DNA of 64,000 bases from Bradyrhizobium sp. CCBAU 53351 (GTDB taxonomy: Bacteria; Pseudomonadota; Alphaproteobacteria; Rhizobiales; Xanthobacteraceae), in assembly GCF_015291745.1 (NCBI RefSeq), contig NZ_CP030059.1, positions 2,011,501 to 2,075,500 on the forward strand, given 5' to 3'. The translations under genes were made by a program, and so were the position numbers. Positions 1 to 64,000 of this stretch are shown here, one piece after another (position 1 is the first letter of the stretch; each line of letters begins with the position of its first letter). The notes under the pieces are model-generated. The model ran no database searches. It saw only the letters and a program-made list of their open reading frames with translations, and was not told the origin of the DNA.

Positions 1-424
1 GCTCATTGCCGCCGACCTCGACGGGGTGGCGGACCTCGACGACATAGAGACGGTGTGCGTCGAGCGCGTCCGCGGTAAAGCTCTGGAAGGTCGAGGGCGC
101 GCTGGCGGCGCCGTGTGCGACCCAGCCGGCCGTGCCGCCGGCGACGAAAGCAACCAGCACAGCCGCGGCGGCGCCATAGAGCCATTGCCGCGGGCGGCGT
201 TCCAGCCGCTCGAGCTCCAGCCGCGCCGGCACCGGCTCCTGGGCAATGGAATCGTAGCGGGCGTGCAGCATCTCCGCCATCGCGCGCCAGGACTGCACGC
301 GCTCGGCCTCTTCAGGATGGGCGGCAAGCCAGGCCTCGACGTCGGCGCGGCGCTCGGCCGGCAGCTCGCCGTCGACATAGGCGTGCAGTTCGTCCTCGGT
401 CACTGGGATCTTGCGCTCGTTCAT
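1..424 (-). CDS. Membrane anti-sigma factor, C-terminus cut by the window edge
   Basis: The reading frame starts at the ATG at 424 and runs off the left edge, so about 141 residues are visible. Residues 8-60 are an acidic/basic helical segment (TEDELHAYVDGELPAERR), the usual cytoplasmic sigma-binding part of transmembrane anti-sigma factors. A hydrophobic segment at about residues 82-103 (LYGAAAAVLVAFVAGGTAGWVA) is the single membrane helix, and the rest would be periplasmic. It lies 106 bases downstream of an ECF sigma gene on the same strand, which is the normal pairing. I see no zinc-binding His/Cys motif, so it is not a ZAS-type protein on the visible part. The inducing signal cannot be read from the sequence. 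Confidence 0.82.
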   Translation of the reverse strand, partial: MNERKIPVTEDELHAYVDGELPAERRADVEAWLAAHPEEAERVQSWRAMAEMLHARYDSIAQEPVPARLELERLERRPRQWLYGAAAAVLVAFVAGGTAGWVAHGAASAPSTFQSFTADALDAHRLYVVEVRHPVEVGGNE

Positions 425-530
425 TTCGATCGTCTCTGGCTCTGTGGCCCTGAATGTCGTTCAAAGTTCAACTTCGCGTCGCTCATCGGCATGCTGCCGG
501 CGGACAATACGCGATGCATCAATCCTGCCA

Positions 531-1019
531 TCATTTCACCCGCCGCAGTGCCGGGCGCTCGCCTTCCAGCGAGGCCTTGACGTGGGCGCGGGCGCGGGCG
601 AGGCGCGACATCACGGTGCCGATCGGCACACCCTGGATGTCGGCGACCTCGCGGTAGCTCATGCCTTCCAGCATGACCAGCAGCAACACCGAGCGTTGCT
701 CCTCGACGAGCGTCGCCAGCGCCCTCTCGATGTCGCGGCCTTCGGCTTCGGTGCCGCTGGCATCCGGGTTGTTGTCCGTCAGCTGCATGAACTGCGGACG
801 CCTTGCCAGCGAGCGCCGCCGATTCTTGTTGAGGTTGGTCAGGATCGTGTAGAGCCAGCTCCTGACGTCGCCCCCGAGAAACAATCGCTCCGAGCGCAGG
901 GCCCGCACCAGCGTGTCCTGCACCAGATCGTCGGCTGCGTCCGCGTCGCGCGTGAGCGCGCGGGCGTAGCGGCGCAACGCCGGGATCATGGCTTCCACAC
1001 TCTGGCGAAACGCACTCAT
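531..1019 (-). CDS. ECF-family RNA polymerase sigma factor
   Basis: The protein has 162 residues, a normal ECF length with only regions 2 and 4. Region 2 (about residues 10-75) contains DLVQDTLVRAL and WLYTILTN, which bind core polymerase and the -10 element. Region 4 (about 100-155) ends with the helix-turn-helix MSYREVADIQGVPIGTVMSRLARAR for -35 recognition. The downstream gene encodes a transmembrane anti-sigma factor, so activity is probably controlled by sequestration at the membrane. A candidate ECF-type promoter lies about 50 bases upstream and may make the gene autoregulated. The regulon is unknown. Confidence 0.93.
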   Translation of the reverse strand: MSAFRQSVEAMIPALRRYARALTRDADAADDLVQDTLVRALRSERLFLGGDVRSWLYTILTNLNKNRRRSLARRPQFMQLTDNNPDASGTEAEGRDIERALATLVEEQRSVLLLVMLEGMSYREVADIQGVPIGTVMSRLARARAHVKASLEGERPALRRVK

Positions 1020-1067
1020 TGCGGTCTTGACGTCCTGGTGTCAGGCGCGAGCGCCCATAGCGATCAT

Positions 1068-1092
1068 AACACCCGAATGGAACGGCTATTCC
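1068..1092 (-). promoter_or_regulatory. Candidate ECF-type promoter of the sigma/anti-sigma operon
   Basis: Read on the minus strand, GGAATA (1092-1087) is followed after 16 bases by GTT (1070-1068). This resembles the GGAA / GTT pattern of many ECF-dependent promoters. It lies about 50 bases before the sigma start codon, a suitable place for autoregulation. It was found by eye and rests on two short motifs. Confidence 0.35.
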
Positions 1093-1192
1093 GCCGCTCT
1101 AAACAGCGTTAACACGGCGTATTAGGGCTGTACCGCAGGGGAGGGCTGGTGTACCTCCAGACCTCACCAAGAGTTCGACGGGACGTTCAAAA

Positions 1193-2008
1193 ATGGCGCA
1201 GAATTCAGGTCTGATGCAGGGAAAGCGCGGGGTGATCCTCGGTCTTGCCAACAACCGCTCGATCGCCTGGGGCATCGCCAAGGCATGCCACGCCGCCGGC
1301 GCCGAGCTCGCCTTCACCTATCAGGGCGATGCGCTGAAGAAGCGCGTCGAGCCGCTCGCCGCCGAGATCGGTGGTCTCGTGCTCGGCCATTGCGACGTCA
1401 CCGATGCTGCGACCATCGATGCCGCGTTCGCGGTGCTGAAGGAGAAGTGGGGCAAGATCGACTTCCTGGTGCACGCGATCGCCTATGGCGAGCAGCTCGA
1501 GGGCCGCTACGTCGACACCACGGCGGAGAATTTTTCCAAGTCGATGCTGATCTCCTGCTACTCGTTCACGGCCGTGGCGCAGCGCGCCGAGAAGCTGATG
1601 ACGGATGGCGGTTCGATGATCACGCTCTCCTATTACGGTGCCGAGAAGTGGATGCCGCATTACAACGTGATGGGCGTGGCCAAGGCGGCGCTGGAGGCTA
1701 GCGTACGCTATCTCGCCGCCGATCTCGGCGAGAAGAACATTCGCGTCAACGCGATCTCGGCCGGTCCCATCAAGACCCTCGCGGCATCCGGCATCGGCGA
1801 CTTCCGCTATATCCTGAAGTGGAACGAGACCAACGCGCCGATGCGGCGCAACGTTTCGACGGAAGACGTCGGCGGCAGCGCGTTGTATCTGCTCTCCGAC
1901 CTCTCGCGCGGCGTCACCGGCGAGGTGCATCACGTCGATTCCGGCTATCACGTGCTGGGCATGAAGCGGCCCGATGCCCCGGACATTTCGTTCGGCGGCA
2001 AGGACTAG
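1193..2008 (+). CDS. fabI: Enoyl-[acyl-carrier-protein] reductase (NADH), FabI type
   Basis: FabI carries out the last reduction of each fatty-acid elongation cycle, converting trans-2-enoyl-ACP to acyl-ACP with NADH. The 271-residue protein has the FabI version of the Rossmann motif (GLANNRSIAWGIAK, residues 17-30), which replaces the usual TGxxxGIG. The active-site pair is Tyr157 and Lys164 in the segment YYGAEKWMPHYNVMGVAK. The C-terminal VTGEVHHVDSGYH is also typical. A weak GGGA precedes the ATG. The following phosphatase gene starts 13 bases after the stop, so the two may be co-transcribed. Confidence 0.95.
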   Translation: MAQNSGLMQGKRGVILGLANNRSIAWGIAKACHAAGAELAFTYQGDALKKRVEPLAAEIGGLVLGHCDVTDAATIDAAFAVLKEKWGKIDFLVHAIAYGEQLEGRYVDTTAENFSKSMLISCYSFTAVAQRAEKLMTDGGSMITLSYYGAEKWMPHYNVMGVAKAALEASVRYLAADLGEKNIRVNAISAGPIKTLAASGIGDFRYILKWNETNAPMRRNVSTEDVGGSALYLLSDLSRGVTGEVHHVDSGYHVLGMKRPDAPDISFGGKD

Positions 2009-2021
2009 TTTCAAATCCGGA

Positions 2022-2621
2022 ATGGCCGTGCCCACGATCTACTATCTTCGCCACGGCGAGACCGAGTGGAATGCGCTCGGCAGGCTTCAGGGCACCAAGG
2101 ACATCCCGCTGAACGCGCGCGGGCGCGATCAAGCCATCCAGGCCGGCAGCATCCTCGCCGATTTGTTCAAGCGCGAGGGGCGCGACAAGGCGGCGCTGCC
2201 TTACGTGTCGAGCCCGCTCGGCCGTGCGCGCCAGACCATGGAGCTCGCGCGCGGCAAGCTCGAACTACCGGTTGCCGACTATGCGCTCGATGATCGGCTG
2301 CGCGAGATCGGCTACGGCAGCTGGGAAGGGCTGACGCTGGCCGAGAGCGAGGCGAAAGATCCTGACATTTACGCAAGGCGCCTCGCCGACAAATGGACGG
2401 TGGGTCCGGCGGGCGGGGAGACCTATGCCGACGTCCAAATCCGCGTGCGCGCCTGGTACGATCAGCTCCAGGCCGACACCGTCGCGGTCGCCCATGGCGG
2501 CACCTGCCGGGCCCTGATGGTGTCGCTTGGGCTGGAGACACCAGCCAGCGCCGCCGAGCTCTATATCCAGCAGGGCGCCGTCTACGTGTTCCGCGAGGGA
2601 CGGCTGGAGAAGTTCAGTTAG
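2022..2621 (+). CDS. Histidine phosphatase superfamily protein (phosphoglycerate-mutase-like)
   Basis: The 199-residue protein opens with YYLRHGETEWNALGRLQG, the RHG catalytic motif with the nucleophilic histidine at residue 11. The second catalytic histidine is in VAHGGTCRALM. The spacing fits cofactor-dependent phosphoglycerate mutases and related small phosphatases. At this length, shorter than glycolytic GpmA, and lacking obvious GpmA-specific insertions, a broad phosphatase role is more likely than glycolysis. I chose the ATG at 2022 because the upstream in-frame ATG lies inside the fabI coding region. Confidence 0.85.
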   Translation: MAVPTIYYLRHGETEWNALGRLQGTKDIPLNARGRDQAIQAGSILADLFKREGRDKAALPYVSSPLGRARQTMELARGKLELPVADYALDDRLREIGYGSWEGLTLAESEAKDPDIYARRLADKWTVGPAGGETYADVQIRVRAWYDQLQADTVAVAHGGTCRALMVSLGLETPASAAELYIQQGAVYVFREGRLEKFS

Positions 2622-2630
2622 GCCACCATC

Positions 2631-2731
2631 GTCATTCCGGGGCGGTGCGAAGCACCGAACCCGGAATCTCGAGATTCCCCGGTGCGCAATTGCGCACCTG
2701 CGGTCTGGTCCTTCGGACCATCCTGGAATGA
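2631..2731 (+). repeat. Intergenic palindromic repeat (cattccggg family)
   Basis: The stretch starts gtcattccggggcg and ends cctggaatga, so its two ends are roughly inverted copies. Between them are several short perfect hairpins: GGTGC/GCACC around 2644-2656, GAATC/GATTC near 2665-2677, GGTGCGC/GCGCACC near 2681-2698 and GGTC/GACC near 2707-2719. Related copies occur at 8157-8200 and 27958-28063 in this window. This is the form of a dispersed REP-like element. Confidence 0.75.
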
Positions 2732-2770
2732 AGGAACGGGGTTGAACGCCGTGTTCCGCGGCGCTACCAC

Positions 2771-2786
2771 AAGTCAGAACTGACTT
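2771..2786. promoter_or_regulatory. Perfect short palindrome upstream of aroC
   Basis: AAGTCAG and CTGACTT form a perfect 7-base inverted repeat separated by two bases, ending 18 bases before the aroC start codon. It could be an operator or a small leader hairpin near the ribosome-binding region. No regulator can be assigned from the sequence. Confidence 0.3.
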
Positions 2787-2804
2787 ACGAACCACCGAGC
2801 AGCG

Positions 2805-3893
2805 ATGTCCTTCAACACCTTCGGCCACATGTTCCGCGTCACCACCTTCGGCGAAAGCCATGGGGTGGCTATCGGCTGCGTGGTCGACGGCTGTCCGCCC
2901 ATGATCCCGCTCACCGAGGCCGACATCCAGGGCGACCTCGATCGCCGCCGGCCCGGTCAATCGCGCTTCACCACCCAGCGCCAGGAGCCGGACCAGGTCA
3001 AAATCCTCTCCGGCGTGATGGCGCATCCGGAGACCGGCGTGCAGGTGACGACGGGCACGCCGATCGGGCTCCTGATCGAGAACACCGACCAGCGCTCGAA
3101 GGACTATTCCGAGATCAAGGACAAGTTTCGCCCCGGGCACGCCGACTTCACCTATGAAGCCAAATACGGCCTGCGCGATTATCGCGGCGGCGGCCGCTCG
3201 TCCGCGCGCGAGACCGCGACGCGCGTCGCGGCCGGTGCGATCGCGCGAAAAGTGCTGCCCGACGTCCGCGTGCGGGGCGCTCTGGTGCAGATGGGCCCGC
3301 ACAAGATCGACCGCGCCAAGTGGGACTGGGACGAGATCGCAAGGAATCCGTTCTTCTGCCCGGACAAGGACAAGGCCGCGTTTTTCGAGACCTATCTCGA
3401 CGGCATCCGCAAGAGCGGCTCCTCGATCGGCGCGGTGATCGAAATCGTCGCCGAAGGCGTGCCCGCCGGACTGGGCGCGCCGATCTACGCCAAGCTCGAT
3501 TCCGATCTGGCGGGGGCGATGATGACCATCAACGCGGTGAAGGGCGTCGAGATCGGCGCCGGCTTTGGCGCGGCCGAGCTCACCGGCGAGGAGAATGCCG
3601 ACGAGATGCGCACCGGCAATGACGGTACGCGCTTCCTGTCCAACCATGCCGGCGGCGTGCTGGGCGGGATCTCCACGGGGCAGCCGGTGGTGGTGCGTTT
3701 CGCGGTGAAGCCGACCTCCTCGATCCTGCAGCCCCGCCGGACTGTCGATCGCCAGGGCGCAGACACCGAAATCTTCACGAAGGGCCGCCATGACCCCTGC
3801 GTCGGCATCCGCGCCGTTCCCGTCGGCGAGGCCATGATGGCGTGCGTGCTGGCCGACCACTTTCTGCGCGACCGCGGGCAGGTGGGGCGCTAG
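2805..3893 (+). CDS. aroC: Chorismate synthase
   Basis: AroC converts 5-enolpyruvylshikimate-3-phosphate to chorismate, the branch point to aromatic amino acids, folate and quinones, using reduced FMN. The 362-residue length is normal. Family signatures are present: GESHG near residue 17, the [12 protein letters not shown] segment, [15 protein letters not shown] and [21 protein letters not shown]. The C-terminal part has [14 protein letters not shown] and [18 protein letters not shown]. The gene stands alone with a REP-like repeat and a short palindrome in front of it. Confidence 0.97.
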
Positions 3894-3971
3894 CGCCGAG
3901 TAGGGCGTCGCGCCGCGGTACTACCCACCGCGCAGCTTGACGATCCCGCAACTTCGTCAGCAAATGCGGGC

Positions 3972-5162
3972 ATGCAAAGCTCCGAGCTCCAGCGCGTCTC
4001 TAACTGGCTGATCGACGGCGCTTGGGCAGCTCAGGAGTCGACCGTAGGGATTGCCGATTTCTGCGAACATCTCGTCGCGGCCGGCCTGCCGCTGACGCGT
4101 TTCGGCATTTTCATCCGTACGCTGCATCCCGAAGTCTTCGGCCGCAACTTCATCTGGCGGCAGGGGGAGGAGGTCGAAGTCGGCACCGTCGATTTCGACA
4201 TCCTGGACACCCCCGAATTCGCCCGCAGTCCGCTCCGCATCGTCTTCGAGCAGGGCATCGAGGTCAGGGGACGCGCAAGCGATCCCCACAGCACGCGGTT
4301 TCCGTTCGTCAACGACATGCGGGCCGAAGGCGCGACCGACTACGTCGCGGTGCCGATGCCGTTTCTCGACGGCTCGGTCCATGCCACGAGCTGGGTGACA
4401 CGGCATCCGGGCGGCTTCAGCGATGACCATATCGCGGCGATCCGGTCCATCGTGACGCCGCTGGCGCGCGTCAGCGAGATCATCACCCTGCGCCGTACCG
4501 CCGAGATGCTGCTCGACACCTATGTGGGCAACCGCGCCGGCGCGCGCATCCTCGGCGGCCAGATCCGCCGTGGCCATAACGACACGATGCAGGCCGCGAT
4601 CTGGCTCTCGGACCTGCGCGGCTTCACCGCGCTCTCGGACCGGCTGCCCGCCGAGACCGTCGTCGAGATCCTCAACCACTATTTCGATTGCCAGGTCACC
4701 GCGATCCGTGGCCATGGCGGCGAGGTACTGAAATTCATGGGCGACGGCCTGCTCGCGGTGTTTCCGATCGACGAATATGTCGGCGACGCCGCTCATGTCT
4801 GCGCGCGCGTGCTGGAAGCGGCGCGCGAATCCCGCGCCAGCGTCGAGGCGCTGGCCTTTCCAGTCGGCGACGCCGTCGAGCGCTTCCGCTTCGGTGTCGC
4901 GCTGCATGTCGGCAACATCCTCTACGGCAATATCGGCGGCGGCAACCGCCTCGACTTCACCTGCATCGGCCCCGCGGTGAACCTTGCCGCAAGGCTTGAG
5001 AAGATCACGGGTCGGCTGGGGCGGACCGTCGTCGCCTCGGAAGGTTTTGCCAATGTCTGCCGGCACGACTGGCACGAGCTCGGCGAATTTCCGATTGCCG
5101 GGTTCTCCAAGGCGCAGCGCGTGTACGGGCTGGCGGAAGAGACGCCGGCGCTGGTCGATTGA
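3972..5162 (+). CDS. Class III adenylate/guanylate cyclase with N-terminal sensor region
   Basis: The 396-residue protein ends in a class III nucleotide cyclase domain (about residues 205-390). The two metal-binding aspartates are seen in WLSDLRGFTALSDRL and FMGDGLLAVF. The transition-state region NRLDFTCIGPAVNLAARLE is intact. Residues 1-195 resemble the regulatory half found in many rhizobial cyclases and show no membrane segment or signal peptide, so the enzyme should be cytoplasmic. It makes cAMP or cGMP; the DFTCIGP substrate region cannot decide between them by eye. Rhizobial genomes carry many such cyclases. Confidence 0.88.
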   Translation: MQSSELQRVSNWLIDGAWAAQESTVGIADFCEHLVAAGLPLTRFGIFIRTLHPEVFGRNFIWRQGEEVEVGTVDFDILDTPEFARSPLRIVFEQGIEVRGRASDPHSTRFPFVNDMRAEGATDYVAVPMPFLDGSVHATSWVTRHPGGFSDDHIAAIRSIVTPLARVSEIITLRRTAEMLLDTYVGNRAGARILGGQIRRGHNDTMQAAIWLSDLRGFTALSDRLPAETVVEILNHYFDCQVTAIRGHGGEVLKFMGDGLLAVFPIDEYVGDAAHVCARVLEAARESRASVEALAFPVGDAVERFRFGVALHVGNILYGNIGGGNRLDFTCIGPAVNLAARLEKITGRLGRTVVASEGFANVCRHDWHELGEFPIAGFSKAQRVYGLAEETPALVD

Positions 5163-5166
5163 GCCG

Positions 5167-5472
5167 CTATTCCTCCGGCTCGGTCGTGAACAGCAGTGGA
5201 TAGCCCTTGGCGCGGCCGGCGTCGGTGGCGCGGGTCGCCTTGGTCTCGGCGACGTCCTTGGTGAATACGGCGACGACGCAGGCCCCTAGCTTGTGGGCGG
5301 TGATCATGACCTTAAAGGCCTGATCCTCCGTCATGCGGAATTCGGCCTTCAGCACCATGGTGACGAATTCGCGCGGCGTGTAGTCATCGTTGATCAGGAT
5401 GACCTTGTGCAGCTTCGGCCGCTCGACCTTGGTCTTCGTCCTGGTTTTCGGCTTGGTAACGGTGTCGTTCAT
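5167..5472 (-). CDS. clpS: ATP-dependent Clp protease adaptor ClpS (ClpS2-like)
   Basis: ClpS binds proteins with N-terminal Leu, Phe, Tyr or Trp and hands them to ClpAP for degradation (the N-degron pathway). The 101-residue protein has the core HKVILINDDYTPREFVTMVL and the C-terminal AHKLGACVVAVFTKDVAETK. In E. coli ClpS the segment reads NDDYTPMEFV, with Met40 at the mouth of the binding pocket. Here that Met is Arg, as I recall for ClpS2 proteins of alphaproteobacteria, which are reported to be more selective. A strong AGGAGG precedes the ATG. No clpA is next to it in this window. Confidence 0.93.
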   Translation of the reverse strand: MNDTVTKPKTRTKTKVERPKLHKVILINDDYTPREFVTMVLKAEFRMTEDQAFKVMITAHKLGACVVAVFTKDVAETKATRATDAGRAKGYPLLFTTEPEE

Positions 5473-5514
5473 TCCGCCTCCTGGAATCGGCGGGCTCGGT
5501 TCCAGCCGCGGCGA

Positions 5515-5856
5515 TCAGCTCGCAGCCTTCTCACCATATTGCAGGACCTGCACCTTCTCCAAGGTGATCAGCCCGCTCGACATCATGCCATCCAGGATGG
5601 GCAGGAATGCGTTGATGTTGTCCTCGCTGTCGACGATCTCGATCAGCAGCGGCAAATCTTCCGAAAGCCGCAGGATCTTCGAGGTGTGCAGCCGGCTCGA
5701 TTTGCCGAAGCCCATGGGCCCGCGCAGCACGGTGGCGCCGGCAAGGTGCCGCTCGCGCGCCGTCATCACGATCGCTTCATAGAGCGGTTTGCCCTCGAAA
5801 TGATCGCTCTCGCCGATGAAAATCCGGAGCGAAACTGCCTGATTGGGAATTTGCAT
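5515..5856 (-). CDS. DUF190 family protein, last gene of the fluoride-resistance operon
   Basis: The 113-residue protein begins MQIPNQAVSLRIFIGESD and contains HLAGATVLRGPMGFGKSSRLH, the hallmark of DUF190, a small PII-like fold. DUF190 genes are often found beside crcB and are thought to be regulatory or accessory to fluoride export, but their biochemical role is not settled. AGGAG lies just before the start. The upstream crcB stop is 2 bases away, so the genes are co-transcribed and probably translationally coupled. A longer in-frame extension upstream overlaps crcB and was rejected. Confidence 0.88.
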   Translation of the reverse strand: MQIPNQAVSLRIFIGESDHFEGKPLYEAIVMTARERHLAGATVLRGPMGFGKSSRLHTSKILRLSEDLPLLIEIVDSEDNINAFLPILDGMMSSGLITLEKVQVLQYGEKAAS

Positions 5857-5858
5857 GG

Positions 5859-6284
5859 TCAGCTCCTTGTCAAGCGGTTGTAGCGGCTCGCCATGATATG
5901 GCCGCTCCATACCGACACCAGCCAGCAGATCACGGAAGCGGCGATGTAGGCGAGCGCCGTGTATTTCATGCCGCCATGGAGCAGGCGGAAGGTCTCCAGG
6001 CTGAAAGTCGAAAAGGTGGTGTAGCCGCCGCAGAACCCGGTCATGACGAACTGCCGGTGCTCGGGCCGCGCCAGCATCCGGCCATCCGGGCCGGTCAGCG
6101 TCGCGTAGAAGCCGATGATCAGCGAGCCCGTCGCGTTGATGAACAGCGTAGCGAAGGGAAAGCCCGGTCCGGTATCGAGTGCAAGCCCGACCAGATAACG
6201 CGTCAGGCCGCCGACGATGCTGCCGGCGGCAACCCAGGCATAGAGCATTGCAGTGCGCCAGCGCTCGGCGGAAGGGGAGTTCAT
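5859..6284 (-). CDS. crcB: Fluoride channel subunit CrcB/Fluc (first of a pair)
   Basis: Fluc proteins are small four-helix membrane proteins that dimerise to form a fluoride channel and so prevent fluoride build-up in the cytoplasm. This 141-residue subunit has the INATGSLIIGF motif with the conserved Asn, and GFCGGYTTFSTFSLETF with both pore phenylalanines (TTFSTF). Met13 is an alternative start. It lies 6 bases after the second crcB gene and 2 bases before the DUF190 gene. Tandem, non-identical crcB genes usually encode a heterodimeric channel. Confidence 0.94.
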   Translation of the reverse strand: MNSPSAERWRTAMLYAWVAAGSIVGGLTRYLVGLALDTGPGFPFATLFINATGSLIIGFYATLTGPDGRMLARPEHRQFVMTGFCGGYTTFSTFSLETFRLLHGGMKYTALAYIAASVICWLVSVWSGHIMASRYNRLTRS

Positions 6285-6290
6285 CAGCCG

Positions 6291-6680
6291 CTAGCCTCCC
6301 AGACGATCCGCAAGGAGGAAGCCGCAACTGACGGCGGCAAGGCACAGTCCGACGGAGAACACGATGTTGCCGAGCGCGTGCATCGGCTCGCCGCTTCGCG
6401 CGAGCGTCAGCGTCTGCAGGCTGAACGAGGACACCGTGGTGTAGCAGCCGAGAAATCCTGTCACCGCGAACAGCCACGGATCGGGCGTGGCGAACACCGA
6501 GCCGGGATGGGTCGCCAGCGCGCCGAAAATGCCGATCAGGAAGGCGCCGGTGACGTTGATGGTCATGGTGCCCCACGGAAAGGTCTCGCCCAGCCGCCGC
6601 GCGATCGCACCGGAGACGAAATAGCGTGTGCAGCCCCCTAGGGCGCTACCGACCACGATCGCGATTGCTCCGCTCAGCAC
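6291..6680 (-). CDS. crcB: Fluoride channel subunit CrcB/Fluc (second of a pair)
   Basis: The best start is the GTG at 6680, preceded by GGGAGG nine bases upstream; it gives a 129-residue, four-helix protein. A longer in-frame extension runs back into the MFS gene and is unlikely. The motif INVTGAFLIG keeps the conserved Asn. The pore motif reads GFLGCYTTVSSFSLQTL, so the first pore Phe of TTFSTF is Val here while the second Phe is kept. Its partner has both, which fits an asymmetric heterodimer. It starts 16 bases after the MFS stop codon. Confidence 0.93.
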   Translation of the reverse strand: MLSGAIAIVVGSALGGCTRYFVSGAIARRLGETFPWGTMTINVTGAFLIGIFGALATHPGSVFATPDPWLFAVTGFLGCYTTVSSFSLQTLTLARSGEPMHALGNIVFSVGLCLAAVSCGFLLADRLGG

Positions 6681-6696
6681 GATGAACAGCCTCCCG

Positions 6697-7908
6697 TCAT
6701 GATTTATCTTCCGCCGCCAGACCGTTGCCGACGGCGAGCAGCCCGATGAGCGCGACCAGCGCGAAGCCGAGTCCCGCAAGGAACGTTCCCGCCGGACCAT
6801 AGACGTCCCACAGCGCGCCCGCGATCACGCTCGCGGCCAGCAGAGCAAGGCCGGTGAACAGATTGAAATAGCCGAACGCGGTGCCGCGCAGGTTCGGCGG
6901 TGCGGCATCGGCGACGAGGGCCGAGAGCAGGCCCTGCGTCAGCCCCATATGCAGTCCCCACAGCACCACACCGAGCGCGAGGCCTGCCAGATTAGGCAGC
7001 AGCGCAAGCGCCAGATCGGCCCCGGCGAGGAAGACGAGCCCGAGCGCGAGCAGGCCGGTCCGGTTGATCCGGTCCGAGAGCACGCCGGCCGGATAGGCCG
7101 ACATGGCGTAGACGATGTTCATCAGCACCAGCACCGCCGGCACCCACATCGCATTCAGCCCGATGTTCTGTGCGCGCAGGATCAGGAAGGCCTCGCTGAA
7201 ACGCGCCAGCGTGAAGATGATTCCGACGGCGACGACGCGCCAATAGACCGCTCCGAGCTGCCGCATCGCGGCGAGGTTGAGCGGATTTTTTGCAGGCTCC
7301 CGGCTTGGGTCCGGCTCCGGCTCGCTCACCGCGAACGCGATCAAGCCGAAGGACAGGAAGGCCGGCAGCACCGCGACCCAGAACACGATGGAAAAATTAT
7401 CTGCCGTCCACCACATCAGGCCGATCGCTACCAGCGGTCCGACGAAGGCGCCGATGGTGTCGAGCGATTGCCGCAGGCCAAAGCTCGCGCCGCGCAGGCC
7501 GACGGGAGCGATATCGGCGATCAGCGCATCGCGCGGCGCGCCGCGAATGCCCTTGCCCACGCGGTCGATGAACCGCGCCGCCACCAGCCATCCGACGCTG
7601 GGCGCAAGCGGGAACAGCGGCTTGGTCAATGCGGCGAGGCCATAGCCGAGTGCGGCGAGCAGCTTGCGGCGGCCGAGCCAGTCCGACAGCGCGCCGGAGA
7701 AGATCTTGGTGATCGAGGCGGTCGCCTCCGCAATGCCCTCGATGAAGCCGACGGTCAGTGTCGAAGCGCCGAGCACGGTGACGAGATAGACCGGCAGCAG
7801 CGCGTGGATCATCTCGGAGGAGATGTCCATCAGCATCGAGACGAAGCCGAGCACCCAGATTCCTCTCGGTAGCCCGCTACGTGCGGCATTCGATGTCGTC
7901 GTCGTCAC
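6697..7908 (-). CDS. MFS transporter, first gene of the riboswitch-controlled fluoride operon
   Basis: The 403-residue protein has about 12 hydrophobic segments. After membrane helix 2 it has the MFS loop SGALSDWLGRRKLLAALGYG, and after the central loop (EPEPDPSREPAKNP) a second six-helix half. I chose the GTG at 7908 because GGAGAAGGCG lies just upstream. It leads the crcB-crcB-DUF190 genes with short spacings, so the riboswitch in its leader controls all four. The substrate is unknown. By position, export of fluoride-related ions or repair of their effects is an inference only. Confidence 0.88.
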   Translation of the reverse strand: MTTTTSNAARSGLPRGIWVLGFVSMLMDISSEMIHALLPVYLVTVLGASTLTVGFIEGIAEATASITKIFSGALSDWLGRRKLLAALGYGLAALTKPLFPLAPSVGWLVAARFIDRVGKGIRGAPRDALIADIAPVGLRGASFGLRQSLDTIGAFVGPLVAIGLMWWTADNFSIVFWVAVLPAFLSFGLIAFAVSEPEPDPSREPAKNPLNLAAMRQLGAVYWRVVAVGIIFTLARFSEAFLILRAQNIGLNAMWVPAVLVLMNIVYAMSAYPAGVLSDRINRTGLLALGLVFLAGADLALALLPNLAGLALGVVLWGLHMGLTQGLLSALVADAAPPNLRGTAFGYFNLFTGLALLAASVIAGALWDVYGPAGTFLAGLGFALVALIGLLAVGNGLAAEDKS

Positions 7909-7942
7909 GTCTTCGCCTTCTCCTGGCCTTGCACCAGACAAC

Positions 7943-7966
7943 AAAAAACCCGCCACCGGCGGGTTT
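7943..7966 (-). terminator. Intrinsic terminator of the fluoride riboswitch (expression platform)
   Basis: On the minus strand a CCCGCC/GGCGGG stem with a GGT or similar small loop, extendable by flanking A-T pairs, is followed by six T residues. It lies between the aptamer and the MFS start codon, 34 bases before the latter. That position makes it the regulated attenuator of the operon and not the end of a gene. Confidence 0.85.
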
Positions 7967-8006
7967 GTCCATGCTCCCGCCGAAGGCAGAGGCTCAAAGA
8001 TTGCCC

Positions 8007-8095
8007 CTCCTCAAGCAGGAGTCATCAGCCCACTACGGTCCAAGATTGCGGGTCAAGGCCGCCGGGCGGTTGTCGGGGGACTCCATCCCCATCTG
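8007..8095 (-). ncRNA. Fluoride riboswitch (crcB motif) aptamer
   Basis: On the minus strand GGGG-AUGGAGUC-CCCC (8090-8075) forms the first stem with the family loop. AACCGCCC follows at 8071-8064, and then GGGCUGAUGACUCCUGC at 8031-8015. The last element pairs with CCGCCC and places GACUCC (8023-8018) against the loop GGAGUC (8084-8079), giving the long-range pseudoknot of fluoride aptamers. The pattern matches the well-known Thermotoga example segment by segment, with a longer (about 32-base) insert in the second hairpin. An alternative hairpin CUCCU/AGGAG (8021-8007) would capture the pseudoknot strand and may form without ligand. The downstream genes, two crcB and a DUF190, agree with the call. 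Confidence 0.92.
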
Positions 8096-8156
8096 TGCGG
8101 CCAACCTAGCATGGAAATCGCTTGGAACAAGTGGCGGGCGCGTCTCGGCCGGCGCC

Positions 8157-8200
8157 GTCATTCGGGATTCGGCTCTTCGAGTCGCCCCGGAATGACAGTG
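8157..8200 (-). repeat. Short REP-like palindrome (cattccggg family)
   Basis: The ends gtcattc and gaatgac are inverted copies, and the inner part carries cggctcttcgag. Read on the minus strand it begins tcattccggggcg, like the copies at 2631 and 28063. It lies just upstream of the riboswitch leader and outside any gene. Confidence 0.7.
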
Positions 8201-8375
8201 CTTATGATCGCGCCTGTTCCGGCAGCGCAAGCGCAACATGGCGGCAGCATTGCGCAAAGCGCGCGTCCTTCTAACCCGCAGATTCCTAACTTGAATGTGA
8301 AGCGCAAGCGATCTTCGCGCTTTGCGGCAAGGCGATTGCATGTCACCATCGCATCATACGACGGGAGAGGCTGCG

Positions 8376-9239
8376 ATGCGCTTGCTGTTCTCGATCGGGG
8401 CTGTGCTGGCGGCCGGCATGTTTGCCGGAGGAGACGTCGCGGGCATCGCGGCGCCAGGACCTAAATTCGAGCCGCCCAAAAGTCAGCCACATAGGTCGGC
8501 GGCCGACAGAGACGCGCAGACGGTTGACGTCGAGCTGGTCCTCGCTGTCGACGTGTCCTACTCCATGGACATGGACGAGCTCGCGATCCAGCGCGAGGGC
8601 TATGCTCAGGCGATCCAGTCGAAGGAGTTCCTCCAGGCCCTGAAGCTCGGCCCGAATGGACGGATCGCGGTGACCTATTTCGAGTGGGCCGCGTCCAGCG
8701 ACCAGAAGATCATCATCCCCTGGCGGCTGGTCGATGGTCCTGAAACGGCGGATGCGGTCGCCGCCGAGATCATGAAGACGCCGATCCGGCGCGCCTCGCG
8801 CACCTCGATCTCGGGCGCGATCACCTTCGCGATGCCGCTGTTCGAAGAGGATCCCTATCGGGGCCTGCGCCGTGTGATCGACATTTCCGGCGACGGCCCA
8901 AACAACAATGGCGGCCCGGTCACGGTGGCGCGCGATGCCGCGCTCGAGAAGGGCATCGTCATCAACGGCCTGCCGATCATGGTCAAGGAGCCGTCCTATT
9001 CGACCATGGATATCGACAATCTCGATTTCTACTACGAGGACTGCGTCATCGGCGGCCCTGGCTCCTTCGTCATCACGATCAAGGACCGCGACAAATTCAA
9101 GGAAGCGATCCGCACCAAGCTGCTGATGGAGGTCGCCGGCCGCACGCCTGAGCGTCCGGTGATGCGGGTCGCCGACAAGGAGCCGCGCGTCAACTGCCTG
9201 ATCGGCGAAAAGATCTGGTCGGACCGCTGGGGGCGCTGA
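8376..9239 (+). CDS. DUF1194 family exported protein with a von Willebrand A-like fold
   Basis: The 287-residue protein starts with a signal peptide (MRLLFSIGAVLAAGMFAGG). Mature sequence follows with VELVLAVDVSYSMDMDE, a DxSxS metal-ion-dependent adhesion site of VWA domains. RVIDISGDGPNNNGG and IVINGLPIMV are typical of DUF1194, a family I know from alphaproteobacteria. I chose the ATG at 8376, which has GGGAGAGG in front, over upstream in-frame starts that would bury the signal peptide. The function is unknown; a periplasmic protein-binding role is an inference from the fold. Confidence 0.85.
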   Translation: MRLLFSIGAVLAAGMFAGGDVAGIAAPGPKFEPPKSQPHRSAADRDAQTVDVELVLAVDVSYSMDMDELAIQREGYAQAIQSKEFLQALKLGPNGRIAVTYFEWAASSDQKIIIPWRLVDGPETADAVAAEIMKTPIRRASRTSISGAITFAMPLFEEDPYRGLRRVIDISGDGPNNNGGPVTVARDAALEKGIVINGLPIMVKEPSYSTMDIDNLDFYYEDCVIGGPGSFVITIKDRDKFKEAIRTKLLMEVAGRTPERPVMRVADKEPRVNCLIGEKIWSDRWGR

Positions 9240-9404
9240 AGGGCCGGCTGAGACCTTTTGCCCGCCCGGCCCATGCCCGAGCTTAACGGCTCGTTAACCG
9301 GTGCAGGGCCCTAATCAGCCGGTTTCTGTTCGTTTCCAGTCGGCATCCTGACATTGCCGAAGCGAATGAAAGCGGGTTTATCCGGCCCGTCTCCGAGCAA
9401 TCCA

Positions 9405-10040
9405 ATGGCCATCGTCTCATCGAGCACCAACCAGATTTCGCCCGCCAACGAGCGGCTGTATCACCAGAGCGCTCTGGTCGGCGACTGGAAGGGCAATTGG
9501 GTCGGCAACAACCAGCCCGTCGGCTTCAAGGTCGTGAACATCCGCGGCGCCCGGGCGCAGGTCGAGTACACCCATAACGGCCACACTGAGCGCGGCTTTG
9601 CCGAGGTCCAGGGCACGCTCATCACCTTCGGCGGGGTCACGGTCGGCACCAAGGACGGCAAGAACATGGTGATGCTGTTCTCCTTCGGAGGCGCCGGCAA
9701 GCAGACCGCCAATCTCGAGAAGCAGGCCCCACCGGCTTCCGACAGCCGTCTGATGGGAAGCTGGGGCGGCTATTCCAGCGCCAACGGCAAGAGCGCGAGC
9801 TTCAAGGTGCTGGCCGTCAACGGCAAGGAAGCGCAGGTCAGCGTTACCACCGACGGCGTCACTCGCCAGGGCACCGGCTACGTCTACAAGAACGTCATCA
9901 TGTTCGGGCAGACGCAGATCGCGACAGACGACGGGCAGAACGGCAAGGTGATCTACCAGGTCGGCACGAAATCCTTCATGGTGCCGGTGACGAAATATCC
10001 GCCGGCCGATTCATCGTCCTCCGTGGACAGGACCGCCTGA
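9405..10040 (+). CDS. Hypothetical protein with two copies of a ~70-residue repeat
   Basis: I do not recognise a named family. From the ATG at 9405 the protein has 211 residues and no signal peptide or membrane segment. It contains two similar blocks. The first runs from LVGDWKGNWVG and the second from LMGSWGGYSSA. Both follow the pattern L-x-G-x-W-x-G ... FKV ... G-x-x-AQV ... T-x-x-G ... FG ... T-x-DG. The pattern of short strands and glycine turns suggests a duplicated beta-rich domain. An ATG at 9354 is possible but adds a poorly conserved-looking basic leader. Confidence 0.72.
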   Translation: MAIVSSSTNQISPANERLYHQSALVGDWKGNWVGNNQPVGFKVVNIRGARAQVEYTHNGHTERGFAEVQGTLITFGGVTVGTKDGKNMVMLFSFGGAGKQTANLEKQAPPASDSRLMGSWGGYSSANGKSASFKVLAVNGKEAQVSVTTDGVTRQGTGYVYKNVIMFGQTQIATDDGQNGKVIYQVGTKSFMVPVTKYPPADSSSSVDRTA

Positions 10041-10067
10041 GCGCGCCGTCTTTCGTCGGTCTCTCCA

Positions 10068-10853
10068 TCACCGGTTCGGCGCCCGCTTCTCCACGAACGC
10101 TCTCAAACGCTCCTGCGCCTCGTCGGTCGTTGCGACATTGCAGAAATCATCCACGGCGCTCGCGATGCTGCGCCGATAGTCGAGATCGACCTGGCGCATG
10201 AAGGCGGCGCGGCCCATCCGCAGCACCGCGGCCGATTTAGCGGAAAATTGCGCCGCAAGCCTCAGCACCTCCGTCTCGAGTTCGGCATCATCCACCACGC
10301 GGTTCAGCACGCCGAGCTCGCGCGCTTCCATGGCGCTGAAGACCCGGCCGGTGAACAGCAGCTCGAAGGCACGATGACGTCCGACGATGCGCGGCAGATG
10401 CGCATAATGGATCGCGGGAATGACGCCGACGTCGATCTCGGGATAGCCGAACGTCGCGCTCTCCGCCGCGAGCACCACGTCGCACGACACCGCCATGGTC
10501 ATGCCGCCGCCGCGCGCCGCGCCACCGACCGCGGCGATCGACGGCTTTCCCAGCCTGTACTGCGCATCGTAGAGGTCGATATAGAGCGCCTGGAGGAATT
10601 CGCGGATCTCGGCGCCGGACTTGCCGAGCAGGATGTCGAGATCGAGGCCCGCCGAAAAACGTTTTGCAATCGCACTCGCCAGCACGACGACGCGCGCGCC
10701 GTCATCGTCCGCCGCGCGGCGGAAGGCTGCGACGACGCTGCGGATCATCTCGAGGCTCAGCGCGTTGACGGGCGGGCGGCGTAGCGTGATGCGAGCGACG
10801 TCGCCGAGACGTTGGTACGCGACGGGATTGTCAGATGTCACCGCTTTCTCCAT
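10068..10853 (-). CDS. Enoyl-CoA hydratase/isomerase family protein (crotonase)
   Basis: The 261-residue protein has the crotonase fold signatures: RFSAGLDLDILLG (oxyanion hole side), AARGGGMTMAVSCDVVLAAESATFGYPEIDVGVIP and GRVFSAMEARELGVLNRVV. Canonical hydratases carry Glu144 in GGGCEL and Glu164 in PEI. Here the first position reads GGGMTM, with no Glu, and the second keeps Glu in YPEI. Such enzymes can be isomerases, hydrolases or hydratases with one acid. It starts 4 bases after the nucleotidyltransferase stop, so the two are probably one operon. Confidence 0.85.
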   Translation of the reverse strand: MEKAVTSDNPVAYQRLGDVARITLRRPPVNALSLEMIRSVVAAFRRAADDDGARVVVLASAIAKRFSAGLDLDILLGKSGAEIREFLQALYIDLYDAQYRLGKPSIAAVGGAARGGGMTMAVSCDVVLAAESATFGYPEIDVGVIPAIHYAHLPRIVGRHRAFELLFTGRVFSAMEARELGVLNRVVDDAELETEVLRLAAQFSAKSAAVLRMGRAAFMRQVDLDYRRSIASAVDDFCNVATTDEAQERLRAFVEKRAPNR

Positions 10854-10857
10854 GCCT

Positions 10858-11685
10858 TCATTGGGACAGCACCTTCAACTCGCGGTCGATGTTGCGCAAG
10901 ACGTCACAAGCGGGTGCAAGGGCGCCATCGCCGATCAGCCGCCAGACGTCGTCGGTCCGTTCCGCCAGATGCGGGATCGTCAGCGGCAACAGGGCGGCTT
11001 CGTGCAGCGCGCCCTTTTCGTTGATGAGATAGCGTTGGTTGAGCGCGAACAGCACCTGCGCGATGCAGGCGAGCGATCTGTAGAGAGAGCCCGCGACGTG
11101 GGTCCGGTCGCCGCGCGCAACGGCGAGCTCGGCGTTCTCGATGCCGAATGAGATTTCCCACTGGAAGCGCTGGATCAGGACGTCGCGCAGCGGTCGTGGA
11201 TAGGGCAGGGCGATCGATTTCAGCCGCGCGATCAGGTCCTCCGGATCGTGCAGGGGCTGGCAATAGGCGATCTCGCCCATCCAGATGGCCGAGCAGAAGC
11301 CGTGCGGATGGCCGGGCTGATAATCCATGGTGACGAGGCCGGCATGGCAGGACTTCATCACGGCTTCGACCGTATCGGCATTGCGATAGAGCAGATCGAC
11401 CTTGCGGCCTTCCACAGACAGCCAGGCGCCGCCGACGATCCATGGTCCCCATTCGCCGACCGGCGTCACGGTCGTGGCGGCGGGATCGTCGGCGATCTCC
11501 TTCGCAGCCGCCAGCAGCCGCTCGGTGTCGAGCGGGCTCGCGGCGGCGAAATAGAGCCCGACATCATGGTCGGAAGTGGGATGCGCGCTGCCTCGCGCGC
11601 GCGAGCCGCCGAGCACGATGGCCGCGACGCCGGGGACGTCGCGGAACGCGGATATCAGGCGCGAGAGCAACGGATCGGGGGGCAT
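10858..11685 (-). CDS. Nucleotidyltransferase-domain protein
   Basis: From the ATG at 11685 the protein has 275 residues. Residues 20-46 carry the DNA-polymerase-beta-like nucleotidyltransferase motif GGSRARGSAHPTSDHDVGLY, with the GS and DxD-type metal ligands (SDHD), and a third acid is likely in RKVDLLY. The C-terminal half is helical and resembles substrate-binding parts of aminoglycoside adenylyltransferase-like proteins. The substrate is unknown. An upstream in-frame ATG at 11757 would add 24 residues without family features. Confidence 0.78.
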   Translation of the reverse strand: MPPDPLLSRLISAFRDVPGVAAIVLGGSRARGSAHPTSDHDVGLYFAAASPLDTERLLAAAKEIADDPAATTVTPVGEWGPWIVGGAWLSVEGRKVDLLYRNADTVEAVMKSCHAGLVTMDYQPGHPHGFCSAIWMGEIAYCQPLHDPEDLIARLKSIALPYPRPLRDVLIQRFQWEISFGIENAELAVARGDRTHVAGSLYRSLACIAQVLFALNQRYLINEKGALHEAALLPLTIPHLAERTDDVWRLIGDGALAPACDVLRNIDRELKVLSQ

Positions 11686-11794
11686 GAGGTTCAGTTGTCG
11701 GGACGGCTCACGGCCGCGACATTGGTGCGGCCGCGGCGCTGGCATTGGCCATATCAAGGCAGTATAATCTGCAAAAGTCTTGACGGTAGCTTCA

Positions 11795-12412
11795 ATGTCC
11801 AGCCTTGCCCCTTCATCCGTTGTCGTAGCCTTGCTCGCTGTGCTTTGCCCGATCGCGGCCCCGGTTCAGGCCCAGGTCGCGCCGCTGAGATATTGGGTGC
11901 CCGGCGGGCCTTTCGGTCTCAGTGGCGGCGCCAACCAGAGTTCCGATAGATATGGCAATTTCACCAGCCTCAATGCTGGCGATGCGGATTCGCGTAGCGG
12001 CGCGGCGAACGGCTTCTTCGTCGGCAGCCAGCGCGGCAATCTCAATTGGAGCGCGCTCGGTCAGATCGGACTCAGTCAGGCCGGATTTGCCGGAAATTTC
12101 AACGCGCTCTCTTATGACAGTACGCAGTTCGGCTACAGCACCAAGACCGCGGGCGGCTTGCCCGTGACGTTCTTCGCTGGTTTCGACACTTTGAAATATG
12201 GCAATGGCATCGGCAGCTCGATTGCGCCGCTAACCTCGGGCGCGGCACCCGGCTACAGCGCGTTTGCGGGCGTGGAATTCAAGCCGACCTCCAATCTCAG
12301 CCTGTCGTTCGGTGCCGGTTTCATCCAGCAGGACTCGGGCCGCATGGACAGCGATATCCGATCGAACATGCTGCCCGGCGAGTCGCCGGCGCTGAGCGGG
12401 CTGCGGCGTTAG
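11795..12412 (+). CDS. Exported hypothetical protein, probably outer-membrane
   Basis: From the ATG at 11795 the protein has 205 residues, with a signal peptide ending near APVQAQ. The mature part is rich in Gly, Ser, Asn and aromatic residues, with alternating hydrophobic strands such as FFVGSQRGNLNWSALGQIGL and NLSLSFGAGFIQQ. That is the style of small outer-membrane beta barrels, although I cannot place it in a named family. Its last four bases overlap the end of the convergent nitroreductase-like gene. Confidence 0.7.
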   Translation: MSSLAPSSVVVALLAVLCPIAAPVQAQVAPLRYWVPGGPFGLSGGANQSSDRYGNFTSLNAGDADSRSGAANGFFVGSQRGNLNWSALGQIGLSQAGFAGNFNALSYDSTQFGYSTKTAGGLPVTFFAGFDTLKYGNGIGSSIAPLTSGAAPGYSAFAGVEFKPTSNLSLSFGAGFIQQDSGRMDSDIRSNMLPGESPALSGLRR

Positions 12413-13488
12413 GATCGCATCACCAGCTCCGGCGGACGCCGCGGCGATTTCGGCAGGTCCGGACCGGCTCCGAAGCGCATCACGATATCGCATCGCCGTT
12501 CGCCCAGTCCAAGCGAGGCCGCAAATTGCGACCTCAGCGCCGCCACCTCGACCGGCTGGTTGACGAAGGCATATTTCAGTCCCAGCGCGGTTGCCAGCAA
12601 GCCGAAGCGCTGGCAGGCGCGCCCGACCGCGATCCAGTGCGATTTGTCGCTGCGATCTGCAGCGAGCGCGACGACACCCGCCGAGCTGGCAAGCTGTTCG
12701 CGGTACTTCTTGTTTTCCCCGCTTTCGGTGAAGAAGAGTTTCAGAAGTGGCCGCCCTAGCCATGACGGCAGGGAGGGATTTCCCGAGGCAGGCGCGAACA
12801 ACCCGTCCATGGTCGCGAGCGCTTCCGCCTCGTTGAAGCGAATCCAGCTCACGAGCTCGCGCATGAAGGCCTTGTCGCGCATTTGCGCCGAATTGCCTTC
12901 GAGCACGTAGTCGGCGACCCCGGCCAGCGCGGCGCGCTCGGTCATCAGGATGGCTGTGACGTCAGGTTGACGACAGGCATCCTCGAGCCGACGCAAGGTC
13001 TCGGGCGCGACGGGCCTGCCGTCGAACGCCGCGCGGGTGCATTGCCTGATCGGAATCGCGGCCGCCAACGCAGATGGGGCGGGCGGCGCTTGCTCGAGCG
13101 CGATCACGATCCGGTCGCCGTCGATGACTGGGTCGGCGCGCCAGCCCAGCGTGGACGCCGCGAGGATGAGGTTTTCGGCGGCGCAGCCGAGACTGACGAA
13201 CAGGTGATGATCGTCCGGATCGACGGCCGGGCAGCGGCGCGAAAAATCCGGCGCGATCGCGATGTCGTTGCCGCGTGCGGCGAAGATCCACGGTTGGGTG
13301 TTGTGGCTGTTGGCCGCGAGAGTGGCAAAGCGCACGAGTTCGCGATCCCGCGGCACGGCCCGCAGCGGAGCCCGAGATGCCGTCACCGCCGCGTCATAGG
13401 TCATCGCCGCCCCTGCGGCGGGAAGACCGCTGATCGCAGTCGCGGACAACCCGAGCGCGGTTGCGATGAACTGTCGCCGGTCAACCAC
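12409..13488 (-). CDS. Tat-exported nitroreductase-like (Acg-type) protein
   Basis: The 359-residue protein begins MVDRRQFIATALGLSATA, a twin-arginine signal with a hydrophobic stretch ending near AGAA. The mature part has the nitroreductase-superfamily segment LVRFATLAANSHNTQPWIF (FMN contact) and a second half with SDKSHWIAVGRACQRFGLLATALGLKYAFVNQPVE, as in Acg/Rv2032-type proteins. These are diverged two-domain nitroreductases whose substrates are mostly unknown. Export by Tat would fit a protein folded around a flavin in the cytoplasm. Confidence 0.8.
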   Translation of the reverse strand: MVDRRQFIATALGLSATAISGLPAAGAAMTYDAAVTASRAPLRAVPRDRELVRFATLAANSHNTQPWIFAARGNDIAIAPDFSRRCPAVDPDDHHLFVSLGCAAENLILAASTLGWRADPVIDGDRIVIALEQAPPAPSALAAAIPIRQCTRAAFDGRPVAPETLRRLEDACRQPDVTAILMTERAALAGVADYVLEGNSAQMRDKAFMRELVSWIRFNEAEALATMDGLFAPASGNPSLPSWLGRPLLKLFFTESGENKKYREQLASSAGVVALAADRSDKSHWIAVGRACQRFGLLATALGLKYAFVNQPVEVAALRSQFAASLGLGERRCDIVMRFGAGPDLPKSPRRPPELVMRS

Positions 13489-13599
13489 AAGCGTCCGCTC
13501 CCTGCCGTTGCGCAGGATGCGTCTAGCAGTGGCGGGCTCCGGAACGATTGACCGGAATCAAGATCGGACACCGAATTCCGCGCAATCCGGGTTTGCGCA

Positions 13600-14508
13600 T
13601 CACGACAAGCCCGCCACCAGCGGCCGCTGCAGATGCCGGGCCATGAGCTCGGCCGCCTCGGTGTAGCGCCGCGTCTCCAGAACGTCGAGCAGGCGCAAAT
13701 GCTCGCGCACGTGCCGCCGCATGCCCTCGCGGTCGGCGAAGCTGCGATAGGCGAACAGGCGTCTGATCGAGTTCACGCGCTTCAGCGCTTCGAGAAAGAA
13801 GGGGTTGCCGGCTCCACGGATAATCTCTTCGTGGAATTCGCAGCCCGACTGAAAGATCTCGCCGATCGTCATCTTCTCGATCTCGCCTTCAAACACGCGT
13901 TGCTGGCGTTCGCGCAGGCGCACGATCACCTCCTGCGGTAGCGAAAAGCCGGGCTGCGCGATGGCCGCCGGCTCGATCACCGCGCGAAATGCCTTGGCCT
14001 GCGCTTGCGCTTCGGGACTGGAGACCGTCTCCGCAAAACGCCAGCCATAGCCCGGCAGGCGTGCGATCCAGCCCTCGGCGGCGATCCGGTCCAGCAGCCG
14101 CTGCAACTCGGCGCGCGTGACGTCATAGCGGCGCATCAGCTCCGCCTCGGTGACGTCGACCGGCAGCCGTGTCGCGAGCACGTCGCCCGCGACGGTCGCA
14201 TACACCTGCTCGTTGCGCCTGACCGCCGCGAGCGCGGGCTGGGCTGCGCCGCTGGTCGGATTCTTCGCCAGCACGAAGCCGCGATGCGGCTCGCCGCGCG
14301 CCAATCCCGCCGCTTCCAGCGCCTTGAGGCCGAGCCGGATCGGCGCGCGTGAAAGGTCCAGCGCATCCGCAAGCCTTTGCTCGATCAGGCGGTCGCCGGC
14401 CTTCATGCCCTCGCGCCGGGCGAGCGCCATGATCAGCCCGGCGAGGTGCTCGGCGCGTTCGGAACCATTCTTGTCGCTGCGCGGTCGGGAACTATCGGAT
14501 GCGCTCAT
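13600..14508 (-). CDS. GntR-family regulator with two winged-helix domains and an FCD domain
   Basis: From the ATG at 14508 the protein has 302 residues. The first winged helix is at about residues 15-75 (LIEQRLADALDLSRAPIRLGLKALEAAGLA). A second winged-helix-like block follows at about 95-140 (VTEAELMRRYDVTRAELQRLLDRIAAEGWIARLPGYGWRF). The C-terminal FCD-type helical domain (about 150-300) contains the His-rich HEEIIRGAGNPF and HVREHLRLLDVLE, likely metal and effector ligands. It is divergent from the lyase/CoA-transferase/ABC operon, which it probably controls. Confidence 0.87.
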   Translation of the reverse strand: MSASDSSRPRSDKNGSERAEHLAGLIMALARREGMKAGDRLIEQRLADALDLSRAPIRLGLKALEAAGLARGEPHRGFVLAKNPTSGAAQPALAAVRRNEQVYATVAGDVLATRLPVDVTEAELMRRYDVTRAELQRLLDRIAAEGWIARLPGYGWRFAETVSSPEAQAQAKAFRAVIEPAAIAQPGFSLPQEVIVRLRERQQRVFEGEIEKMTIGEIFQSGCEFHEEIIRGAGNPFFLEALKRVNSIRRLFAYRSFADREGMRRHVREHLRLLDVLETRRYTEAAELMARHLQRPLVAGLS

Positions 14509-14551
14509 TGCAGTGCATGCAAGTTTTAGGGCTTGACAGACTGTCCCACAG

Positions 14552-14572
14552 ATTGTTCTTTTCTGCAACAAT
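14552..14572. promoter_or_regulatory. Candidate GntR operator between the regulator and the lyase operon
   Basis: ATTGT (14552-14556) and ACAAT (14568-14572) form an inverted repeat with an 11-base spacer, and a second ACAAT follows at 14575-14579. A TTGACA (14533-14538) lies just upstream in the plus direction. The position in the divergent intergenic region suits an operator for the GntR protein, but the arms are short. Confidence 0.35.
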
Positions 14573-14599
14573 ATACAATCGACCCAGGGAGAGAGCCCG

Positions 14600-15535
14600 A
14601 TGGTGCGCGCGCCCGATGTCTACATTTGCGAGGTTGCTCCGCGCGACGGTCTGCAGAACCTGGACATCTTCGTTCCGACCGAAGCCAAATGCGCACTGAT
14701 CGACACGATCGCCGCTGCCGGCGTCCGCGAGATCGATGCCGGATCGTTCGTGCCGCCAAAGGTCGTGCCGCAATTCGCCGACGTCGATGCGGTGATGGCG
14801 CATGCGCTGACCCACAAGTCCGCGACCATCGGCGCGCTGGTGCCGAATCCGAAGGGCGCCGGGCGCGCTATCGCGGCAGGCGTTGACGCCGTCTATTTCG
14901 TCATCTCCGCGAGCGAGACGCACAACCAGGCCAATGTCCGCCGCTCGGTCGACGAGCAGATCGAAGCATTTCGCGCGGTCCGCGCCGCGATCGACGACCG
15001 GCCTGTGGGCCAGCGGCCGCAATTGATGGGCGCGATCTCCACCTCCTTCGGCTGCTCGCTGGAGGGTGAGGTGAGTGAAGCGGCCGTGTGCCAGGTGGCG
15101 CGTGCCTTTGCCGAGGCCCGCGCCGACGAGATCGGGCTTGCCGACACCGTCGGTTATGCGACGCCCAAATCGATCGGGCAGATCGTCTCGGCGGTGCGGC
15201 GCGAGGTCGGATCGCAAATGACCCTGCGGCTGCATCTGCACGACACGCTCGGTGCCGGCCTCGCCAATGCCGTCGCGGGCCTCGAAGCCGGCATCCGCCG
15301 GTTCGATGCCGCGGTGTCCGGCCTCGGGGGCTGTCCCTTTGCTCCGGGAGCGCGCGGCAACATCGTCACCGAGGACCTCGTGTTCATGCTGGAACGCATG
15401 GGCCTCTCCACCGGCATCGACCTCGATCGCCTGATGCAGACGCGCGAAATTCTCGCCCGCCATATTCCGGCAGCACATTTGACGGGGCATCTGCACGAGG
15501 CCGGAATCCCGAAGGTCCTGCGGAGCGCGGCATGA
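14600..15535 (+). CDS. Hydroxymethylglutaryl-CoA lyase family protein
   Basis: HMG-CoA lyases cleave 3-hydroxy-3-methylglutaryl-CoA to acetyl-CoA and acetoacetate in a TIM barrel with a divalent metal. The 311-residue protein has EVAPRDGLQNL at residues 11-21 (catalytic Arg and metal-binding Asp), LRLHLHDTLGAGLAN (metal-binding His residues) and the signature GLGGCPFAPGARGNIVTEDL with the catalytic Cys. Its stop overlaps the start of a family III CoA-transferase (ATGA), so the CoA ester may be made by the partner gene and then cleaved. A related acyl-CoA lyase activity cannot be excluded. Confidence 0.9.
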   Translation: MVRAPDVYICEVAPRDGLQNLDIFVPTEAKCALIDTIAAAGVREIDAGSFVPPKVVPQFADVDAVMAHALTHKSATIGALVPNPKGAGRAIAAGVDAVYFVISASETHNQANVRRSVDEQIEAFRAVRAAIDDRPVGQRPQLMGAISTSFGCSLEGEVSEAAVCQVARAFAEARADEIGLADTVGYATPKSIGQIVSAVRREVGSQMTLRLHLHDTLGAGLANAVAGLEAGIRRFDAAVSGLGGCPFAPGARGNIVTEDLVFMLERMGLSTGIDLDRLMQTREILARHIPAAHLTGHLHEAGIPKVLRSAA

Positions 15536-16746
15536 GCATGGCTGCGCGTGAGACGGCATCGGAGCTCCGCCCGCTCGCCGGCCTTCGGGTCGTCGAGTTC
15601 AGCCAGATGGTGATGGGGCCGAGCTGCGGCTTGATCCTCGCCGATCTCGGCGCCGACGTGATCAAGGTCGAGCCGCCCAAGGGCGACCGCACCCGGTTTT
15701 TCAAGGGACCCGCCGCCGGCTTCTTCGCCACCTACAGCCGCAACAAGCGCAGCATCGCGCTCGACACGTCGACGGCGGAAGGCCAGGGCGTCGCGCGCAG
15801 GCTCATCGAGAACAGCGACGTCCTGATCGAGAATTTCCGGCCGGGCCTATTGAAGCGGATCGGCCTCGACTACGAGAGCGTCGCGGCCTTCGCGCCACGT
15901 CTGATCTATTGCTCGCTCAAGGGCTATTTGCCCGGACCTTACGAGAACCGCCTCGCGCTCGACGAGGTCGTGCAAATGATGGGGGGCCTTGCTTACATGA
16001 CCGGCCTGCCCGACCGTCCGATGCGCGCCGGCGCCTCGGTCAACGATGTCATGGGCGGCATGTTCGGTGTGATCGCGATCCAGGCTGCGCTCGCCGAGCG
16101 GCAGCGGACCGGCCGGGGCCGCTACATCCAGAGCGCGCTGTACGAGAACAACGTGTTCCTGATGGCGCAGGCCATGATGTGCGAGGTGGTCAGCGGCCAG
16201 CCGTCCATTCCATATTCGATCAAGGACAGTCCGTGGCCGGTCTACGATCTTTTCGACACCAAGGACGGCTCGAAGCTGTTCGTCACCATCGTCGGCGAAG
16301 AGCAATGGGAGGCGTTCTGTCGGGCCTTCGATCGCGAAGCCTGGCTCGTTGATCCGCGCTTTGCGACGAGCAACGATCGCGTCGATCATCGCAGCTGGCT
16401 GATCCCCGAGATCGCGAAGATCTTCAAGCAATGGGACAAGGCCGATCTCGCAGCGCGTCTTGAACAACTCGATCTGCCCTACGCCCCGGTGAACAAACCC
16501 GGCGACCTCTTCGATGATCCGCATCTCAACCGGTCGGGCGGCCTGACCGAGATTCGGCTGCCCGGCGGCGGCGAGGCCAAGACGCCGCTGCTGCCGATTT
16601 CCATGGACGGAAGGCGCCTGCCCAATCGCTACGATCCACCTGGGATCGGCGAGCACAGCGGCGAGATCCTGAACGAGATCGGGATGTCGCCGAATGAGAT
16701 CGAAGCGCTCCGACAGGCCGGGACGATCAAGGTCGCGCCGTCCTGA
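15532..16746 (+). CDS. Family III CoA-transferase (CaiB/BaiF)
   Basis: The 404-residue protein has the CaiB/BaiF N-terminus LAGLRVVEFSQMVMGPSCGLILADLGADVIKVEPPKGD and NKRSIALDTSTAEG. The catalytic aspartate is most likely in RAGASVNDVMGGMFG, followed by GRGRYIQSALYENNV. These enzymes move CoA from a donor such as succinyl-CoA to a carboxylic acid through an aspartyl-CoA ester. The start ATG overlaps the lyase stop; a second ATG 6 bases on is possible. With the lyase it would activate and cleave one substrate. Confidence 0.93.
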   Translation: MSMAARETASELRPLAGLRVVEFSQMVMGPSCGLILADLGADVIKVEPPKGDRTRFFKGPAAGFFATYSRNKRSIALDTSTAEGQGVARRLIENSDVLIENFRPGLLKRIGLDYESVAAFAPRLIYCSLKGYLPGPYENRLALDEVVQMMGGLAYMTGLPDRPMRAGASVNDVMGGMFGVIAIQAALAERQRTGRGRYIQSALYENNVFLMAQAMMCEVVSGQPSIPYSIKDSPWPVYDLFDTKDGSKLFVTIVGEEQWEAFCRAFDREAWLVDPRFATSNDRVDHRSWLIPEIAKIFKQWDKADLAARLEQLDLPYAPVNKPGDLFDDPHLNRSGGLTEIRLPGGGEAKTPLLPISMDGRRLPNRYDPPGIGEHSGEILNEIGMSPNEIEALRQAGTIKVAPS

Positions 16747-16788
16747 TCGATCGGTGCCATCGAACAAGAGCAAAGGGAGGAGGAGCAC

Positions 16789-17835
16789 ATGAGCATTACC
16801 AGACGCCAGGCGTTGATCGCCGGCTCCGCATGGGCCGGCGCATCTCTGCTGCCGGGACAATCGCGCGCCGAGGCCAAGCAGGTCTCGCTCGCCTTCGGAC
16901 CGGTCTCGCCGGTGTATGCCATCGGCATGATCGCGGAGCTGAAGGGGTACTTCAAAGACGAAGGACTCGATTCCAAGCTCATTACCGGCAACGCCGGCAC
17001 ATTCGGGCGTCAGACGCTGGCGGCAGGGCAGGCGTCGTTCGCCCATGGCGATGCCAGCCACCCGCTCCAGCTCGGTGCGCGCGGCAAGCCGTGCAAGATC
17101 CTTCTCGCGACCGAGATGGTGTGCTCCTACGCCAGCATCATGGTCCGGCAGGACCTCTACGAGAGCGGCATCACTACGGTCGAGAAGCTCGCCGACTTCA
17201 AGCGCCCCGATGGCGCCAAGCCGATCGTTGCCGCCACCGCGATCGGGTCCGGCACCTGGGTATTCGGCACTTATGTGTTCGAAGCGCGCGGGCTTGGCAG
17301 CAAGGTGAACTGGGTCGCGGGCGGCGGGCCCAACACGATGTTCCCTTCGCTCCAGACCAAGCAGTTCGACGCCATCATGGCGCCGCCGAGCTGGATCGTC
17401 GAGGTCGAGAAGAAGGGCTTTGGCAAGACGATCTACGACACCTCCAAACCCGGCGTGTTCGAGAGGGATTTCGGCGGGACGCTACCGGTGCTCGTGATCT
17501 ACACGCTGCAGGACACGGTCGAGCAGGACAAGGCGATGGTGCAGGCCTATGTCAACGCGATCTATCGCGCGATGGCCTTCGTGAAGGCGACGCCGCTCGC
17601 GGAGGTGCAGGCGCTCGTTGCGCCGAAATATTTCTCAGGGATAGATCCCGATGCGATCAGCGCCGAGCTCGGCTTCGACAAGTCGACCTGGGCCTATGAC
17701 GGTGTCATCGACAAGGCTGCGTTCGAACGCGGCGCCAAGCCCTGGTACCGCAAGGGCACGGATATCCCCGAGACCAGGTACGAGGATGTCGTCGACATGA
17801 GCTTCCTCCAGACAGCCAGGGCGAAATACAAATGA
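16789..17835 (+). CDS. ABC transporter substrate-binding protein (NMT1/SsuA-like)
   Basis: The 348-residue protein starts MSITRRQALIAGSAWAGASLLPGQ, a twin-arginine-like signal peptide ending near SRAEA. The mature sequence follows the NMT1/THI5/SsuA pattern: VYAIGMIAELKGYFKDEGLD near the N-terminus and a ligand-binding stretch QASFAHGDASHPLQLG. GGAGGAGGAG precedes the ATG. It is followed directly by the ATPase and permease genes of the same importer. The ligand is unknown, but the upstream lyase and CoA-transferase suggest an organic acid. Confidence 0.9.
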   Translation: MSITRRQALIAGSAWAGASLLPGQSRAEAKQVSLAFGPVSPVYAIGMIAELKGYFKDEGLDSKLITGNAGTFGRQTLAAGQASFAHGDASHPLQLGARGKPCKILLATEMVCSYASIMVRQDLYESGITTVEKLADFKRPDGAKPIVAATAIGSGTWVFGTYVFEARGLGSKVNWVAGGGPNTMFPSLQTKQFDAIMAPPSWIVEVEKKGFGKTIYDTSKPGVFERDFGGTLPVLVIYTLQDTVEQDKAMVQAYVNAIYRAMAFVKATPLAEVQALVAPKYFSGIDPDAISAELGFDKSTWAYDGVIDKAAFERGAKPWYRKGTDIPETRYEDVVDMSFLQTARAKYK

Positions 17836-18680
17836 TCGCCGCGTCAGGCCAGGGTCTTGCGCTCGCGCGCAACGAGGATCATGCAGCGGCGGCGCGCATC
17901 CGCATAGCGGTGCAGGGGCTCACCAAGCGCTTCAACGCGTCGGGGCGAGAGTTCGTAGCGGTGGACGACGTCTCCTTCGAGGTCAAGCAGGGTGAGTTCG
18001 TCGCGCTGCTCGGGCCGTCCGGCTGCGGCAAGAGCACCATTCTCAACATGGTCGCGGGGCTGCTGCCGCGCTCCGGCGGACGTATCCTGATCGACGAGGA
18101 CTCGGTCGAGACCGGCAAAGTCAGCTCCGGGGTCGGGTACGTCTTCCAGCGCGATACGCTGTTTCCCTGGCGTACCGTCGAGCAGAATATCGGCTATGGG
18201 CTGGAGATCGCCGGATTGCCGAAGGTCGAGCGTGCGGGGCGCGTCGCTTCGGCCGTCGAGAAGGCCGGGCTGACGGGCTTTGCGCAGAGCTTTCCCCGCA
18301 TGCTGTCCGGCGGCATGCGCCAGCGCGTCGCCTTGATGCGCACGCTGATCCTCGAGCCCGAGATCCTGCTGATGGACGAGCCGTTCGGCGCGCTCGACAC
18401 CCACACCAAGCTGGAGATGCACAAGACGCTACTGGAGATCTGGGAACGCGAACGGCAGACCGTGTTGTTCGTGACTCACGATCTCGGCGAGGCCTTGACC
18501 TTGGCGAGCCGCATCATCCTGCTCTCGGCGCGGCCCGGACGCCTCAAGGAAGATTTCGACGTCGCCATTCCGCGTCCGCGCGATCCCGTTGCCATACGCG
18601 AGACCGCCGAATTCGGCCGCCTCTATTCCCACATCTGGCATTCGCTCGGCGAAGAGTTCCGCCGTACCAGGGCCGACTGA
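17832..18680 (+). CDS. ABC transporter ATP-binding protein
   Basis: The 282-residue ATPase has Walker A GPSGCGKST, the Q-loop in VFQRDTLFPW, the signature LSGGMRQRVALMR, Walker B ILLMDEPFGALD and the H-loop FVTHDLGEAL. This set matches the SsuB/TauB/NrtD-type importers. Its ATG overlaps the stop of the binding-protein gene by four bases, which points to translational coupling, and the permease starts 2 bases after its stop. Confidence 0.95.
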   Translation: MIAASGQGLALARNEDHAAAARIRIAVQGLTKRFNASGREFVAVDDVSFEVKQGEFVALLGPSGCGKSTILNMVAGLLPRSGGRILIDEDSVETGKVSSGVGYVFQRDTLFPWRTVEQNIGYGLEIAGLPKVERAGRVASAVEKAGLTGFAQSFPRMLSGGMRQRVALMRTLILEPEILLMDEPFGALDTHTKLEMHKTLLEIWERERQTVLFVTHDLGEALTLASRIILLSARPGRLKEDFDVAIPRPRDPVAIRETAEFGRLYSHIWHSLGEEFRRTRAD

Positions 18681-18682
18681 CC

Positions 18683-19534
18683 ATGTCCAACAGCCGCATC
18701 GTCATCCTGTTCTGGCAACTGGCCATTCTCGCAGCAATTCTCGTCGTCTGGCAGTGGGGCTTCGAATGGAGCAAGGCGCTGCTGCCGAAAGCCTTTGTGC
18801 CAAAAATCCTCGATCCTTATTTCGTCGCCAAGCCGTCGCTGATCTGGCAAAGTTTTTTGCGGCTCGGCTGCTTTGCTGACGCCGGCGGTTTTGCCGCCTG
18901 CGTCAAGAGCAATGACAACAATCTGTGGCTTGCCACGCTCGTCACCTTGAAGAACACCTGGTGGGGCTTCCTGTTCGGCTCGGCGAGCGGCATCGCGGCT
19001 GGCCTCGTTCTCGGCCGTTCGGAGTTCCTGGCGCGCGTGTTCGGGCCCTACATCGTGGCGCTCAACTCGATCCCGCGCATCGCGCTGGTGCCGCTCGTGA
19101 TCCTGATCTTCGGCCTCGGCGACCTCTCCAAGATCGCGACCGCCTGGCTCGTCGTGTTCTTCGTGGTGTTCTTCAACACCTTCGAGGGAACGCGTGCGGT
19201 CGACCGCGATCAGATCGCCGCCGCCCGCCTGCTCGGCGCCAGCGAATTCACGGTGCTGCGGACCGTCGTGATCCCGTCGGCGCTCGCCTGGGTGTTCGCT
19301 TCTCTGCTGCCGGCGGTGTCCTTTGCGCTGATCGGCGTCATCGTCGGCGAGTTCATCGGCGCCGAGCGCGGCCTCGGCAAGCTCATCATCGAAGCCGAGG
19401 CGCGGGCCAATGCCAGTGAGATGATGGTCGCCATCTTCGTGATGATGTTCGTCGGCATCCTGCTCGCGGTCGCGGTGCGCTCGTTGCAGTCCTACCTCTT
19501 GCGATGGCAGCCGCAATTCGAGCCGTCGGCGTAG
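18683..19534 (+). CDS. ABC transporter permease (SsuC/TauC-like)
   Basis: The 283-residue membrane protein has about six hydrophobic segments, starting with IVILFWQLAILAAILVVWQW. The cytoplasmic EAA loop that contacts the ATPase is seen in DQIAAARLLGASEFTVLRTVVIPSALAWV. It completes the three-part importer. The stop is 3 bases from the end of the convergent RNA methyltransferase gene, leaving no room for a terminator between them. Confidence 0.93.
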   Translation: MSNSRIVILFWQLAILAAILVVWQWGFEWSKALLPKAFVPKILDPYFVAKPSLIWQSFLRLGCFADAGGFAACVKSNDNNLWLATLVTLKNTWWGFLFGSASGIAAGLVLGRSEFLARVFGPYIVALNSIPRIALVPLVILIFGLGDLSKIATAWLVVFFVVFFNTFEGTRAVDRDQIAAARLLGASEFTVLRTVVIPSALAWVFASLLPAVSFALIGVIVGEFIGAERGLGKLIIEAEARANASEMMVAIFVMMFVGILLAVAVRSLQSYLLRWQPQFEPSA

Positions 19535-19537
19535 CCA

Positions 19538-20812
19538 TCAACGGCTGAATCGCGCCACCAGCTCCACATGCGGCGTGTGCCGGAACTGGTCGACCGGCAC
19601 CACCGCCTCCAGCCGATAGCCGCCGTCGATCAGCAGACGCGCGTCGCGGGCAAAGGTCGCGACGTTGCAGGACACCGCGATCACGACCGGTACTTTGCTC
19701 GCAGCGAGCTTTAGCGCCTGCGCCTGCGCGCCCTGGCGCGGCGGATCGAACACCACGGCGTCGAAGTCGCGCAGCTCCGGCGGCACCAGAGGGCGGCGGA
19801 ACAGGTCGCGCGGTTCGGCCTTGATCGGCTTCAGGCCGGGTGTGCGCGCGGCCTTCGCCAGCGCCGCGACCGCCCCGGCGTCGTTGTCATAGGCGGTGAC
19901 TCGCGCCTTCTCGGCGAGCCGTAGCGCGAACGGGCCGACACCGCAAAAGAGGTCGAGAACCTCCTTGGCCTTGCCGATGCGCTCGATGACGAGCGCGGCC
20001 AGCGTCTCTTCGCCTGCGACGGTTGCCTGCAGGAACGAGCCCGGCGGCAGCGTCACCTCGGCGCGGCCCATCTTCACCGTCGGCGGCAGGCGTTGCAGCA
20101 CCAGCTCGCCATGCCGCGTCAGCCGCGCCAGGCGGTGCTGCTCGGCGACGCGCGACAGCGCGGTGACGAGCGGCGTCGGCAGCGGCCCGGAGCCGCGCAC
20201 GTCGACATCGAGGCCGTTAAGAGTGGCGGTCACCTGGATGTCGAGCGGCTTGGTCACCGGCATCCTGGACGTCAGCGGCTCGGCGAGCGCCCAGGCGGCA
20301 TCGAGCGCGCCTTCGAGCGCAGGATCGAGGATCGGGCAGCGGTGGATCGGGATGACGTCGTGCGAGCTCGTCGCGGAGAAGCCGACCTTGAGGATGTCGT
20401 GCGTGCCGAAGCGGCCATGCAGCGTGACACGGCGGCGGCCGGCGCCATGGGCACCCACCAGCGGCGCCACCTGGCAATCGATGGCGGCCTGCGCCAGCGT
20501 CTCGACCACGATGCCGCGCTTCCAGGAATGATAGGGCGCTGCCGCCCAGTGCTGGATCGCGCAGCCGCCGCAGACGCCGAAATGCGGGCAGAACGGCTCG
20601 ATGCGCTCGGGGCTTGCGATATCGACCGCGAGCAGCTTGCGGCGATCGGGATGGTGGCCGACGACGTGATCGACCTCGACGGTCTCGCCTTGCAGCGTAT
20701 AGGGCACATAGACCGCATCGCCCGTCGTGAGGCAGACGCCGTCGCCGCGATGGCCGACGTGATCGATGGTCAGGCGCTCAACCACGGCGCGCGCCCAGGA
20801 AGAATTCGACAT
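19538..20812 (-). CDS. 23S rRNA (uracil-5-)-methyltransferase, RlmD/TrmA family
   Basis: The 424-residue protein has an N-terminal TRAM RNA-binding domain (about residues 10-65). Four cysteines for an iron-sulfur cluster are visible in [10 protein letters not shown] and HRCPIL. The C-terminal SAM-dependent methyltransferase domain has [15 protein letters not shown], the PP motif [11 protein letters not shown] and the catalytic cysteine in [13 protein letters not shown]. These features fit m5U methylation of rRNA, as in RlmD or RlmC. It overlaps the end of tlyA by 35 bases, so the two are coupled. Confidence 0.9.
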
Positions 20813-21512
20813 TGCCGTCGCCGCCCGCGATCGGGGAGGGAAACACCTCGATATCGGTGCAGCCGAGCGACGCGGCGAAGGCGGCGATATCGTCGCAGAT
20901 TTCCCGGTGCACGGCGGCGTCGCGGACGATGCCCTTCTTGTTGTGCTTCCTGTCCGCCTCGAACTGCGGCTTGATCAGCGCCAGCAGGCTCATCGGAGCG
21001 GCGGCGAGGGAGAGCGCCACCGGCAGCACCGTCTTGAGCGAGATGAAGCTGACGTCGATGACGACGACATCGGGCCGCGCCGGCAGCCTCTTGCCGTCAT
21101 AGAGGCGGATGTCGGTCTCCTCCATCGACACGATCTTGGAATGACCGCGCAGCGAGGGATGCAGTTGGCTGGTGCCGACGTCGATGGCGAACACCAGGCT
21201 CGCGCCGTTCGCCAGCAGCACCTCCGTGAAGCCGCCGGTGGACGCTCCGACATCGAGGCAGACATGGTCCTCGATCTCGATCGGATAGCGCTCCAGCGCG
21301 CCGGCGAGCTTGACGCCGCCGCGGGAAACGTAGGGGTGCGCGGGCTCGGCCTGGATGACGGCGTCCTCGGCAATCGTCTCCGACGGTTTTGAAACCGGCT
21401 TGGCGTCGGCCGTGACGCGACCGGCCTCGATTGCCGCGCGCGCCCGCGCCCGGCTTTCGAACAGGCCGCGCTCGACCAAAAGAACATCCGCGCGCTTGCG
21501 GGCAGGGGACAA
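20778..21512 (-). CDS. tlyA: TlyA family rRNA (cytidine-2'-O)-methyltransferase
   Basis: TlyA methylates ribose 2'-OH groups of cytidines in rRNA; in mycobacteria loss of it gives capreomycin resistance. The 244-residue protein has an N-terminal S4 RNA-binding domain ([27 protein letters not shown], residues 7-33) and an FtsJ-like SAM domain with [28 protein letters not shown] and LIKPQFE. The old name haemolysin A comes from this family. The last 35 bases overlap the start of the following methyltransferase gene. Confidence 0.92.
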
Positions 21513-21537
21513 TCGACTCTCCAGATAGGGCTGGCGC

Positions 21538-22092
21538 TTATGTAGCGATCAATCGCGCGGCCGCCATCCGGACGCAAGCCTCGAACGCGGCCAGATCGTG
21601 CCAGACGTCGGTGGGCATGGTGGCCGGCGTCACCAGCGGGCAGCCGTGCAGCTCCAGCGCGTGGATCATCATGAGGTTGTCGACGAGGCCGAAATCCTCG
21701 ACGGTCAGGCCCTGCGCGTCGACCAGCCGCCCGTCCTCGGACGTGACGTCCATGAAGCGGCCGAGGCGGTCGGCATAGGTGGCGCCGTCGTTGGAATAGG
21801 CGAGGCAGAACTTGCTGCGCCCGGCCATATAGCCGAGTTCGTAGACGGTGCCGGGATCGGCACCGGCGCCACGGAACGGGGTGAGGTTGGCGATGATGGC
21901 ATCGGCCTCGTCCATCATCGCCTCGTTGCCGCAGAAGATCTGCCGCGAAGCGTCGGACGCGGAAAGGTCGATGGCGTTGTCGAGGGGATAGAGGCCGGTC
22001 AGGCCATGCGCCGCGCAGATCTCGACCTTGCGCCGGCCGATTTCCATGGCATCCGGCAGGAACACGTCGGGACCTGCCAGATAGATTTTCAT
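21538..22092 (-). CDS. Nucleoside 2-deoxyribosyltransferase family protein
   Basis: From the ATG at 22092 the protein has 184 residues, starting MKIYLAGPDVFLPDA, the first-strand motif of the family. DEADAIIANLTPFRGAGADPGTVYELGYMAGRSK holds the conserved Asp and Glu of the active site. The family moves deoxyribose between bases or hydrolyses nucleoside 5'-phosphates, and the exact substrate here is open. It lies 25 bases downstream... on the minus strand of the tlyA start side, so it is read before tlyA. Confidence 0.87.
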   Translation of the reverse strand: MKIYLAGPDVFLPDAMEIGRRKVEICAAHGLTGLYPLDNAIDLSASDASRQIFCGNEAMMDEADAIIANLTPFRGAGADPGTVYELGYMAGRSKFCLAYSNDGATYADRLGRFMDVTSEDGRLVDAQGLTVEDFGLVDNLMMIHALELHGCPLVTPATMPTDVWHDLAAFEACVRMAAARLIAT

Positions 22093-22295
22093 GGCGTTAG
22101 TACCGGAAAATTTGGGTCGAGGTGCAAGCCATAGCGTGCGGATTGCTGCCTGCCCCGCGTGCGGGGGAGGCAAAGGCGGCCTTTGGCTGCCGTTCTTAGG
22201 GAACGCCGATGCGAAGCATCGGCTACGGGAGAGGGTTGTGTCCTCAATCGAGAACCCCCGAGAGGAGAACGCCCTCACCCGAGGCTTCGCGTCGC

Positions 22296-22317
22296 CCTCT
22301 CCCGCAAGCGGGAGAGG
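22296..22317. repeat. Perfect hairpin CCTCTCCCGC/GCGGGAGAGG after dxs
   Basis: Ten-base arms are separated by two bases. It begins 11 bases past the dxs stop codon, in the dxs direction, with no strong T run. It may slow or end transcription, or be a dispersed palindromic repeat. The rest of the 22093-22327 gap holds a second short GC-rich inverted repeat (near 22150-22170) and nothing gene-like. Confidence 0.6.
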
Positions 22318-22327
22318 TAAACCAGCC

Positions 22328-24256
22328 TCAAGCCAGCTTGACCGTCTCGGCCTTGACGTCCTTGCCGAGCGCCTCGAACACCTTGGCGACGATGCCCTTG
22401 GCGTCGAGACCGGCGCGGCCGTACATCGCGGCGGGGGTGTCGTGGTCCTGGAACACGTCGGGCAGCACCATCGAGCGGAACTTGACCATGCCGGTGTCGA
22501 GCACGCCCTGGTCGGTCAGGAACTGCGCGACATGCGAGCCGAAGCCGCCGACCGAGCCTTCTTCGATCGTGATCAGCACGTCGTGGTCGCGCGCGAGCTT
22601 GAGCACCAGTTCGGTATCGAGCGGCTTCATGAAGCGCGCATCCGCGATCGAGGTGGAGAGGCCATGCGCGGCGAGCTCGTCGGCGGCCTTCTCGCATTCG
22701 GCGAGGCGCGTGCCGAAGGAGAGCAGGGCGATCTTGCTGCCCTGGCGGATCATGCGGCCCTTGCCGATCTCGAGCGGAATGCCGACCTCGGGCATCTCGA
22801 TGCCGCGGCCTTCGCCGCGCGGATAGCGCAGCGAACTCGGACGGTCGTTGATCGCGACCTGGGTCGCCACCATGTGCACGAGTTCGGCCTCATCGGCCGC
22901 CGCCATGATCACCATGTTCGGCAGACAGCCGAGATAGGTGTTGTCGAACGAGCCGGCATGCGTCGCACCGTCGGCGCCGACGAGGCCGGCGCGGTCGATG
23001 GCGAAGCGGACGGGCAGGTTCTGGATCGCGACGTCATGCACGATTTGGTCGTAGCCGCGCTGCAGGAAGGTCGAGTAGATCGCGCAGAACGGCTTGTAGC
23101 CTTCGGTCGCGAGTCCCGCGGCGAACGTCACCGCGTGCTGCTCGGCGATGCCGACATCGAACGTGCGGTCGGGGAAGGCCTTGTTGAAGATGTCGACGCC
23201 GGTGCCCGACGGCATCGCCGCGGTGATGGCGACGATCTTGTCGTCCTTCTGGGCTTCCTTGACGAGGCTCTGGCCGAACACGTTCTGGTAGGCCGGCGCA
23301 TTCGGCTTGGCCTTGGCCTGCGTGCCGGTCGCGACGTCGAACTTGACGACGGCGTGGTACTTGTCGGCGGACGCTTCCGCGGGGCCGTAGCCCTTGCCCT
23401 TCTGCGTCACAACGTGGACCAGGATCGGACCGGTCTCCATGTCGCGCACGTTCTTCAGCACGGGCAGCAGATGGTCGAGATTGTGACCGTCGATCGGGCC
23501 GACATAGTAGAAGCCGAGCTCCTCGAACAGCGTGCCGCCGTCCATCATGAAGCCGCGGGAATATTCCTCGACGCGGTTGGCGCGGCTGGCGATGATCTTG
23601 GGCAGGCGCTTGTTGATCTGCTTGGCCGCATCGCGCAGCGTGCGATAGGTCTTGCCGGAGTAGAGCCGCGACAGATAGGCGCTCATGGCGCCGACCGGCG
23701 GCGCGATCGACATGTCGTTGTCGTTGAGGATGACGATCAGGCGCGAGTTCATGGCGCCCGCATTGTTCATGGCCTCATAGGCCATGCCCGCCGACATCGC
23801 GCCGTCACCGATCACGGCGATGACGTTGTTCTTGCCGCCGGAGAGATCGCGCGCCACCGCCATGCCGAGGCCGGCGGAGATCGAGGTCGAGGAATGCGCC
23901 GCGCCGAACGGATCGTAATCGCTCTCGCTGCGCTTGGTGAAGCCGGACAGGCCGCCGCCGGTGCGCAGCGTGCGGATGCGGTCGCGGCGTCCGGTGAGAA
24001 TCTTGTGCGGATAGGCCTGGTGGCCGACGTCCCAGATCAGCCGGTCGCGCGGCGTGTCGAAGACGTAATGGATCGCGGTGGTGAGCTCGACCACGCCGAG
24101 GCCCGCGCCGAAGTGACCGCCGGTCACCGAGACGGCATCGATGGTCTCCTGCCGCAGCTCGTCGGCGACCTGGCGAACCTGCTCGATCTTGAGCTTGCGC
24201 AGGTCTTCCGGCGTCCGGATGGTGTCGAGAAGCGGCGTTTTACTGTATGCGTTCAC
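22328..24256 (-). CDS. dxs: 1-deoxy-D-xylulose-5-phosphate synthase
   Basis: DXS joins pyruvate and glyceraldehyde-3-phosphate with thiamine diphosphate, the first step of the MEP isoprenoid pathway. The protein has about 642 residues. Signatures are [17 protein letters not shown], the thiamine/Mg motif [33 protein letters not shown] with the catalytic Glu, and [16 protein letters not shown] prefer the GTG at 24256, which has GGAAA before it; a TTG four codons upstream is the alternative. In this genus xseB usually precedes dxs, as it does here, although the gap is long. Confidence 0.96.
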
Positions 24257-24862
24257 GGCGATTTCCAATTTGTCAGCGCCGGAAGGTCATTCCGGTGCGC
24301 GATGGGTTTGCACAATATCGGCGCAGCGCGAGTCCTCAAACCGTCGGAGCCACCTGCATGGGGCAAGGCCCCGTCTTCAAGCTTAGGTAAGCTTAAGTGC
24401 GCTCCGGTTCAGTCTCTGTGATCCCTGTCACTTAGATCGGCTTCGTCCGTCCCAGCCAATTTCATTAGCAGATTGAAGCGCTTGTCGTCGGTAATCGGTG
24501 CCTACGCAAGGCTTGCAAAAAGCCACACTCCGCGCAGCTTTACACCAAAGCTTGGGCCAAAGCCAACCCGCCGGACCGATTAGGGGTATGCAGATGCAAC
24601 CGGCGGGCCAGAGTGGTTAACCGTGGGCGGGGGCCATGGGTTCCGGCCCAGGCCCGCCCCTATGCAGGCTATTTTACCTGAATGACGTCTTTTTTGCCCT
24701 CAGCAGGCCGATTCCGGACCGGACGGGCAATCGATCCGTCTGCACGGAACCGCGAAGCTTCGGAACGACGCCGTGCGATCATGAAAACAATGCGGCGGCC
24801 ACGCTTGCCGTGAAGCTGCTTCGCCCAGTTGTCAGGCGACCGCAGGAAATTCTCGGCTCCGC
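24257..24862. other. Long non-coding interval between xseB and dxs
   Basis: About 600 bases hold no convincing gene. The clearest structure is a GC-rich interrupted inverted repeat at 24625-24659, with outer arms GGGCGGG and CCCGCCC and inner GGCC pairs. TTTTTT occurs at 24690-24695. AT-richer patches near 24460-24560 could hold the dxs promoter. A small RNA or a long dxs leader is possible but not shown. Confidence 0.5.
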
Positions 24863-25114
24863 TTACTGGACGTCGAGCGGTGCCGTGCCGGTGGCCTGGC
24901 CGCTGGCATCGGTGGTGATCTTGTCGACGCGCGCTTCGGCCTGGCGCAGCAACTCCTCGCAGCGACGCTTGAGCGCCTCGCCGCGCTCGTAGATCGTCAC
25001 GGATTCCTCGAGCGGCACCTTGCCGTCCTCGAGCCGCTTCACGATCGTTTCGAGTTCCTCGATCGCGCGCTCGAAGGTGAGCTTGGAGACGTCGACTTGG
25101 GTATTTTCGGCCAT
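24863..25114 (-). CDS. xseB: Exodeoxyribonuclease VII small subunit
   Basis: XseB binds several copies per XseA large subunit in the nuclease that degrades single-stranded DNA. The 83-residue protein has the family core LTFERAIEELETIVKRLEDGKVPLEESVTIYERGEALKRRCEELL, a coiled-coil-like pair of helices. Its length is usual for the family. The gene lies between the histone-deacetylase-like gene upstream and dxs downstream on the same strand. The large-subunit gene xseA is not in this window. Confidence 0.95.
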   Translation of the reverse strand: MAENTQVDVSKLTFERAIEELETIVKRLEDGKVPLEESVTIYERGEALKRRCEELLRQAEARVDKITTDASGQATGTAPLDVQ

Positions 25115-25188
25115 ATCCGTTTCCGATTGCCCGATTCGCTTTCGCTGGAGTGAAGGCGGGTTTTGCGGGCTTAATGTGGCGGGCGTCT

Positions 25189-26118
25189 CTACGCGCCCAT
25201 CAGGGCGCCGACATGCGCCGTAACAGATTCTTTCAGTCCTTGCAGGTCATAGCCGCCCTCGAGCACCGAGACAACACGCCCTCCGGCGGTCTTGTCGGCG
25301 AGATCCATCAGCTTGCGCGTCACCCAGGCATAATCCTCCGCGCGCAAATTCAGCGAGGCCAGGGGATCGCGGTAATGCGCGTCGAAGCCGGCGGAGATGA
25401 CGAGCAGCTCGGGGCTGAATTTTTCGAGCTGCGGCAGGATCAGATTCTCGAACGCGGAGCGGAATTCCGGTCCGCCGTCCTCGGAGGCGAGCGGTGCGTT
25501 GACGATGGTGTCGTGGTCGCCGCGCTCGCCCTTGGCGCCGGTGCCCGGAAACAGCGGCATCTGATGCGTCGAGCAGTACATCACGGTGGGGTCCGACCAG
25601 AAGATGTCCTGGGTGCCGTTGCCGTGATGCACGTCGAAATCGACGATGGCGGCGCGCTTGATGCCGTATTTGCGCTGCGCATGGCGCGCGGCGATCGCGA
25701 CGTTGTCGAAGAAGCAGAAGCCCATCGGCTTGCCGATCTCGGCGTGATGCCCGGGCGGACGCACCGCGACGAAGGCGTTGCGGTGTTCGCCCTTCATCAC
25801 CGCTTCAGTCGCCGCGACCGCGCCGCCGACGCCGCGCATCACCGCCTCCCACGTGCCCGGCGACATCGACGTGTCGCCGTCGATATAGACCTGCCCGCTG
25901 CTCGGCGCGATGTGGCGCAGCTCGGTGACGTAGTGCTCGTTGTGGCAGAGCGTGACGAGATCGAGATCGCCCTCCGGCGCCTGGTCGCGCGCCAGGAACT
26001 GGAAGCGCTCATGCGACAGCGCTTCCTCCACGGCGCGCAGGCGATCGGGCCTTTCAGGGTGTCCCGGCGGCGTGACATGGTCGAGGCAGGCCTTGTGGGA
26101 AAGGAGGAGCGTGCTCAT
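25189..26118 (-). CDS. Histone deacetylase family amidohydrolase
   Basis: The family removes acetyl groups from amines with a Zn2+ site; bacterial members act on small amides such as acetylpolyamines or on acetyl-lysine. From the ATG at 26118 the protein has 309 residues. It has the catalytic His pair in RPPGHHAE, zinc ligands in [12 protein letters not shown] and [12 protein letters not shown], and the late EGGYDLQGL with the catalytic Tyr. An in-frame extension upstream lacks family sequence. The substrate is unknown. Confidence 0.92.
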
Positions 26119-26253
26119 CAGGTCGGCCTCACAAGAAACGGGCTTTCGTCGTCGCTTGGCGCATCCGGCGCCAAAACGCAATGCCTGACACAATCTATGC
26201 GCTTGGGCGGCAATGGCAAAGGGGCGTCCCGGGCTGCTGCCGTTTGATCCGGA

Positions 26254-27909
26254 TCAATTCACCCGCAGGATGCGGGTCGGCGGTAGCGGACCGATTGGTC
26301 CGTGCGCCCGGAAGAACGCGAACAGCGCGTCCGCGTCGTAACCGCCATATTGCGGCGAGGCGCCCTGTTTGGCGACGGTAAAACCGTCGCCGCCGACGGC
26401 AAGGTAATCGTTGAGGGTGATACGGTAGCCGCTTCCAGGCTCGATCGGCCTGCCGCCCAGCGTCATCTTCTCGGGGATCACGCGCTCGCCGAATGGCTTC
26501 GACGCATCCCAGGCATAGCTGAATCCGTTCGACACCTGGAGGATCCGCGGCCGCTTCGGGTCCAGCCATTGCTGCTCGAGCATGTCCTTGAGCTGGCTGC
26601 CGGTCAGCGTCATCGTGACCAGGCGGTTGCGGAACGGCTGGCTGGCGAACACATCGCCGAAGGTGATCGCGCCGTTCTCCTTCGGGACGATGTCGGTGCG
26701 GATGCCGCCGGGATTGGTGAGCGCGATGACAGCGCTGCCATCCCTGGCGTCCTTGGTCGCGGCGAGCTGCGCATCCGCAATGACATCGCCGAGCGCGCTT
26801 TCGCCGGCCTCGTTCGGCACGCGCGACAGCGTCTGCATCACCGATCCGGCCGGCCGGTTGGCGATCGGCGCCGAGAGCCTGTCATAGGCCTCGATCAGCG
26901 CGGTCTGCTCCGCATCTTTCGCCAGCGAGGCATTGGCGACGATGACGTTCTCGCCCCTGGCGCTGACGATGTCGCGCGTGGCGGGATCGAGCTTCAGGTC
27001 GATCGCGGTGACCAGCGTGCCGTATTTGTCACCGCTGGTGACGAGCCGCCCGTCGATATCGCAGACATAGGCGCGATGGGTGTGGCCGCTGACGACGACG
27101 TCGACGGCGCGGTCGAACTTCTTCACGATGTCGACGATCGGCCCGGTGATGCCGGGGCATTCATTGTAGTCGCCGGCGGGCTCGCCGCCCTGGTGGATCA
27201 GCACCACGATCGCCTCGACGCCGCGCGCCTTCAACTGCGCGACCTGTGCATTCACGGTCTCGGCCTCGTCGCGGAATTCGAGCCCCTGGATGCCTGATGG
27301 CGAGACGATGCCCGCGGTCTCCTTCAAGGTCAGCCCGATGAAGGCGACGGGGACGCCCTCGAACTCCCTGATCTCATAAGGCGGCAGCAAGCTGTTGCCC
27401 GTCGCGGCCTCGATGGTGGATGCTGCGAGATAACGGAATTTGGCGCCGGTGAAGGGATGCGGCCCCTGGCAGCCGTCGACCGGATGGCAGCCGCCGTTCT
27501 GCATCCGCAGCAGCTCGGTCTTGCCCTCGTCGAATTCGTGATTGCCGACCGAGCTGATCGCGAGCCCCATCATCGACAGCGACTCGATCGAGGGCTCGTC
27601 GTGGAACATCGCCGACAGGAACGGGCTCGCGCCGATCAGGTCGCCGGCGGCGACGAGGATCGTGTTCTTGTGTCCGTCGCGCAGCTGCTTGACCAGCGTC
27701 GCCATGTATTCAGCGCCGCCGGCCGCCACCATCACTTTCTTGCTCCTGTCCTCGGGATCTCCGATACGGATGCCACCCGGCGGCGGGCGCAGATTGCCGT
27801 GGAAATCGTTGATCGCGAGGATGCGCAGCTCGACCGGGGCCGCGGTCTGAGCCGTGGCGGGGAGGGCAAAGGTCAGCGCGAGAGCGGCAAGGGCGGATCG
27901 GTATCTCAT
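26254..27909 (-). CDS. Periplasmic 5'-nucleotidase / metallophosphatase (UshA-like)
   Basis: From the ATG at 27909 the protein has 551 residues with a signal peptide (ALAALALTFALPATAQ). The calcineurin-like metal site is seen in AINDFHGNL, GNHEFDEG and VVSGHTHRAYVCD. The C-terminal 5'-nucleotidase domain has ALTNPGGIRTDI and the substrate-stacking region LNDYLAVGGDGF. It would hydrolyse nucleotides in the periplasm to recover phosphate and nucleosides. Longer upstream in-frame starts lie in the REP repeat and were rejected. Confidence 0.93.
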   Translation of the reverse strand: MRYRSALAALALTFALPATAQTAAPVELRILAINDFHGNLRPPPGGIRIGDPEDRSKKVMVAAGGAEYMATLVKQLRDGHKNTILVAAGDLIGASPFLSAMFHDEPSIESLSMMGLAISSVGNHEFDEGKTELLRMQNGGCHPVDGCQGPHPFTGAKFRYLAASTIEAATGNSLLPPYEIREFEGVPVAFIGLTLKETAGIVSPSGIQGLEFRDEAETVNAQVAQLKARGVEAIVVLIHQGGEPAGDYNECPGITGPIVDIVKKFDRAVDVVVSGHTHRAYVCDIDGRLVTSGDKYGTLVTAIDLKLDPATRDIVSARGENVIVANASLAKDAEQTALIEAYDRLSAPIANRPAGSVMQTLSRVPNEAGESALGDVIADAQLAATKDARDGSAVIALTNPGGIRTDIVPKENGAITFGDVFASQPFRNRLVTMTLTGSQLKDMLEQQWLDPKRPRILQVSNGFSYAWDASKPFGERVIPEKMTLGGRPIEPGSGYRITLNDYLAVGGDGFTVAKQGASPQYGGYDADALFAFFRAHGPIGPLPPTRILRVN

Positions 27910-27957
27910 GGAAGTAGAGTAGCCACCCCGCGCGAAGATTTCACGAAAGTTCTCACC

Positions 27958-28063
27958 GTCATTCTGGGGCGCGCGTAGCGCGAACCCGGAATCCATTGGG
28001 CTGCAGTGACGGTGGATAAATGGATTCCGGGCTCGCGACTTCGTCGCGCCCCGGAATGACTGG
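27958..28063. repeat. Double REP-like palindrome (cattccggg family)
   Basis: Two facing units are visible. The first reads cgtcattctggggcgcgcgtagcgcgaacccggaatcc and the second, inverted, reads ggattccgggctcgcgacttcgtcgcgccccggaatgac. Together they form an inverted pair of about 105 bases between the 5'-nucleotidase and crotonase genes. It is the longest copy of the repeat family in the window. Confidence 0.8.
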
Positions 28064-28087
28064 CAAGCCTAGGAAATGCGCGAGCGC

Positions 28088-28846
28088 CTACCGCTTCTTC
28101 CTGTTCGCGAACGCAGTGAACGCCGCCACCGCCTCGTTCGACTTCAGCCGTTCGCCGAACAGGTGGCCCTCCTGGTCGATGCGGCGGGTGAGCTCTTCGG
28201 CCGGCGCGCGCAGCAGCTTGCGCGAGGTTGCGACCGCTTCGGCCGGCAGCCGGCAGATATCGCGCGCCACCTTGCGCGCCTCGACCTCGGTATGTCCCGC
28301 CGACACCACGGTGTTGACGAGGCCGGCGGCATGCGCCTCCGCGGCGGAAAACGTCCGCCCCATCACCAGCATCGCGAAGGCGCGCTGATATCCCATCGTG
28401 TTCGGCACCAGGAGGCTGGCTGCGCCGACCGGCACCAGCCCGAGATGGATGTAGGGTGCGGAAAAGGTCGCGGCATTCGAGGCGAGCACGTAGTCGCAGT
28501 GGAACAGCATCACGGTGCCCATGCCGATCGACGCTCCGTCGACGGCCGCGATGATCGGTTTGACGTTGAGGGCGAGCGAATAGAGAAATTTTGCGCCTTC
28601 CGACAGCGTTTCGGGGCGCGAGGTGTCGGCGTGCATGAAATCGTCGATGTCGTCGCCCGCGGTGAACACGCCGGAGCCGCCGGTGATGATCATGCAGCGG
28701 ATATCGGGATTGTTCTGCGCGGTGTCGATCGCGTGGCCCATCTCCCGGTACATGTCCTGGGTGATCGCGTTCTTCTTGCCGGGACGGCGCAGGGTGATCA
28801 CGCGCGTTCCACGCTCTTCGGTGACGACGATGTTGCCATTCGGCAT
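28088..28846 (-). CDS. Atypical enoyl-CoA hydratase/isomerase family protein lacking the usual acids
   Basis: The 252-residue protein follows the crotonase fold: GVFTAGDDIDDFM, DGASIGMGTVMLFHCDYVLAS, FSAPYIHLGLVPVGAASLLVP and GRTFSAAEAHAAGLVNTVV. It resembles delta3,delta2-enoyl-CoA isomerases, but their catalytic Glu in the PEGCSS-type segment is Val here (VPVGAAS). The hydratase Glu144 and Glu164 positions are also empty. The oxyanion-hole residues appear intact. It may catalyse a different reaction with other acids or none. Confidence 0.85.
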   Translation of the reverse strand: MPNGNIVVTEERGTRVITLRRPGKKNAITQDMYREMGHAIDTAQNNPDIRCMIITGGSGVFTAGDDIDDFMHADTSRPETLSEGAKFLYSLALNVKPIIAAVDGASIGMGTVMLFHCDYVLASNAATFSAPYIHLGLVPVGAASLLVPNTMGYQRAFAMLVMGRTFSAAEAHAAGLVNTVVSAGHTEVEARKVARDICRLPAEAVATSRKLLRAPAEELTRRIDQEGHLFGERLKSNEAVAAFTAFANRKKR

Positions 28847-29084
28847 GAGGGTCCCCTGCGGTCGCCGCGATGCCCGCTGCTTTGCGAGTCTCGTCGGGCA
28901 TCAGCCTACATCATCTCGCAAGCCTGCCAATGCGCTGGCTCAACCTTTTCGGCGCCAATTTCTGCAAGGCCGGCACGGGGCAGCCGCCGCTGTCGCGCAC
29001 TGCAACAATGAGCTACAATGTTTTATTTGAAAAACCGGTGGTTGTAGTGCACGATGACCCGGTTCCATTTAGCCGATTGCTCGA

Positions 29085-30326
29085 TTGATGATTGCTGCGA
29101 CCCGCGTCGACGAATCCTCGCCGCACTACCGCGGCTGGCGCGTCGTGCTGGCCTGCTTTCTGATGGCCTTCTTCATGTTCGGCTTCGGCCTGTACGGCCA
29201 GGGCGTTTATCTCGCCGAGCTGCAGCGTGCCCATGGCTGGCCGGGCTCGATCGTCTCGGCTGCCAGCACCTTCTCGTTTCTCCTGACGTCCGTGCTCGTC
29301 ATCTTCACCGACGATCTGCTCGACCGTATCGGGCTGCGCGCACTGATCCTATGCGGCCTGGTGGCGCTGGGCGCTTCGACCGCGCTGCTGGCGCTGATGC
29401 AGACGCCCTGGCAGCTCTATCTCGCCTATGCGCTGATGTCGGTCGGCTGGACCGGCATGGGTACCGTGGTGATCGCGACCGTGCTGAACTCCTGGTTCGA
29501 ACGCCGGCGCGGGCTCGCGCTCAGTCTCGCGTTCAACGGCGCGACCTGCGGCGGCATCATCCTCGTTCCGTTGCTTCTGTCGCTGACCGGCAGCATCGGC
29601 TTTCGCTCCGCCATGCTGGCGGCCACGCTTGCGATGATGGTGCTGGTGCTGCCGGTGGTGATGATGTTCATCGGCTGGCCCGCCGGGACGGCGCAGGCGC
29701 CGGGCCACCGCCGCTCCGGTGAAGGCGTGCCGACGCCGGCCCACTCGCGCAAGGCCCTGCTCGCCAACGCGGCATTTTGGACCATGGTGCTGCCGATCGC
29801 GATCGCGCTGCTGGCGCAGATGGGATTCATCATTCACCAGGTGAGCTTTCTCGATCCGCTGATCGGCCGCTCCGCCGCAGGGCTCGCGGTCACCATCATG
29901 GCGGCGATGGCGGTGGTCGGCCGCCTGTCGCTCGGCCTCTTCGTCGACCGCCTCGATCCGCGTCTGGCCTGCGCCGCGTCGATGACGAGCCAGGCGGCGG
30001 CCCTGTTCGTGCTTCTCCAGAGCACGAACCCGACGATGCTGCTGGCGTGCTGCGCCGTCTACGGCTTCTCGATCGGCAACATGATCACCTTCCCGCCCTT
30101 GATCATCCAGCGCGAGATCGGCGCCGACGCCTTCGCCACCGCAATGGGATTGGGCACGTCGATCAGCGGCGTCGTCAGCGCCTTCGGTCCCGGCATCGTC
30201 GGCCTGGCGCGGAGTTTCACCGGAGATTACACCAGCGCGTTTGCGATGTGCGTCGCGCTGGATCTCGTGGCGGCGGGGATTGTGCTGTGGCGGCCGGGGA
30301 GAAGGGCGAAGCTCGCAGCTTCGTAG
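29085..30326 (+). CDS. MFS transporter (oxalate/formate-antiporter or monocarboxylate-like)
   Basis: The 413-residue protein has 12 predicted membrane segments. After helix 1 it has FGFGLYGQGVYLAELQRAHGWPGSIVSAA, in the style of the OFA/MCT group of organic acid carriers. The loop IFTDDLLDRIGLR is the MFS motif after helix 2. A central hydrophilic loop (GTAQAPGHRRSGEGVPTPAHSRK) separates the two halves. The substrate is probably an organic anion. It stands alone, divergent from the crotonase gene. Confidence 0.87.
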   Translation: MMIAATRVDESSPHYRGWRVVLACFLMAFFMFGFGLYGQGVYLAELQRAHGWPGSIVSAASTFSFLLTSVLVIFTDDLLDRIGLRALILCGLVALGASTALLALMQTPWQLYLAYALMSVGWTGMGTVVIATVLNSWFERRRGLALSLAFNGATCGGIILVPLLLSLTGSIGFRSAMLAATLAMMVLVLPVVMMFIGWPAGTAQAPGHRRSGEGVPTPAHSRKALLANAAFWTMVLPIAIALLAQMGFIIHQVSFLDPLIGRSAAGLAVTIMAAMAVVGRLSLGLFVDRLDPRLACAASMTSQAAALFVLLQSTNPTMLLACCAVYGFSIGNMITFPPLIIQREIGADAFATAMGLGTSISGVVSAFGPGIVGLARSFTGDYTSAFAMCVALDLVAAGIVLWRPGRRAKLAAS

Positions 30327-30350
30327 CCCGGGTCGGATGGCGCTCTCGTG

Positions 30351-30402
30351 CCCCGGACGCAGCGCAGCGCGACTTCAGCGGTGCGCTGCGGAGCCGGGGC
30401 CC
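30351..30402. repeat. GC-rich inverted repeat, second dispersed repeat family
   Basis: Arms CCCCGGACGCAGCGCA and TGCGCTGCGGAGCCGGGG face each other with about 15 bases between them, in the gap between the MFS gene and the acyl-CoA dehydrogenase gene. The unit differs from the cattccggg family. Dispersed elements beginning ccccggacgcagcgcagc are what I recall from Bradyrhizobium intergenic regions. Confidence 0.65.
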
Positions 30403-30523
30403 ATGCTCAGCAGTGTCGGTTGTTGCCATCTGCGTCCCGCTCTGCGCAGCAACGCCAAAAGCGCGTTTACGCGCGTCGTCGACACGCTATGGCGTTGCAG
30501 CGCGTCCGGGACACCAGCGTTCC

Positions 30524-32302
30524 TTACCCCAGCAGCACCGCATCCGCCGCCGCGACCGATTCCGCGCTCTCCGTCACGGTGCGCTCCAGCGCGCCGGCCT
30601 GCACGGTGATGTTCTCGGCGAAGAAGCGCGCGAGGGAGACGTAGCGCGCGGCGTCCGTGTTGCCGTCGGCCTTGGCAGCAAGCGCCTCGGAGGCGAGCAG
30701 GCAGCCGCCGAGCGTGGCGCCGAATTGCTGCAGATAGGGTGTTGCACCGGCAAGCGCCTCGTTCGGTGCGGACGCAACCCGTTCCAGCAGCCATTTGCTG
30801 GTGCGCGTGAGCGCCTCGAGCGCCTCGCGCAGCTTCGCTCCGGTGGTGCCGAAAGCGGGATCGTTGGAGGCCTCGACCTGTTTGACGGTTGCCGCGAGCT
30901 CGTCGAGCAGCGCCCACACCGACGCGCCGCCATTGGCCGCGAGCTTGCGCGTGACGAGGTCGATCGCCTGGATGCCGTTGGTGCCCTCGTAGATCGCGGT
31001 GATGCGCGCGTCGCGGTAGTGCTGCGCCGCGCCGGTTTCCTCGATGAAGCCCATGCCGCCATGGATCTGCACGCCGAGATAGGCGACCTCGTTGCCGATG
31101 TCGGTGGAATAGGCCTTGGCCATCGGCGTCAACAGCGCCGCGCGCGCGGCGGCATCCGCGCGCACCTTCGGATCCTTGGCGCGCGTGGAGACGTCGAGCG
31201 CGACCGCGGTCGCATAGCAGATGGTGCGCGCGGCGGCCGTCTGTGCGCGCATCCGCATCAGCATGCGCTTGACGTCGGGGTGGACGAAGATCGCATCCGA
31301 GCCGTCGCCCTTGCTGCCGACGGCGCGGCCCTGCTTACGCTCCTGGGCATACGACAAGGCCTGCTGATAGGCGCGGTCGGCGACGCCGACACCCTCCAGG
31401 CCGACGCCGAGGCGAGCCTGGTTCATCATCGTGAACATGCAGCGCATGCCCTGGTTCTCTTCGCCAATCAGAAAGCCGATGGCGCCGCCACGATCGCCCA
31501 TCGTCATGGTGCAGGTGGGGGAGGCATGCATGCCGAGCTTGTGCTCGACGCCGCTGGCGAAGATATCGTTGCGCTGCCCCAGCGATCCGTCGGCATTGAC
31601 CATGAACTTCGGCACGAGGAAGAGCGAAATCCCCTTGGTGCCGGCGGGCGCATCGGGCAGGCGGGCCAGCACGAAATGCACGATGTTGTCGGTCATGTCG
31701 TGTTCGCCATAGGTGATGAAGATTTTCGTCCCCTTGATGCGATAGGTGCCGTCGGCCTGCTTCTCGGCGCGGGTGCGCAGCGCGCCGACGTCGGAGCCGG
31801 CCTGCGGCTCGGTGAGCTGCATCGTGCCGGTCCATTCGCCGGAGACGAGTTTTTCGAGATAGATTTTCTTCAACTCGTCATTGCCATGCGCGTCCAGCGC
31901 CTCGATCGCCGAGGCCGTCAGCAGCGGGCAGAGGCCGAAGGCGACGTTGGCCGCGCTCCAGATCTCGGTGCAGGCTGCATTGATCGCGATCGGCAGGCCC
32001 TGACCGCCGAAATCTTCGGGACCGGCCACCGCGTTCCAGCCGCCATCGGTCCAGCGCTTGTAGGCGTCCGGCCAGCCCGGCGCGGTCGTGACCTTGCCGT
32101 CGTCGAGCTTGATGCCGTGCTCGTCGCCGACCTTGTTGAGCGGCGCCAGCACGTCGGACGCGAACTTGCCGGCTTCCTCCAGCACGGCGGCGGCGATATC
32201 CATGTCGAATTCGCCGTAATGACCGGCTTCCACGGCAGCCTTGAGGCCGGCGCCATGGTTGAGCGACAGCAGCATGTCATTAATCGGCGCGCGGTAGGTC
32301 AT
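30524..32302 (-). CDS. Acyl-CoA dehydrogenase, large DmdC-like type
   Basis: The 592-residue protein is longer than standard acyl-CoA dehydrogenases because of a C-terminal extension, as in 3-methylmercaptopropionyl-CoA dehydrogenase (DmdC) and related enzymes. The N-terminus TYRAPINDMLLSLNH is typical of this group. FAD-binding is seen in TMQLTEPQAGSDVGALRT and GTKIFITYGEHD, and the catalytic Glu in AIYEGTNGIQAIDLV. It desaturates an acyl-CoA at the alpha-beta bond and passes electrons to ETF. Many paralogues act on ordinary fatty acyl-CoAs, so a sulfur substrate is not implied. Confidence 0.92.
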   Translation of the reverse strand: MTYRAPINDMLLSLNHGAGLKAAVEAGHYGEFDMDIAAAVLEEAGKFASDVLAPLNKVGDEHGIKLDDGKVTTAPGWPDAYKRWTDGGWNAVAGPEDFGGQGLPIAINAACTEIWSAANVAFGLCPLLTASAIEALDAHGNDELKKIYLEKLVSGEWTGTMQLTEPQAGSDVGALRTRAEKQADGTYRIKGTKIFITYGEHDMTDNIVHFVLARLPDAPAGTKGISLFLVPKFMVNADGSLGQRNDIFASGVEHKLGMHASPTCTMTMGDRGGAIGFLIGEENQGMRCMFTMMNQARLGVGLEGVGVADRAYQQALSYAQERKQGRAVGSKGDGSDAIFVHPDVKRMLMRMRAQTAAARTICYATAVALDVSTRAKDPKVRADAAARAALLTPMAKAYSTDIGNEVAYLGVQIHGGMGFIEETGAAQHYRDARITAIYEGTNGIQAIDLVTRKLAANGGASVWALLDELAATVKQVEASNDPAFGTTGAKLREALEALTRTSKWLLERVASAPNEALAGATPYLQQFGATLGGCLLASEALAAKADGNTDAARYVSLARFFAENITVQAGALERTVTESAESVAAADAVLLG

Positions 32303-32556
32303 GGTTCACTCCCGTGGACAGGTCTTGGCGCCGTATTCCCATGAAACGGGGGAGGTCTCAATGGTCGCGATACGGGACCGCATCAGGATTTTGCGGGGCC
32401 CTCTCGTACGGTCCGATAATAAGGTGTCGGCGCGGCCGATCCCGGCGGCCGTGGTATTTTGCCTCTCCGAGCGGTTGAAATGCTGCTTCTCTCCCTATAG
32501 ACCGGCAGCACCTGAGGGAATCTGCGGTAGCCCGGTCTTCCGTCGTTCCCCCCTGT

Positions 32557-32631
32557 TGGGGCGTAGCCAAGCGGTAAGGCAGCGGATTTTGATTCCGCCA
32601 TTCGGAGGTTCGATCCCTCCCGCCCCAGCCA
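32557..32631 (+). tRNA. tRNA-Gln (anticodon UUG)
   Basis: The 75-base sequence folds into a full cloverleaf. The acceptor arms TGGGGCG and CGCCCCA pair over seven bases, the anticodon arm GCGGA/TCCGC encloses the loop TTTTGAT with anticodon TTG, and the T arm contains GGTTCGATCC. The 3' CCA (32629-32631) is encoded. It stands at the left border of the catabolic gene region. Confidence 0.97.
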
Positions 32632-32831
32632 GCATACAAGCTGTTGAGTTCGTTGGGTAAGCAGCTCCATTCCTGCCAAATTGTTCGGCGCGTTTGGAAA
32701 CTGAGCTTCTAATGCCCGGTCCAGAATCGAACCAAGCGATGTCCTGCATCAAGCTGTAGTTCACCCAGCCGATGGCGCAGAGTTTGTCGCCGTGACGCTG
32801 CGGCCGTTGCGGGGGACGCGGCTCGTCGCCG

Positions 32832-33347
32832 TTACGCCGCTTTCCTGCGGGGCTTCGGCTTTGCTTTTTTGTCGAGCAAGACCCGCTCAGGCGCCGGGCG
32901 CGCGCCGGGACCAGGGTGGACATGAACTTCCTTGGCTGAAAGCGGCTCGCCGCATTCCGAGCACACCATCACGGGGTCGAACATCTTTCCGCACTTGCGG
33001 TGCTCATGCAGCAGGGGACGTCCGCGTTCGTCGACCATGTGGGTGTCGCCCCAATGCACGAGCGCCATCATGATCGGATAGAGGTCGAGGCCCTTTTGCG
33101 TCAGGATATACTCGTGGCGCTTGGGCGATTCCTGATAGGGAATGCGGCGCAGGACGCCCTGCCGGACCAGCTTCTTCAACCGCTCGGCGAGCAAGTGCCG
33201 TGTGATTCCAAGCGCCGACTGAAAACCCTCGAAGCGGCGCGTGCGCAGAAAGCATTCGCGGAGAATCAGGAGAGTCCAGCGGTCACCAATCACACCGATG
33301 GTACGAGCCATCGAACACGGCTCTTCCTCAAGTTCATCCCATTTCAT
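32832..33347 (-). CDS. HxlR-family transcriptional regulator with C-terminal zinc-ribbon-like tail
   Basis: The 171-residue protein has the HxlR winged helix at residues 10-100. It starts CSMARTIGVIGDRWTLLILRECFL, has the recognition region FEGFQSALGITRHLLAERLKKLVRQGVL, and then YILTQKGLDLYPIMMALVHWGD. The tail HRKCGKMFDPVMVCSECGEPLSAKEV contains a CxxC pair and a further Cys, possibly metal-binding. It is divergent from the DsbA-like/CoA-transferase operon, so it may regulate that operon. HxlR proteins often sense aldehydes or redox state. Confidence 0.9.
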   Translation of the reverse strand: MKWDELEEEPCSMARTIGVIGDRWTLLILRECFLRTRRFEGFQSALGITRHLLAERLKKLVRQGVLRRIPYQESPKRHEYILTQKGLDLYPIMMALVHWGDTHMVDERGRPLLHEHRKCGKMFDPVMVCSECGEPLSAKEVHVHPGPGARPAPERVLLDKKAKPKPRRKAA

Positions 33348-33414
33348 TCTGCTCTCCGGTCGGCCGGCGCCTGTTCCGCTCGAATCAGGGGGAAGCGGCA
33401 GCGCCGCTCACACC

Positions 33415-33443
33415 ATTCTAGATAGGTACTAAAGCGGATACAA
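33415..33443 (-). promoter_or_regulatory. Candidate promoter of the HxlR gene
   Basis: On the minus strand TTGTAT (33443-33438) and TAGAAT (33420-33415) are separated by 17 bases. The spacer contains TTTAGTAC, which resembles one arm of the dyad in front of the other HxlR gene at 52797. The predicted leader is about 60 bases. Confidence 0.45.
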
Positions 33444-33486
33444 TACCCCCGCCGCTCGTCCGAAACCTCGTGATTTCAGAGCAGAT

Positions 33487-33513
33487 TTGACAGTTCAATT
33501 TTAGAACTATAGA
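33487..33513 (+). promoter_or_regulatory. Promoter with operator dyad AGTTC-N7-GAACT (site A)
   Basis: TTGACA (33487-33492) is followed by a dyad with arms AGTTC (33492-33496) and GAACT (33504-33508), then TATAGA or a neighbouring -10. The dyad fills the -35/-10 spacer, where a repressor would block polymerase. The same arrangement occurs at 37117-37144 and 55903-55931. It drives the DsbA-like and CoA-transferase genes. Confidence 0.7.
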
Positions 33514-33588
33514 AATGAGTGACAGCCTGCGTTCGGCCTGGAAGATCACCAAATCCGACCAACATCGCGCTCTGCGGGAGGAGCTGAC

Positions 33589-34221
33589 ATGTCCCTCAAA
33601 GTTGAATTCCTGTTCGATTTCGGCAGTCCGAATGCTTACCTCGCGGAACTGGCGCTTCCGGGAATCGAACGGCGCACCGGCGTGAAATTCGAATATGTCC
33701 CGATCCTGCTCGGCGGCATCTTCAAGGCGACCGGCAACATGTCCCCGTTCGATTCCCTTCGTGGCATCAAGAACAAGCCGGAATACCAGGCTCTGGAGAC
33801 CCAGCGCTTCATTCGCCGCCATAACGCGACGAAGTTTCGTCCCAATCCGTTCTTTCCGGTGAATACGCTGATGTTGATGCGCGGCGCCGTCGCGGCGCAG
33901 CTCGAAGGCGTGTTCGAGCCGTATTTCCGCGCGGCCTACCACCACATGTGGGAGGAGCCGAAGAAGATGGATGACCTCGAAATCTTCCGAACAGCGTTCA
34001 TCTCCTCAGGCGTCGATATCGACCGGTTGCTTGCGCGTGCACAGCAGGACGACGTCAAGAAGGGGCTGATCGATCGGACCACCGAGGCGGTCAATCGCGG
34101 CGCATTCGGCTCGCCGACCTTCTTCGTTGGAAAGGAAATGTTCTTCGGCAAGGACCAACTCCGCGATGTCGAAGAGTCGATCGTCGAGCAGATCGGCCAG
34201 CCCGTTTCGAAGACGGCCTAG
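33589..34221 (+). CDS. DsbA-like / 2-hydroxychromene-2-carboxylate isomerase family protein
   Basis: The 210-residue thioredoxin-fold protein starts VEFLFDFGSPNAYLAELALP, where the Ser of FGSPNAYL is the glutathione-activating residue of kappa-GST/HCCA isomerases. There is no CxxC motif, so it is not a thiol oxidase. The end has RGAFGSPTFFVGKEMFFGKDQL, the conserved cis-Pro region. HCCA isomerase acts in naphthalene breakdown, but relatives serve other glutathione-dependent isomerisations. A GGGAGGAG precedes the ATG, and the CoA-transferase gene follows by 96 bases. Confidence 0.88.
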   Translation: MSLKVEFLFDFGSPNAYLAELALPGIERRTGVKFEYVPILLGGIFKATGNMSPFDSLRGIKNKPEYQALETQRFIRRHNATKFRPNPFFPVNTLMLMRGAVAAQLEGVFEPYFRAAYHHMWEEPKKMDDLEIFRTAFISSGVDIDRLLARAQQDDVKKGLIDRTTEAVNRGAFGSPTFFVGKEMFFGKDQLRDVEESIVEQIGQPVSKTA

Positions 34222-34317
34222 GGCAGAACCTGAGCCTGCAGAGCCGGCAGATGTCCGGCGTCTGCGTGGACGAAAATTCAGTCGGCGTCATAACAAAACC
34301 AATTCAGGGAGAATGTC

Positions 34318-35517
34318 ATGCCCGGTCCACTCAACGGCGTCCGTGTCCTCGATCTGACCGGCGTGGTGTCGGGCCCGTTCGCGACCATGTTCCTGGCGGA
34401 TCAGGGCGCGGACGTCCTGAAAATCGAACCGATCGGCGGCGACATTACCCGGCGCAGCCGTGCCACGATTGATAAGGAAGGCGAGTTCTCCGCGCTATTC
34501 ATCTCGTCAAACCGTGGCAAGCGCTCGCTGTCGATTGACGTCAAAAGCGCGGCCGGCCGTGAGGTTCTGGCCAAATTGGTCGCGAAGGCGGACGTGCTGG
34601 TGCAGAATTTCCGGCCCGGCACCATGGAGCGCCTCGGTCTCGGCGTCGAGGAGTTGCGCCAGCGCCATCCGCGCCTGATCTATGTCTCGATCAGCGGTGT
34701 CGGCGACACCGGACCCTATGTGAAGAAGCGTGTTTACGACCCGATCATTCAGGGCCTCTCGGGCTTTGCCGATATCCAGTCGCAGCCGGTCACGAACCGT
34801 CCGCAGATGATCCGGACTATCGTCTGCGACAAGACCACCGCCGTGTTCACCGCCCAGGCGGTCGCAGCAGCCCTCTACGCTCGCGAGAAGACAGGGCAGG
34901 GTGATCACATCCAGGTCGCCATGCTGGATGCGATGATCTCGTATTTGTGGCCCGAAGGCATGATGCAATACACGGTGGTGGGTGCCGAGGCCGCTGCTGC
35001 CGATCCCAACGATCGCCCCGATCTCGTGTTCAAGACCAGCGACGGCTACATCACCGCCGGTACAATTTCCGATTCCGAATGGCAGGGTTTCTGCCGCGCC
35101 ACCGGCGACGCCGAGCTTGCCAAGGATCCCCGGTTTGCGACGCCATCGGCGCGCTCGGTCAACGCCACGGCACGCATCAACAAGATGGCCGAATATATCA
35201 GCCAGCACACCACCGCAGAATGGCTGGAGCGTCTGGATGCCGCCGATGTCCCCTGTTCGCCGATCCTGCGGCGGAGCGAGATCATCCACAATGAACAGGT
35301 GGTCGCGCGCGACATCATTGCGGAGTTCGATCAGCCGAAAGTGGGGCGGGTGCGGCAACCTAAGCCGGCGGCGCGTTTTGCGATCAACGAGGCCGCGATC
35401 GGTGGGCCTGCTCCCCGGGTGGGTGAGCACTCCCGCGACGTGTTGCACGAGCTGGGCTACGACGACGGCGCCATCGACAAGATGGTCGCCGAGCGCAGCC
35501 TGCGCGTCGCGGTCTAA
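34318..35517 (+). CDS. Family III CoA-transferase (CaiB/BaiF)
   Basis: The 399-residue protein begins GPLNGVRVLDLTGVVSGPFATMFLADQGADVLKIEPIGGD, the CaiB/BaiF N-terminus. NRGKRSLSIDVKSAAG and VLVQNFRPGTMERLG follow. The catalytic aspartate is most likely in RTIVCDKTTAVFTAQAVAAAL. GGGAGA lies before the ATG. It activates a carboxylic acid by CoA transfer in the catabolic region, next to a DsbA-like gene on one side and a convergent GST gene on the other. The acid is unknown. Confidence 0.93.
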   Translation: MPGPLNGVRVLDLTGVVSGPFATMFLADQGADVLKIEPIGGDITRRSRATIDKEGEFSALFISSNRGKRSLSIDVKSAAGREVLAKLVAKADVLVQNFRPGTMERLGLGVEELRQRHPRLIYVSISGVGDTGPYVKKRVYDPIIQGLSGFADIQSQPVTNRPQMIRTIVCDKTTAVFTAQAVAAALYAREKTGQGDHIQVAMLDAMISYLWPEGMMQYTVVGAEAAAADPNDRPDLVFKTSDGYITAGTISDSEWQGFCRATGDAELAKDPRFATPSARSVNATARINKMAEYISQHTTAEWLERLDAADVPCSPILRRSEIIHNEQVVARDIIAEFDQPKVGRVRQPKPAARFAINEAAIGGPAPRVGEHSRDVLHELGYDDGAIDKMVAERSLRVAV

Positions 35518-35543
35518 CCGCGAAGCCCGTTGGCGACGGTATT

Positions 35544-36221
35544 CTAGACCTTCGCCGGCGCCGGCGTGATCGGTGCCATCGGAACATTCGCCGCAACGGC
35601 TCGCTGAAAGGCTTCCCGTTTCCTGATGTGTTCGAGATAGGGCTGAGCGTTGTCGCAAATGCCGACGCCATAGGCGATGGCCCACTCCAGGCAGGTCGTG
35701 AGCAGGATGTCTGCGCTCGTAAACCGGTCGCCCATCAGGAATTGCCGGCCATCTGCGAGCGCGACTTCGACATGGCGCAACTGCTGGCGGAAATACTCGC
35801 CGGCCTGGGCAACGACCTCGGGTGCAATGCCGTAGATCGGTCCGAGCGCGTCGGCCCGATGGCGGCGCATCACGTAAAGGCTGGTGGAATCCAGCTCCGC
35901 GACGATAAAGAAGCACCATTCCAGCCACGCGGCATACTCGCGCGGGGCTTCCGGAATCAGCGATCGTTCCGGCGTGGAATACATGCGCGACAGGTAGGCA
36001 ACGATCGCTGCGCTCTCGCCGATGCAGAAGTCGCCATCCTGAAGCAGCGGGATCTTCTGGCGCGGATTGAGCTTCGAATATTCTGCGGTCTTGGTTTCAC
36101 CGGTTCGCGGGCCAATGGGCTTTGTCTTGTAGGCTAAGCCCAGTTCGTGCATGGCCCAATGCGGACGAATGGTGCGACTCGTTCCAACGCCCCACAGGGT
36201 CAGGTTTGATGCCGCATCCAT
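35544..36221 (-). CDS. Glutathione S-transferase family protein
   Basis: The 225-residue protein starts MDAASNLTLWGVGTSRTIRPHWAMHELGL, with the likely catalytic Ser in TSRTIRP. The thioredoxin-like half ends with KIPLLQDGDFCIGESAAIVAYLSRMY, whose ES pair binds the glutathione gamma-glutamyl group. The C-terminal helical half contains FLMGDRFTSADILLTTCLEWA. It is read after the SDR gene with a one-base gap, so the two are coupled. With the HCCA-isomerase-like protein it points to glutathione chemistry in the pathway. Confidence 0.92.
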   Translation of the reverse strand: MDAASNLTLWGVGTSRTIRPHWAMHELGLAYKTKPIGPRTGETKTAEYSKLNPRQKIPLLQDGDFCIGESAAIVAYLSRMYSTPERSLIPEAPREYAAWLEWCFFIVAELDSTSLYVMRRHRADALGPIYGIAPEVVAQAGEYFRQQLRHVEVALADGRQFLMGDRFTSADILLTTCLEWAIAYGVGICDNAQPYLEHIRKREAFQRAVAANVPMAPITPAPAKV

Positions 36222-36222
36222 A

Positions 36223-36966
36223 TTACCATTTCTCCACGGACGGACGGAGATCGAGCTCGTGGGTCCAGCCATCTTTGCTTTGCTGGTGGGTGAACCAATA
36301 GGCTTCGGCAATGGAAGACGTCTTGGTCAGGCTATCCGGCGGAATATCGCTTGCTTCGATCCCCTTCGCTGCCTTCATGCGTTGGTGAATCGCCTCGCTA
36401 TCCACGCCAGCGTCGATCAGGAGATGCACGACGTGAATGTTCTTCGGTCCAAGCTCGCGCGCCATCGCCTGGGCCACTGCTCGAAGTCCGAACTTAGCTG
36501 ATGAAAATGCTGCAAACCCCGAGCCGCCACGCACGCTTGCCGTCGCACCGGTAAAGAAGATGGTGCCGCGTCCGCGCGACAGCATCACGCGGGCAGCCTC
36601 ACGTCCAACCAGGAATCCACCATAGCAGGCGAGTTCCCAGGCTTTGAAGAACAACTTCTCCGTCGTGTCGAGCAGAGGCTTGTTGACGTTCGAGCCGGCA
36701 TTGTAGAGGCAAACCTCGACGGGCCCGTGCTCCTTCTCGACCCGCGCGAAAATGCCTTGGACGTCTGCTTCCTGGCGCGCATCCACGCTGAATGCGTGAA
36801 CGTCATGCCCCGCAGCCCTCAACTCGGCCACCAGTTCCTGCGATTTGGAGGCATCGCGCCTGCAGATGCAAACCGTATAGCCGCCTCGGGCAAAACGCCG
36901 GGCGACCGCCGCGCCAATGGCATCGCCTGCGCCAACAAGTATCGCTACACCGCGGCTCGCCGCCAT
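36223..36966 (-). CDS. Atypical short-chain dehydrogenase, no catalytic Tyr (copy 1)
   Basis: The 247-residue protein has an SDR Rossmann start VAILVGAGDAIGAAVARRFA. The conserved active-site Ser is present (TGATAS, residue 144), and Lys158 is present. The Tyr of the YxxxK motif is Phe154 (AFSSAK). The end WTHELDLRPSVEKW matches three other SDRs in this window. I chose the ATG at 36966, with GGGAG 8 bases upstream; the ATG at 36981 is the alternative. A degenerate copy of the region operator lies in front. A catalytic role without Tyr is uncertain. Confidence 0.85.
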   Translation of the reverse strand: MAASRGVAILVGAGDAIGAAVARRFARGGYTVCICRRDASKSQELVAELRAAGHDVHAFSVDARQEADVQGIFARVEKEHGPVEVCLYNAGSNVNKPLLDTTEKLFFKAWELACYGGFLVGREAARVMLSRGRGTIFFTGATASVRGGSGFAAFSSAKFGLRAVAQAMARELGPKNIHVVHLLIDAGVDSEAIHQRMKAAKGIEASDIPPDSLTKTSSIAEAYWFTHQQSKDGWTHELDLRPSVEKW

Positions 36967-36983
36967 CCTCGATTCTCCCATTA

Positions 36984-37000
36984 AGTTCTTATTTGATACT
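36984..37000 (-). promoter_or_regulatory. Degenerate copy of the AGTTC dyad before the SDR/GST genes (site E)
   Basis: AGTTC (36984-36988) is followed after seven bases by ATACT (36996-37000), matching GAACT at three of five positions with the same spacing as sites A-C. It lies 17 bases upstream of the preferred SDR start codon. One arm is perfect and the other weak. Confidence 0.35.
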
Positions 37001-37116
37001 GTAGACTAGCTGTCCGATGGTGCATTGTAAACGGCGGTTTTATCAGTCACGCAAAACCGTAATCAGACATGGATTGTCCATTCGCCTCCGGGAAAAGTCC
37101 GACGATGATTTATCGA

Positions 37117-37144
37117 TTGACAAGTTCTAAAAAAGAACTATAAG
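37117..37144 (+). promoter_or_regulatory. Promoter with operator dyad AGTTC-N7-GAACT (site B)
   Basis: TTGACA (37117-37122) and TATAAG (37139-37144) are 16 bases apart. The arms AGTTC (37123-37127) and GAACT (37135-37139) fill the spacer exactly, with perfect five-base symmetry that extends to AGTTCT/AGAACT. It drives the acyl-CoA synthetase gene and probably the genes after it. Confidence 0.75.
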
Positions 37145-37199
37145 TCGAAACCAAGTGTGCCGCATTGCAAAGTCGGCATGGTCGGTCGGGAGGTCAGTC

Positions 37200-38801
37200 G
37201 TGCTGGAGCTTTCAGAGACGATCAGTGGCGACGAGATTGCTGTCGGCTTGCCGGGCCGAATCCATGAAGTAACGGCAGGGCCGCTTGCCAGAGCGCCCGA
37301 CCGGATTGCGCTGGTCGAGGACGGGGCTTCCTGGAGCTATCGAGACCTGGAGCAGCGCGTTAGCCAGATCGCCACCGTGCTTTCATCGCTGGGGATCAGG
37401 GCCGGCGATCGGATGATCATTGTCAGCGAAAACTGTATTGCGCTTGCTGCTTTGCTGCTGGCGGCGAGCCGGCTCGACGCCTGGGCAATCGTCGCCAACC
37501 CGCGCCTGTCGGCGCGCGAACTGGATCAGATCCGCGATCACAGCGGCGCCCGGCGGATGTTGTTCACGTCGGGTATTTCGAAAGAGGCCGCAGCTCACGC
37601 CTCTCGCTACGACGCCGAGAATCGGCGAATTGGCGCGCTGCCGGAAATTGGCGTTGGCCCGCTCAACGAAAGCGCGACAGTCGAGCCGGTGGAGGCTGAT
37701 CCAGCAAAGCAAGTCGCGGTTTTGATCTACACGTCAGGGACAACGGGGACTCCCAAGGGCGTGATGCTCTCGCATCACAACCTTCTGATCAGCGCAAAGA
37801 CCACTGCGTACTTCCGCAGGATGAACGAGGACGACAAAATCTATCTTGTGTTGCCGATCTCGCATATCGTCGGCATCTCGCTCCTGATCATGACGCTGAT
37901 GGTCGGCGGCACGGTGCGGATGGTCAGCAAATACGATCCTGCGGCGACCGCAAAGGCCATCGCGGAGGAGGGCGTCACCATCCTCAATGGCGTGCCTGCC
38001 ACCTATCAGCGCCTGCTGGAGTACAAGAGCGTATCAGGCGTGGAACAACTGTCCCGAGGCTCGTTGCGCTTGATTGCCGTCGCCGGCGCGCCGCTGGATT
38101 TGAACCTGAAGTTGCGCGTGGAAAGAGAGTTCGGGCTTCCGTTGCTCAACGGCTACGGGATCACCGAATGCTCGCCGGGAATATCAGGCGTACGTTTCGA
38201 TAGGCCACGCTCGGATCAGGCTGTCGGCACGCTGCTGCCTGGTGTGGAAGCGCGGGTGCGAACCATCGAAGGATTTCCGACTGTATCCGGTGAAGTCGGC
38301 GAGCTGCATGTTCGCGGGCGCAACGTGATGCTGGGATACTATCGTGCCCCCGAGCTCACCGCGAAGGTGATTGACAGCGAGGGCTGGTTCAATACCGGCG
38401 ATCTCGCACGTTTCGATGGCGATTGTCTGTACATCGCCGGCCGCACCAAGGAAATGATCATTCGTTCCGGTTTCAACGTCTATCCCGCGGAGGTCGAAGC
38501 AGTCCTCAGCTCACACGAGGACGTCGTGCAATCCGCTGTGGTCGGTCGTGCCGCGGACGGCAATGAGGAAATCGTGGCCTTTGTGCAATTGCTGCCAGGA
38601 TCGCGCACGACACCAGAGACCCTGATGCATTTCGTCCGATCTCAGCTGACTTCTTACAAGCGGCCGTCCGAAATCGTCATACTCGATGCCTTGCCGGCGA
38701 CCTCGACCGGCAAGATACTCAAGCACAAGCTCGCGGAGTCCTTGCGCGGAGGTGGCGCAACCCCCCGCGGTGCAGACGCCCGAATTCCGCAGGCAACATA
38801 A
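37200..38801 (+). CDS. Acyl-CoA synthetase (AMP-forming), copy 1
   Basis: The 533-residue enzyme activates a carboxylic acid to an acyl-adenylate and then a CoA ester. The P-loop is IYTSGTTGTPKGVMLSH, the A5 region is LNGYGITECSPGISG and the hinge/C-terminal motif is GRTKEMIIRSGFNVYPAEVEAVL, with the catalytic Lys in STGKILKHKL. I chose the GTG at 37200, which has GGGAGG upstream. It is closely similar in layout to the enzyme at 56019. It starts a run of catabolic genes behind operator site B. The substrate cannot be told from the sequence. Confidence 0.93.
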   Translation: MLELSETISGDEIAVGLPGRIHEVTAGPLARAPDRIALVEDGASWSYRDLEQRVSQIATVLSSLGIRAGDRMIIVSENCIALAALLLAASRLDAWAIVANPRLSARELDQIRDHSGARRMLFTSGISKEAAAHASRYDAENRRIGALPEIGVGPLNESATVEPVEADPAKQVAVLIYTSGTTGTPKGVMLSHHNLLISAKTTAYFRRMNEDDKIYLVLPISHIVGISLLIMTLMVGGTVRMVSKYDPAATAKAIAEEGVTILNGVPATYQRLLEYKSVSGVEQLSRGSLRLIAVAGAPLDLNLKLRVEREFGLPLLNGYGITECSPGISGVRFDRPRSDQAVGTLLPGVEARVRTIEGFPTVSGEVGELHVRGRNVMLGYYRAPELTAKVIDSEGWFNTGDLARFDGDCLYIAGRTKEMIIRSGFNVYPAEVEAVLSSHEDVVQSAVVGRAADGNEEIVAFVQLLPGSRTTPETLMHFVRSQLTSYKRPSEIVILDALPATSTGKILKHKLAESLRGGGATPRGADARIPQAT

Positions 38802-38823
38802 CTAACTTTACCGGGAGGACATC

Positions 38824-39561
38824 TTGCAAAAGAGAAACGCAACCGTGGCCGTCATCGGCGCCGGAGACTTCATCGGCGGCGAGATCGCCAAAAAGTTCGC
38901 CGCAGAAGGCTTCACGGTCTTTGCCGGCCGTCGTAACGGCGACAAGCTGGCTCCGCTCGTCAAGGATATCGAGGCTGCCGGCGGAGAAGTTCACGCCCGT
39001 TCGCTCGACGCTCGCAAAGAAGACGAAATCATCTCCTTCCTCAACGATGCGGACAAGCACGCGCCTTTGGAAGTCTGCATCTTCAATATCGGGGCGAACG
39101 TCAATTTCCCAATTCTGGAAACCACAGAACGCGTTTTCCGCAAGGTCTGGGAAATGGCCTGCTATTCCGGCTTTCTGGCCGGTCGCGAGGCGGCCCGCCT
39201 CATGCTTCCGCGCGGGGGTGGCAACATCTTCTTTACCGGGGCGACCGCCTCGCTCCGAGGCGGCAGCGGCTATGCTGCTTTCGCAAGCGCCAAGTTTGGC
39301 CTTCGTGCGGTCGCGCAAGCCATGGCCCGCGAGCTTGGCCCGAAGAACATTCACGTCGCGCATCTCATCATCGATTCCGGCGTGGATACCGAGTGGGTTC
39401 GGCAACGCCGGCTGGAGGCTCTCGGGCCCACCGCGCTGGATGATCCGGACGCCTTGATGCCCCCGTCCTCCGTCGCAACTTCCTATTGGCAGCTCTACCA
39501 GCAGCCGAGAAGCGCATGGACGTTCGAGCTGGAGATCCGTCCCTTCGGCGAGAAGTGGTAG
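38824..39561 (+). CDS. Atypical short-chain dehydrogenase, no catalytic Tyr (copy 2)
   Basis: The 245-residue protein starts with TTG at 38824, with GGGAGGAC just upstream. Its Rossmann start is VAVIGAGDFIGGEIAKKFA. The Tyr of YxxxK is Phe153 (AFASAK), with Lys157 and the Ser in TGATAS kept. The end WTFELEIRPFGEKW matches the other three copies. It lies between an acyl-CoA synthetase and two acyl-CoA dehydrogenase genes, with a 13-base gap to the latter. It is most like copy 1 at 36223. Confidence 0.87.
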   Translation: MQKRNATVAVIGAGDFIGGEIAKKFAAEGFTVFAGRRNGDKLAPLVKDIEAAGGEVHARSLDARKEDEIISFLNDADKHAPLEVCIFNIGANVNFPILETTERVFRKVWEMACYSGFLAGREAARLMLPRGGGNIFFTGATASLRGGSGYAAFASAKFGLRAVAQAMARELGPKNIHVAHLIIDSGVDTEWVRQRRLEALGPTALDDPDALMPPSSVATSYWQLYQQPRSAWTFELEIRPFGEKW

Positions 39562-39574
39562 CGGGCCTGCTGCG

Positions 39575-40756
<1,182 letters not shown>

Positions 40757-40779
40757 CCGCGGCGGATCGGGAGGATCGG

Positions 40780-41910
40780 ATGGATATTCAGTTCACGGAA
40801 GAGCAGGAATTGCTGCGGTCCAGCGTCCAGCGGCTGCTGCGCGACCAGTACGACTTCGAGGCGCGGCGCAAGAGCGTGGCGAGCGAGGAAGGCTTCAGCC
40901 GGAAGCAGTGGGCGGCTTTTGCCGAGCTAGGCCTTCTCGCTGCGCCGTTCTCCGAGGGCGCCGGCGGTCTCGGCGGCGGTCCGTTGTCGACCATGATCGT
41001 CATGCATGAGTTCGGCCGTCACCTCGTGGTCGAGCCATTCGTCGAGACGGTGGTGCTGGCCGGCAGATTGATCGAGCATGCGGGCTCGCCGGAGCAGCAG
41101 CAAAGCTTCATCCCGGACATCATCGACGGCTCGAAGATCTGGACGCTGGCCTGGACGGAGAAGGCATCGCGTTTCGATCTTGCCCATGTCGCCACGAGAG
41201 CGCGGCGCGAAGGGAGCGATTACGTCCTGGCAGGCGCAAAGACCGCGGTGATCGCAGCGCCTTGGGCGGACTATCTGATCGTCTCGGCCCGGACCTCCGG
41301 CGATGACCGTGAACGCAGCGGCGTCAGCCTGTTCGTGGTCGATCGGCGCGCGACCGGCGTCGATCTCCAGAGCTTCAAGACCATCGACGGCCGCCGGGCC
41401 GCCGACGTCAGCCTGCGCGATGTCCGCGGCCAATTGCTGGGCGTGGAAGGCGAGGGCGTTGCCGCGCTGGAAGCCTGCCGCGACCGCGCCATCGGCGCGC
41501 TCTGCGCGGAAGCCGTCGGCGCCATCGGCGAGCTGAACTCGGCGACGCTGGAATATTCCAAGACGCGCAAGCAGTTCGGCACCACGATCGGCTCGTTCCA
41601 GGTGCTGCAGCACCGCATGGTCGACATGTTCATCGCCCATCAGGAGGCGCTCTCCCTGATGCAGCATCTGAGCCTCAGCCTCAGCGACGGCGATGCCGGC
41701 CTGTCGCGGCTCGCCTCCGGTGCCAAGTCGAAGATCGGCTATGCGGGCAAGTTCGTCGCCGACCAGGCGGTGCAGCTTCACGGCGGCATGGGAATGACCG
41801 ACGAGCTCAACGTCGGGCACTATTTCAAGCGACTCTCCTCCATCAACATCCAGTTCGGCGACCCCGCGTTCCACGTGCTGCGTTACGCGCAGCTGGACGC
41901 GGCCGCGTAA
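40780..41910 (+). CDS. Acyl-CoA dehydrogenase, diverged partner subunit (heteromeric pair, second)
   Basis: The 376-residue protein has the dehydrogenase fold: [40 protein letters not shown] and [21 protein letters not shown]. The expected Q/S-EPxxGSD loop is replaced by TEKASRFD. The C-terminus [19 protein letters not shown] lacks the catalytic EGT segment. It therefore looks like the partner of the upstream gene and not an independent enzyme. A good GGGAGGAT precedes the ATG. It should bind with the first subunit to make one active site per pair. Confidence 0.9.
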
Positions 41911-41924
41911 ACAGAGAGGCCAGC

Positions 41925-43112
41925 ATGACGACTGAAGCAGTCATCGTTTCCACCGCTAGGACGGCCGTCGGGAAGGCCTACCGCGGCGCACTCAACAATA
42001 CGGACGGTCCGACCATGGCCGGGCACGTGATGGCCGAAGCGGTAAAGCGCGCCGGCATCGCCCCGGGCGAAGTCGAAGACGTGGTCATGGGCTGCGCCAT
42101 GCAGCAGGGCACCATGGTGATGAACGTGGCGCGCAAGGGCGCGATGCGCGCCGGCCTGCCGGTGACGGTCGCCGGCACGACCATCGACCGGCAATGCGCC
42201 TCCGGCTTGCAGGCCATCGCGGTGGCCGCACGCTCGGTGATGCTCGACGGCGTCGAGGTCGCGATCGGCGGAGGCGTCGAGTCGATCAGCCTCGTGCAGA
42301 ACGACCACATGAACAAATTCCACGCCGTCGACGACGAGCTGATGGCGATGAAGCCCGAAATGTACATGTCGATGCTCGATACGGCCGAGGTCGTCGCCGA
42401 GCGCTACAAGATCGGCCGCGACAAGCAGGACGAATACAGCCTCGAGTGCCAACGCCGCGTCGGCGCTGCGTTACAGGCCGGCCGCTTCAACGACGAGATC
42501 GTGCCGTTCACGACCAGGATGGCGCTGTTCAACAAGGACACCAAGGAAGTCACCTACGAGCAGGTGACGCTCACAAAGGACGAGGGACCGCGTCCCGAGA
42601 CCACCGCCGAGGGCCTCGCCAAGATCAAGCCGGTGTTCGAGGGCAAGACCATCAGCGCGGGAAATGCCAGCCAGCTTTCGGACGGCGCTTCGGCCTGCGT
42701 GATCATGAGCGACAAGATTGCGGCGAAGAAGGGCCTCAAGCCGCTCGGCATCTTCCGCGGCTTCGTTGCCGCCGGCGTCGAGCCCGACGAGATGGGCGTC
42801 GGCCCGGTCGCCGCGATCCCGCGGCTGCTCAAGCGCCATAACCTGAAGATCGACGACATCGACCTCTGGGAGTTGAACGAGGCCTATGCGGTGCAGGTGA
42901 TCTACTGCCGCGACAAGCTCGGGATCGATCCGGACAAGCTCAACGTCAACGGCGGCTCGATCGCGATCGGCCATCCCTACGGCATGACCGGGTCGCGGCT
43001 CACCGGCCATCTCCTGATCGAGGGCCGGAGGCGCAAGGCGAAGTACGGCGTCGTGACGATGTGCATTGGTGGCGGCATGGGCGCGGCCGGACTGTTCGAA
43101 ATCATCCACTGA
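41925..43112 (+). CDS. Acetyl-CoA acyltransferase (thiolase)
   Basis: The 395-residue thiolase has the nucleophilic Cys91 in [13 protein letters not shown], the catalytic His in [15 protein letters not shown] and the second Cys in [11 protein letters not shown]. The end fits class II thiolases. It cleaves a beta-ketoacyl-CoA with CoA to release acetyl-CoA and is the last step of a beta-oxidation-like sequence after the dehydrogenase pair. GAGAGG lies before the start. The NMO-like gene follows 22 bases on. Confidence 0.94.
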
Positions 43113-43134
43113 ACGGCAACGCGGGAGATCATTC

Positions 43135-44148
43135 GTGAAGACAGCGATCACTGAACTATTCGGCATCGAGCACCCGATCATCCAGGGCGGAATGCACTAT
43201 GTCGGCTTCGCGGAAATGGCGTCGGCCGTCTCCAACGCGGGCGGGCTCGGCTTGATCACGGGTCTGACGCAGAGAACACCGGAACTGCTGGCCAAGGAGA
43301 TCGCACGCTGCCGGGATATGACGGACAAGCCGTTCGGCGTGAACCTCACGTTCCTGCCGACGTTCAGCGCGCCGCCCTATCCGGAATACATCGCGGCCAT
43401 CAGGGAGGGCGGTGTCAGGATCGTCGAAACCGCCGGGCGCAGCCCCGAGCAGTACATGCCGGCCCTGAAGGCGGGCGGCATCAAGGTGATCCACAAATGC
43501 ACCTCCGTCCGGCACTCCCTGAAGGCCGAGCAGATCGGCTGCGATGCCGTCAGCGTCGACGGCTTCGAGTGCGGCGGCCATCCCGGCGAGGATGACATGC
43601 CGAACATGATTCTGTTGCCGCGCGCGGCCGAGGAGCTGAAGATCCCGTTCGTTGCCTCCGGCGGCATGGCGGACGCGCGCAGCCTGGTTGCGGCACTGGC
43701 GATGGGCGCTGCGGGCATGAACATGGGCACGCGCTTCATCGCCACCAAGGAAGCGCCGGTGCACGAGAACGTCAAGAAGGCGCTGGTCGCGGCGACGGAA
43801 CTCGACACCAGGCTCGTGATGCGCGCGCTACGCAACACCGAGCGGGTCCTGAACAACAAGGGTGTCGAGCAGCTGCTCGAGATCGAGCGCGAGAAGGGAA
43901 AGAGCCTCAAGATCGAGGACATCCATGAGCAGGTGGCGGGCGTCTATCCCAAGGTGATGATCGACGGCGACATGGATGCGGGCGCGTGGAGCTGCGGCAT
44001 GGTCGTCGGGCTCATTCACGACATTCCGACCGTGAAGGAGCTGATTGATCGCATCATGGCGGATGCCGAAAGACTCATCCGGCAGCGCCTGACCGGCTTC
44101 CTCGACGGCACCGGGCAGCGGCCGGCTGCGGCTCGGGCGATCGCGTAG
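43135..44148 (+). CDS. Nitronate monooxygenase / 2-nitropropane dioxygenase-like flavoprotein
   Basis: The 337-residue FMN TIM-barrel protein starts at the GTG at 43135 (GGGAGA in front). Signatures are HPIIQGGMHYVG, SNAGGLGLITG, DKPFGVNLTF, VDGFECGGHPG and VASGGMADARSLVAALAMGAAGMNMGTRFIA. The family includes nitronate monooxygenases and also enoyl-type reductases in catabolic clusters, for example IpdC in cholesterol ring breakdown. Its place between thiolase and flavin-reductase genes supports a role on a CoA ester, by inference. Confidence 0.88.
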   Translation: MKTAITELFGIEHPIIQGGMHYVGFAEMASAVSNAGGLGLITGLTQRTPELLAKEIARCRDMTDKPFGVNLTFLPTFSAPPYPEYIAAIREGGVRIVETAGRSPEQYMPALKAGGIKVIHKCTSVRHSLKAEQIGCDAVSVDGFECGGHPGEDDMPNMILLPRAAEELKIPFVASGGMADARSLVAALAMGAAGMNMGTRFIATKEAPVHENVKKALVAATELDTRLVMRALRNTERVLNNKGVEQLLEIEREKGKSLKIEDIHEQVAGVYPKVMIDGDMDAGAWSCGMVVGLIHDIPTVKELIDRIMADAERLIRQRLTGFLDGTGQRPAAARAIA

Positions 44149-44275
44149 ACGGAAGGACTTACCGCTTCCCGACGTTCTGACGGAGGCTATGCGCACGCAT
44201 GGTCATGCGTGCGTCGATCTTTGATGAAGCTCGATAGGCCAGATCAACGGCGTTCGGCAGCCTCGGAGGTAGCTT

Positions 44276-44929
44276 ATGGACCAGGCCGACTTCCACTACT
44301 ATGAGCCGTCGAGAGGGCACGGACTCAGGCATAATCCGTTCAATGCGATAATCGCGCCGCGTCCGATTGGGTGGATTTCGTCGCGTAACGCCGCCGGTCA
44401 ATTGAACTTGGCGCCGTACAGTTTCTTCAACGCGTTCCTCTACGATCCTCCCATCATCGGGTTTTCGTCGATTTCGTGGAAGGACACCGTCAAGAACGTC
44501 AGCGAAACCCGTGAGTTCGTCTGGAATCTTGTCACCATGGATCTCGGCGAGCGCATGAACGTGACAGCGACGCCGCTCGATCACGGCGTGAGCGAGTTCG
44601 AAACAGCCGGACTGACGCCGATACCCGGACGCCACGTTGCCGTGCCGCGGGTGGGCGAGAGCAGGGCCGCCATGGAATGCAAGGTCGTCGAGGTCTCTCA
44701 GCTGGCCAACGCACGCGGTGAAAAGGTCGAAGGCTGGTTCGTGCTTGGCGAGGTCGTCGCAGTCTACATCGACAAGGCATTGATCGAGGACGGTGTCTAC
44801 AACACGGCGCTTGCGCGCCCGATACTGCGTGCCGGCCGGGGTGGAGATTACCTCGAGGTCAGGACCGAGAACATGTTCGAGATGAAGCGCCCGGCTGGCA
44901 GCAGCAAACCGGAATTCCACGGCACCTGA
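44276..44929 (+). CDS. Flavin reductase-like / FMN-binding split-barrel protein
   Basis: The 217-residue protein has the flavin-reductase-like pattern FNAIIAPRPIGWISSRNAAGQLNLAPYSFFNAFLYDPPIIGFSS, where the PRPIGWISS segment binds FMN. GGAGG precedes the ATG. The family reduces flavin for a partner monooxygenase or binds FMN itself. It could supply reduced flavin to the NMO-like protein next to it, but this is an inference. The gap before it (44149-44275) shows no strong promoter. Confidence 0.87.
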   Translation: MDQADFHYYEPSRGHGLRHNPFNAIIAPRPIGWISSRNAAGQLNLAPYSFFNAFLYDPPIIGFSSISWKDTVKNVSETREFVWNLVTMDLGERMNVTATPLDHGVSEFETAGLTPIPGRHVAVPRVGESRAAMECKVVEVSQLANARGEKVEGWFVLGEVVAVYIDKALIEDGVYNTALARPILRAGRGGDYLEVRTENMFEMKRPAGSSKPEFHGT

Positions 44930-45048
44930 TTGCGCCGGAAACAGGCTCAACTGTCGGGCTGGCCAGGCATCGGGTCGGCAGGCCTGAGCCCGGCTTCGCA
45001 AAGCCGATGAGGGACTGAACGGAAAGCCTGTGCGGATTCATATGCCCA

Positions 45049-46251
45049 TCAAGACTCCGCGCCCCGCGCGTAAAGGCCAAGAGCCAGCAGGGAAAACGCG
45101 CTCATCACGACGCCCAGCGCCAACATTGCTTCATGTGACACTGTGGCGGCAAGCCATACGCCGATCGCGGCGATAATCATCTGCAAGAAACCGAGCAGCG
45201 CCGAGGCGGCGCCGGCCTTCTCGCCGAATGGAGAGAGTGCCCGCGCAGTGGCCAATGGACTGACAACACCCATGCCGAGAAGAAAAACGCACATCGCGCC
45301 CAGAAACGGCAGGAAAGTCGGGCTGATCATCGAGATGAGCAGGATTGCAAGGCTGCTGGCGGCCGTCCCGCACAAACCTGCCCGGATCGGGCCATCGAGC
45401 CCGTAGCGGGGCGCCAATCTTGTTGCGAGCATACCCGCGGCGAATACGATGAAGACGGTGCCGGCGAAAAAGAGGCCTAGCTGGATCGGCGTGAAGTGCA
45501 ACGCTTCGATGAATAGACGTGGCGCAGCGGAAAACATCGAGAACAAGCCGCCCATGGTGAGGCTCGAGGCGGCCGCGGGGGTAGCGAAGCGGCGGTCGCC
45601 AATCAGGCCGGCATAGGTCCTGCCGATGGCAGCTGGATTGAGCGGCGTGCCGATCGAATGGTGGGTTTCGCCGAGAACGATGCTGTAGGCAACGGCGCCG
45701 ACGGCGGCGAATATCGCGACCAGCGCGAATTCGGCGCGCCAGCCCAGGCTGTAGTCGAGGGCGCCGCCAAGCAGCGGCGAGAATCCGGGCGCTGCGGACA
45801 TCACGATCATGATGAGCGCCATCGCGCGCGCCAGTGCCGCGCCACTGAACATGTCGCGGGCGATGGCGCGAGACAGCACGGAGGTCGCGCAGGCACCCGT
45901 GGCCTGCACAACGCGGCCGGCCAGGAGATTGGGCAGGTCGGTCGCCAGACCGCACCAAACGCTGCCGGCAAAGAACACGGCAAATCCGATCAGGACCGGC
46001 CAACGCCTTCCGTAGCGATCCGACAGCGGTCCGACCAGGAGCTGGCCCAAGCCGAACACGGCAAGAAAGACGGTGATGGCGGACGTGACCGCCGCACTCG
46101 TGACATTCAATGAGATCGCAATCTGCGGTAAGGACGGCAGCAGAATGTTCGTCGCGAGCGTTCCCATCGCGGCCAGGACGGAAAGGACTGCGATCGGCAG
46201 GGTGCTGGACGCGGGAACGTCCCAGCGCACGGGATTGATCAGGTCGGCCAT
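45049..46251 (-). CDS. MFS drug/solute transporter (Bcr/CflA family)
   Basis: The 400-residue protein has 12 membrane segments. The Bcr/CflA signature is clear: LPSLPQIAISLNVTSAAVTSAITVFLAVFGLGQLLVGPLSDRYGRRWPVLIG, followed by VQATGACATSVLSRAIARDMFSG. Such proteins export drugs or metabolites. It lies downstream of the thiolase gene on the same strand by 95 bases, and the TetR protein on the other side may control both. It could export an intermediate or substrate of the pathway. Confidence 0.9.
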   Translation of the reverse strand: MADLINPVRWDVPASSTLPIAVLSVLAAMGTLATNILLPSLPQIAISLNVTSAAVTSAITVFLAVFGLGQLLVGPLSDRYGRRWPVLIGFAVFFAGSVWCGLATDLPNLLAGRVVQATGACATSVLSRAIARDMFSGAALARAMALIMIVMSAAPGFSPLLGGALDYSLGWRAEFALVAIFAAVGAVAYSIVLGETHHSIGTPLNPAAIGRTYAGLIGDRRFATPAAASSLTMGGLFSMFSAAPRLFIEALHFTPIQLGLFFAGTVFIVFAAGMLATRLAPRYGLDGPIRAGLCGTAASSLAILLISMISPTFLPFLGAMCVFLLGMGVVSPLATARALSPFGEKAGAASALLGFLQMIIAAIGVWLAATVSHEAMLALGVVMSAFSLLALGLYARGAES

Positions 46252-46345
46252 GGGAACTTTCGGAAATTAGGACAGGTACGTTAAGCGACGAGTGACGCGG
46301 TCCGCGCCGCTCGCCGAGCTCTTTCTTGTCCGACCGGCCGTGTTC

Positions 46346-47542
46346 TCAGCGGACGACGCGCTCGATCGCGATGGCGGTAGCTTCGCCGCCGCCAATGCAG
46401 AGCGACGCGACGCCGCGCTTGAGGTTTCGCGCTTCAAGCGCGTGCAGCAGCGTCACAATCAACCGCGCGCCCGTGGCGCCAATGGGATGACCTAGCGCGC
46501 AGGCGCCGCCGTTGACGTTCAGCTTTTCTCTGGGGATACCGAGATCCTTCTGCGCCGCCATCGCCACGACGGCAAATGCCTCATTGATCTCGAACAGATC
46601 TACGTCGCCAACACTCCAGCCGACCTTGTCCAACAGCTTGCGAATAGCCGGGATCGGGGCTGTGGTGAACCATTGTGGCTCCTGGCTGTGGGTGGCATGG
46701 CCCTTGATCTCGGCGAGCACTGGGAGGCCGTCGCGATCGGCCAGCGAGCGCTTCGCCAAGATGAGCGCCGCAGCGCCGTCAGCATTGGCGGATGAGGCGG
46801 CGGGCGTGATGGTGCCGTTGGCGCGGAACGCTGGCTTAAGTCCCGGGATTTTGGCGGGATCGACCTTGAGCGGATGCTCGTCATTGGAGATGATCCGGGG
46901 CCCGGCCTTTTCAGTCAATGTGACCGGAGTGATCTCAGCCTTGAAGGCGCCGCCTTCAACCGCCTTGCGGGCCCGCGTCAACGTCTCGATTGCATAATCG
47001 TCCTGATCCTTGCGGGTGAATTGATAGGCCTCCGCCGTGGCCTCGCCGAAATCGCCCATCGAGCGTCCGGTCTCGTAGGCGTCTTCCAGTCCATCCATCA
47101 ACATGTGGTCGATGATGCGGTCGTGGCCGGCGCGATAGCCGCCGCGCGCCTTGGCCAGCAGATACGGCGCGTTGCTCATGCTCTCCATGCCGCCAGACAG
47201 AACGGTCTCGGCGGAACCCGCATTGATGATATCGTGAGCCAGCATGGTGGCCTTCATGCCGGAACCACAGACCTTGTTGATGGTGGTGGCGCCGGTGGCA
47301 TCCGGCAATTGGGCGCCGCGAGCGGCCTGGCGTGCCGGCGCCTGGCCCTGTCCGGCTGGCAACACGTTGCCCATGAACACCTCGTCGATCCGCTCTGGCG
47401 ACAGCTTGGCCCGTTCCAGAGCTGCTCCAATCACGTGGGAGCCGAGCTTGTGGGCACTGAGCGGCGAGAGCTCGCCCATGAAGCGGCCGAGCGGCGTACG
47501 GGCTGCGGAGAGGATGACGACGGGATCGGAAGCGGCGGCCAT
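46346..47542 (-). CDS. Acetyl-CoA C-acetyltransferase (thiolase), TetR-flanked
   Basis: From the ATG at 47542, with AGGAG upstream, the protein has 398 residues. Cys92 lies in INKVCGSGMKAT, the His in GGACALGHPIGATGARL and the second Cys in ASLCIGGGEATA. It is closer to biosynthetic/degradative acetoacetyl-CoA thiolases than to the other thiolase in the region. A perfect 24-base palindrome in its promoter region, shared with the divergent TetR gene, is likely its operator. Confidence 0.94.
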   Translation of the reverse strand: MAAASDPVVILSAARTPLGRFMGELSPLSAHKLGSHVIGAALERAKLSPERIDEVFMGNVLPAGQGQAPARQAARGAQLPDATGATTINKVCGSGMKATMLAHDIINAGSAETVLSGGMESMSNAPYLLAKARGGYRAGHDRIIDHMLMDGLEDAYETGRSMGDFGEATAEAYQFTRKDQDDYAIETLTRARKAVEGGAFKAEITPVTLTEKAGPRIISNDEHPLKVDPAKIPGLKPAFRANGTITPAASSANADGAAALILAKRSLADRDGLPVLAEIKGHATHSQEPQWFTTAPIPAIRKLLDKVGWSVGDVDLFEINEAFAVVAMAAQKDLGIPREKLNVNGGACALGHPIGATGARLIVTLLHALEARNLKRGVASLCIGGGEATAIAIERVVR

Positions 47543-47567
47543 GGCGAATTCTCCTATTGATCGCTTC

Positions 47568-47591
47568 GTTATATGACGATAGTCATATAAC
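47568..47591. promoter_or_regulatory. TetR operator, perfect inverted repeat between thiolase and TetR genes
   Basis: Arms GTTATATGAC and GTCATATAAC are perfect inverted copies of ten bases, separated by GATA. It lies 26 bases before the thiolase start and 110 before the TetR start. Size, symmetry and place are those of TetR-family operators. Confidence 0.85.
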
Positions 47592-47701
47592 ACTGGCGAC
47601 ATTGCAATGGAATATTGCCCGCTCTCAAAGCGGTCCAGAGGCGCTGGTGGATGGGAACGGGTTCGAACAAGCGGTCACCCAGCAGCCTGCACGGAGGGGA
47701 G

Positions 47702-48325
47702 ATGCGTTACCTAGGAGACCATAGGCGCCAGACCCATCGCCGGATCGTCGAAAATGCCTCCTACGGCCTGCGTCAAAACGGTGCTGAAGGACTTAGCGTT
47801 GTCGAGCTGATGAAGCTCGCGGGTCTTACGCACGGCGGGTTCTATAACCATTTCGAGTCACGTGCCGCACTCGTTGGCGAGGCAATCGGGTTTGCAATGG
47901 ACCAAATGGTCGAGCGGTGGAAAAAGCTGGCGAACCGAAAGGCCAGCGGGGATCGCTTCGAGACGCTGATCGCCGATTATCTCAGTTCCCGTCACCGCGA
48001 CAATCCCAGACAAGGTTGCGCGCTTCCAGCTCTGGCCGCTGATGTTGCTCGATCGAGCCCGAGTGAGCAACGGGCGCTTGCTTCCAAGCTGGAGGAGATG
48101 ATTGACATCCTGATCGACGTGCTTCCCGCCGAGGGTCCTCAACAGGTGCGCCAAATCGCGACGAGCGCCATTGCGACCATGGTTGGATCGATCGTGCTGT
48201 CGCGTGCTGTCGGCGCCGGGAAGCTTTCCGACGATATTCTCGACGCCGGACGGATGACTGTCTGCGGCCGGCCTCACAAGCGGCAGCACAGAACGGCGAA
48301 GGCGATGAGCTGCGACAAACCATAA
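47702..48325 (+). CDS. TetR-family transcriptional regulator
   Basis: From the ATG at 47702, preceded by GGAGGGGAG, the protein has 207 residues. The N-terminal helix-turn-helix reads RIVENASYGLRQNGAEGLSVVELMKLAGLTHGGFYNHFESRAALVGEAI, standard for TetR. The C-terminal domain (about residues 75-180) would bind a ligand, perhaps a CoA ester. It is divergent from the thiolase/MFS pair and just before the molybdopterin oxidoreductase, and may control both sides through the palindrome at 47568. Confidence 0.92.
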   Translation: MRYLGDHRRQTHRRIVENASYGLRQNGAEGLSVVELMKLAGLTHGGFYNHFESRAALVGEAIGFAMDQMVERWKKLANRKASGDRFETLIADYLSSRHRDNPRQGCALPALAADVARSSPSEQRALASKLEEMIDILIDVLPAEGPQQVRQIATSAIATMVGSIVLSRAVGAGKLSDDILDAGRMTVCGRPHKRQHRTAKAMSCDKP

Positions 48326-48339
48326 TTTGGGAGGTGCCC

Positions 48340-50661
48340 ATGACGGCCGGCCAGTGGCTCAAGACAGCCTGCAACCTGTGTTACGTAAATTGCGGCATCG
48401 AGGTCTGGGTGAATGAGGGGCGCCTCGAGAAGGTACGAGGCGACCGTTCAAACCCGAAGTCGCAAGGCTATCTGTGCAACAAGGCGGCGCGCATTCCCTA
48501 CTATGCGCATCACAAGGATCGGCTCACGACCCCGTTACGTCGTCGCGCCGATGGCGGCTTTGATGAAATCGAGTGGGACGTCGCGATCGCAGAAATCGCA
48601 CAGCGGCTGCGGCACATCGTTGACAGCTATGGCGGCAGGAGTATTGCCCTTTATGGCGGCGGCGGGCAGGGCAACCACGCTGGCGGCGCCTACGCCAGTG
48701 GCTTGTTGCGTGCGCTGGGCTCGCGCAGCGTCTTCAACGCTCTTTCGCAGGAAAAAACCGGAGACTTCTGGGTCAATGGGCACATGTTCGGCAGCCAAAC
48801 CTGCCACACTTCGGAGGACGTCCATCATTGCGATCTCTTGTTTGTCATCGGGGCAAATCCCTGGATCGCGCACGGCTTCCCCAATGCGCGCGACCATCTC
48901 AATCAGATCCGCAAGGATCCCGCACGCAAGCTGATCGTCATCGATCCCCGGCGAACCGAAACCGCAGAGATGGCGGATCTGCATCTCGCGGTTCGTCCCG
49001 GTGCGGATACGTTTCTCCTTGGCGCGCTGCTGGCCATGCTCGTCCGGTCCGACCGGATCGACCATGCGTTCATTGAGGAGCACACGATCGGCTTTGCGGA
49101 AGTGCGGCAAGCGCTATCGAACATCCCCGTTGAGGAATGGGCGGCCGCTGCCGATATCTCGCTCGCGGAGCTGGAGCGCTGCGCGGCGATGATCGCGGCC
49201 GCGAAGGCCATGGTGGTTCGCGTTGAACTCGGCATCCAGCAAGGCGTCAACTCGACTCTCAACTCCTATCTCGAGAAGCTCTTGATCATGCTTTCCGGCA
49301 ATTTCGGCCGTGAAGGTACCAACCAATTGCATAGCTGGCTTCAGCCGCTATGGGGAAATTCTCCGAACCAGACATTCGCGCCGACCGGCGACGCCATCAT
49401 TGGCGGCTTGTTGCCGCCCAACATTTTCCCCGAAGCCGTTCTCAAGGACCATCCGGACCGGTTGCGCTGCGCCTGGATCGACAGCTCCAATCCCGCCAAC
49501 ACCGCCGCAAACACGGAGGCGGTGGAACGCGCGCTGAAATCGCTCGACCTATGCGTTGTGGTCGACGTTGCGATGACCGAAACCGCAAAGCTCGCGCATT
49601 ACGTTCTCCCGGCGTCCACACAATACGAGAAGGCCGAATTTACTCTCTTCAACTACGAGTTCCCGACAAACTATTTTCATGTTCGTGCCGGTGTTCTGCC
49701 GCCGCTCGCGGGCACCTTGCCGGAGCCGGAGATCTATACGCGGCTTGCGATCGCCCTGGGGCTTCTGCCGGGTGACAATGTGCTCGCGCCGCTCCGTGAA
49801 ATAGCGCGGCGCTCGCGACCTGAATTCGCCGCTGCCTTTCGTGCTTTCATCGCGGAAAACCCTGCGGCGGTGCCTGCCCTGGTGCTCTACCATACGCTGG
49901 GACAGATGCTTCCGGATGGCACGGCGGCCGCGGCTCCCTTGTGGAGCGCGGCACTGGCTTGCGCGAAGCGATCGCCGCAAGCCGTGCGGCGGGCGATCGG
50001 CGCATCCGAGGAGGTGGCGGACCATCAGCTCGGAGATCTCCTGTTCGACACCATCGTGGCCGCCCGGCAAGGCTCGGCGGTTACCCGGCACGCGTATGAC
50101 GAGGTCTGGTCACTGATCGCCCATTCGGATCGCAAGGTTCGGCTGGTCGTCCCGCAGATGCTGGAATGGCTGGCGCGTCTCGATCCGCAAGCCGCTAGCG
50201 CGCCAAAGGAGTTCCCGTTCGTGCTGGCGGCTGGTGGCCGTCGCATGTTCAATGCCAACCAGATATTTCGCGATCCGGCGTGGCGTCGCGACGATCCGGA
50301 CGGCGCCCTGTTGATCAATTCGAGCGATCTGATCGAGCTGGGTGCGAAGGATGGCGACTGGATCGCCGTCGAGTCGTCGGTCGGGCGGCTCGTTGTCCGC
50401 TGCAAGGTCGATGACGCCATGCGGAAAGGCCAATTGGCGCTGCCGCACGGCTACGGTCAGGCATACCCGACACCAGACGGAGAGCGCCTGATCAACGGAC
50501 CGCGCATCAATCTGCTCACCGAGAGCGGCAACCGCGATCCCATCGCGGGCACGCCCTACCACAAGAACGTCCCGGTGCGCTTGTCCCCAGTGTCCGGGCA
50601 CGAAGCTGCCGCCCATCAGTCGCAATCCGAGCGAATTCACAAGAGAGCGGCCGGACAATAG
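48340..50661 (+). CDS. Molybdopterin oxidoreductase, DMSO reductase superfamily
   Basis: The 773-residue protein starts KTACNLCYVNCGIEVWVNEGRLEKVRGD, a CxxCxxxC motif with a fourth Cys in GYLCNKAAR, for one [4Fe-4S] cluster. Further molybdopterin-binding segments are FVIGANPWIAHG, IVIDPRRTETAEMADLHLAVRPGAD and ESGNRDPIAGTPYHKN near the end. There is no Tat signal, so it acts in the cytoplasm. The ATG at 48340 follows GGGAGG. No small electron-transfer subunit lies next to it. The substrate is unknown; hydroxylation or reduction of a ring compound is a guess. Confidence 0.9.
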   Translation: MTAGQWLKTACNLCYVNCGIEVWVNEGRLEKVRGDRSNPKSQGYLCNKAARIPYYAHHKDRLTTPLRRRADGGFDEIEWDVAIAEIAQRLRHIVDSYGGRSIALYGGGGQGNHAGGAYASGLLRALGSRSVFNALSQEKTGDFWVNGHMFGSQTCHTSEDVHHCDLLFVIGANPWIAHGFPNARDHLNQIRKDPARKLIVIDPRRTETAEMADLHLAVRPGADTFLLGALLAMLVRSDRIDHAFIEEHTIGFAEVRQALSNIPVEEWAAAADISLAELERCAAMIAAAKAMVVRVELGIQQGVNSTLNSYLEKLLIMLSGNFGREGTNQLHSWLQPLWGNSPNQTFAPTGDAIIGGLLPPNIFPEAVLKDHPDRLRCAWIDSSNPANTAANTEAVERALKSLDLCVVVDVAMTETAKLAHYVLPASTQYEKAEFTLFNYEFPTNYFHVRAGVLPPLAGTLPEPEIYTRLAIALGLLPGDNVLAPLREIARRSRPEFAAAFRAFIAENPAAVPALVLYHTLGQMLPDGTAAAAPLWSAALACAKRSPQAVRRAIGASEEVADHQLGDLLFDTIVAARQGSAVTRHAYDEVWSLIAHSDRKVRLVVPQMLEWLARLDPQAASAPKEFPFVLAAGGRRMFNANQIFRDPAWRRDDPDGALLINSSDLIELGAKDGDWIAVESSVGRLVVRCKVDDAMRKGQLALPHGYGQAYPTPDGERLINGPRINLLTESGNRDPIAGTPYHKNVPVRLSPVSGHEAAAHQSQSERIHKRAAGQ

Positions 50662-50677
50662 TCGAAGGGAGCGTCAA

Positions 50678-51382
50678 ATGACCGAGAAGCCAATCGCGAT
50701 CGTGACCGGGGTGGGCCCGGGCACGGGAGCTGCCATCGTCAAGTGCTTCTCTGCCGGTGGTTTCCGTATCATCGCGCTTGCCCGCTCTGCAGGGCTCATC
50801 GATCGGCTTGCGCAAGAGCTTCCCGACGTGCACGCGATGACCTGCGACGTATCGGACGAAAGCCAGGTGCGGACTGTGGTCACAGACGTAAAGCGGCGTT
50901 TTGGCCCGGCTGACGTTCTCATCCACAACGCGGTCGGCGGGGGCTGGGGGAATTTTCGCGAGATCGATCCGAAGATGCTGAGGGGCAACTTCGAAGTCAA
51001 TGTGATGGGCCTATTGTACTTGGCCCGGGAAGTGGCGCCTCACATGATCGATCGCGGCAGAGGTGCAATCCTTGTGACCGGAAACACGTCTTCGATCCGA
51101 GGCAAAGCCAATTTCGCCGGCTTCGCGCCGACCAAGGCGGCACAGCGCATTTTGGCCGAGTCGATCGCACGTGACTTGGGACCTCTCGGTGTGCACGTCT
51201 CCTACGTTCTCATCGACGCCGTTATCGATACGCCCCGGATGCGTGCGCGGATGAGCGACAAACCGGATGAATTCTTCATCAAGCCGGCGGCGATCGCCGA
51301 CGAATTGTTGCATCTCTACGGTCAGGACCGCTCGGCCTGGTCGTTTCTCACGGAACTGCGGCCATTCAACGAAAATTGGTGA
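50678..51382 (+). CDS. Atypical short-chain dehydrogenase, no catalytic Tyr (copy 3)
   Basis: The 234-residue protein starts IAIVTGVGPGTGAAIVKCF, with the GxGxG of an SDR Rossmann fold shifted. The Tyr of YxxxK is Phe149 (GFAPTK), with Lys153 kept and Ser in TGNTSS. The end WSFLTELRPFNENW matches the other copies. It starts 16 bases after the molybdopterin oxidoreductase stop, in one operon with it. Its sequence is more distant from copies 1 and 2. Confidence 0.86.
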   Translation: MTEKPIAIVTGVGPGTGAAIVKCFSAGGFRIIALARSAGLIDRLAQELPDVHAMTCDVSDESQVRTVVTDVKRRFGPADVLIHNAVGGGWGNFREIDPKMLRGNFEVNVMGLLYLAREVAPHMIDRGRGAILVTGNTSSIRGKANFAGFAPTKAAQRILAESIARDLGPLGVHVSYVLIDAVIDTPRMRARMSDKPDEFFIKPAAIADELLHLYGQDRSAWSFLTELRPFNENW

Positions 51383-51452
51383 TGCTCGAACACGGACACG
51401 GCGCGCTGGGTCACTTTGGATAGCTCTCCGCGGGACTTGAAAGGTCAGAAGC

Positions 51453-52274
51453 ATGACTGATGGATCCATCTTGGTTGACACGGGGACGGACGAATTGCTG
51501 TGCGCGATCAGGGATCGCGTCGCGGTGATTACCTTGAACCGACCCGAAGCCCGAAATTCGTTATCCGATCATCTTACGCCGGCGTTGCGCCGGATGATCA
51601 AACGGAATGGAGATGATCCTCAGGTCGGAGCCCTCCTGATTACCGGTGCAGGCACTGCGTTCTGTTCGGGCGGCGACGTCAAGGGGATGGGCGGCAACTC
51701 TGCCCCGCCGGCCATGTCAGTCAGCGACAAGGTTGCGCGGTTGCGGGAACGTCAGCGAACCCTGACCGGCGTACTTGTTTCGGTGCGCAAGCCCACCATC
51801 GCGGCTTTGCCGGGACCGGCGGCTGGCGCCGGGCTTGCGATCGCACTCGCTTGCGACCTTCGTATTGCAGCCGAATCCGCGATCATGACGACTGGCTACG
51901 CCAGGATTGCGCTCACCGGCGATTACGGCATTTCGTGGCTGCTGACCCGGCTGGCGGGGACGGCGCGTGCCCGCGAACTGATGTTCTTGTCTGAACGGAT
52001 CACTGCACGGCGCTGCGAAGAATTGGGCCTTATCAATCGCGTGGTGCCCGATTCCGAACTGCAAAGCGCAGCATTCGAAATGGCGAGAGGATTGGCGAAT
52101 GGCCCGGCGAGCGCCTATGCCTCCATGAAGGACAATCTCGACCTTGCGCTGTCGGCCGACTTCCTGACGTCACTGGATCAGGAGGCCGAGAGGATGGTCC
52201 TCGCGGCGGGCACTGCGCAGCACACCGAAGCCGTCCGGGCATTTATCGAGAAACGTCCGCCGACTTACAGGTGA
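51453..52274 (+). CDS. Enoyl-CoA hydratase/isomerase family protein
   Basis: The 273-residue crotonase has AVITLNRPEARNSLSD, the oxyanion-hole segment FCSGGDVKGM and PGPAAGAGLAIALACDLRIAAESA. Glu144 is absent (Ala-Gly-Leu). In place of Glu164 there is YARIALTGDYGISWLL, with an Asp in the position used by PaaG-type isomerases. It may be a ring-opening or double-bond isomerase. It follows the SDR gene on the same strand, after a 70-base gap. Confidence 0.88.
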   Translation: MTDGSILVDTGTDELLCAIRDRVAVITLNRPEARNSLSDHLTPALRRMIKRNGDDPQVGALLITGAGTAFCSGGDVKGMGGNSAPPAMSVSDKVARLRERQRTLTGVLVSVRKPTIAALPGPAAGAGLAIALACDLRIAAESAIMTTGYARIALTGDYGISWLLTRLAGTARARELMFLSERITARRCEELGLINRVVPDSELQSAAFEMARGLANGPASAYASMKDNLDLALSADFLTSLDQEAERMVLAAGTAQHTEAVRAFIEKRPPTYR

Positions 52275-52353
52275 GACTGTCTCAATTTATTGCTCCGAAG
52301 TTCTAGGCTGCCGCGCTCGCGACCGCACAAGCCGGAGATTTCAAGCGCATTGC

Positions 52354-52785
52354 TCATTCGACTGGCGCGATACGAATGGAACGCGTTCCGATCGGAGCCC
52401 CGGTCGCACGGTCGATCGTAAGGGGATCGATCTCCGTTCCGCCCTCGGCGTCGTAGAACCGGATCATCTTGCCTCCGCCGCGATGCTTGCGTCCCCACGC
52501 GCCGATCGCGAAGAGCACCGGCAAAAAGTCGCGCCCGGCTTCCGTCAGCACATATTCGTCCCGTGGCGGACGGTCCGAATAACGACGTTTCTCCAGCAGC
52601 CCTTCCTCGACGAGGGCTGAAAGCCGCCCTGTCAGCATCGTTGGCGCGATACCGAGACTCTTTCGAAAGTCATCGAAGCGGGTCAGGCCTCCATGGGCGT
52701 CGCGCATGATCAACATGCTCCACGCGTCCCCGACAATCGCCAGGCTCCGGGCGATCATACAGGGTTGGGTCGAAAGTTTTTTCAT
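52354..52785 (-). CDS. HxlR-family transcriptional regulator
   Basis: The 143-residue protein has the HxlR core CMIARSLAIVGDAWSMLIMRDAHGGLTRFDDFRKSLGIAPTMLTGRLSALVEEGLLEKRRYSDRPPRDEYVLTEAGRDFLPVL. The N-terminal Cys next to the winged helix is a possible redox switch, as in HypR-type members. A perfect TTTAGTA/TACTAAA dyad lies 12 bases upstream of its start codon in the divergent region with the hydrolase gene, so it likely represses both. Confidence 0.92.
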   Translation of the reverse strand: MKKLSTQPCMIARSLAIVGDAWSMLIMRDAHGGLTRFDDFRKSLGIAPTMLTGRLSALVEEGLLEKRRYSDRPPRDEYVLTEAGRDFLPVLFAIGAWGRKHRGGGKMIRFYDAEGGTEIDPLTIDRATGAPIGTRSIRIAPVE

Positions 52786-52796
52786 GTAAGTCTCGT

Positions 52797-52819
52797 TTTA
52801 GTAGTGACTTCGTACTAAA
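52797..52819. promoter_or_regulatory. HxlR operator dyad between regulator and alpha/beta hydrolase
   Basis: TTTAGTA (52797-52803) and TACTAAA (52813-52819) are perfect inverted seven-base arms with a nine-base spacer, in the divergent promoter region. The half-site also occurs in front of the other HxlR gene (33426-33433). Typical HxlR sites have such AT-rich arms. Confidence 0.75.
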
Positions 52820-52872
52820 TTGATAGTAACGCATCGTTCGTCGATGTTCCAGAGCAAATTGAGAAGGCCGGA

Positions 52873-53808
52873 ATGAGCAAGACAGAACAGGGAATTGCGC
52901 TGATTCCGGGTGCTTCCGGTGCCGGCCGAGCGATGGAGCAAGTGATGTCAAACTATGTCAGCCACCCGGGATCGGTCGTGCGCTATGTCGATGCGCCGAA
53001 TCTCTCGATCAGTGCCGCAGGAATAACCTTCGCCTATCGCGATATCGGTCCGCGCACCGGCGTGCCGCTGATCCTTCTCAACCATTGGGCCGCGGTTCTC
53101 GACAATTTCGATCCGCGGATCGTCGATGGCCTCGCCACTAGGCATCGTGTGATCGCGATCGACTACCAGGGTATCGGCGCTTCAAGCGGGAAAGCGCCTG
53201 TTACCGTTGGCGAAATGGCGCGAGATACAATTGCTCTGGTCGCCGCGCTGGGTTTTGAAAAGATCGATCTGCTCGGCTTTTCCCTCGGCGGCTTCGTGGC
53301 GCAGGAGATCGCGCTGAAGGCCCCTGGTCTCGTGCGAAAGCTGATTCTGACCGGCACGGGCCCGGCAGGCGGCGAAGGTATCGAGAAAGTTGGGCCGGTG
53401 TCGTGGCCGCTGATGATCAAAGGCTTGCTGACTTTGCGAGACCCGAAATTCTACCTGTTCTTCACCTCGACGGCCAATGGCCGCCGAGCCGCAAAGGCTT
53501 TTCTCGCAAGGCTGAAGGAGCGCAAGGCAGATCGGGACAAAGCAGCCACACCAGCGGCCTTGTTGCGGCAGCTCAAGGCGATCAAGAGCTGGGGCCAGCA
53601 GGCGCCTCAGGATCTCGGCAGCATCCGCATCCCGGTCCTGATCGCGAATGGCGATAACGATATCATGGTGCCGACCGCAAACAGCGCCGACATGGCACGG
53701 CGTATCCCTGGCGCACAATTGGTCATCTACGAAGATGCCGGGCATGGCGGGATTTTCCAGTACCACGCCGATTTCGTGCTGAAGGCGCTGTCCTTCCTCG
53801 ACGCTTGA
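52873..53808 (+). CDS. Alpha/beta-hydrolase, with SDR-like N-terminal leader
   Basis: The hydrolase fold runs from about residue 50. The nucleophile is in LLGFSLGGFVAQE, the acid in LIANGDNDIMVP and the His in YEDAGHGGIF. The first 25 residues read GIALIPGASGAGRA, like the start of an SDR Rossmann domain. That segment may be the remnant of a former SDR gene. A second start, ATG at 52948, has GGAG six bases upstream and gives a clean 286-residue hydrolase. Either may be used. HxlR repression is likely. Confidence 0.87.
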   Translation: MSKTEQGIALIPGASGAGRAMEQVMSNYVSHPGSVVRYVDAPNLSISAAGITFAYRDIGPRTGVPLILLNHWAAVLDNFDPRIVDGLATRHRVIAIDYQGIGASSGKAPVTVGEMARDTIALVAALGFEKIDLLGFSLGGFVAQEIALKAPGLVRKLILTGTGPAGGEGIEKVGPVSWPLMIKGLLTLRDPKFYLFFTSTANGRRAAKAFLARLKERKADRDKAATPAALLRQLKAIKSWGQQAPQDLGSIRIPVLIANGDNDIMVPTANSADMARRIPGAQLVIYEDAGHGGIFQYHADFVLKALSFLDA

Positions 53809-53842
53809 CGCTGCGACCAAATTTCAAATTGGAGATGACATC

Positions 53843-54847
53843 ATGAAGGCATTCGTCGTCGACAAATACCAGACGAAAGGCGCTCTGCGCCCGGTAACCA
53901 TGCCAGAACCGGAGTTGCGGGACGATGATGTTCTGGTCCGGGTTCACGCAACTGCCGTAAACGTGCTGGACTCCAAGCTCAGGGATGGAGAATTCAAACT
54001 CATCCTGCCGTATCGTCCGCCCTTCATTCTGGGCCACGATGTTGCCGGGACGGTCGTCAGGGTTGGCCGCAGTGTCAGGCGGTTCAAGGCAGGCGACGAG
54101 GTCTATGCACGGCCGCGCGATCATCGGATCGGAACATTCGCCGAATTCATTGCCATGAATGAAGCCGACGTCGCGCCGAAGCCTGCGAACATCAGCATGG
54201 AAGAGGCAGCGTCGATCCCGCTGGTGGGGCTGACGGCCTGGCAGGCGCTCGTCGAGGTGGGCAAGCTGAAGCCTGGTCAGAAGGTTTTCATCCAAGCCGG
54301 CTCCGGCGGGGTGGGAACTTTCGCGATCCAGCTCGCCAAGCATCTCGGCGCGGTCGTGGCGACGACGACGAGCGCGAAGAATGTCGAAATGGTCAAGAGC
54401 CTCGGCGCCGACCTGGTCATCGACTACAAGACGCAGGATTTCGAGAAGATCTTGTCAGGCTATGATCTGGTCCTGCACAGCCAGGACGCCAAGACGCTTG
54501 ATAAATCTCTGCGGGTGCTCAAGCCGGGCGGCCTGCTCATTTCGATCTCCGGGCCGCCCGACCCCGAATTCGCCAGGGAGCAGGGCATGAACCTTTTCCT
54601 GAAATTGGTGATGCGCTTGCTGAGCCATGGTGTGCGGAAGAAAGCCGGAAAACTTGGTGTGCGCTTCTCGTTCCTGTTCATGCGCGCGCAGGGACAGCAG
54701 CTACGCGAAATCACGTCCTTGATCGAATCCGGCGTGATCCGTCCGCTCGTTGACAAGGTTTTCGCGTTCGAAAAAACCGGCGATGCGCTCGCCTATGTCG
54801 AGACCGGGCGCGCAAAGGGCAAGGTCGTGATCAAGGTGGCAGACTAG
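53843..54847 (+). CDS. NADPH-dependent quinone oxidoreductase-like protein (MDR superfamily)
   Basis: The 334-residue protein has the zinc-free MDR pattern: MKAFVVDKYQTKGALRPV, FILGHDVAGTVVRVGRSV, GLTAWQALVEVGKLKPGQKVFIQAGSGGVGTFAIQLAKHLGA and VVKVAD-like ends (GKVVIKVAD). There are no structural-zinc cysteines, so it is quinone-reductase-like (QOR). GGAGAT lies just before the ATG. It follows the hydrolase by 34 bases and is probably in the same HxlR-controlled operon. Reduction of an alpha,beta-unsaturated ketone is a plausible role. Confidence 0.92.
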   Translation: MKAFVVDKYQTKGALRPVTMPEPELRDDDVLVRVHATAVNVLDSKLRDGEFKLILPYRPPFILGHDVAGTVVRVGRSVRRFKAGDEVYARPRDHRIGTFAEFIAMNEADVAPKPANISMEEAASIPLVGLTAWQALVEVGKLKPGQKVFIQAGSGGVGTFAIQLAKHLGAVVATTTSAKNVEMVKSLGADLVIDYKTQDFEKILSGYDLVLHSQDAKTLDKSLRVLKPGGLLISISGPPDPEFAREQGMNLFLKLVMRLLSHGVRKKAGKLGVRFSFLFMRAQGQQLREITSLIESGVIRPLVDKVFAFEKTGDALAYVETGRAKGKVVIKVAD

Positions 54848-55009
54848 CATCCACGGCGGACCAACCGGAAATTACGATCCTGCCTCATAGAGCACCTCGA
54901 GAAAGAAAAGGATCATGGCCAAGAATCCTGTCGCAGGCGCGGCCCCATTTCTCGCGTGTACGATCGGAGAGCAGATCCTGAAGCCATCAAACGCATCGGA
55001 GGAAGCAAC

Positions 55010-55789
55010 ATGACCCAGTCCAGCCCCGGCACTCAGACTTCTACACAGGAGGTTGCGCTCATAGTGGGTGGTGGCCCGGGCATCAGTTCGAGTTGCGCCA
55101 GGCTGTTCGCCGAAAACGGGATGCGTGTCGCCGTCGCGGCCAGGAATCCGGAAAAAGCCGTCCTTGAGACTCTCGAAAAGATGCACGGCGTGCGTCGGTA
55201 CGCCTGCGATGCAAGCGAACCGGCGGCCGTGGCTCAACTGTTCGCGAACGTCGCTCGAGAGATCGGAGCGCCGAGGCTCGTCGTGCATAACATCGATGGC
55301 CGCGTTCCCGGCATTTTCCGCAAGGGCATTCTCGAAGCCGACCCGATGATGGCGCTCGAAACAATCCGAAACTCGGCATTCAGCGCGTTTCTGGTAGGTC
55401 AACAGGCAGCTCGGCTCATGCTCGGAAACGAACCCGACGTCAATGGTGCGAGAGGAACGATCATCTTTACGAACGCCAGCGCGGCGCTCAAGGGCTTTCC
55501 ATCAAGTGGTGCATTTGCGATGGCGTGCCATGCCAAGTCCGGACTCGCGCAAAGCATGGCGAGAGAATTGATGCCGCAGGGAATCCATGTGGCGAATGTG
55601 CCGATCGATGCCGCGATCGGTTGGACTCAGGAGGACGGGACCCGCGCGCACCGGCTGGCGGGAACGACTGTGGACGACAACATGGCCGACCCTGTCCATA
55701 TCGCGGAAACCTATCTGCAGCTGCACCGCCAGCACCGGTCGACCTGGGCTTTTGAAGTCGTGCTGCGGCCGTGGGTCGAGAAATGGTAA
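55010..55789 (+). CDS. Atypical short-chain dehydrogenase, no catalytic Tyr (copy 4)
   Basis: From the ATG at 55010, with GGAGGA upstream, the protein has 259 residues. The Rossmann loop reads VGGGPGISSSCARLFAE, with a Ser where the third Gly would be. The YxxxK Tyr is replaced: Lys176 is present, but the fourth residue before it is Ala172. The end WAFEVVLRPWVEKW matches the other copies. It is the most diverged of the four and lies immediately before the second operator pair and acyl-CoA synthetase. Confidence 0.85.
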   Translation: MTQSSPGTQTSTQEVALIVGGGPGISSSCARLFAENGMRVAVAARNPEKAVLETLEKMHGVRRYACDASEPAAVAQLFANVAREIGAPRLVVHNIDGRVPGIFRKGILEADPMMALETIRNSAFSAFLVGQQAARLMLGNEPDVNGARGTIIFTNASAALKGFPSSGAFAMACHAKSGLAQSMARELMPQGIHVANVPIDAAIGWTQEDGTRAHRLAGTTVDDNMADPVHIAETYLQLHRQHRSTWAFEVVLRPWVEKW

Positions 55790-55832
55790 TCGCGCTCAGC
55801 TGATCCCTCCGAACAATTGCGTGGATGTAGCC

Positions 55833-55849
55833 AATTCTAAATTGGAATT
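55833..55849. promoter_or_regulatory. Degenerate operator copy AATTC-N7-GAATT (site D)
   Basis: Arms AATTC (55833-55837) and GAATT (55845-55849) have the seven-base spacing of sites A-C, with G-to-A changes that are symmetrical. It lies 75 bases upstream of site C, centre to centre. A further CCAATT/AATTGG palindrome overlaps it (55831-55845). Confidence 0.45.
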
Positions 55850-55902
55850 CGTTATACGCGCCAGAAATCCCTCCTGTGCCGATCTATTGACGATCGCGCG
55901 TC

Positions 55903-55931
55903 TTGACAGTTCTATTTTAGAACGCTTTACT
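55903..55931 (+). promoter_or_regulatory. Promoter with operator dyad AGTTC-N7-GAAC (site C)
   Basis: TTGACA (55903-55908) and TTTACT (55926-55931) are 17 bases apart. The arms AGTTC (55908-55912) and GAAC (55920-55923) fill the spacer, as at sites A and B. It drives the second acyl-CoA synthetase gene and perhaps the following binding-protein gene. Confidence 0.7.
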
Positions 55932-56018
55932 CCGCCGGCCGATAAGAATGATGGGTGCGGACCTCCCGGCTGAAGGAGACCGCGCACGTTGCCGAAAACA
56001 AGGCGCGAGGAGGATGTC

Positions 56019-57614
56019 ATGAGGAGCGTGGACGAGCTCACAGCAGCCGAACTGCTGGACGGCCTGCCGTCCAGGGTGCACGAGGTCTACGCACCGTTCG
56101 TGCGGGATATTCCGGATCATCCGGCCTTCATGGAAGGCGGGCGTGCCTGGAGCTACCGGCAGTTCTCGGATGCAGTCGACGCTGCGGCAAAGAATCTCGC
56201 CGGATTGGGCATCAGGCCCGGCGATCGCGTGATCATTGCCAGCGAGAACAGCGTGGCCCTCGGCGTGATGCTCTTCGCAGCGAGCAAGCTCGATGCCTGG
56301 GGTATTCCGGTCAATCCCCGCCTTTCGCCACGAGAGATCGACCTGATCGCGACGCACAGCGGCGCCAGACGCGTTCTGTTCAACTCGGCGCTGTCGAAGG
56401 AAGCGGCCGATCATGCCACTCGCGCCGGTGCGATAATCGGCGCCGTCGGGCCGTTCGGCGGAATCGGCATCGGTCCTCTCAATGCGGATGCCGAAACGGA
56501 GCCCGTCGAGGAGGATGGCGCTCGCCAGGTCGCGGGCCTTTTATACACCTCGGGCACGACCGGTGCACCGAAGGGCGTCATGCTGAGTCACCGCAACCTC
56601 CTCTTCACCGCAAGGACGTCGGGGATCCTTCGCCGGAGCGGTCCAGGCGACCGCATTTACGGCGTGCTGCCGATGTCGCACATCGTCGGGTATTCGATCT
56701 TGCTGATCTCGACGCTGATGCACGGCGGCACGTTGCATGTCGTGGCCAAGGCCGATCCCGCTGCGCTGGCTCACGCCATCGCCGAGGAAGGGATTACGAG
56801 CCTGTTTGGCGTACCTGCCACATATCAGCGTCTGCTCGAACACAAGGCGGTCAAGGGCATCCAACAGCTCGAACGGGGCAGCCTGCGGATCATGGCCGTC
56901 GCCGGCGCTCCGCTCGACCTCGATCTCAAGAAGCGGATCGAGGACGAGTTCGGAATTCCGCTGCTGAACAATTACGGCATCACGGAATGCTCACCGGGAC
57001 TCACGGGGGTCCGTTCGGAGCAGCCTGTCCCGGACGAGTCGGTCGGCCCGTTTCTTCCTGGCATTGAGCACCGGATCGTGGACGGGCGAGGAAAAGAGGT
57101 GGCGACCGGAGAGGTGGGCGAACTGCACGTTCGAGGTCCGAACATCATGCTCGGCTACTATCGTGCGCCCGACCTGACAGCGGCGGCGATCGATGAGCAG
57201 GGATGGTTCAACACGGGGGATCTCGCGCGGGTGAACGGCAAGGGGAATCTCTACATCGCTGGTCGCACCAAGGAGCTTATCATCCGCTCCGGCTTCAACG
57301 TTTATCCCGCCGAGGTGGAGGCGGTCCTGAACGCTCACGACCAGGTCGTTCAGTCGGCCGTCGTCGGACGAAAGGTCGAGGGCAACGAGGAGGTCGTCGC
57401 ATTCGTTCAGCTTCTCCCCGGCGCGAGCATCGGCGCGGAAGACCTCAAGGCGTACACGGCCCAATTGCTCACGTCCTACAAGCGTCCGAGCGAACTGATC
57501 GTGCTTGACGCTCTGCCCTCGGCCTCCACCGGCAAGATACTGAAGCACAAGCTACGGGAGATGGCGAACGAACAGGCCGCCCCGAAGACGTCCCGCGCTG
57601 CAGCTGCTGGCTGA
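56019..57614 (+). CDS. Acyl-CoA synthetase (AMP-forming), copy 2
   Basis: The 531-residue enzyme starts MRSVDELTAAELLDGLPSRVHEV from the ATG at 56019, with GAGGAGG upstream. The P-loop is LYTSGTTGAPKGVMLSH, the A5 region is NYGITECSPGLTG and the hinge GRTKELIIRSGFNVYPAEVEAVL leads to ASTGKILKHKL. It shares gene order, N-terminus and operator type with copy 1 at 37200, so the two are paralogues. They may act on different acids in one pathway. It is followed by an orphan binding protein. Confidence 0.94.
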   Translation: MRSVDELTAAELLDGLPSRVHEVYAPFVRDIPDHPAFMEGGRAWSYRQFSDAVDAAAKNLAGLGIRPGDRVIIASENSVALGVMLFAASKLDAWGIPVNPRLSPREIDLIATHSGARRVLFNSALSKEAADHATRAGAIIGAVGPFGGIGIGPLNADAETEPVEEDGARQVAGLLYTSGTTGAPKGVMLSHRNLLFTARTSGILRRSGPGDRIYGVLPMSHIVGYSILLISTLMHGGTLHVVAKADPAALAHAIAEEGITSLFGVPATYQRLLEHKAVKGIQQLERGSLRIMAVAGAPLDLDLKKRIEDEFGIPLLNNYGITECSPGLTGVRSEQPVPDESVGPFLPGIEHRIVDGRGKEVATGEVGELHVRGPNIMLGYYRAPDLTAAAIDEQGWFNTGDLARVNGKGNLYIAGRTKELIIRSGFNVYPAEVEAVLNAHDQVVQSAVVGRKVEGNEEVVAFVQLLPGASIGAEDLKAYTAQLLTSYKRPSELIVLDALPSASTGKILKHKLREMANEQAAPKTSRAAAAG

Positions 57615-57696
57615 CGGATGTCGGGAGTGCTCTGAACGGAATATGCCCACAGGAAAAAACGGTGAGCGACGGACCTGTCGCCGAAGGGAGATGACA

Positions 57697-58890
57697 ATGT
57701 TGAGAGGCGCCATGATTGTAGCCGCGCTCGCGGCATCCATAGCCGGCGCGCATGCGCAGACGCCGGGCGTCACTGAATCCGAGATAAAGATAGGAGCGAC
57801 GTTCCCTTTCAGCGGCCCCGCTTCGCCGCTCAGCAATACCGGAAAGGGCATGATCGCCTACGTCAACTCAATCAACGAGCGTGGCGGCATCAACGGGCGG
57901 AAGATAAACCTCGTCACCTACGACGATGCCTACAGTCCCCCCAAGACGGTGGAGCAGACCAGGAAACTCGTGGAAAGTGACGAGGTGGCGTTCCTGTTCG
58001 GCCCGCTGGGTACGCCCGGCATCAGCGCTACTATCAAATACGTCAACGCGAAGAAAGTCCCGCATCTGTTTGTCGTGAGCGGAGTCACGAAATTCACGAA
58101 CTTCGCTGAATTCCCCATGACCACGACGGGATTGCCAAGCTACGACACCGAAGGACGAATCTACGCGAAATACATCACCCAGACCCGGCCGGACGCGAAG
58201 ATTGCCATCCTGTATCAGAACGACGATCTGGGTAAGGACTTCGTCAATGCATTCAAGGGCTATTTGAAGGACGATTTCGACAAGAAAGTCGTCGCGTCGT
58301 CCTACGAAGTGACGGAGCCGACCATTGATTCCCACGTCGTTTCGCTGAAATCGTCTGGCGCATCGGCGTTTTTGGTGGCCGGCACGCCAAAATTCGCAGC
58401 GCAGGCCATCAAGAAGGCCGATGAGATAGCCTGGAAGCCGCTGTTCCTGATCAACTTCGTTTCGAGCTCGGTGTCTTCGACCATCGTCCCCGCAGGACCG
58501 GAAAAGGCCGTAGGCATAGTCGCCGCGACGATCACGAAGGACCCGAATGACAAGAAGTGGGCCGACGATCCCGGCATCAAATGGTATCGCGAATTCTTCG
58601 CCAAATACCTGCCGGGCGCAGATATCGGAGACAACAATTACCTGTTCGGGACCCAGCAGGGACAGCTCCTGGAGCAGGTGCTCAAGCAATGTGGCAACGA
58701 TCTCTCGCGGGAGAATATCGTCAGGCAATCGCGCAGCATCCGCGGGCTGTCGCTTCCCACTGTCATACCAGGTGTCATCATCAACACGGGCCCCGAAAGC
58801 AGTATGGCGTATACGCAGCTGCAGCTGCAGCGCTGGAACGGGACCACGTGGGAGCAATTTGGTAGTGTACTCAGCGCCGACGGGAAGTGA
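57697..58890 (+). CDS. Periplasmic branched-chain amino-acid-type substrate-binding protein, orphan
   Basis: From the ATG at 57697 (GGGAG six bases upstream) the protein has 397 residues, with a signal peptide ending AGAHAQ. The mature sequence shows the LivJ-like fold: EIKIGATFPFSGPASPLS, GKGMIAYVNSINERGGINGRKINLVTYDDAYSPPKTVEQTRKLVESDEVAFLFG. No Liv-type permease or ATPase genes lie in the window, so it would work with an importer encoded elsewhere or act as a receptor. The likely ligand is an aromatic or cyclic acid, judged only from the neighbours. Confidence 0.92.
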   Translation: MLRGAMIVAALAASIAGAHAQTPGVTESEIKIGATFPFSGPASPLSNTGKGMIAYVNSINERGGINGRKINLVTYDDAYSPPKTVEQTRKLVESDEVAFLFGPLGTPGISATIKYVNAKKVPHLFVVSGVTKFTNFAEFPMTTTGLPSYDTEGRIYAKYITQTRPDAKIAILYQNDDLGKDFVNAFKGYLKDDFDKKVVASSYEVTEPTIDSHVVSLKSSGASAFLVAGTPKFAAQAIKKADEIAWKPLFLINFVSSSVSSTIVPAGPEKAVGIVAATITKDPNDKKWADDPGIKWYREFFAKYLPGADIGDNNYLFGTQQGQLLEQVLKQCGNDLSRENIVRQSRSIRGLSLPTVIPGVIINTGPESSMAYTQLQLQRWNGTTWEQFGSVLSADGK

Positions 58891-58894
58891 ATTG

Positions 58895-58924
58895 CACCTG
58901 CTGAACCTGCTGCGCAGGTGTTTT
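58895..58924 (+). terminator. Candidate intrinsic terminator after the binding-protein gene
   Basis: CACCTGC (58895-58901) and GCAGGTG (58914-58920) form a seven-base stem with a 12-base loop, followed by TTTT. It starts five bases after the stop codon. The T run is short, so the next gene may still be read through. Confidence 0.5.
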
Positions 58925-58961
58925 GAGCCCGTAACGCGATCAACTGAATCATGGAGCACGG

Positions 58962-60062
58962 ATGTCCAGCGGCGTTCTTTTCCGGCCTTTCAAGCTGAAA
59001 GGGCTGAACTTGCCGAACCGGGTCGTGATGGCGCCGATGACGCGCTCATTCTCTCCGGGCGGAATCCCGACCGAGGACGTCGCGCAATATTACCGCCGGC
59101 GTGCCGAAGGAGCGGTCGGCCTCATTATCTCGGAGGGCACGGGTGTGGATCGTCCGGCATCCTTGAACGATCCGAATGTTCCCCGTTTTCACGGGGAGAA
59201 GGAGTTGGCGGGATGGCGGCGTGTGGTCGACGAGGTGCATGCCTCCGGTAGCCTGATGGCACCGCAGCTATGGCACGTCGGAGCCGTTCGCACCCGCGCC
59301 AAGGATTGGTCTCCTCCGGGCCCCTACGACAGTCCGTCCGGCCTGTCGCGACCGGAGAAGAAATTCGGCGAGCCGATGAGCGAAGAGGACATCGCAGACG
59401 CCATTCGCGCTTTCGCCGATGCGGCGCTTGCCGCGAAGCGCCTGGGGTTCGACGCCGTCGAATTGCACGGCGCGCACGGCTATCTGATCGATCAATTCTT
59501 CTGGGAAGGCACCAATCGCCGCGAGGATGCCTATGGAGGCAAGGACCTGCCGGGCCGGGCGCGGTTTGCCGCTGATATCGTTCACGCCGTGCGCAACTCG
59601 GTCGGACCCGACTTTCCGATATTGCTGCGGATCAGCCAGTGGAAACAGCAGGACTACGACGTGAAACTGGCCGATACGCCTCGCGCGTTGGAAGCCTGGC
59701 TCAAACCGCTGGTCGACGCGGGGGTCGATATCCTGCATTGCTCGCAACGGCGCTTCTGGGAGCCGGAGTTCGATGGTTCCGATTTGAACTTCGCCGGATG
59801 GGCCAAAAAGGTGACGGGGGTGCCGACGATCTCGGTCGGGTCGGTCGGCCTGACCGGCGAATTCATCGCCGCATATGGCGGGGAGAGCTCCCGTCCGGCG
59901 TCCCTCGACGAGCTGATCCGCCGCCTCGATCGAGAGGAGTTCGATCTTGTCGCGGTGGGGCGAGCGCTGCTTCAGGATCCCCAATGGCTCCTGAAGATAC
60001 GCGACGGCAGGACGGGAGAATTGATGGCCTTCGAACGGACTGCGTTCGCTGCGCTGAGCTAA
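58962..60062 (+). CDS. NADH:flavin oxidoreductase / Old Yellow Enzyme family
   Basis: The 366-residue protein is an FMN TIM barrel of the OYE family. It has LFRPFKLKGLNLPNRVVMAPMTRSFS, the catalytic His pair in AVELHGAHGYLIDQFFW and the NRR segment TNRREDAYGG. The end has DLVAVGRALLQDPQWLLKIRDG, a phosphate-binding region. OYE enzymes reduce activated C=C bonds or nitro groups. It is the last intact enzyme of the catabolic region before a decayed stretch. Confidence 0.94.
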   Translation: MSSGVLFRPFKLKGLNLPNRVVMAPMTRSFSPGGIPTEDVAQYYRRRAEGAVGLIISEGTGVDRPASLNDPNVPRFHGEKELAGWRRVVDEVHASGSLMAPQLWHVGAVRTRAKDWSPPGPYDSPSGLSRPEKKFGEPMSEEDIADAIRAFADAALAAKRLGFDAVELHGAHGYLIDQFFWEGTNRREDAYGGKDLPGRARFAADIVHAVRNSVGPDFPILLRISQWKQQDYDVKLADTPRALEAWLKPLVDAGVDILHCSQRRFWEPEFDGSDLNFAGWAKKVTGVPTISVGSVGLTGEFIAAYGGESSRPASLDELIRRLDREEFDLVAVGRALLQDPQWLLKIRDGRTGELMAFERTAFAALS

Positions 60063-60673
60063 GGCTCAGCGATGACGGGTTGCGAAGGCCGGCTGCGTCG
60101 CCGCTGAATACAGGTTATCCAAATATTCGGTGGCCGGCATTCCGGCGATCTATCCAAGCTGGTTGCCAAAGAAGATCGGCGCGCGCCGGTCGATGGCAGA
60201 GGCGTGCGCGTCATTGTGCAGTCTCCTGGAAGCAATTCGGAGACATGCAACGAGCGACACCAAGACCCGGGCCGGCCGAATCCGCACCGAGGTACATGGG
60301 CATGTGTTCAAGATCATCATCGACAACGTGGCGAAGAAGAACTCACGGCTACTCCGATCAGGAGATTGCCGCCCTTACCAACTCAAGCGTGCTGGTCATG
60401 GGACGTCTCCGGTGCGGCTCCTGTCGCATCAACGCTAGCAGCTTCGCGGCTGCATCATCAGGAAGACGATCGGCCATGGCCGAAAGAACATTCGGATCGA
60501 CGCGAGGCGCGCGCCAACGGGGCTCGTTGCAGGGAAGGTGACGGTGGGGTGTGTCCGCCCATCGCCGTCCGATTGCTTCGCGACGCGCAATCGCAAAAAA
60601 AATCCTGCGCAGTGTCGATTCCGAGCGAAGTCGGCCGTCTACGAGGCAGAGTTCCTCCCAGGGGAAGCTGACC
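60063..60673. other. Decayed intergenic stretch with remnants of coding sequence
   Basis: About 600 bases have no intact gene. A crotonase N-terminus remains at 60274-60342. After a frame break, a stretch near 60344-60400 can be read as HGYSDQEIAALTNSSV, which resembles the C-terminal end of a cytochrome c domain. Several frames stay open by GC bias only. The stretch marks the right border of the catabolic region. Confidence 0.6.
60274..60342 (+). pseudogene. Remnant of an enoyl-CoA hydratase N-terminus
   Basis: The frame reads RIRTEVHGHVFKIIIDNVAKKNS, which matches the first strand pair of crotonases (a short acidic start, then G-HVFKI-IDN and KKNS). The start codon is missing, and the following sequence does not continue the fold. 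Only about 23 residues survive. Confidence 0.6.
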
Positions 60674-62089
60674 ATGGCGCCGACCTATACCATTTCAGCG
60701 CAGGCCGCCGCCGAGCCGCCCAAGGTCGCCCTTCCGGCGGTGTCACCGCGCACGCGTGCCATGCTGGAGGGCGCGATCCTTCCCACGATGCTGCGGCTCA
60801 TCGTCGGCAATCTCGCCGTCATCGTCGTACAGGCGGCGCTTGTCCTGATGGAAGCCTACTACATCAGCTGGCTCGGATATGACGCGGTAGCGGGCATTAC
60901 GCTGGTGGTCCCCCTGGTGACGCTCATGCTGACGATGTCGACGGCGGGGATCGGTGGTGGCGTGTCGGCAGTCGTTGCCCAGGCTCTGGGCGCGCGGCGC
61001 TTGGAGTTGGCCGACGCCGCTGCGCTGCACGCGATCATCCTCGGTATCCTGTTCGGTCTTGGATTCACCGCCGCCGAGCTGCTCGGCGGGCCAGCCCTGT
61101 TTCGTGCCATGGGGGCCACGGGCGGCGCGCTCGAAGCCGCCGTCACCTATGGCGGGGTGTTCTTCGCCGGCATGACTGCGCTTTGGCTCTACAATATCCT
61201 GACCTCGATCCTGCGGGGGGCGGCCATATTGCGCCTGCCGTCCCTCGTGACGCTTGTCGGGGCCGCGGTGACCCTGATCCTTTCGCCGGCACTCATCATG
61301 GGCTGGGGGCCGCTGCCGCAGCTCGGGATTGTCGGCGCCGGGCTGGCCACGGTGATCTTCTACGTCGGCGCGACCACTTTCCTGGCCGTCTATATCCTGT
61401 CGGGCCGCACGCAGATCAATCCGCTTCGCTGCCGACGGATCGAGCTCCGCGTGTTCTGGCAGGTCCTGCGCATCGGTCTGCCGGCAGCGGCGAACAACCT
61501 CGTGACGAGCGGCACGCTGCTGCTGATCGCATGGCTGGTCGCGCATTTCGGCACCGAGGCTCTTGCCGGCTACGGAATCGGCTCGCGCCTCGAGGGGGCG
61601 CAGATCCCGGTCTTTGCCGGCATCGGCACTGCGGTCATCGCCATGGTCGGCGCGAACATGGGTGCTGGCCAGGTGGCAAGGGCCGAGCGCATCGCCTGGA
61701 TCGGCGCCGGTCTCGCCGCCGGCGTATCCGGTGCAATCGGGGTGTTCGGATTCTCGTTGCCGGCGGTCTGGATCGGCTTGTTCAGCAGCGATCCAGCCGT
61801 GCTGGATGCCGGCATCGGCTATCTGCGTACGGTTGCGCCGGCCTTCCCATTCGTCGGCATTGCCGGCACGCTCTTCTTCGCGTCGCTCGGCGCTGGCCGC
61901 CCGTTCTGGCCGCTCTTCTTTGCGAGCACGCGGCTCGTCGTCGCCGTCGGGGGCGGTGCGTTGGCCGGCATCGCGCTCGGCGGTGGCCTCGAGGCGGTTT
62001 ATGCCGCTATCAATGTCGGCTTGATCATCTATGGTGGCGGCACTGCGCTGGCCTTCGGGCTCGGCTCTTGGCGCTGTCGAACGGCATGA
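60674..62089 (+). CDS. MATE family efflux transporter
   Basis: From the ATG at 60674 the protein has 471 residues and about 12 membrane segments in two related halves. MLRLIVGNLAVIVVQAALVLMEAYYISWLG and TMSTAGIGGGVSAVVAQALGARR are in the first half. The second half has AAANNLVTSGTLLLIAWLVAHFGTEALAGYGIGSRLEG. MATE proteins export cationic drugs and other compounds with Na+ or H+. An upstream in-frame start would lie in the decayed stretch and has no family sequence. Confidence 0.92.
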   Translation: MAPTYTISAQAAAEPPKVALPAVSPRTRAMLEGAILPTMLRLIVGNLAVIVVQAALVLMEAYYISWLGYDAVAGITLVVPLVTLMLTMSTAGIGGGVSAVVAQALGARRLELADAAALHAIILGILFGLGFTAAELLGGPALFRAMGATGGALEAAVTYGGVFFAGMTALWLYNILTSILRGAAILRLPSLVTLVGAAVTLILSPALIMGWGPLPQLGIVGAGLATVIFYVGATTFLAVYILSGRTQINPLRCRRIELRVFWQVLRIGLPAAANNLVTSGTLLLIAWLVAHFGTEALAGYGIGSRLEGAQIPVFAGIGTAVIAMVGANMGAGQVARAERIAWIGAGLAAGVSGAIGVFGFSLPAVWIGLFSSDPAVLDAGIGYLRTVAPAFPFVGIAGTLFFASLGAGRPFWPLFFASTRLVVAVGGGALAGIALGGGLEAVYAAINVGLIIYGGGTALAFGLGSWRCRTA

Positions 62090-62187
62090 CGAACGAGGAC
62101 ATCGCGAAATATCCGACTCGGAGAGGTTGAATCGACTGTCGTGTGAAGGAGCACGCCGTCGCTTCGCTAAGGAAAGAGGAGAAAACC

Positions 62188-62535
62188 ATGCAATACGCTT
62201 TCTTGATCTATCGAGACGAAGCCGCTTTTGACGCCGAGCGCGGCAATGCCGCCGCGATGCAGCACCTCGGCGCCAGGCACATTGCATTCAGTCAGGAGGT
62301 CGGTAACGCGAGGATCGCCGGCGCAGGCCTCAAGAGCGTCGCTCTTGCAACAACCGTTCGCACGGCCGCCGACGGCGTTCAGGTCGTTCACGATGGCCCG
62401 TTTGCCGACGCCAAGGAACAGCTCGGCGGATTCTACGTCATCGATGCGCCCGACCTCGACGCCGCCATCATGATCGCCAAGAAGATTCCGTTTCTGAAAG
62501 ACGGCGCCGTCGAGATCCGGCCCGTATTGGGCTAG
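62188..62535 (+). CDS. YCII-related (DGPF-domain) protein
   Basis: From the ATG at 62188, with GAGGAG upstream, the protein has 115 residues. MQYAFLIYRDEAAF and VVHDGPFADAKEQLGGFYVIDAPDLDAAI are the hallmark of YCII/DGPF proteins (a dimeric alpha/beta fold). Genes of this family are strongly linked to ECF42 sigma factors. Here the sigma gene lies directly beyond but on the opposite strand, convergent. The function is unknown. Confidence 0.92.
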   Translation: MQYAFLIYRDEAAFDAERGNAAAMQHLGARHIAFSQEVGNARIAGAGLKSVALATTVRTAADGVQVVHDGPFADAKEQLGGFYVIDAPDLDAAIMIAKKIPFLKDGAVEIRPVLG

Positions 62536-62660
62536 TGATGGTATGGCGGGGCGTGCCAACCGTCGCTTCCCGATGGTCGGCCCGCCGACGGGGCGTCCGT
62601 GGCGTAAGCGGGTCTTGCGCCGGATCGATTGGTTGGAATTCCTCGCGGGGGCCAATCGCG

Positions 62661-63896
62661 CTATTTGCCGAGGCTTGCGAGGCGCTGCTCCATCCAGAGC
62701 TGCTCCGCCGACGGCAAGCCCAGCGCGAGCGCCGCTGCGTAGGCCTCGCACGCCGCTTCCTTCTGCCCATTCCGTCCCAGCAGATCGGCGCGAACCGCGT
62801 GATAGGGTGGGAATTTCGCGAAGGCCGCGCCGTCGAGCGTCTCCACCTCCGCCAGGGCTGTGGCGACGCCGGCAACTTCGGCAAGGACGACCGCCCGATT
62901 CAATCGCACGATCGGATCGTCTCGAACGGAGAGCAGGGCGTCATAGAGCTGCAGCACCTCCGGCCATGGTGGAGGTTCGGCGAGGCTGCGGCGGGCACAC
63001 CAGGCCCCGTGAATGGCCGCCTGCAGCACGCGCGGGCGTTGCGACCCGAGGCTCGTGGCGCGGGCAAGATAGCGCTCGCCATCCTCGATCAGCAGCCGTT
63101 GCCATAACATGGGGTCCTGCTCGGACAGCGGCACCATGGCGCCATGCGCATCGAGGCGTGCGGGACGGCGCGCTTCGGCAAAGTTGACCAGAGCGGCCAA
63201 GGCGATCACGTCCGGCTCGTGCGGCAGAAGCTCCGCCAATATCCGCGTCAGGCCCAGCATCTCGGCCGCATAGCCGGCATGAGGTCCTGCGCCGGCCGCA
63301 TCCTCATGCGCCTTGGCATAGGCGACCTCGAGGGTCGACAACACCGAGTTCAGTCGCTCCGGCCACGCCTCGGGTCCCGGCACCTGGAACGGCACGCCGG
63401 CTTCGGCGATCTTGCGCTTGGCGCGCACCAGCCGCTGCGCCATCGTCGTCTCGGCGACCAGGAACGCACGCGCAATCTCGGGGACGGAAAGACCACAGAC
63501 AAGCCGCAAGGTCAGCGCCGCGCGGGCGTCGGGCGTCACCGCAGGGTGGCAGCAGATGAAAATGAGCCTCAGCCTTTCATCGGGAATGAGATTGGCGTCG
63601 TCCGCAAGCGCATCTTCGATCGTCGGCGTTGGCGGTGGCGGCTCGGGGGCCAGTTGCGCGCGGACACGCCGTTGGCGTAGCAGGTCGAGTGCGTGGCGAT
63701 CGGCCACGCGATAGAGCCAAGCCGCCGGATCGCTTGGTGCGCTGGGACTGGGCCACGCCTCGATCGCGCGCGTGCAGGCCTCCGAAAAGGCCTCCTCTGC
63801 AAGATCGAGATCGCGGTAGCGTGCGGTCAGAGCGGCGACAATCCGCGCACCCGATTCCCGGAAAACCTGATCGAAGGGCGATGCATTCACCGGCAT
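62661..63896 (-). CDS. ECF42-like RNA polymerase sigma factor with a C-terminal helical extension
   Basis: The 411-residue protein starts with ECF regions 2 and 4: RYRDLDLAEEAFSEACTRAIEAWPS, AWLYRVADRHALDLLRQRR and LRLVCGLSVPEIARAFLVAETTMAQRLVRAKRKI. The 200-plus-residue C-terminal extension has TPR-like helices (FPPYHAVRADLLGRNGQKEAACEAYAAALALG). This is the plan of ECF42 sigma factors, which lack an anti-sigma gene and use the extension for control. I chose the ATG at 63896; a TTG at 63944 is less likely. The partner DGPF protein gene is convergent. Confidence 0.93.
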   Translation of the reverse strand: MPVNASPFDQVFRESGARIVAALTARYRDLDLAEEAFSEACTRAIEAWPSPSAPSDPAAWLYRVADRHALDLLRQRRVRAQLAPEPPPPTPTIEDALADDANLIPDERLRLIFICCHPAVTPDARAALTLRLVCGLSVPEIARAFLVAETTMAQRLVRAKRKIAEAGVPFQVPGPEAWPERLNSVLSTLEVAYAKAHEDAAGAGPHAGYAAEMLGLTRILAELLPHEPDVIALAALVNFAEARRPARLDAHGAMVPLSEQDPMLWQRLLIEDGERYLARATSLGSQRPRVLQAAIHGAWCARRSLAEPPPWPEVLQLYDALLSVRDDPIVRLNRAVVLAEVAGVATALAEVETLDGAAFAKFPPYHAVRADLLGRNGQKEAACEAYAAALALGLPSAEQLWMEQRLASLGK

Positions 63897-64000
63897 ACGA
63901 ATGGCGACCAACTCTCGGCTACGACCCTGGCGCTCGAATTCCAAGCTCGCATCGCATAGCGGCCCGATCAGGCGCGACTTTCTCGATCGAGACGGGCACC

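Follow-up and report, generated by a model that had tools for sequence, protein, structure and literature searches.

Riboswitches which follow a terminator, antiterminator and anti-antiterminator logic feature three-part pairing, in which the alternatives are mutually exclusive. CrcB (Fluc) channels are expected to work as heterodimers when formed by two subunits of fixed, opposite topology. In the covariation model published for the full fluoride switch, as described in the available sections of PMC13273304, the terminator directly overlaps the aptamer, and the alignments used were restricted in post-aptamer length. The accessible sections of a 2024 review (PMC11139923) ascribe fluoride resistance to Fluc and CLC-F exporters, to enzymes and to ion balance. 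They list Na+/H+ antiporters, pyrophosphatase, enolase and formate hydrogen lyase as partners of the riboswitch, and report that other ion transporters occur in fluoride-related operons; the terms 'mfs', 'duf190' and 'chromate' occur 0 times in them. In excerpts of PMC11477304 an MFS gene is found under an FMN riboswitch, and a fluoride riboswitch precedes CLC and Na+/H+ antiporter genes. In those of PMC5756330 a fluoride riboswitch is located before crcB, and a remark on an antiterminator concerns a different riboswitch. Excerpts of these two papers and of PMC12595759 hold nothing on point about MFS genes under fluoride riboswitches or antiterminator relays. Neither an MFS gene under a fluoride riboswitch nor an antiterminator relay for this riboswitch was found in the literature searched, which is weak evidence because the search was confined to open-licence papers. 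The locus described here has the first of these features, and probably the second.

The riboswitch and its operon

The window is the whole stretch of 64,000 nucleotides of Bradyrhizobium sp. CCBAU 53351 that was analyzed. The leader and the genes it precedes reside on the minus strand. A match to RF01734 was identified by cmscan at 8009-8099 (49.7 bits, gathering cut-off 34, E 9.2e-11), and is the only one above cut-off in the 8.34 Mb, two-contig genome. An earlier, sequence-only reading had assigned the leader to the fluoride aptamers, and the Rfam search that it proposed gave this significant match. The P1 stem and the pseudoknot claimed in that reading are both present. P1 (8075-8090) is formed by GGGG (8087-8090) and CCCC (8075-8078), paired in 252/252 cells of an alignment of 63 leaders. 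The six pseudoknot pairs join GGAGUC (8079-8084) to GACUCC (8018-8023), and are found in 377/378 cells. By these sequence criteria the leader is confirmed as a genuine fluoride riboswitch of known type, endowed with an ordinary aptamer, and makes the operon a candidate for a fluoride response.

The intrinsic terminator (7943-7966), also anticipated with its six Ts, has a stem of 9 pairs and a loop of 3 at 7946-7966, and a T run at 7943-7948; 557/565 cells are paired in the 63 leaders. The core of its 5' arm, CCCGCC, is located at 7958-7963. Aptamer and terminator do not overlap directly: the pseudoknot strand reaches to 8018, the terminator stem starts only at 7966, and a third element, hereafter the mediator strand, lies between them. 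No sigma-70-type promoter was found at the locus.

The gene next to the terminator (6697-7908), 34 bases downstream of the T run, starts with GTG and encodes an MFS transporter of 403 aa (PF07690, 132.6 bits over 33.4), at the leading place given to it by the sequence-only reading. It is followed by two crcB genes, at 6291-6680 (GTG start; PF02537, 88.6 bits; NF010799, 215.3 over 129) and 5859-6284 (PF02537, 95.4 bits), by a gene encoding a DUF190 protein at 5515-5856 (PF02641, 137.4 bits), and by a gene encoding the ClpS adaptor at 5167-5472 (PF02617, NF009564). Gaps of 16, 6, 2 and 42 bases separate the five genes. Both CrcB proteins are over the PF02537 cut-off of 32.9 and the TIGR00494 cut-off of 80.45 (89.5 and 84.1, respectively). 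They are 40% identical to each other, and are the only PF02537 proteins in the genome. Charge counts gave no clear answer on their topology, and a hydropathy scan called just 4 and 3 helices. The order MFS, crcB, crcB, DUF190 corresponds to the four-gene operon originally proposed, and the operon may be longer. No terminator-like site besides the riboswitch's own was detected in a scan of 5000-8500, so ClpS may share the transcript, which may comprise five genes. On the opposite side of the riboswitch, a divergent gene (8322-9239) encodes a DUF1194 protein with weak von Willebrand A similarity.

In a genus sample of 195 genomes, 146 match RF01734 (E 0.001 or better), and 146, making up a different set, contain a relative of the MFS at E 1e-90 or better. 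MFS proteins of at least 84% identity were found in 98 of the sampled genomes, 97 of which have an RF01734 match. The exception is genome G584 (L368:1250-4420), which retains MFS, both crcB, DUF190, clpS and the terminator but has lost both aptamer and mediator. What precedes the deletion resembles the pre-aptamer sequence in the window (TTCCATGCTAGG), and is perhaps the promoter.

The 42 nearest named loci (MFS 84-95% identical) are titled Bradyrhizobium, in 41 cases, or Bradyrhizobiaceae, in one. An aptamer is located upstream in 41 (37 recognized by pattern, 4 by cmscan); the remaining contig starts 109 bases ahead of the MFS gene. A crcB gene is kept downstream of the MFS gene in 42/42 loci, and ClpS follows in 41/42. 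Two crcB and DUF190 are found in 30 loci, a single different crcB (41-44% identical to CrcB2) and no DUF190 in 11, and one locus is cut off by the contig end. As both types of exporter set occur, in 30 and 11 loci, the MFS remains the first gene while the exporter genes vary. Sequence comparisons thus indicate that the association of the MFS with the fluoride operon is real, and common to most of a genus.

Different arrangements have been noted elsewhere. In Bradyrhizobium lablabi (L195:5667-7176) an MFS gene (79%) resides directly behind clpS; crcB and DUF190 were not found, and no RF01734 match occurs in 13 kb, a picture consistent with rearrangement or loss of the surrounding operon. A ChrB-MFS pair, an RND pump, and a fluoride riboswitch with crcB coexist in one stretch of a conjugative Bradyrhizobium plasmid (L234:7606-14861), the riboswitch (54.9 bits) being located 4.7 kb behind the MFS gene. 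Fluoride riboswitch matches number 20 in genome G317, 11 in G523 and 8 in G150, possibly fluoride- or organofluorine-adapted organisms. Second aptamers suggested by a loose pattern in loci L189 and L190 were left unconfirmed by cmscan.

Predicted pairing of the mediator strand

The alignment is made by 63 distinct leaders, derived from 80 loci accepted by an aptamer pattern. All but one come from Bradyrhizobium or Bradyrhizobiaceae loci; the other (L078, genome G367) belongs to another genus of the family. Seven more loci, whose MFS is at least 80% identical, are not in the alignment. The pattern missed L154, L127, L160, L145, L168 and L175, in all of which cmscan finds the aptamer, and the contig of L169 begins too near.

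The mediator GGCGGGAGCAU (7971-7981) is almost invariant among the 63 leaders. Its partner in the aptamer, AUG-A-CUCCUGCU (8014-8025), contains part of the pseudoknot strand, so that GACUCC belongs both to the pseudoknot and to the mediator/aptamer helix. All 11 pairs of this helix are found in 62/63 leaders, and the hairpin enclosed by it (7983-8012) is variable in sequence. The GGCGGG part of the mediator (7976-7981) may alternatively pair with CCCGCC in the terminator 5' arm, and all 6 pairs of this antiterminator are found in 63/63 leaders. As the mediator hardly varies within Bradyrhizobium, there is almost no covariation, and within-genus pairing consequently rests on conservation and on energies.

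The minimum-energy fold of the window leader features the mediator/aptamer helix and the terminator (z -3.53 versus shuffles). Folds of the 63 leaders were compared by scoring a helix as formed from 5 pairs up. Free full-length leaders form the mediator/aptamer helix in 63/63 cases and the terminator in 61/63. Transcripts ending just past CCCGCC form the mediator/aptamer helix in 61/63 and the antiterminator in 1/63; when both pseudoknot strands are forced open, the antiterminator is formed by 55/63 of the same short transcripts. In full-length leaders with the pseudoknot strands blocked, the terminator is still formed in 50/63, the antiterminator in 9/63. As these blocked leaders mostly form the terminator, a relay of this kind must trap the antiterminator before the second terminator arm is made.

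An ATG located within the mediator region (7970-7972) opens a frame running through the terminator, which in many leaders encodes a short peptide ending at TGA. An upstream open reading frame was discarded as the cause of mediator conservation. The frame stops after two codons in L078 (the same place as L258), and RNA pairing is for this reason the preferred explanation. Judged from sequence, the finding that a conserved strand, the mediator GGCGGGAGCAU, is a candidate competitor for the aptamer strand appears more informative on mechanism than the MFS association; the sequence-only reading had not noticed this strand.

The direction of switching and the order of folding that we infer are those of an ON-type fluoride riboswitch that acts on transcription through a relay expression platform. 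In the absence of fluoride, the aptamer 3' strand (AUGACUCCUGCU) would pair with the mediator, and CCCGCC would be left free. The terminator would form, and transcription would end before the MFS gene. Binding of fluoride, as a magnesium complex, would let the pseudoknot retain GACUCC and set the mediator free. The freed mediator would seize CCCGCC before the second terminator arm exists, and the block of the terminator would allow transcription of MFS-crcB-crcB-DUF190, and perhaps of clpS. Fluoride export is assigned to the two CrcB proteins, possibly joined as a heterodimer. The MFS, whose source family is found elsewhere behind ChrB genes, would most likely be an efflux pump for something toxic or accumulating during fluoride stress. 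We regard this reading as a whole, relay ON switch, CrcB export and stress-efflux pump together, as probable.

Comparable leaders were searched among 142 loci around RF01734 matches (89 order, family or genus samples, 34 class or phylum samples, 19 chosen by hand). Nine have no aptamer by pattern, 95 no terminator, and 38 a separate terminator. Direct overlap was scored in 0/142 by a classifier that was run without a known direct-overlap switch as positive control. An aptamer-mediator duplex of at least 7 pairs is found in 35/38 separate-terminator leaders, 33 of which are distinct. Six contiguous pairs between mediator and terminator arm are found in 23/33 distinct leaders and, outside Bradyrhizobium, in 17/26. 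The mediator/arm duplex measures on average 5.45 pairs, versus 5.14 when arms are swapped among leaders (8/2000 as high) and 4.31 when mediators are shuffled (0/500 as high). Swaps reach as high in 38/5000 trials when only one MFS-type Bradyrhizobium leader is kept, and in 170/5000 when five terminators judged doubtful afterwards are dropped as well; as the leaders are related, none of these figures is a true probability. Since comparable complementarity occurs in 17/26 leaders outside the genus, the predicted relay is not peculiar to the MFS operon, and relay-type complementarity seems, from these sequences, not to be unique to it. In three fluoride switches of the same genus that lack a terminator (L266, L267, L269), a strand like GUAGGAGCAUG is complementary to the aptamer strand and resembles a ribosome site hidden by the aptamer.

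Two other ways of switching have been weighed against the transcriptional relay. Control might be chiefly translational, with a terminator that is constitutive or contributes little. The 95 sampled loci with no terminator in the scan speak for such a mode, and so does a GUAGGAG-like strand, complementary in some leaders to that of the aptamer, which could be a hidden ribosome site. At this locus, by contrast, a terminator is interposed between the mediator and the MFS start codon, and the mediator is not located at the ribosome site, which makes translational control unlikely. The sequence-only reading had favoured a hairpin, CUCCU/AGGAG, which alone would capture the pseudoknot strand. This hairpin occurs in the window sequence and is complete in 29/63 leaders, but in 31/63 its second pair is U-U, and the minimum-energy fold favours the mediator helix. 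As the hairpin also leaves unexplained both the near-invariance of GGCGGGAGCAU and any link to the terminator, it is a very improbable basis for the switch, and this part of the earlier proposal is abandoned. The relay is retained as the preferred mechanism.

Family and neighbours of the MFS protein

In this genome the MFS gives a single match at E 1e-60 or better. At E 0.01 the protein matches 24 NCBIfam families, none above its own cut-off, and no substrate name is obtained from them. The best PDB sequence match is NorA (E 1.5e-6). An AlphaFold2 model derived from 14 sequences has a pLDDT of 86.1, and its comparison by Foldseek with MFS structures gives TM values per query of 0.65-0.79 among the 50 matches listed. 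These model-based matches support an MFS fold and name no substrate.

Relatives (330 aligned residues and 45% identity or more) were collected from 226 loci, and correspond to 197 distinct proteins. All 66 distinct MFS of at least 84% identity adjoin crcB or DUF190. Among distinct relatives below 84% identity, 5/131 adjoin one of these genes, and 126/131 have no such neighbour in the stretch seen, where more distant neighbours would be missed because some loci are flanked by only 1-1.5 kb. The five are L193 and L264 of Bradyrhizobium, L258 of genome G367, where the order riboswitch, MFS, crcB, crcB, DUF190 is found in another genus (aptamer 52 bits), L232 of Alsobacter soli (MFS-DUF190-crcB), and L243 of genome G207 (MFS-DUF190-crcB-crcB). 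L232 and L243 gave no RF01734 match at E 0.5 by cmscan. Pattern matches upstream of the MFS in L083, L094, L205, L218 and L236 were not confirmed by cmscan, and have been dropped from the neighbour count.

A ChrB gene directly precedes the MFS gene, on the same strand, in 23 of the 126 relatives without crcB or DUF190; two ChrB genes checked encode ChrB_N without ChrB_C. The ChrB_C gene of the Bradyrhizobium genome studied here is 1.2 Mb off. A gene encoding a PAP2 phosphatase is located downstream of the MFS in 12/131 relatives below 84% identity, and in 7/13 named ChrB-linked loci. By reading of the sequences, P-type ATPase genes are found near 8/126 relatives and RND pump genes near 7/126. 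A plasmid of Neotabrizicola carries a sul1 RNA (RF03058, 74.5 bits) immediately ahead of a SulP transporter gene (L236:13262-13319).

Clustering reduced the 197 proteins to 125, from which a quick tree was made. In this tree, fluoride-linked MFS of Bradyrhizobium and G367 group on one branch (SH-aLRT 87), which includes three non-fluoride Bradyrhizobium rows (L194, L195, L330); L232 and L243 fall on other branches. The fluoride label changes 2 times among labelled rows, versus a shuffled mean of 9.7, and starred branches are compatible with a single origin over all labelled rows. We read the tree as one old recruitment with losses, and probably two further associations.

Residues were compared in 69 fluoride-linked, 23 ChrB-linked and 84 other MFS proteins. 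Invariant in all three sets are D28, E32, E57, E61, D76, R81, K82, R112, D115, R116, K119, R126, D127, R146, D150, R236 and E239. Positions specific to the fluoride branch number 15. Seven of them, at 199-224, map in the model to the central loop and the beginning of the helix after it; three are close to the termini, and the others are L98, A295, Y347, F351 and L380. Charges are gained at D200, R203 and R224, and arginine is lost at 199 and 217. As most conserved charged positions are common to relatives, the MFS is likely to transport a substrate similar in kind to theirs, and this activity would have gained value when fluoride was a stress; given the changes at 203 and 224, its preference may still have been altered.

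A new role of the transporter in fluoride biology had been put forward in the sequence-only reading, and at its strongest this would mean that the MFS itself exports fluoride, as a third kind of fluoride exporter. It is the first gene under the switch and a steady member of the operon, it adjoins DUF190-crcB also in Alsobacter soli and G207, and charges differ in the fluoride branch as listed above. Fluoride export is however already supplied by the two CrcB; 126/131 relatives have neither crcB nor DUF190 as neighbours, 23 being placed behind ChrB; charged residues that never vary in ChrB-linked and other members do not vary here either, and of the 15 branch-specific positions 7 lie at 199-224 and 3 near the termini. 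Export of fluoride by the MFS is hence the least probable of the readings considered. A dedicated fluoride transporter is not supported by the sequences, because most invariant charged residues are common to non-fluoride relatives, and the recruitment of a stress-efflux pump into the response to fluoride seems likelier. A fluoride-related role in this wider sense is plausible, as the gene stays first, G367 has the same order, and two further lineages carry it beside DUF190-crcB; the part of the claim that is given up is fluoride-specific transport. Closer to the data, though still doubtful, is the view that the MFS is a passenger, fixed by common descent and with no part in fluoride tolerance. 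Because the fluoride members of Bradyrhizobium and G367 share one branch, in which three non-fluoride Bradyrhizobium rows are nested, the association there may be one event followed by losses, and the starred branches allow a single origin over all labelled rows. A passenger would not be expected to stay first while the exporters downstream vary (30 loci versus 11), nor does it fit L232 and L243, which fall on other branches and where the family adjoins DUF190-crcB in a different gene order. A bolder variant of the stress-efflux reading is rather unlikely as formulated, if a little less so than translational control. ChrB-linked MFS would constitute an unrecognised stress-efflux family, the fluoride branch would remove fluoride-derived species beyond the reach of CrcB, such as a complex of metal and fluoride, or a fluoro-oxyanion similar to sulfate or chromate, and the riboswitch would have replaced the ChrB regulator. 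For the recruited stress-efflux pump, a transporter steady in the Bradyrhizobium fluoride operon and ChrB-linked elsewhere hints at a second toxic species, or at a problem of ion balance, under fluoride. The association is directly testable by knockout in a tractable soil bacterium.

Comparison with known systems

NorA, MFSD10 and YajR have the MFS fold in common with the transporter (Foldseek TM per query 0.68-0.79); at about 20% identity they are uninformative on substrate. Closer are the ChrB-linked MFS of alphaproteobacterial plasmids and chromosomes, which are 60-77% identical to it and have the invariant charged residues in common. They follow a ChrB gene; this MFS has a fluoride riboswitch in front instead. 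As members of the Fluc/CrcB channels (PF02537, TIGR00494), the two adjacent paralogues are over curated cut-offs and show nothing unusual.

With the fluoride riboswitches (crcB RNA motif, RF01734) the leader has in common aptamer sequence, P1, pseudoknot, terminator and a downstream crcB. With riboswitches of the terminator, antiterminator and anti-antiterminator type it has in common the predicted exclusive three-part pairing. It differs from the full-switch model, as presented in the available sections of PMC13273304, in that its terminator stands apart from the aptamer, to which it is linked by a mediator strand. The relay is thus a defined alternative to the direct-overlap mechanism of that model, and is testable by in vitro transcription.
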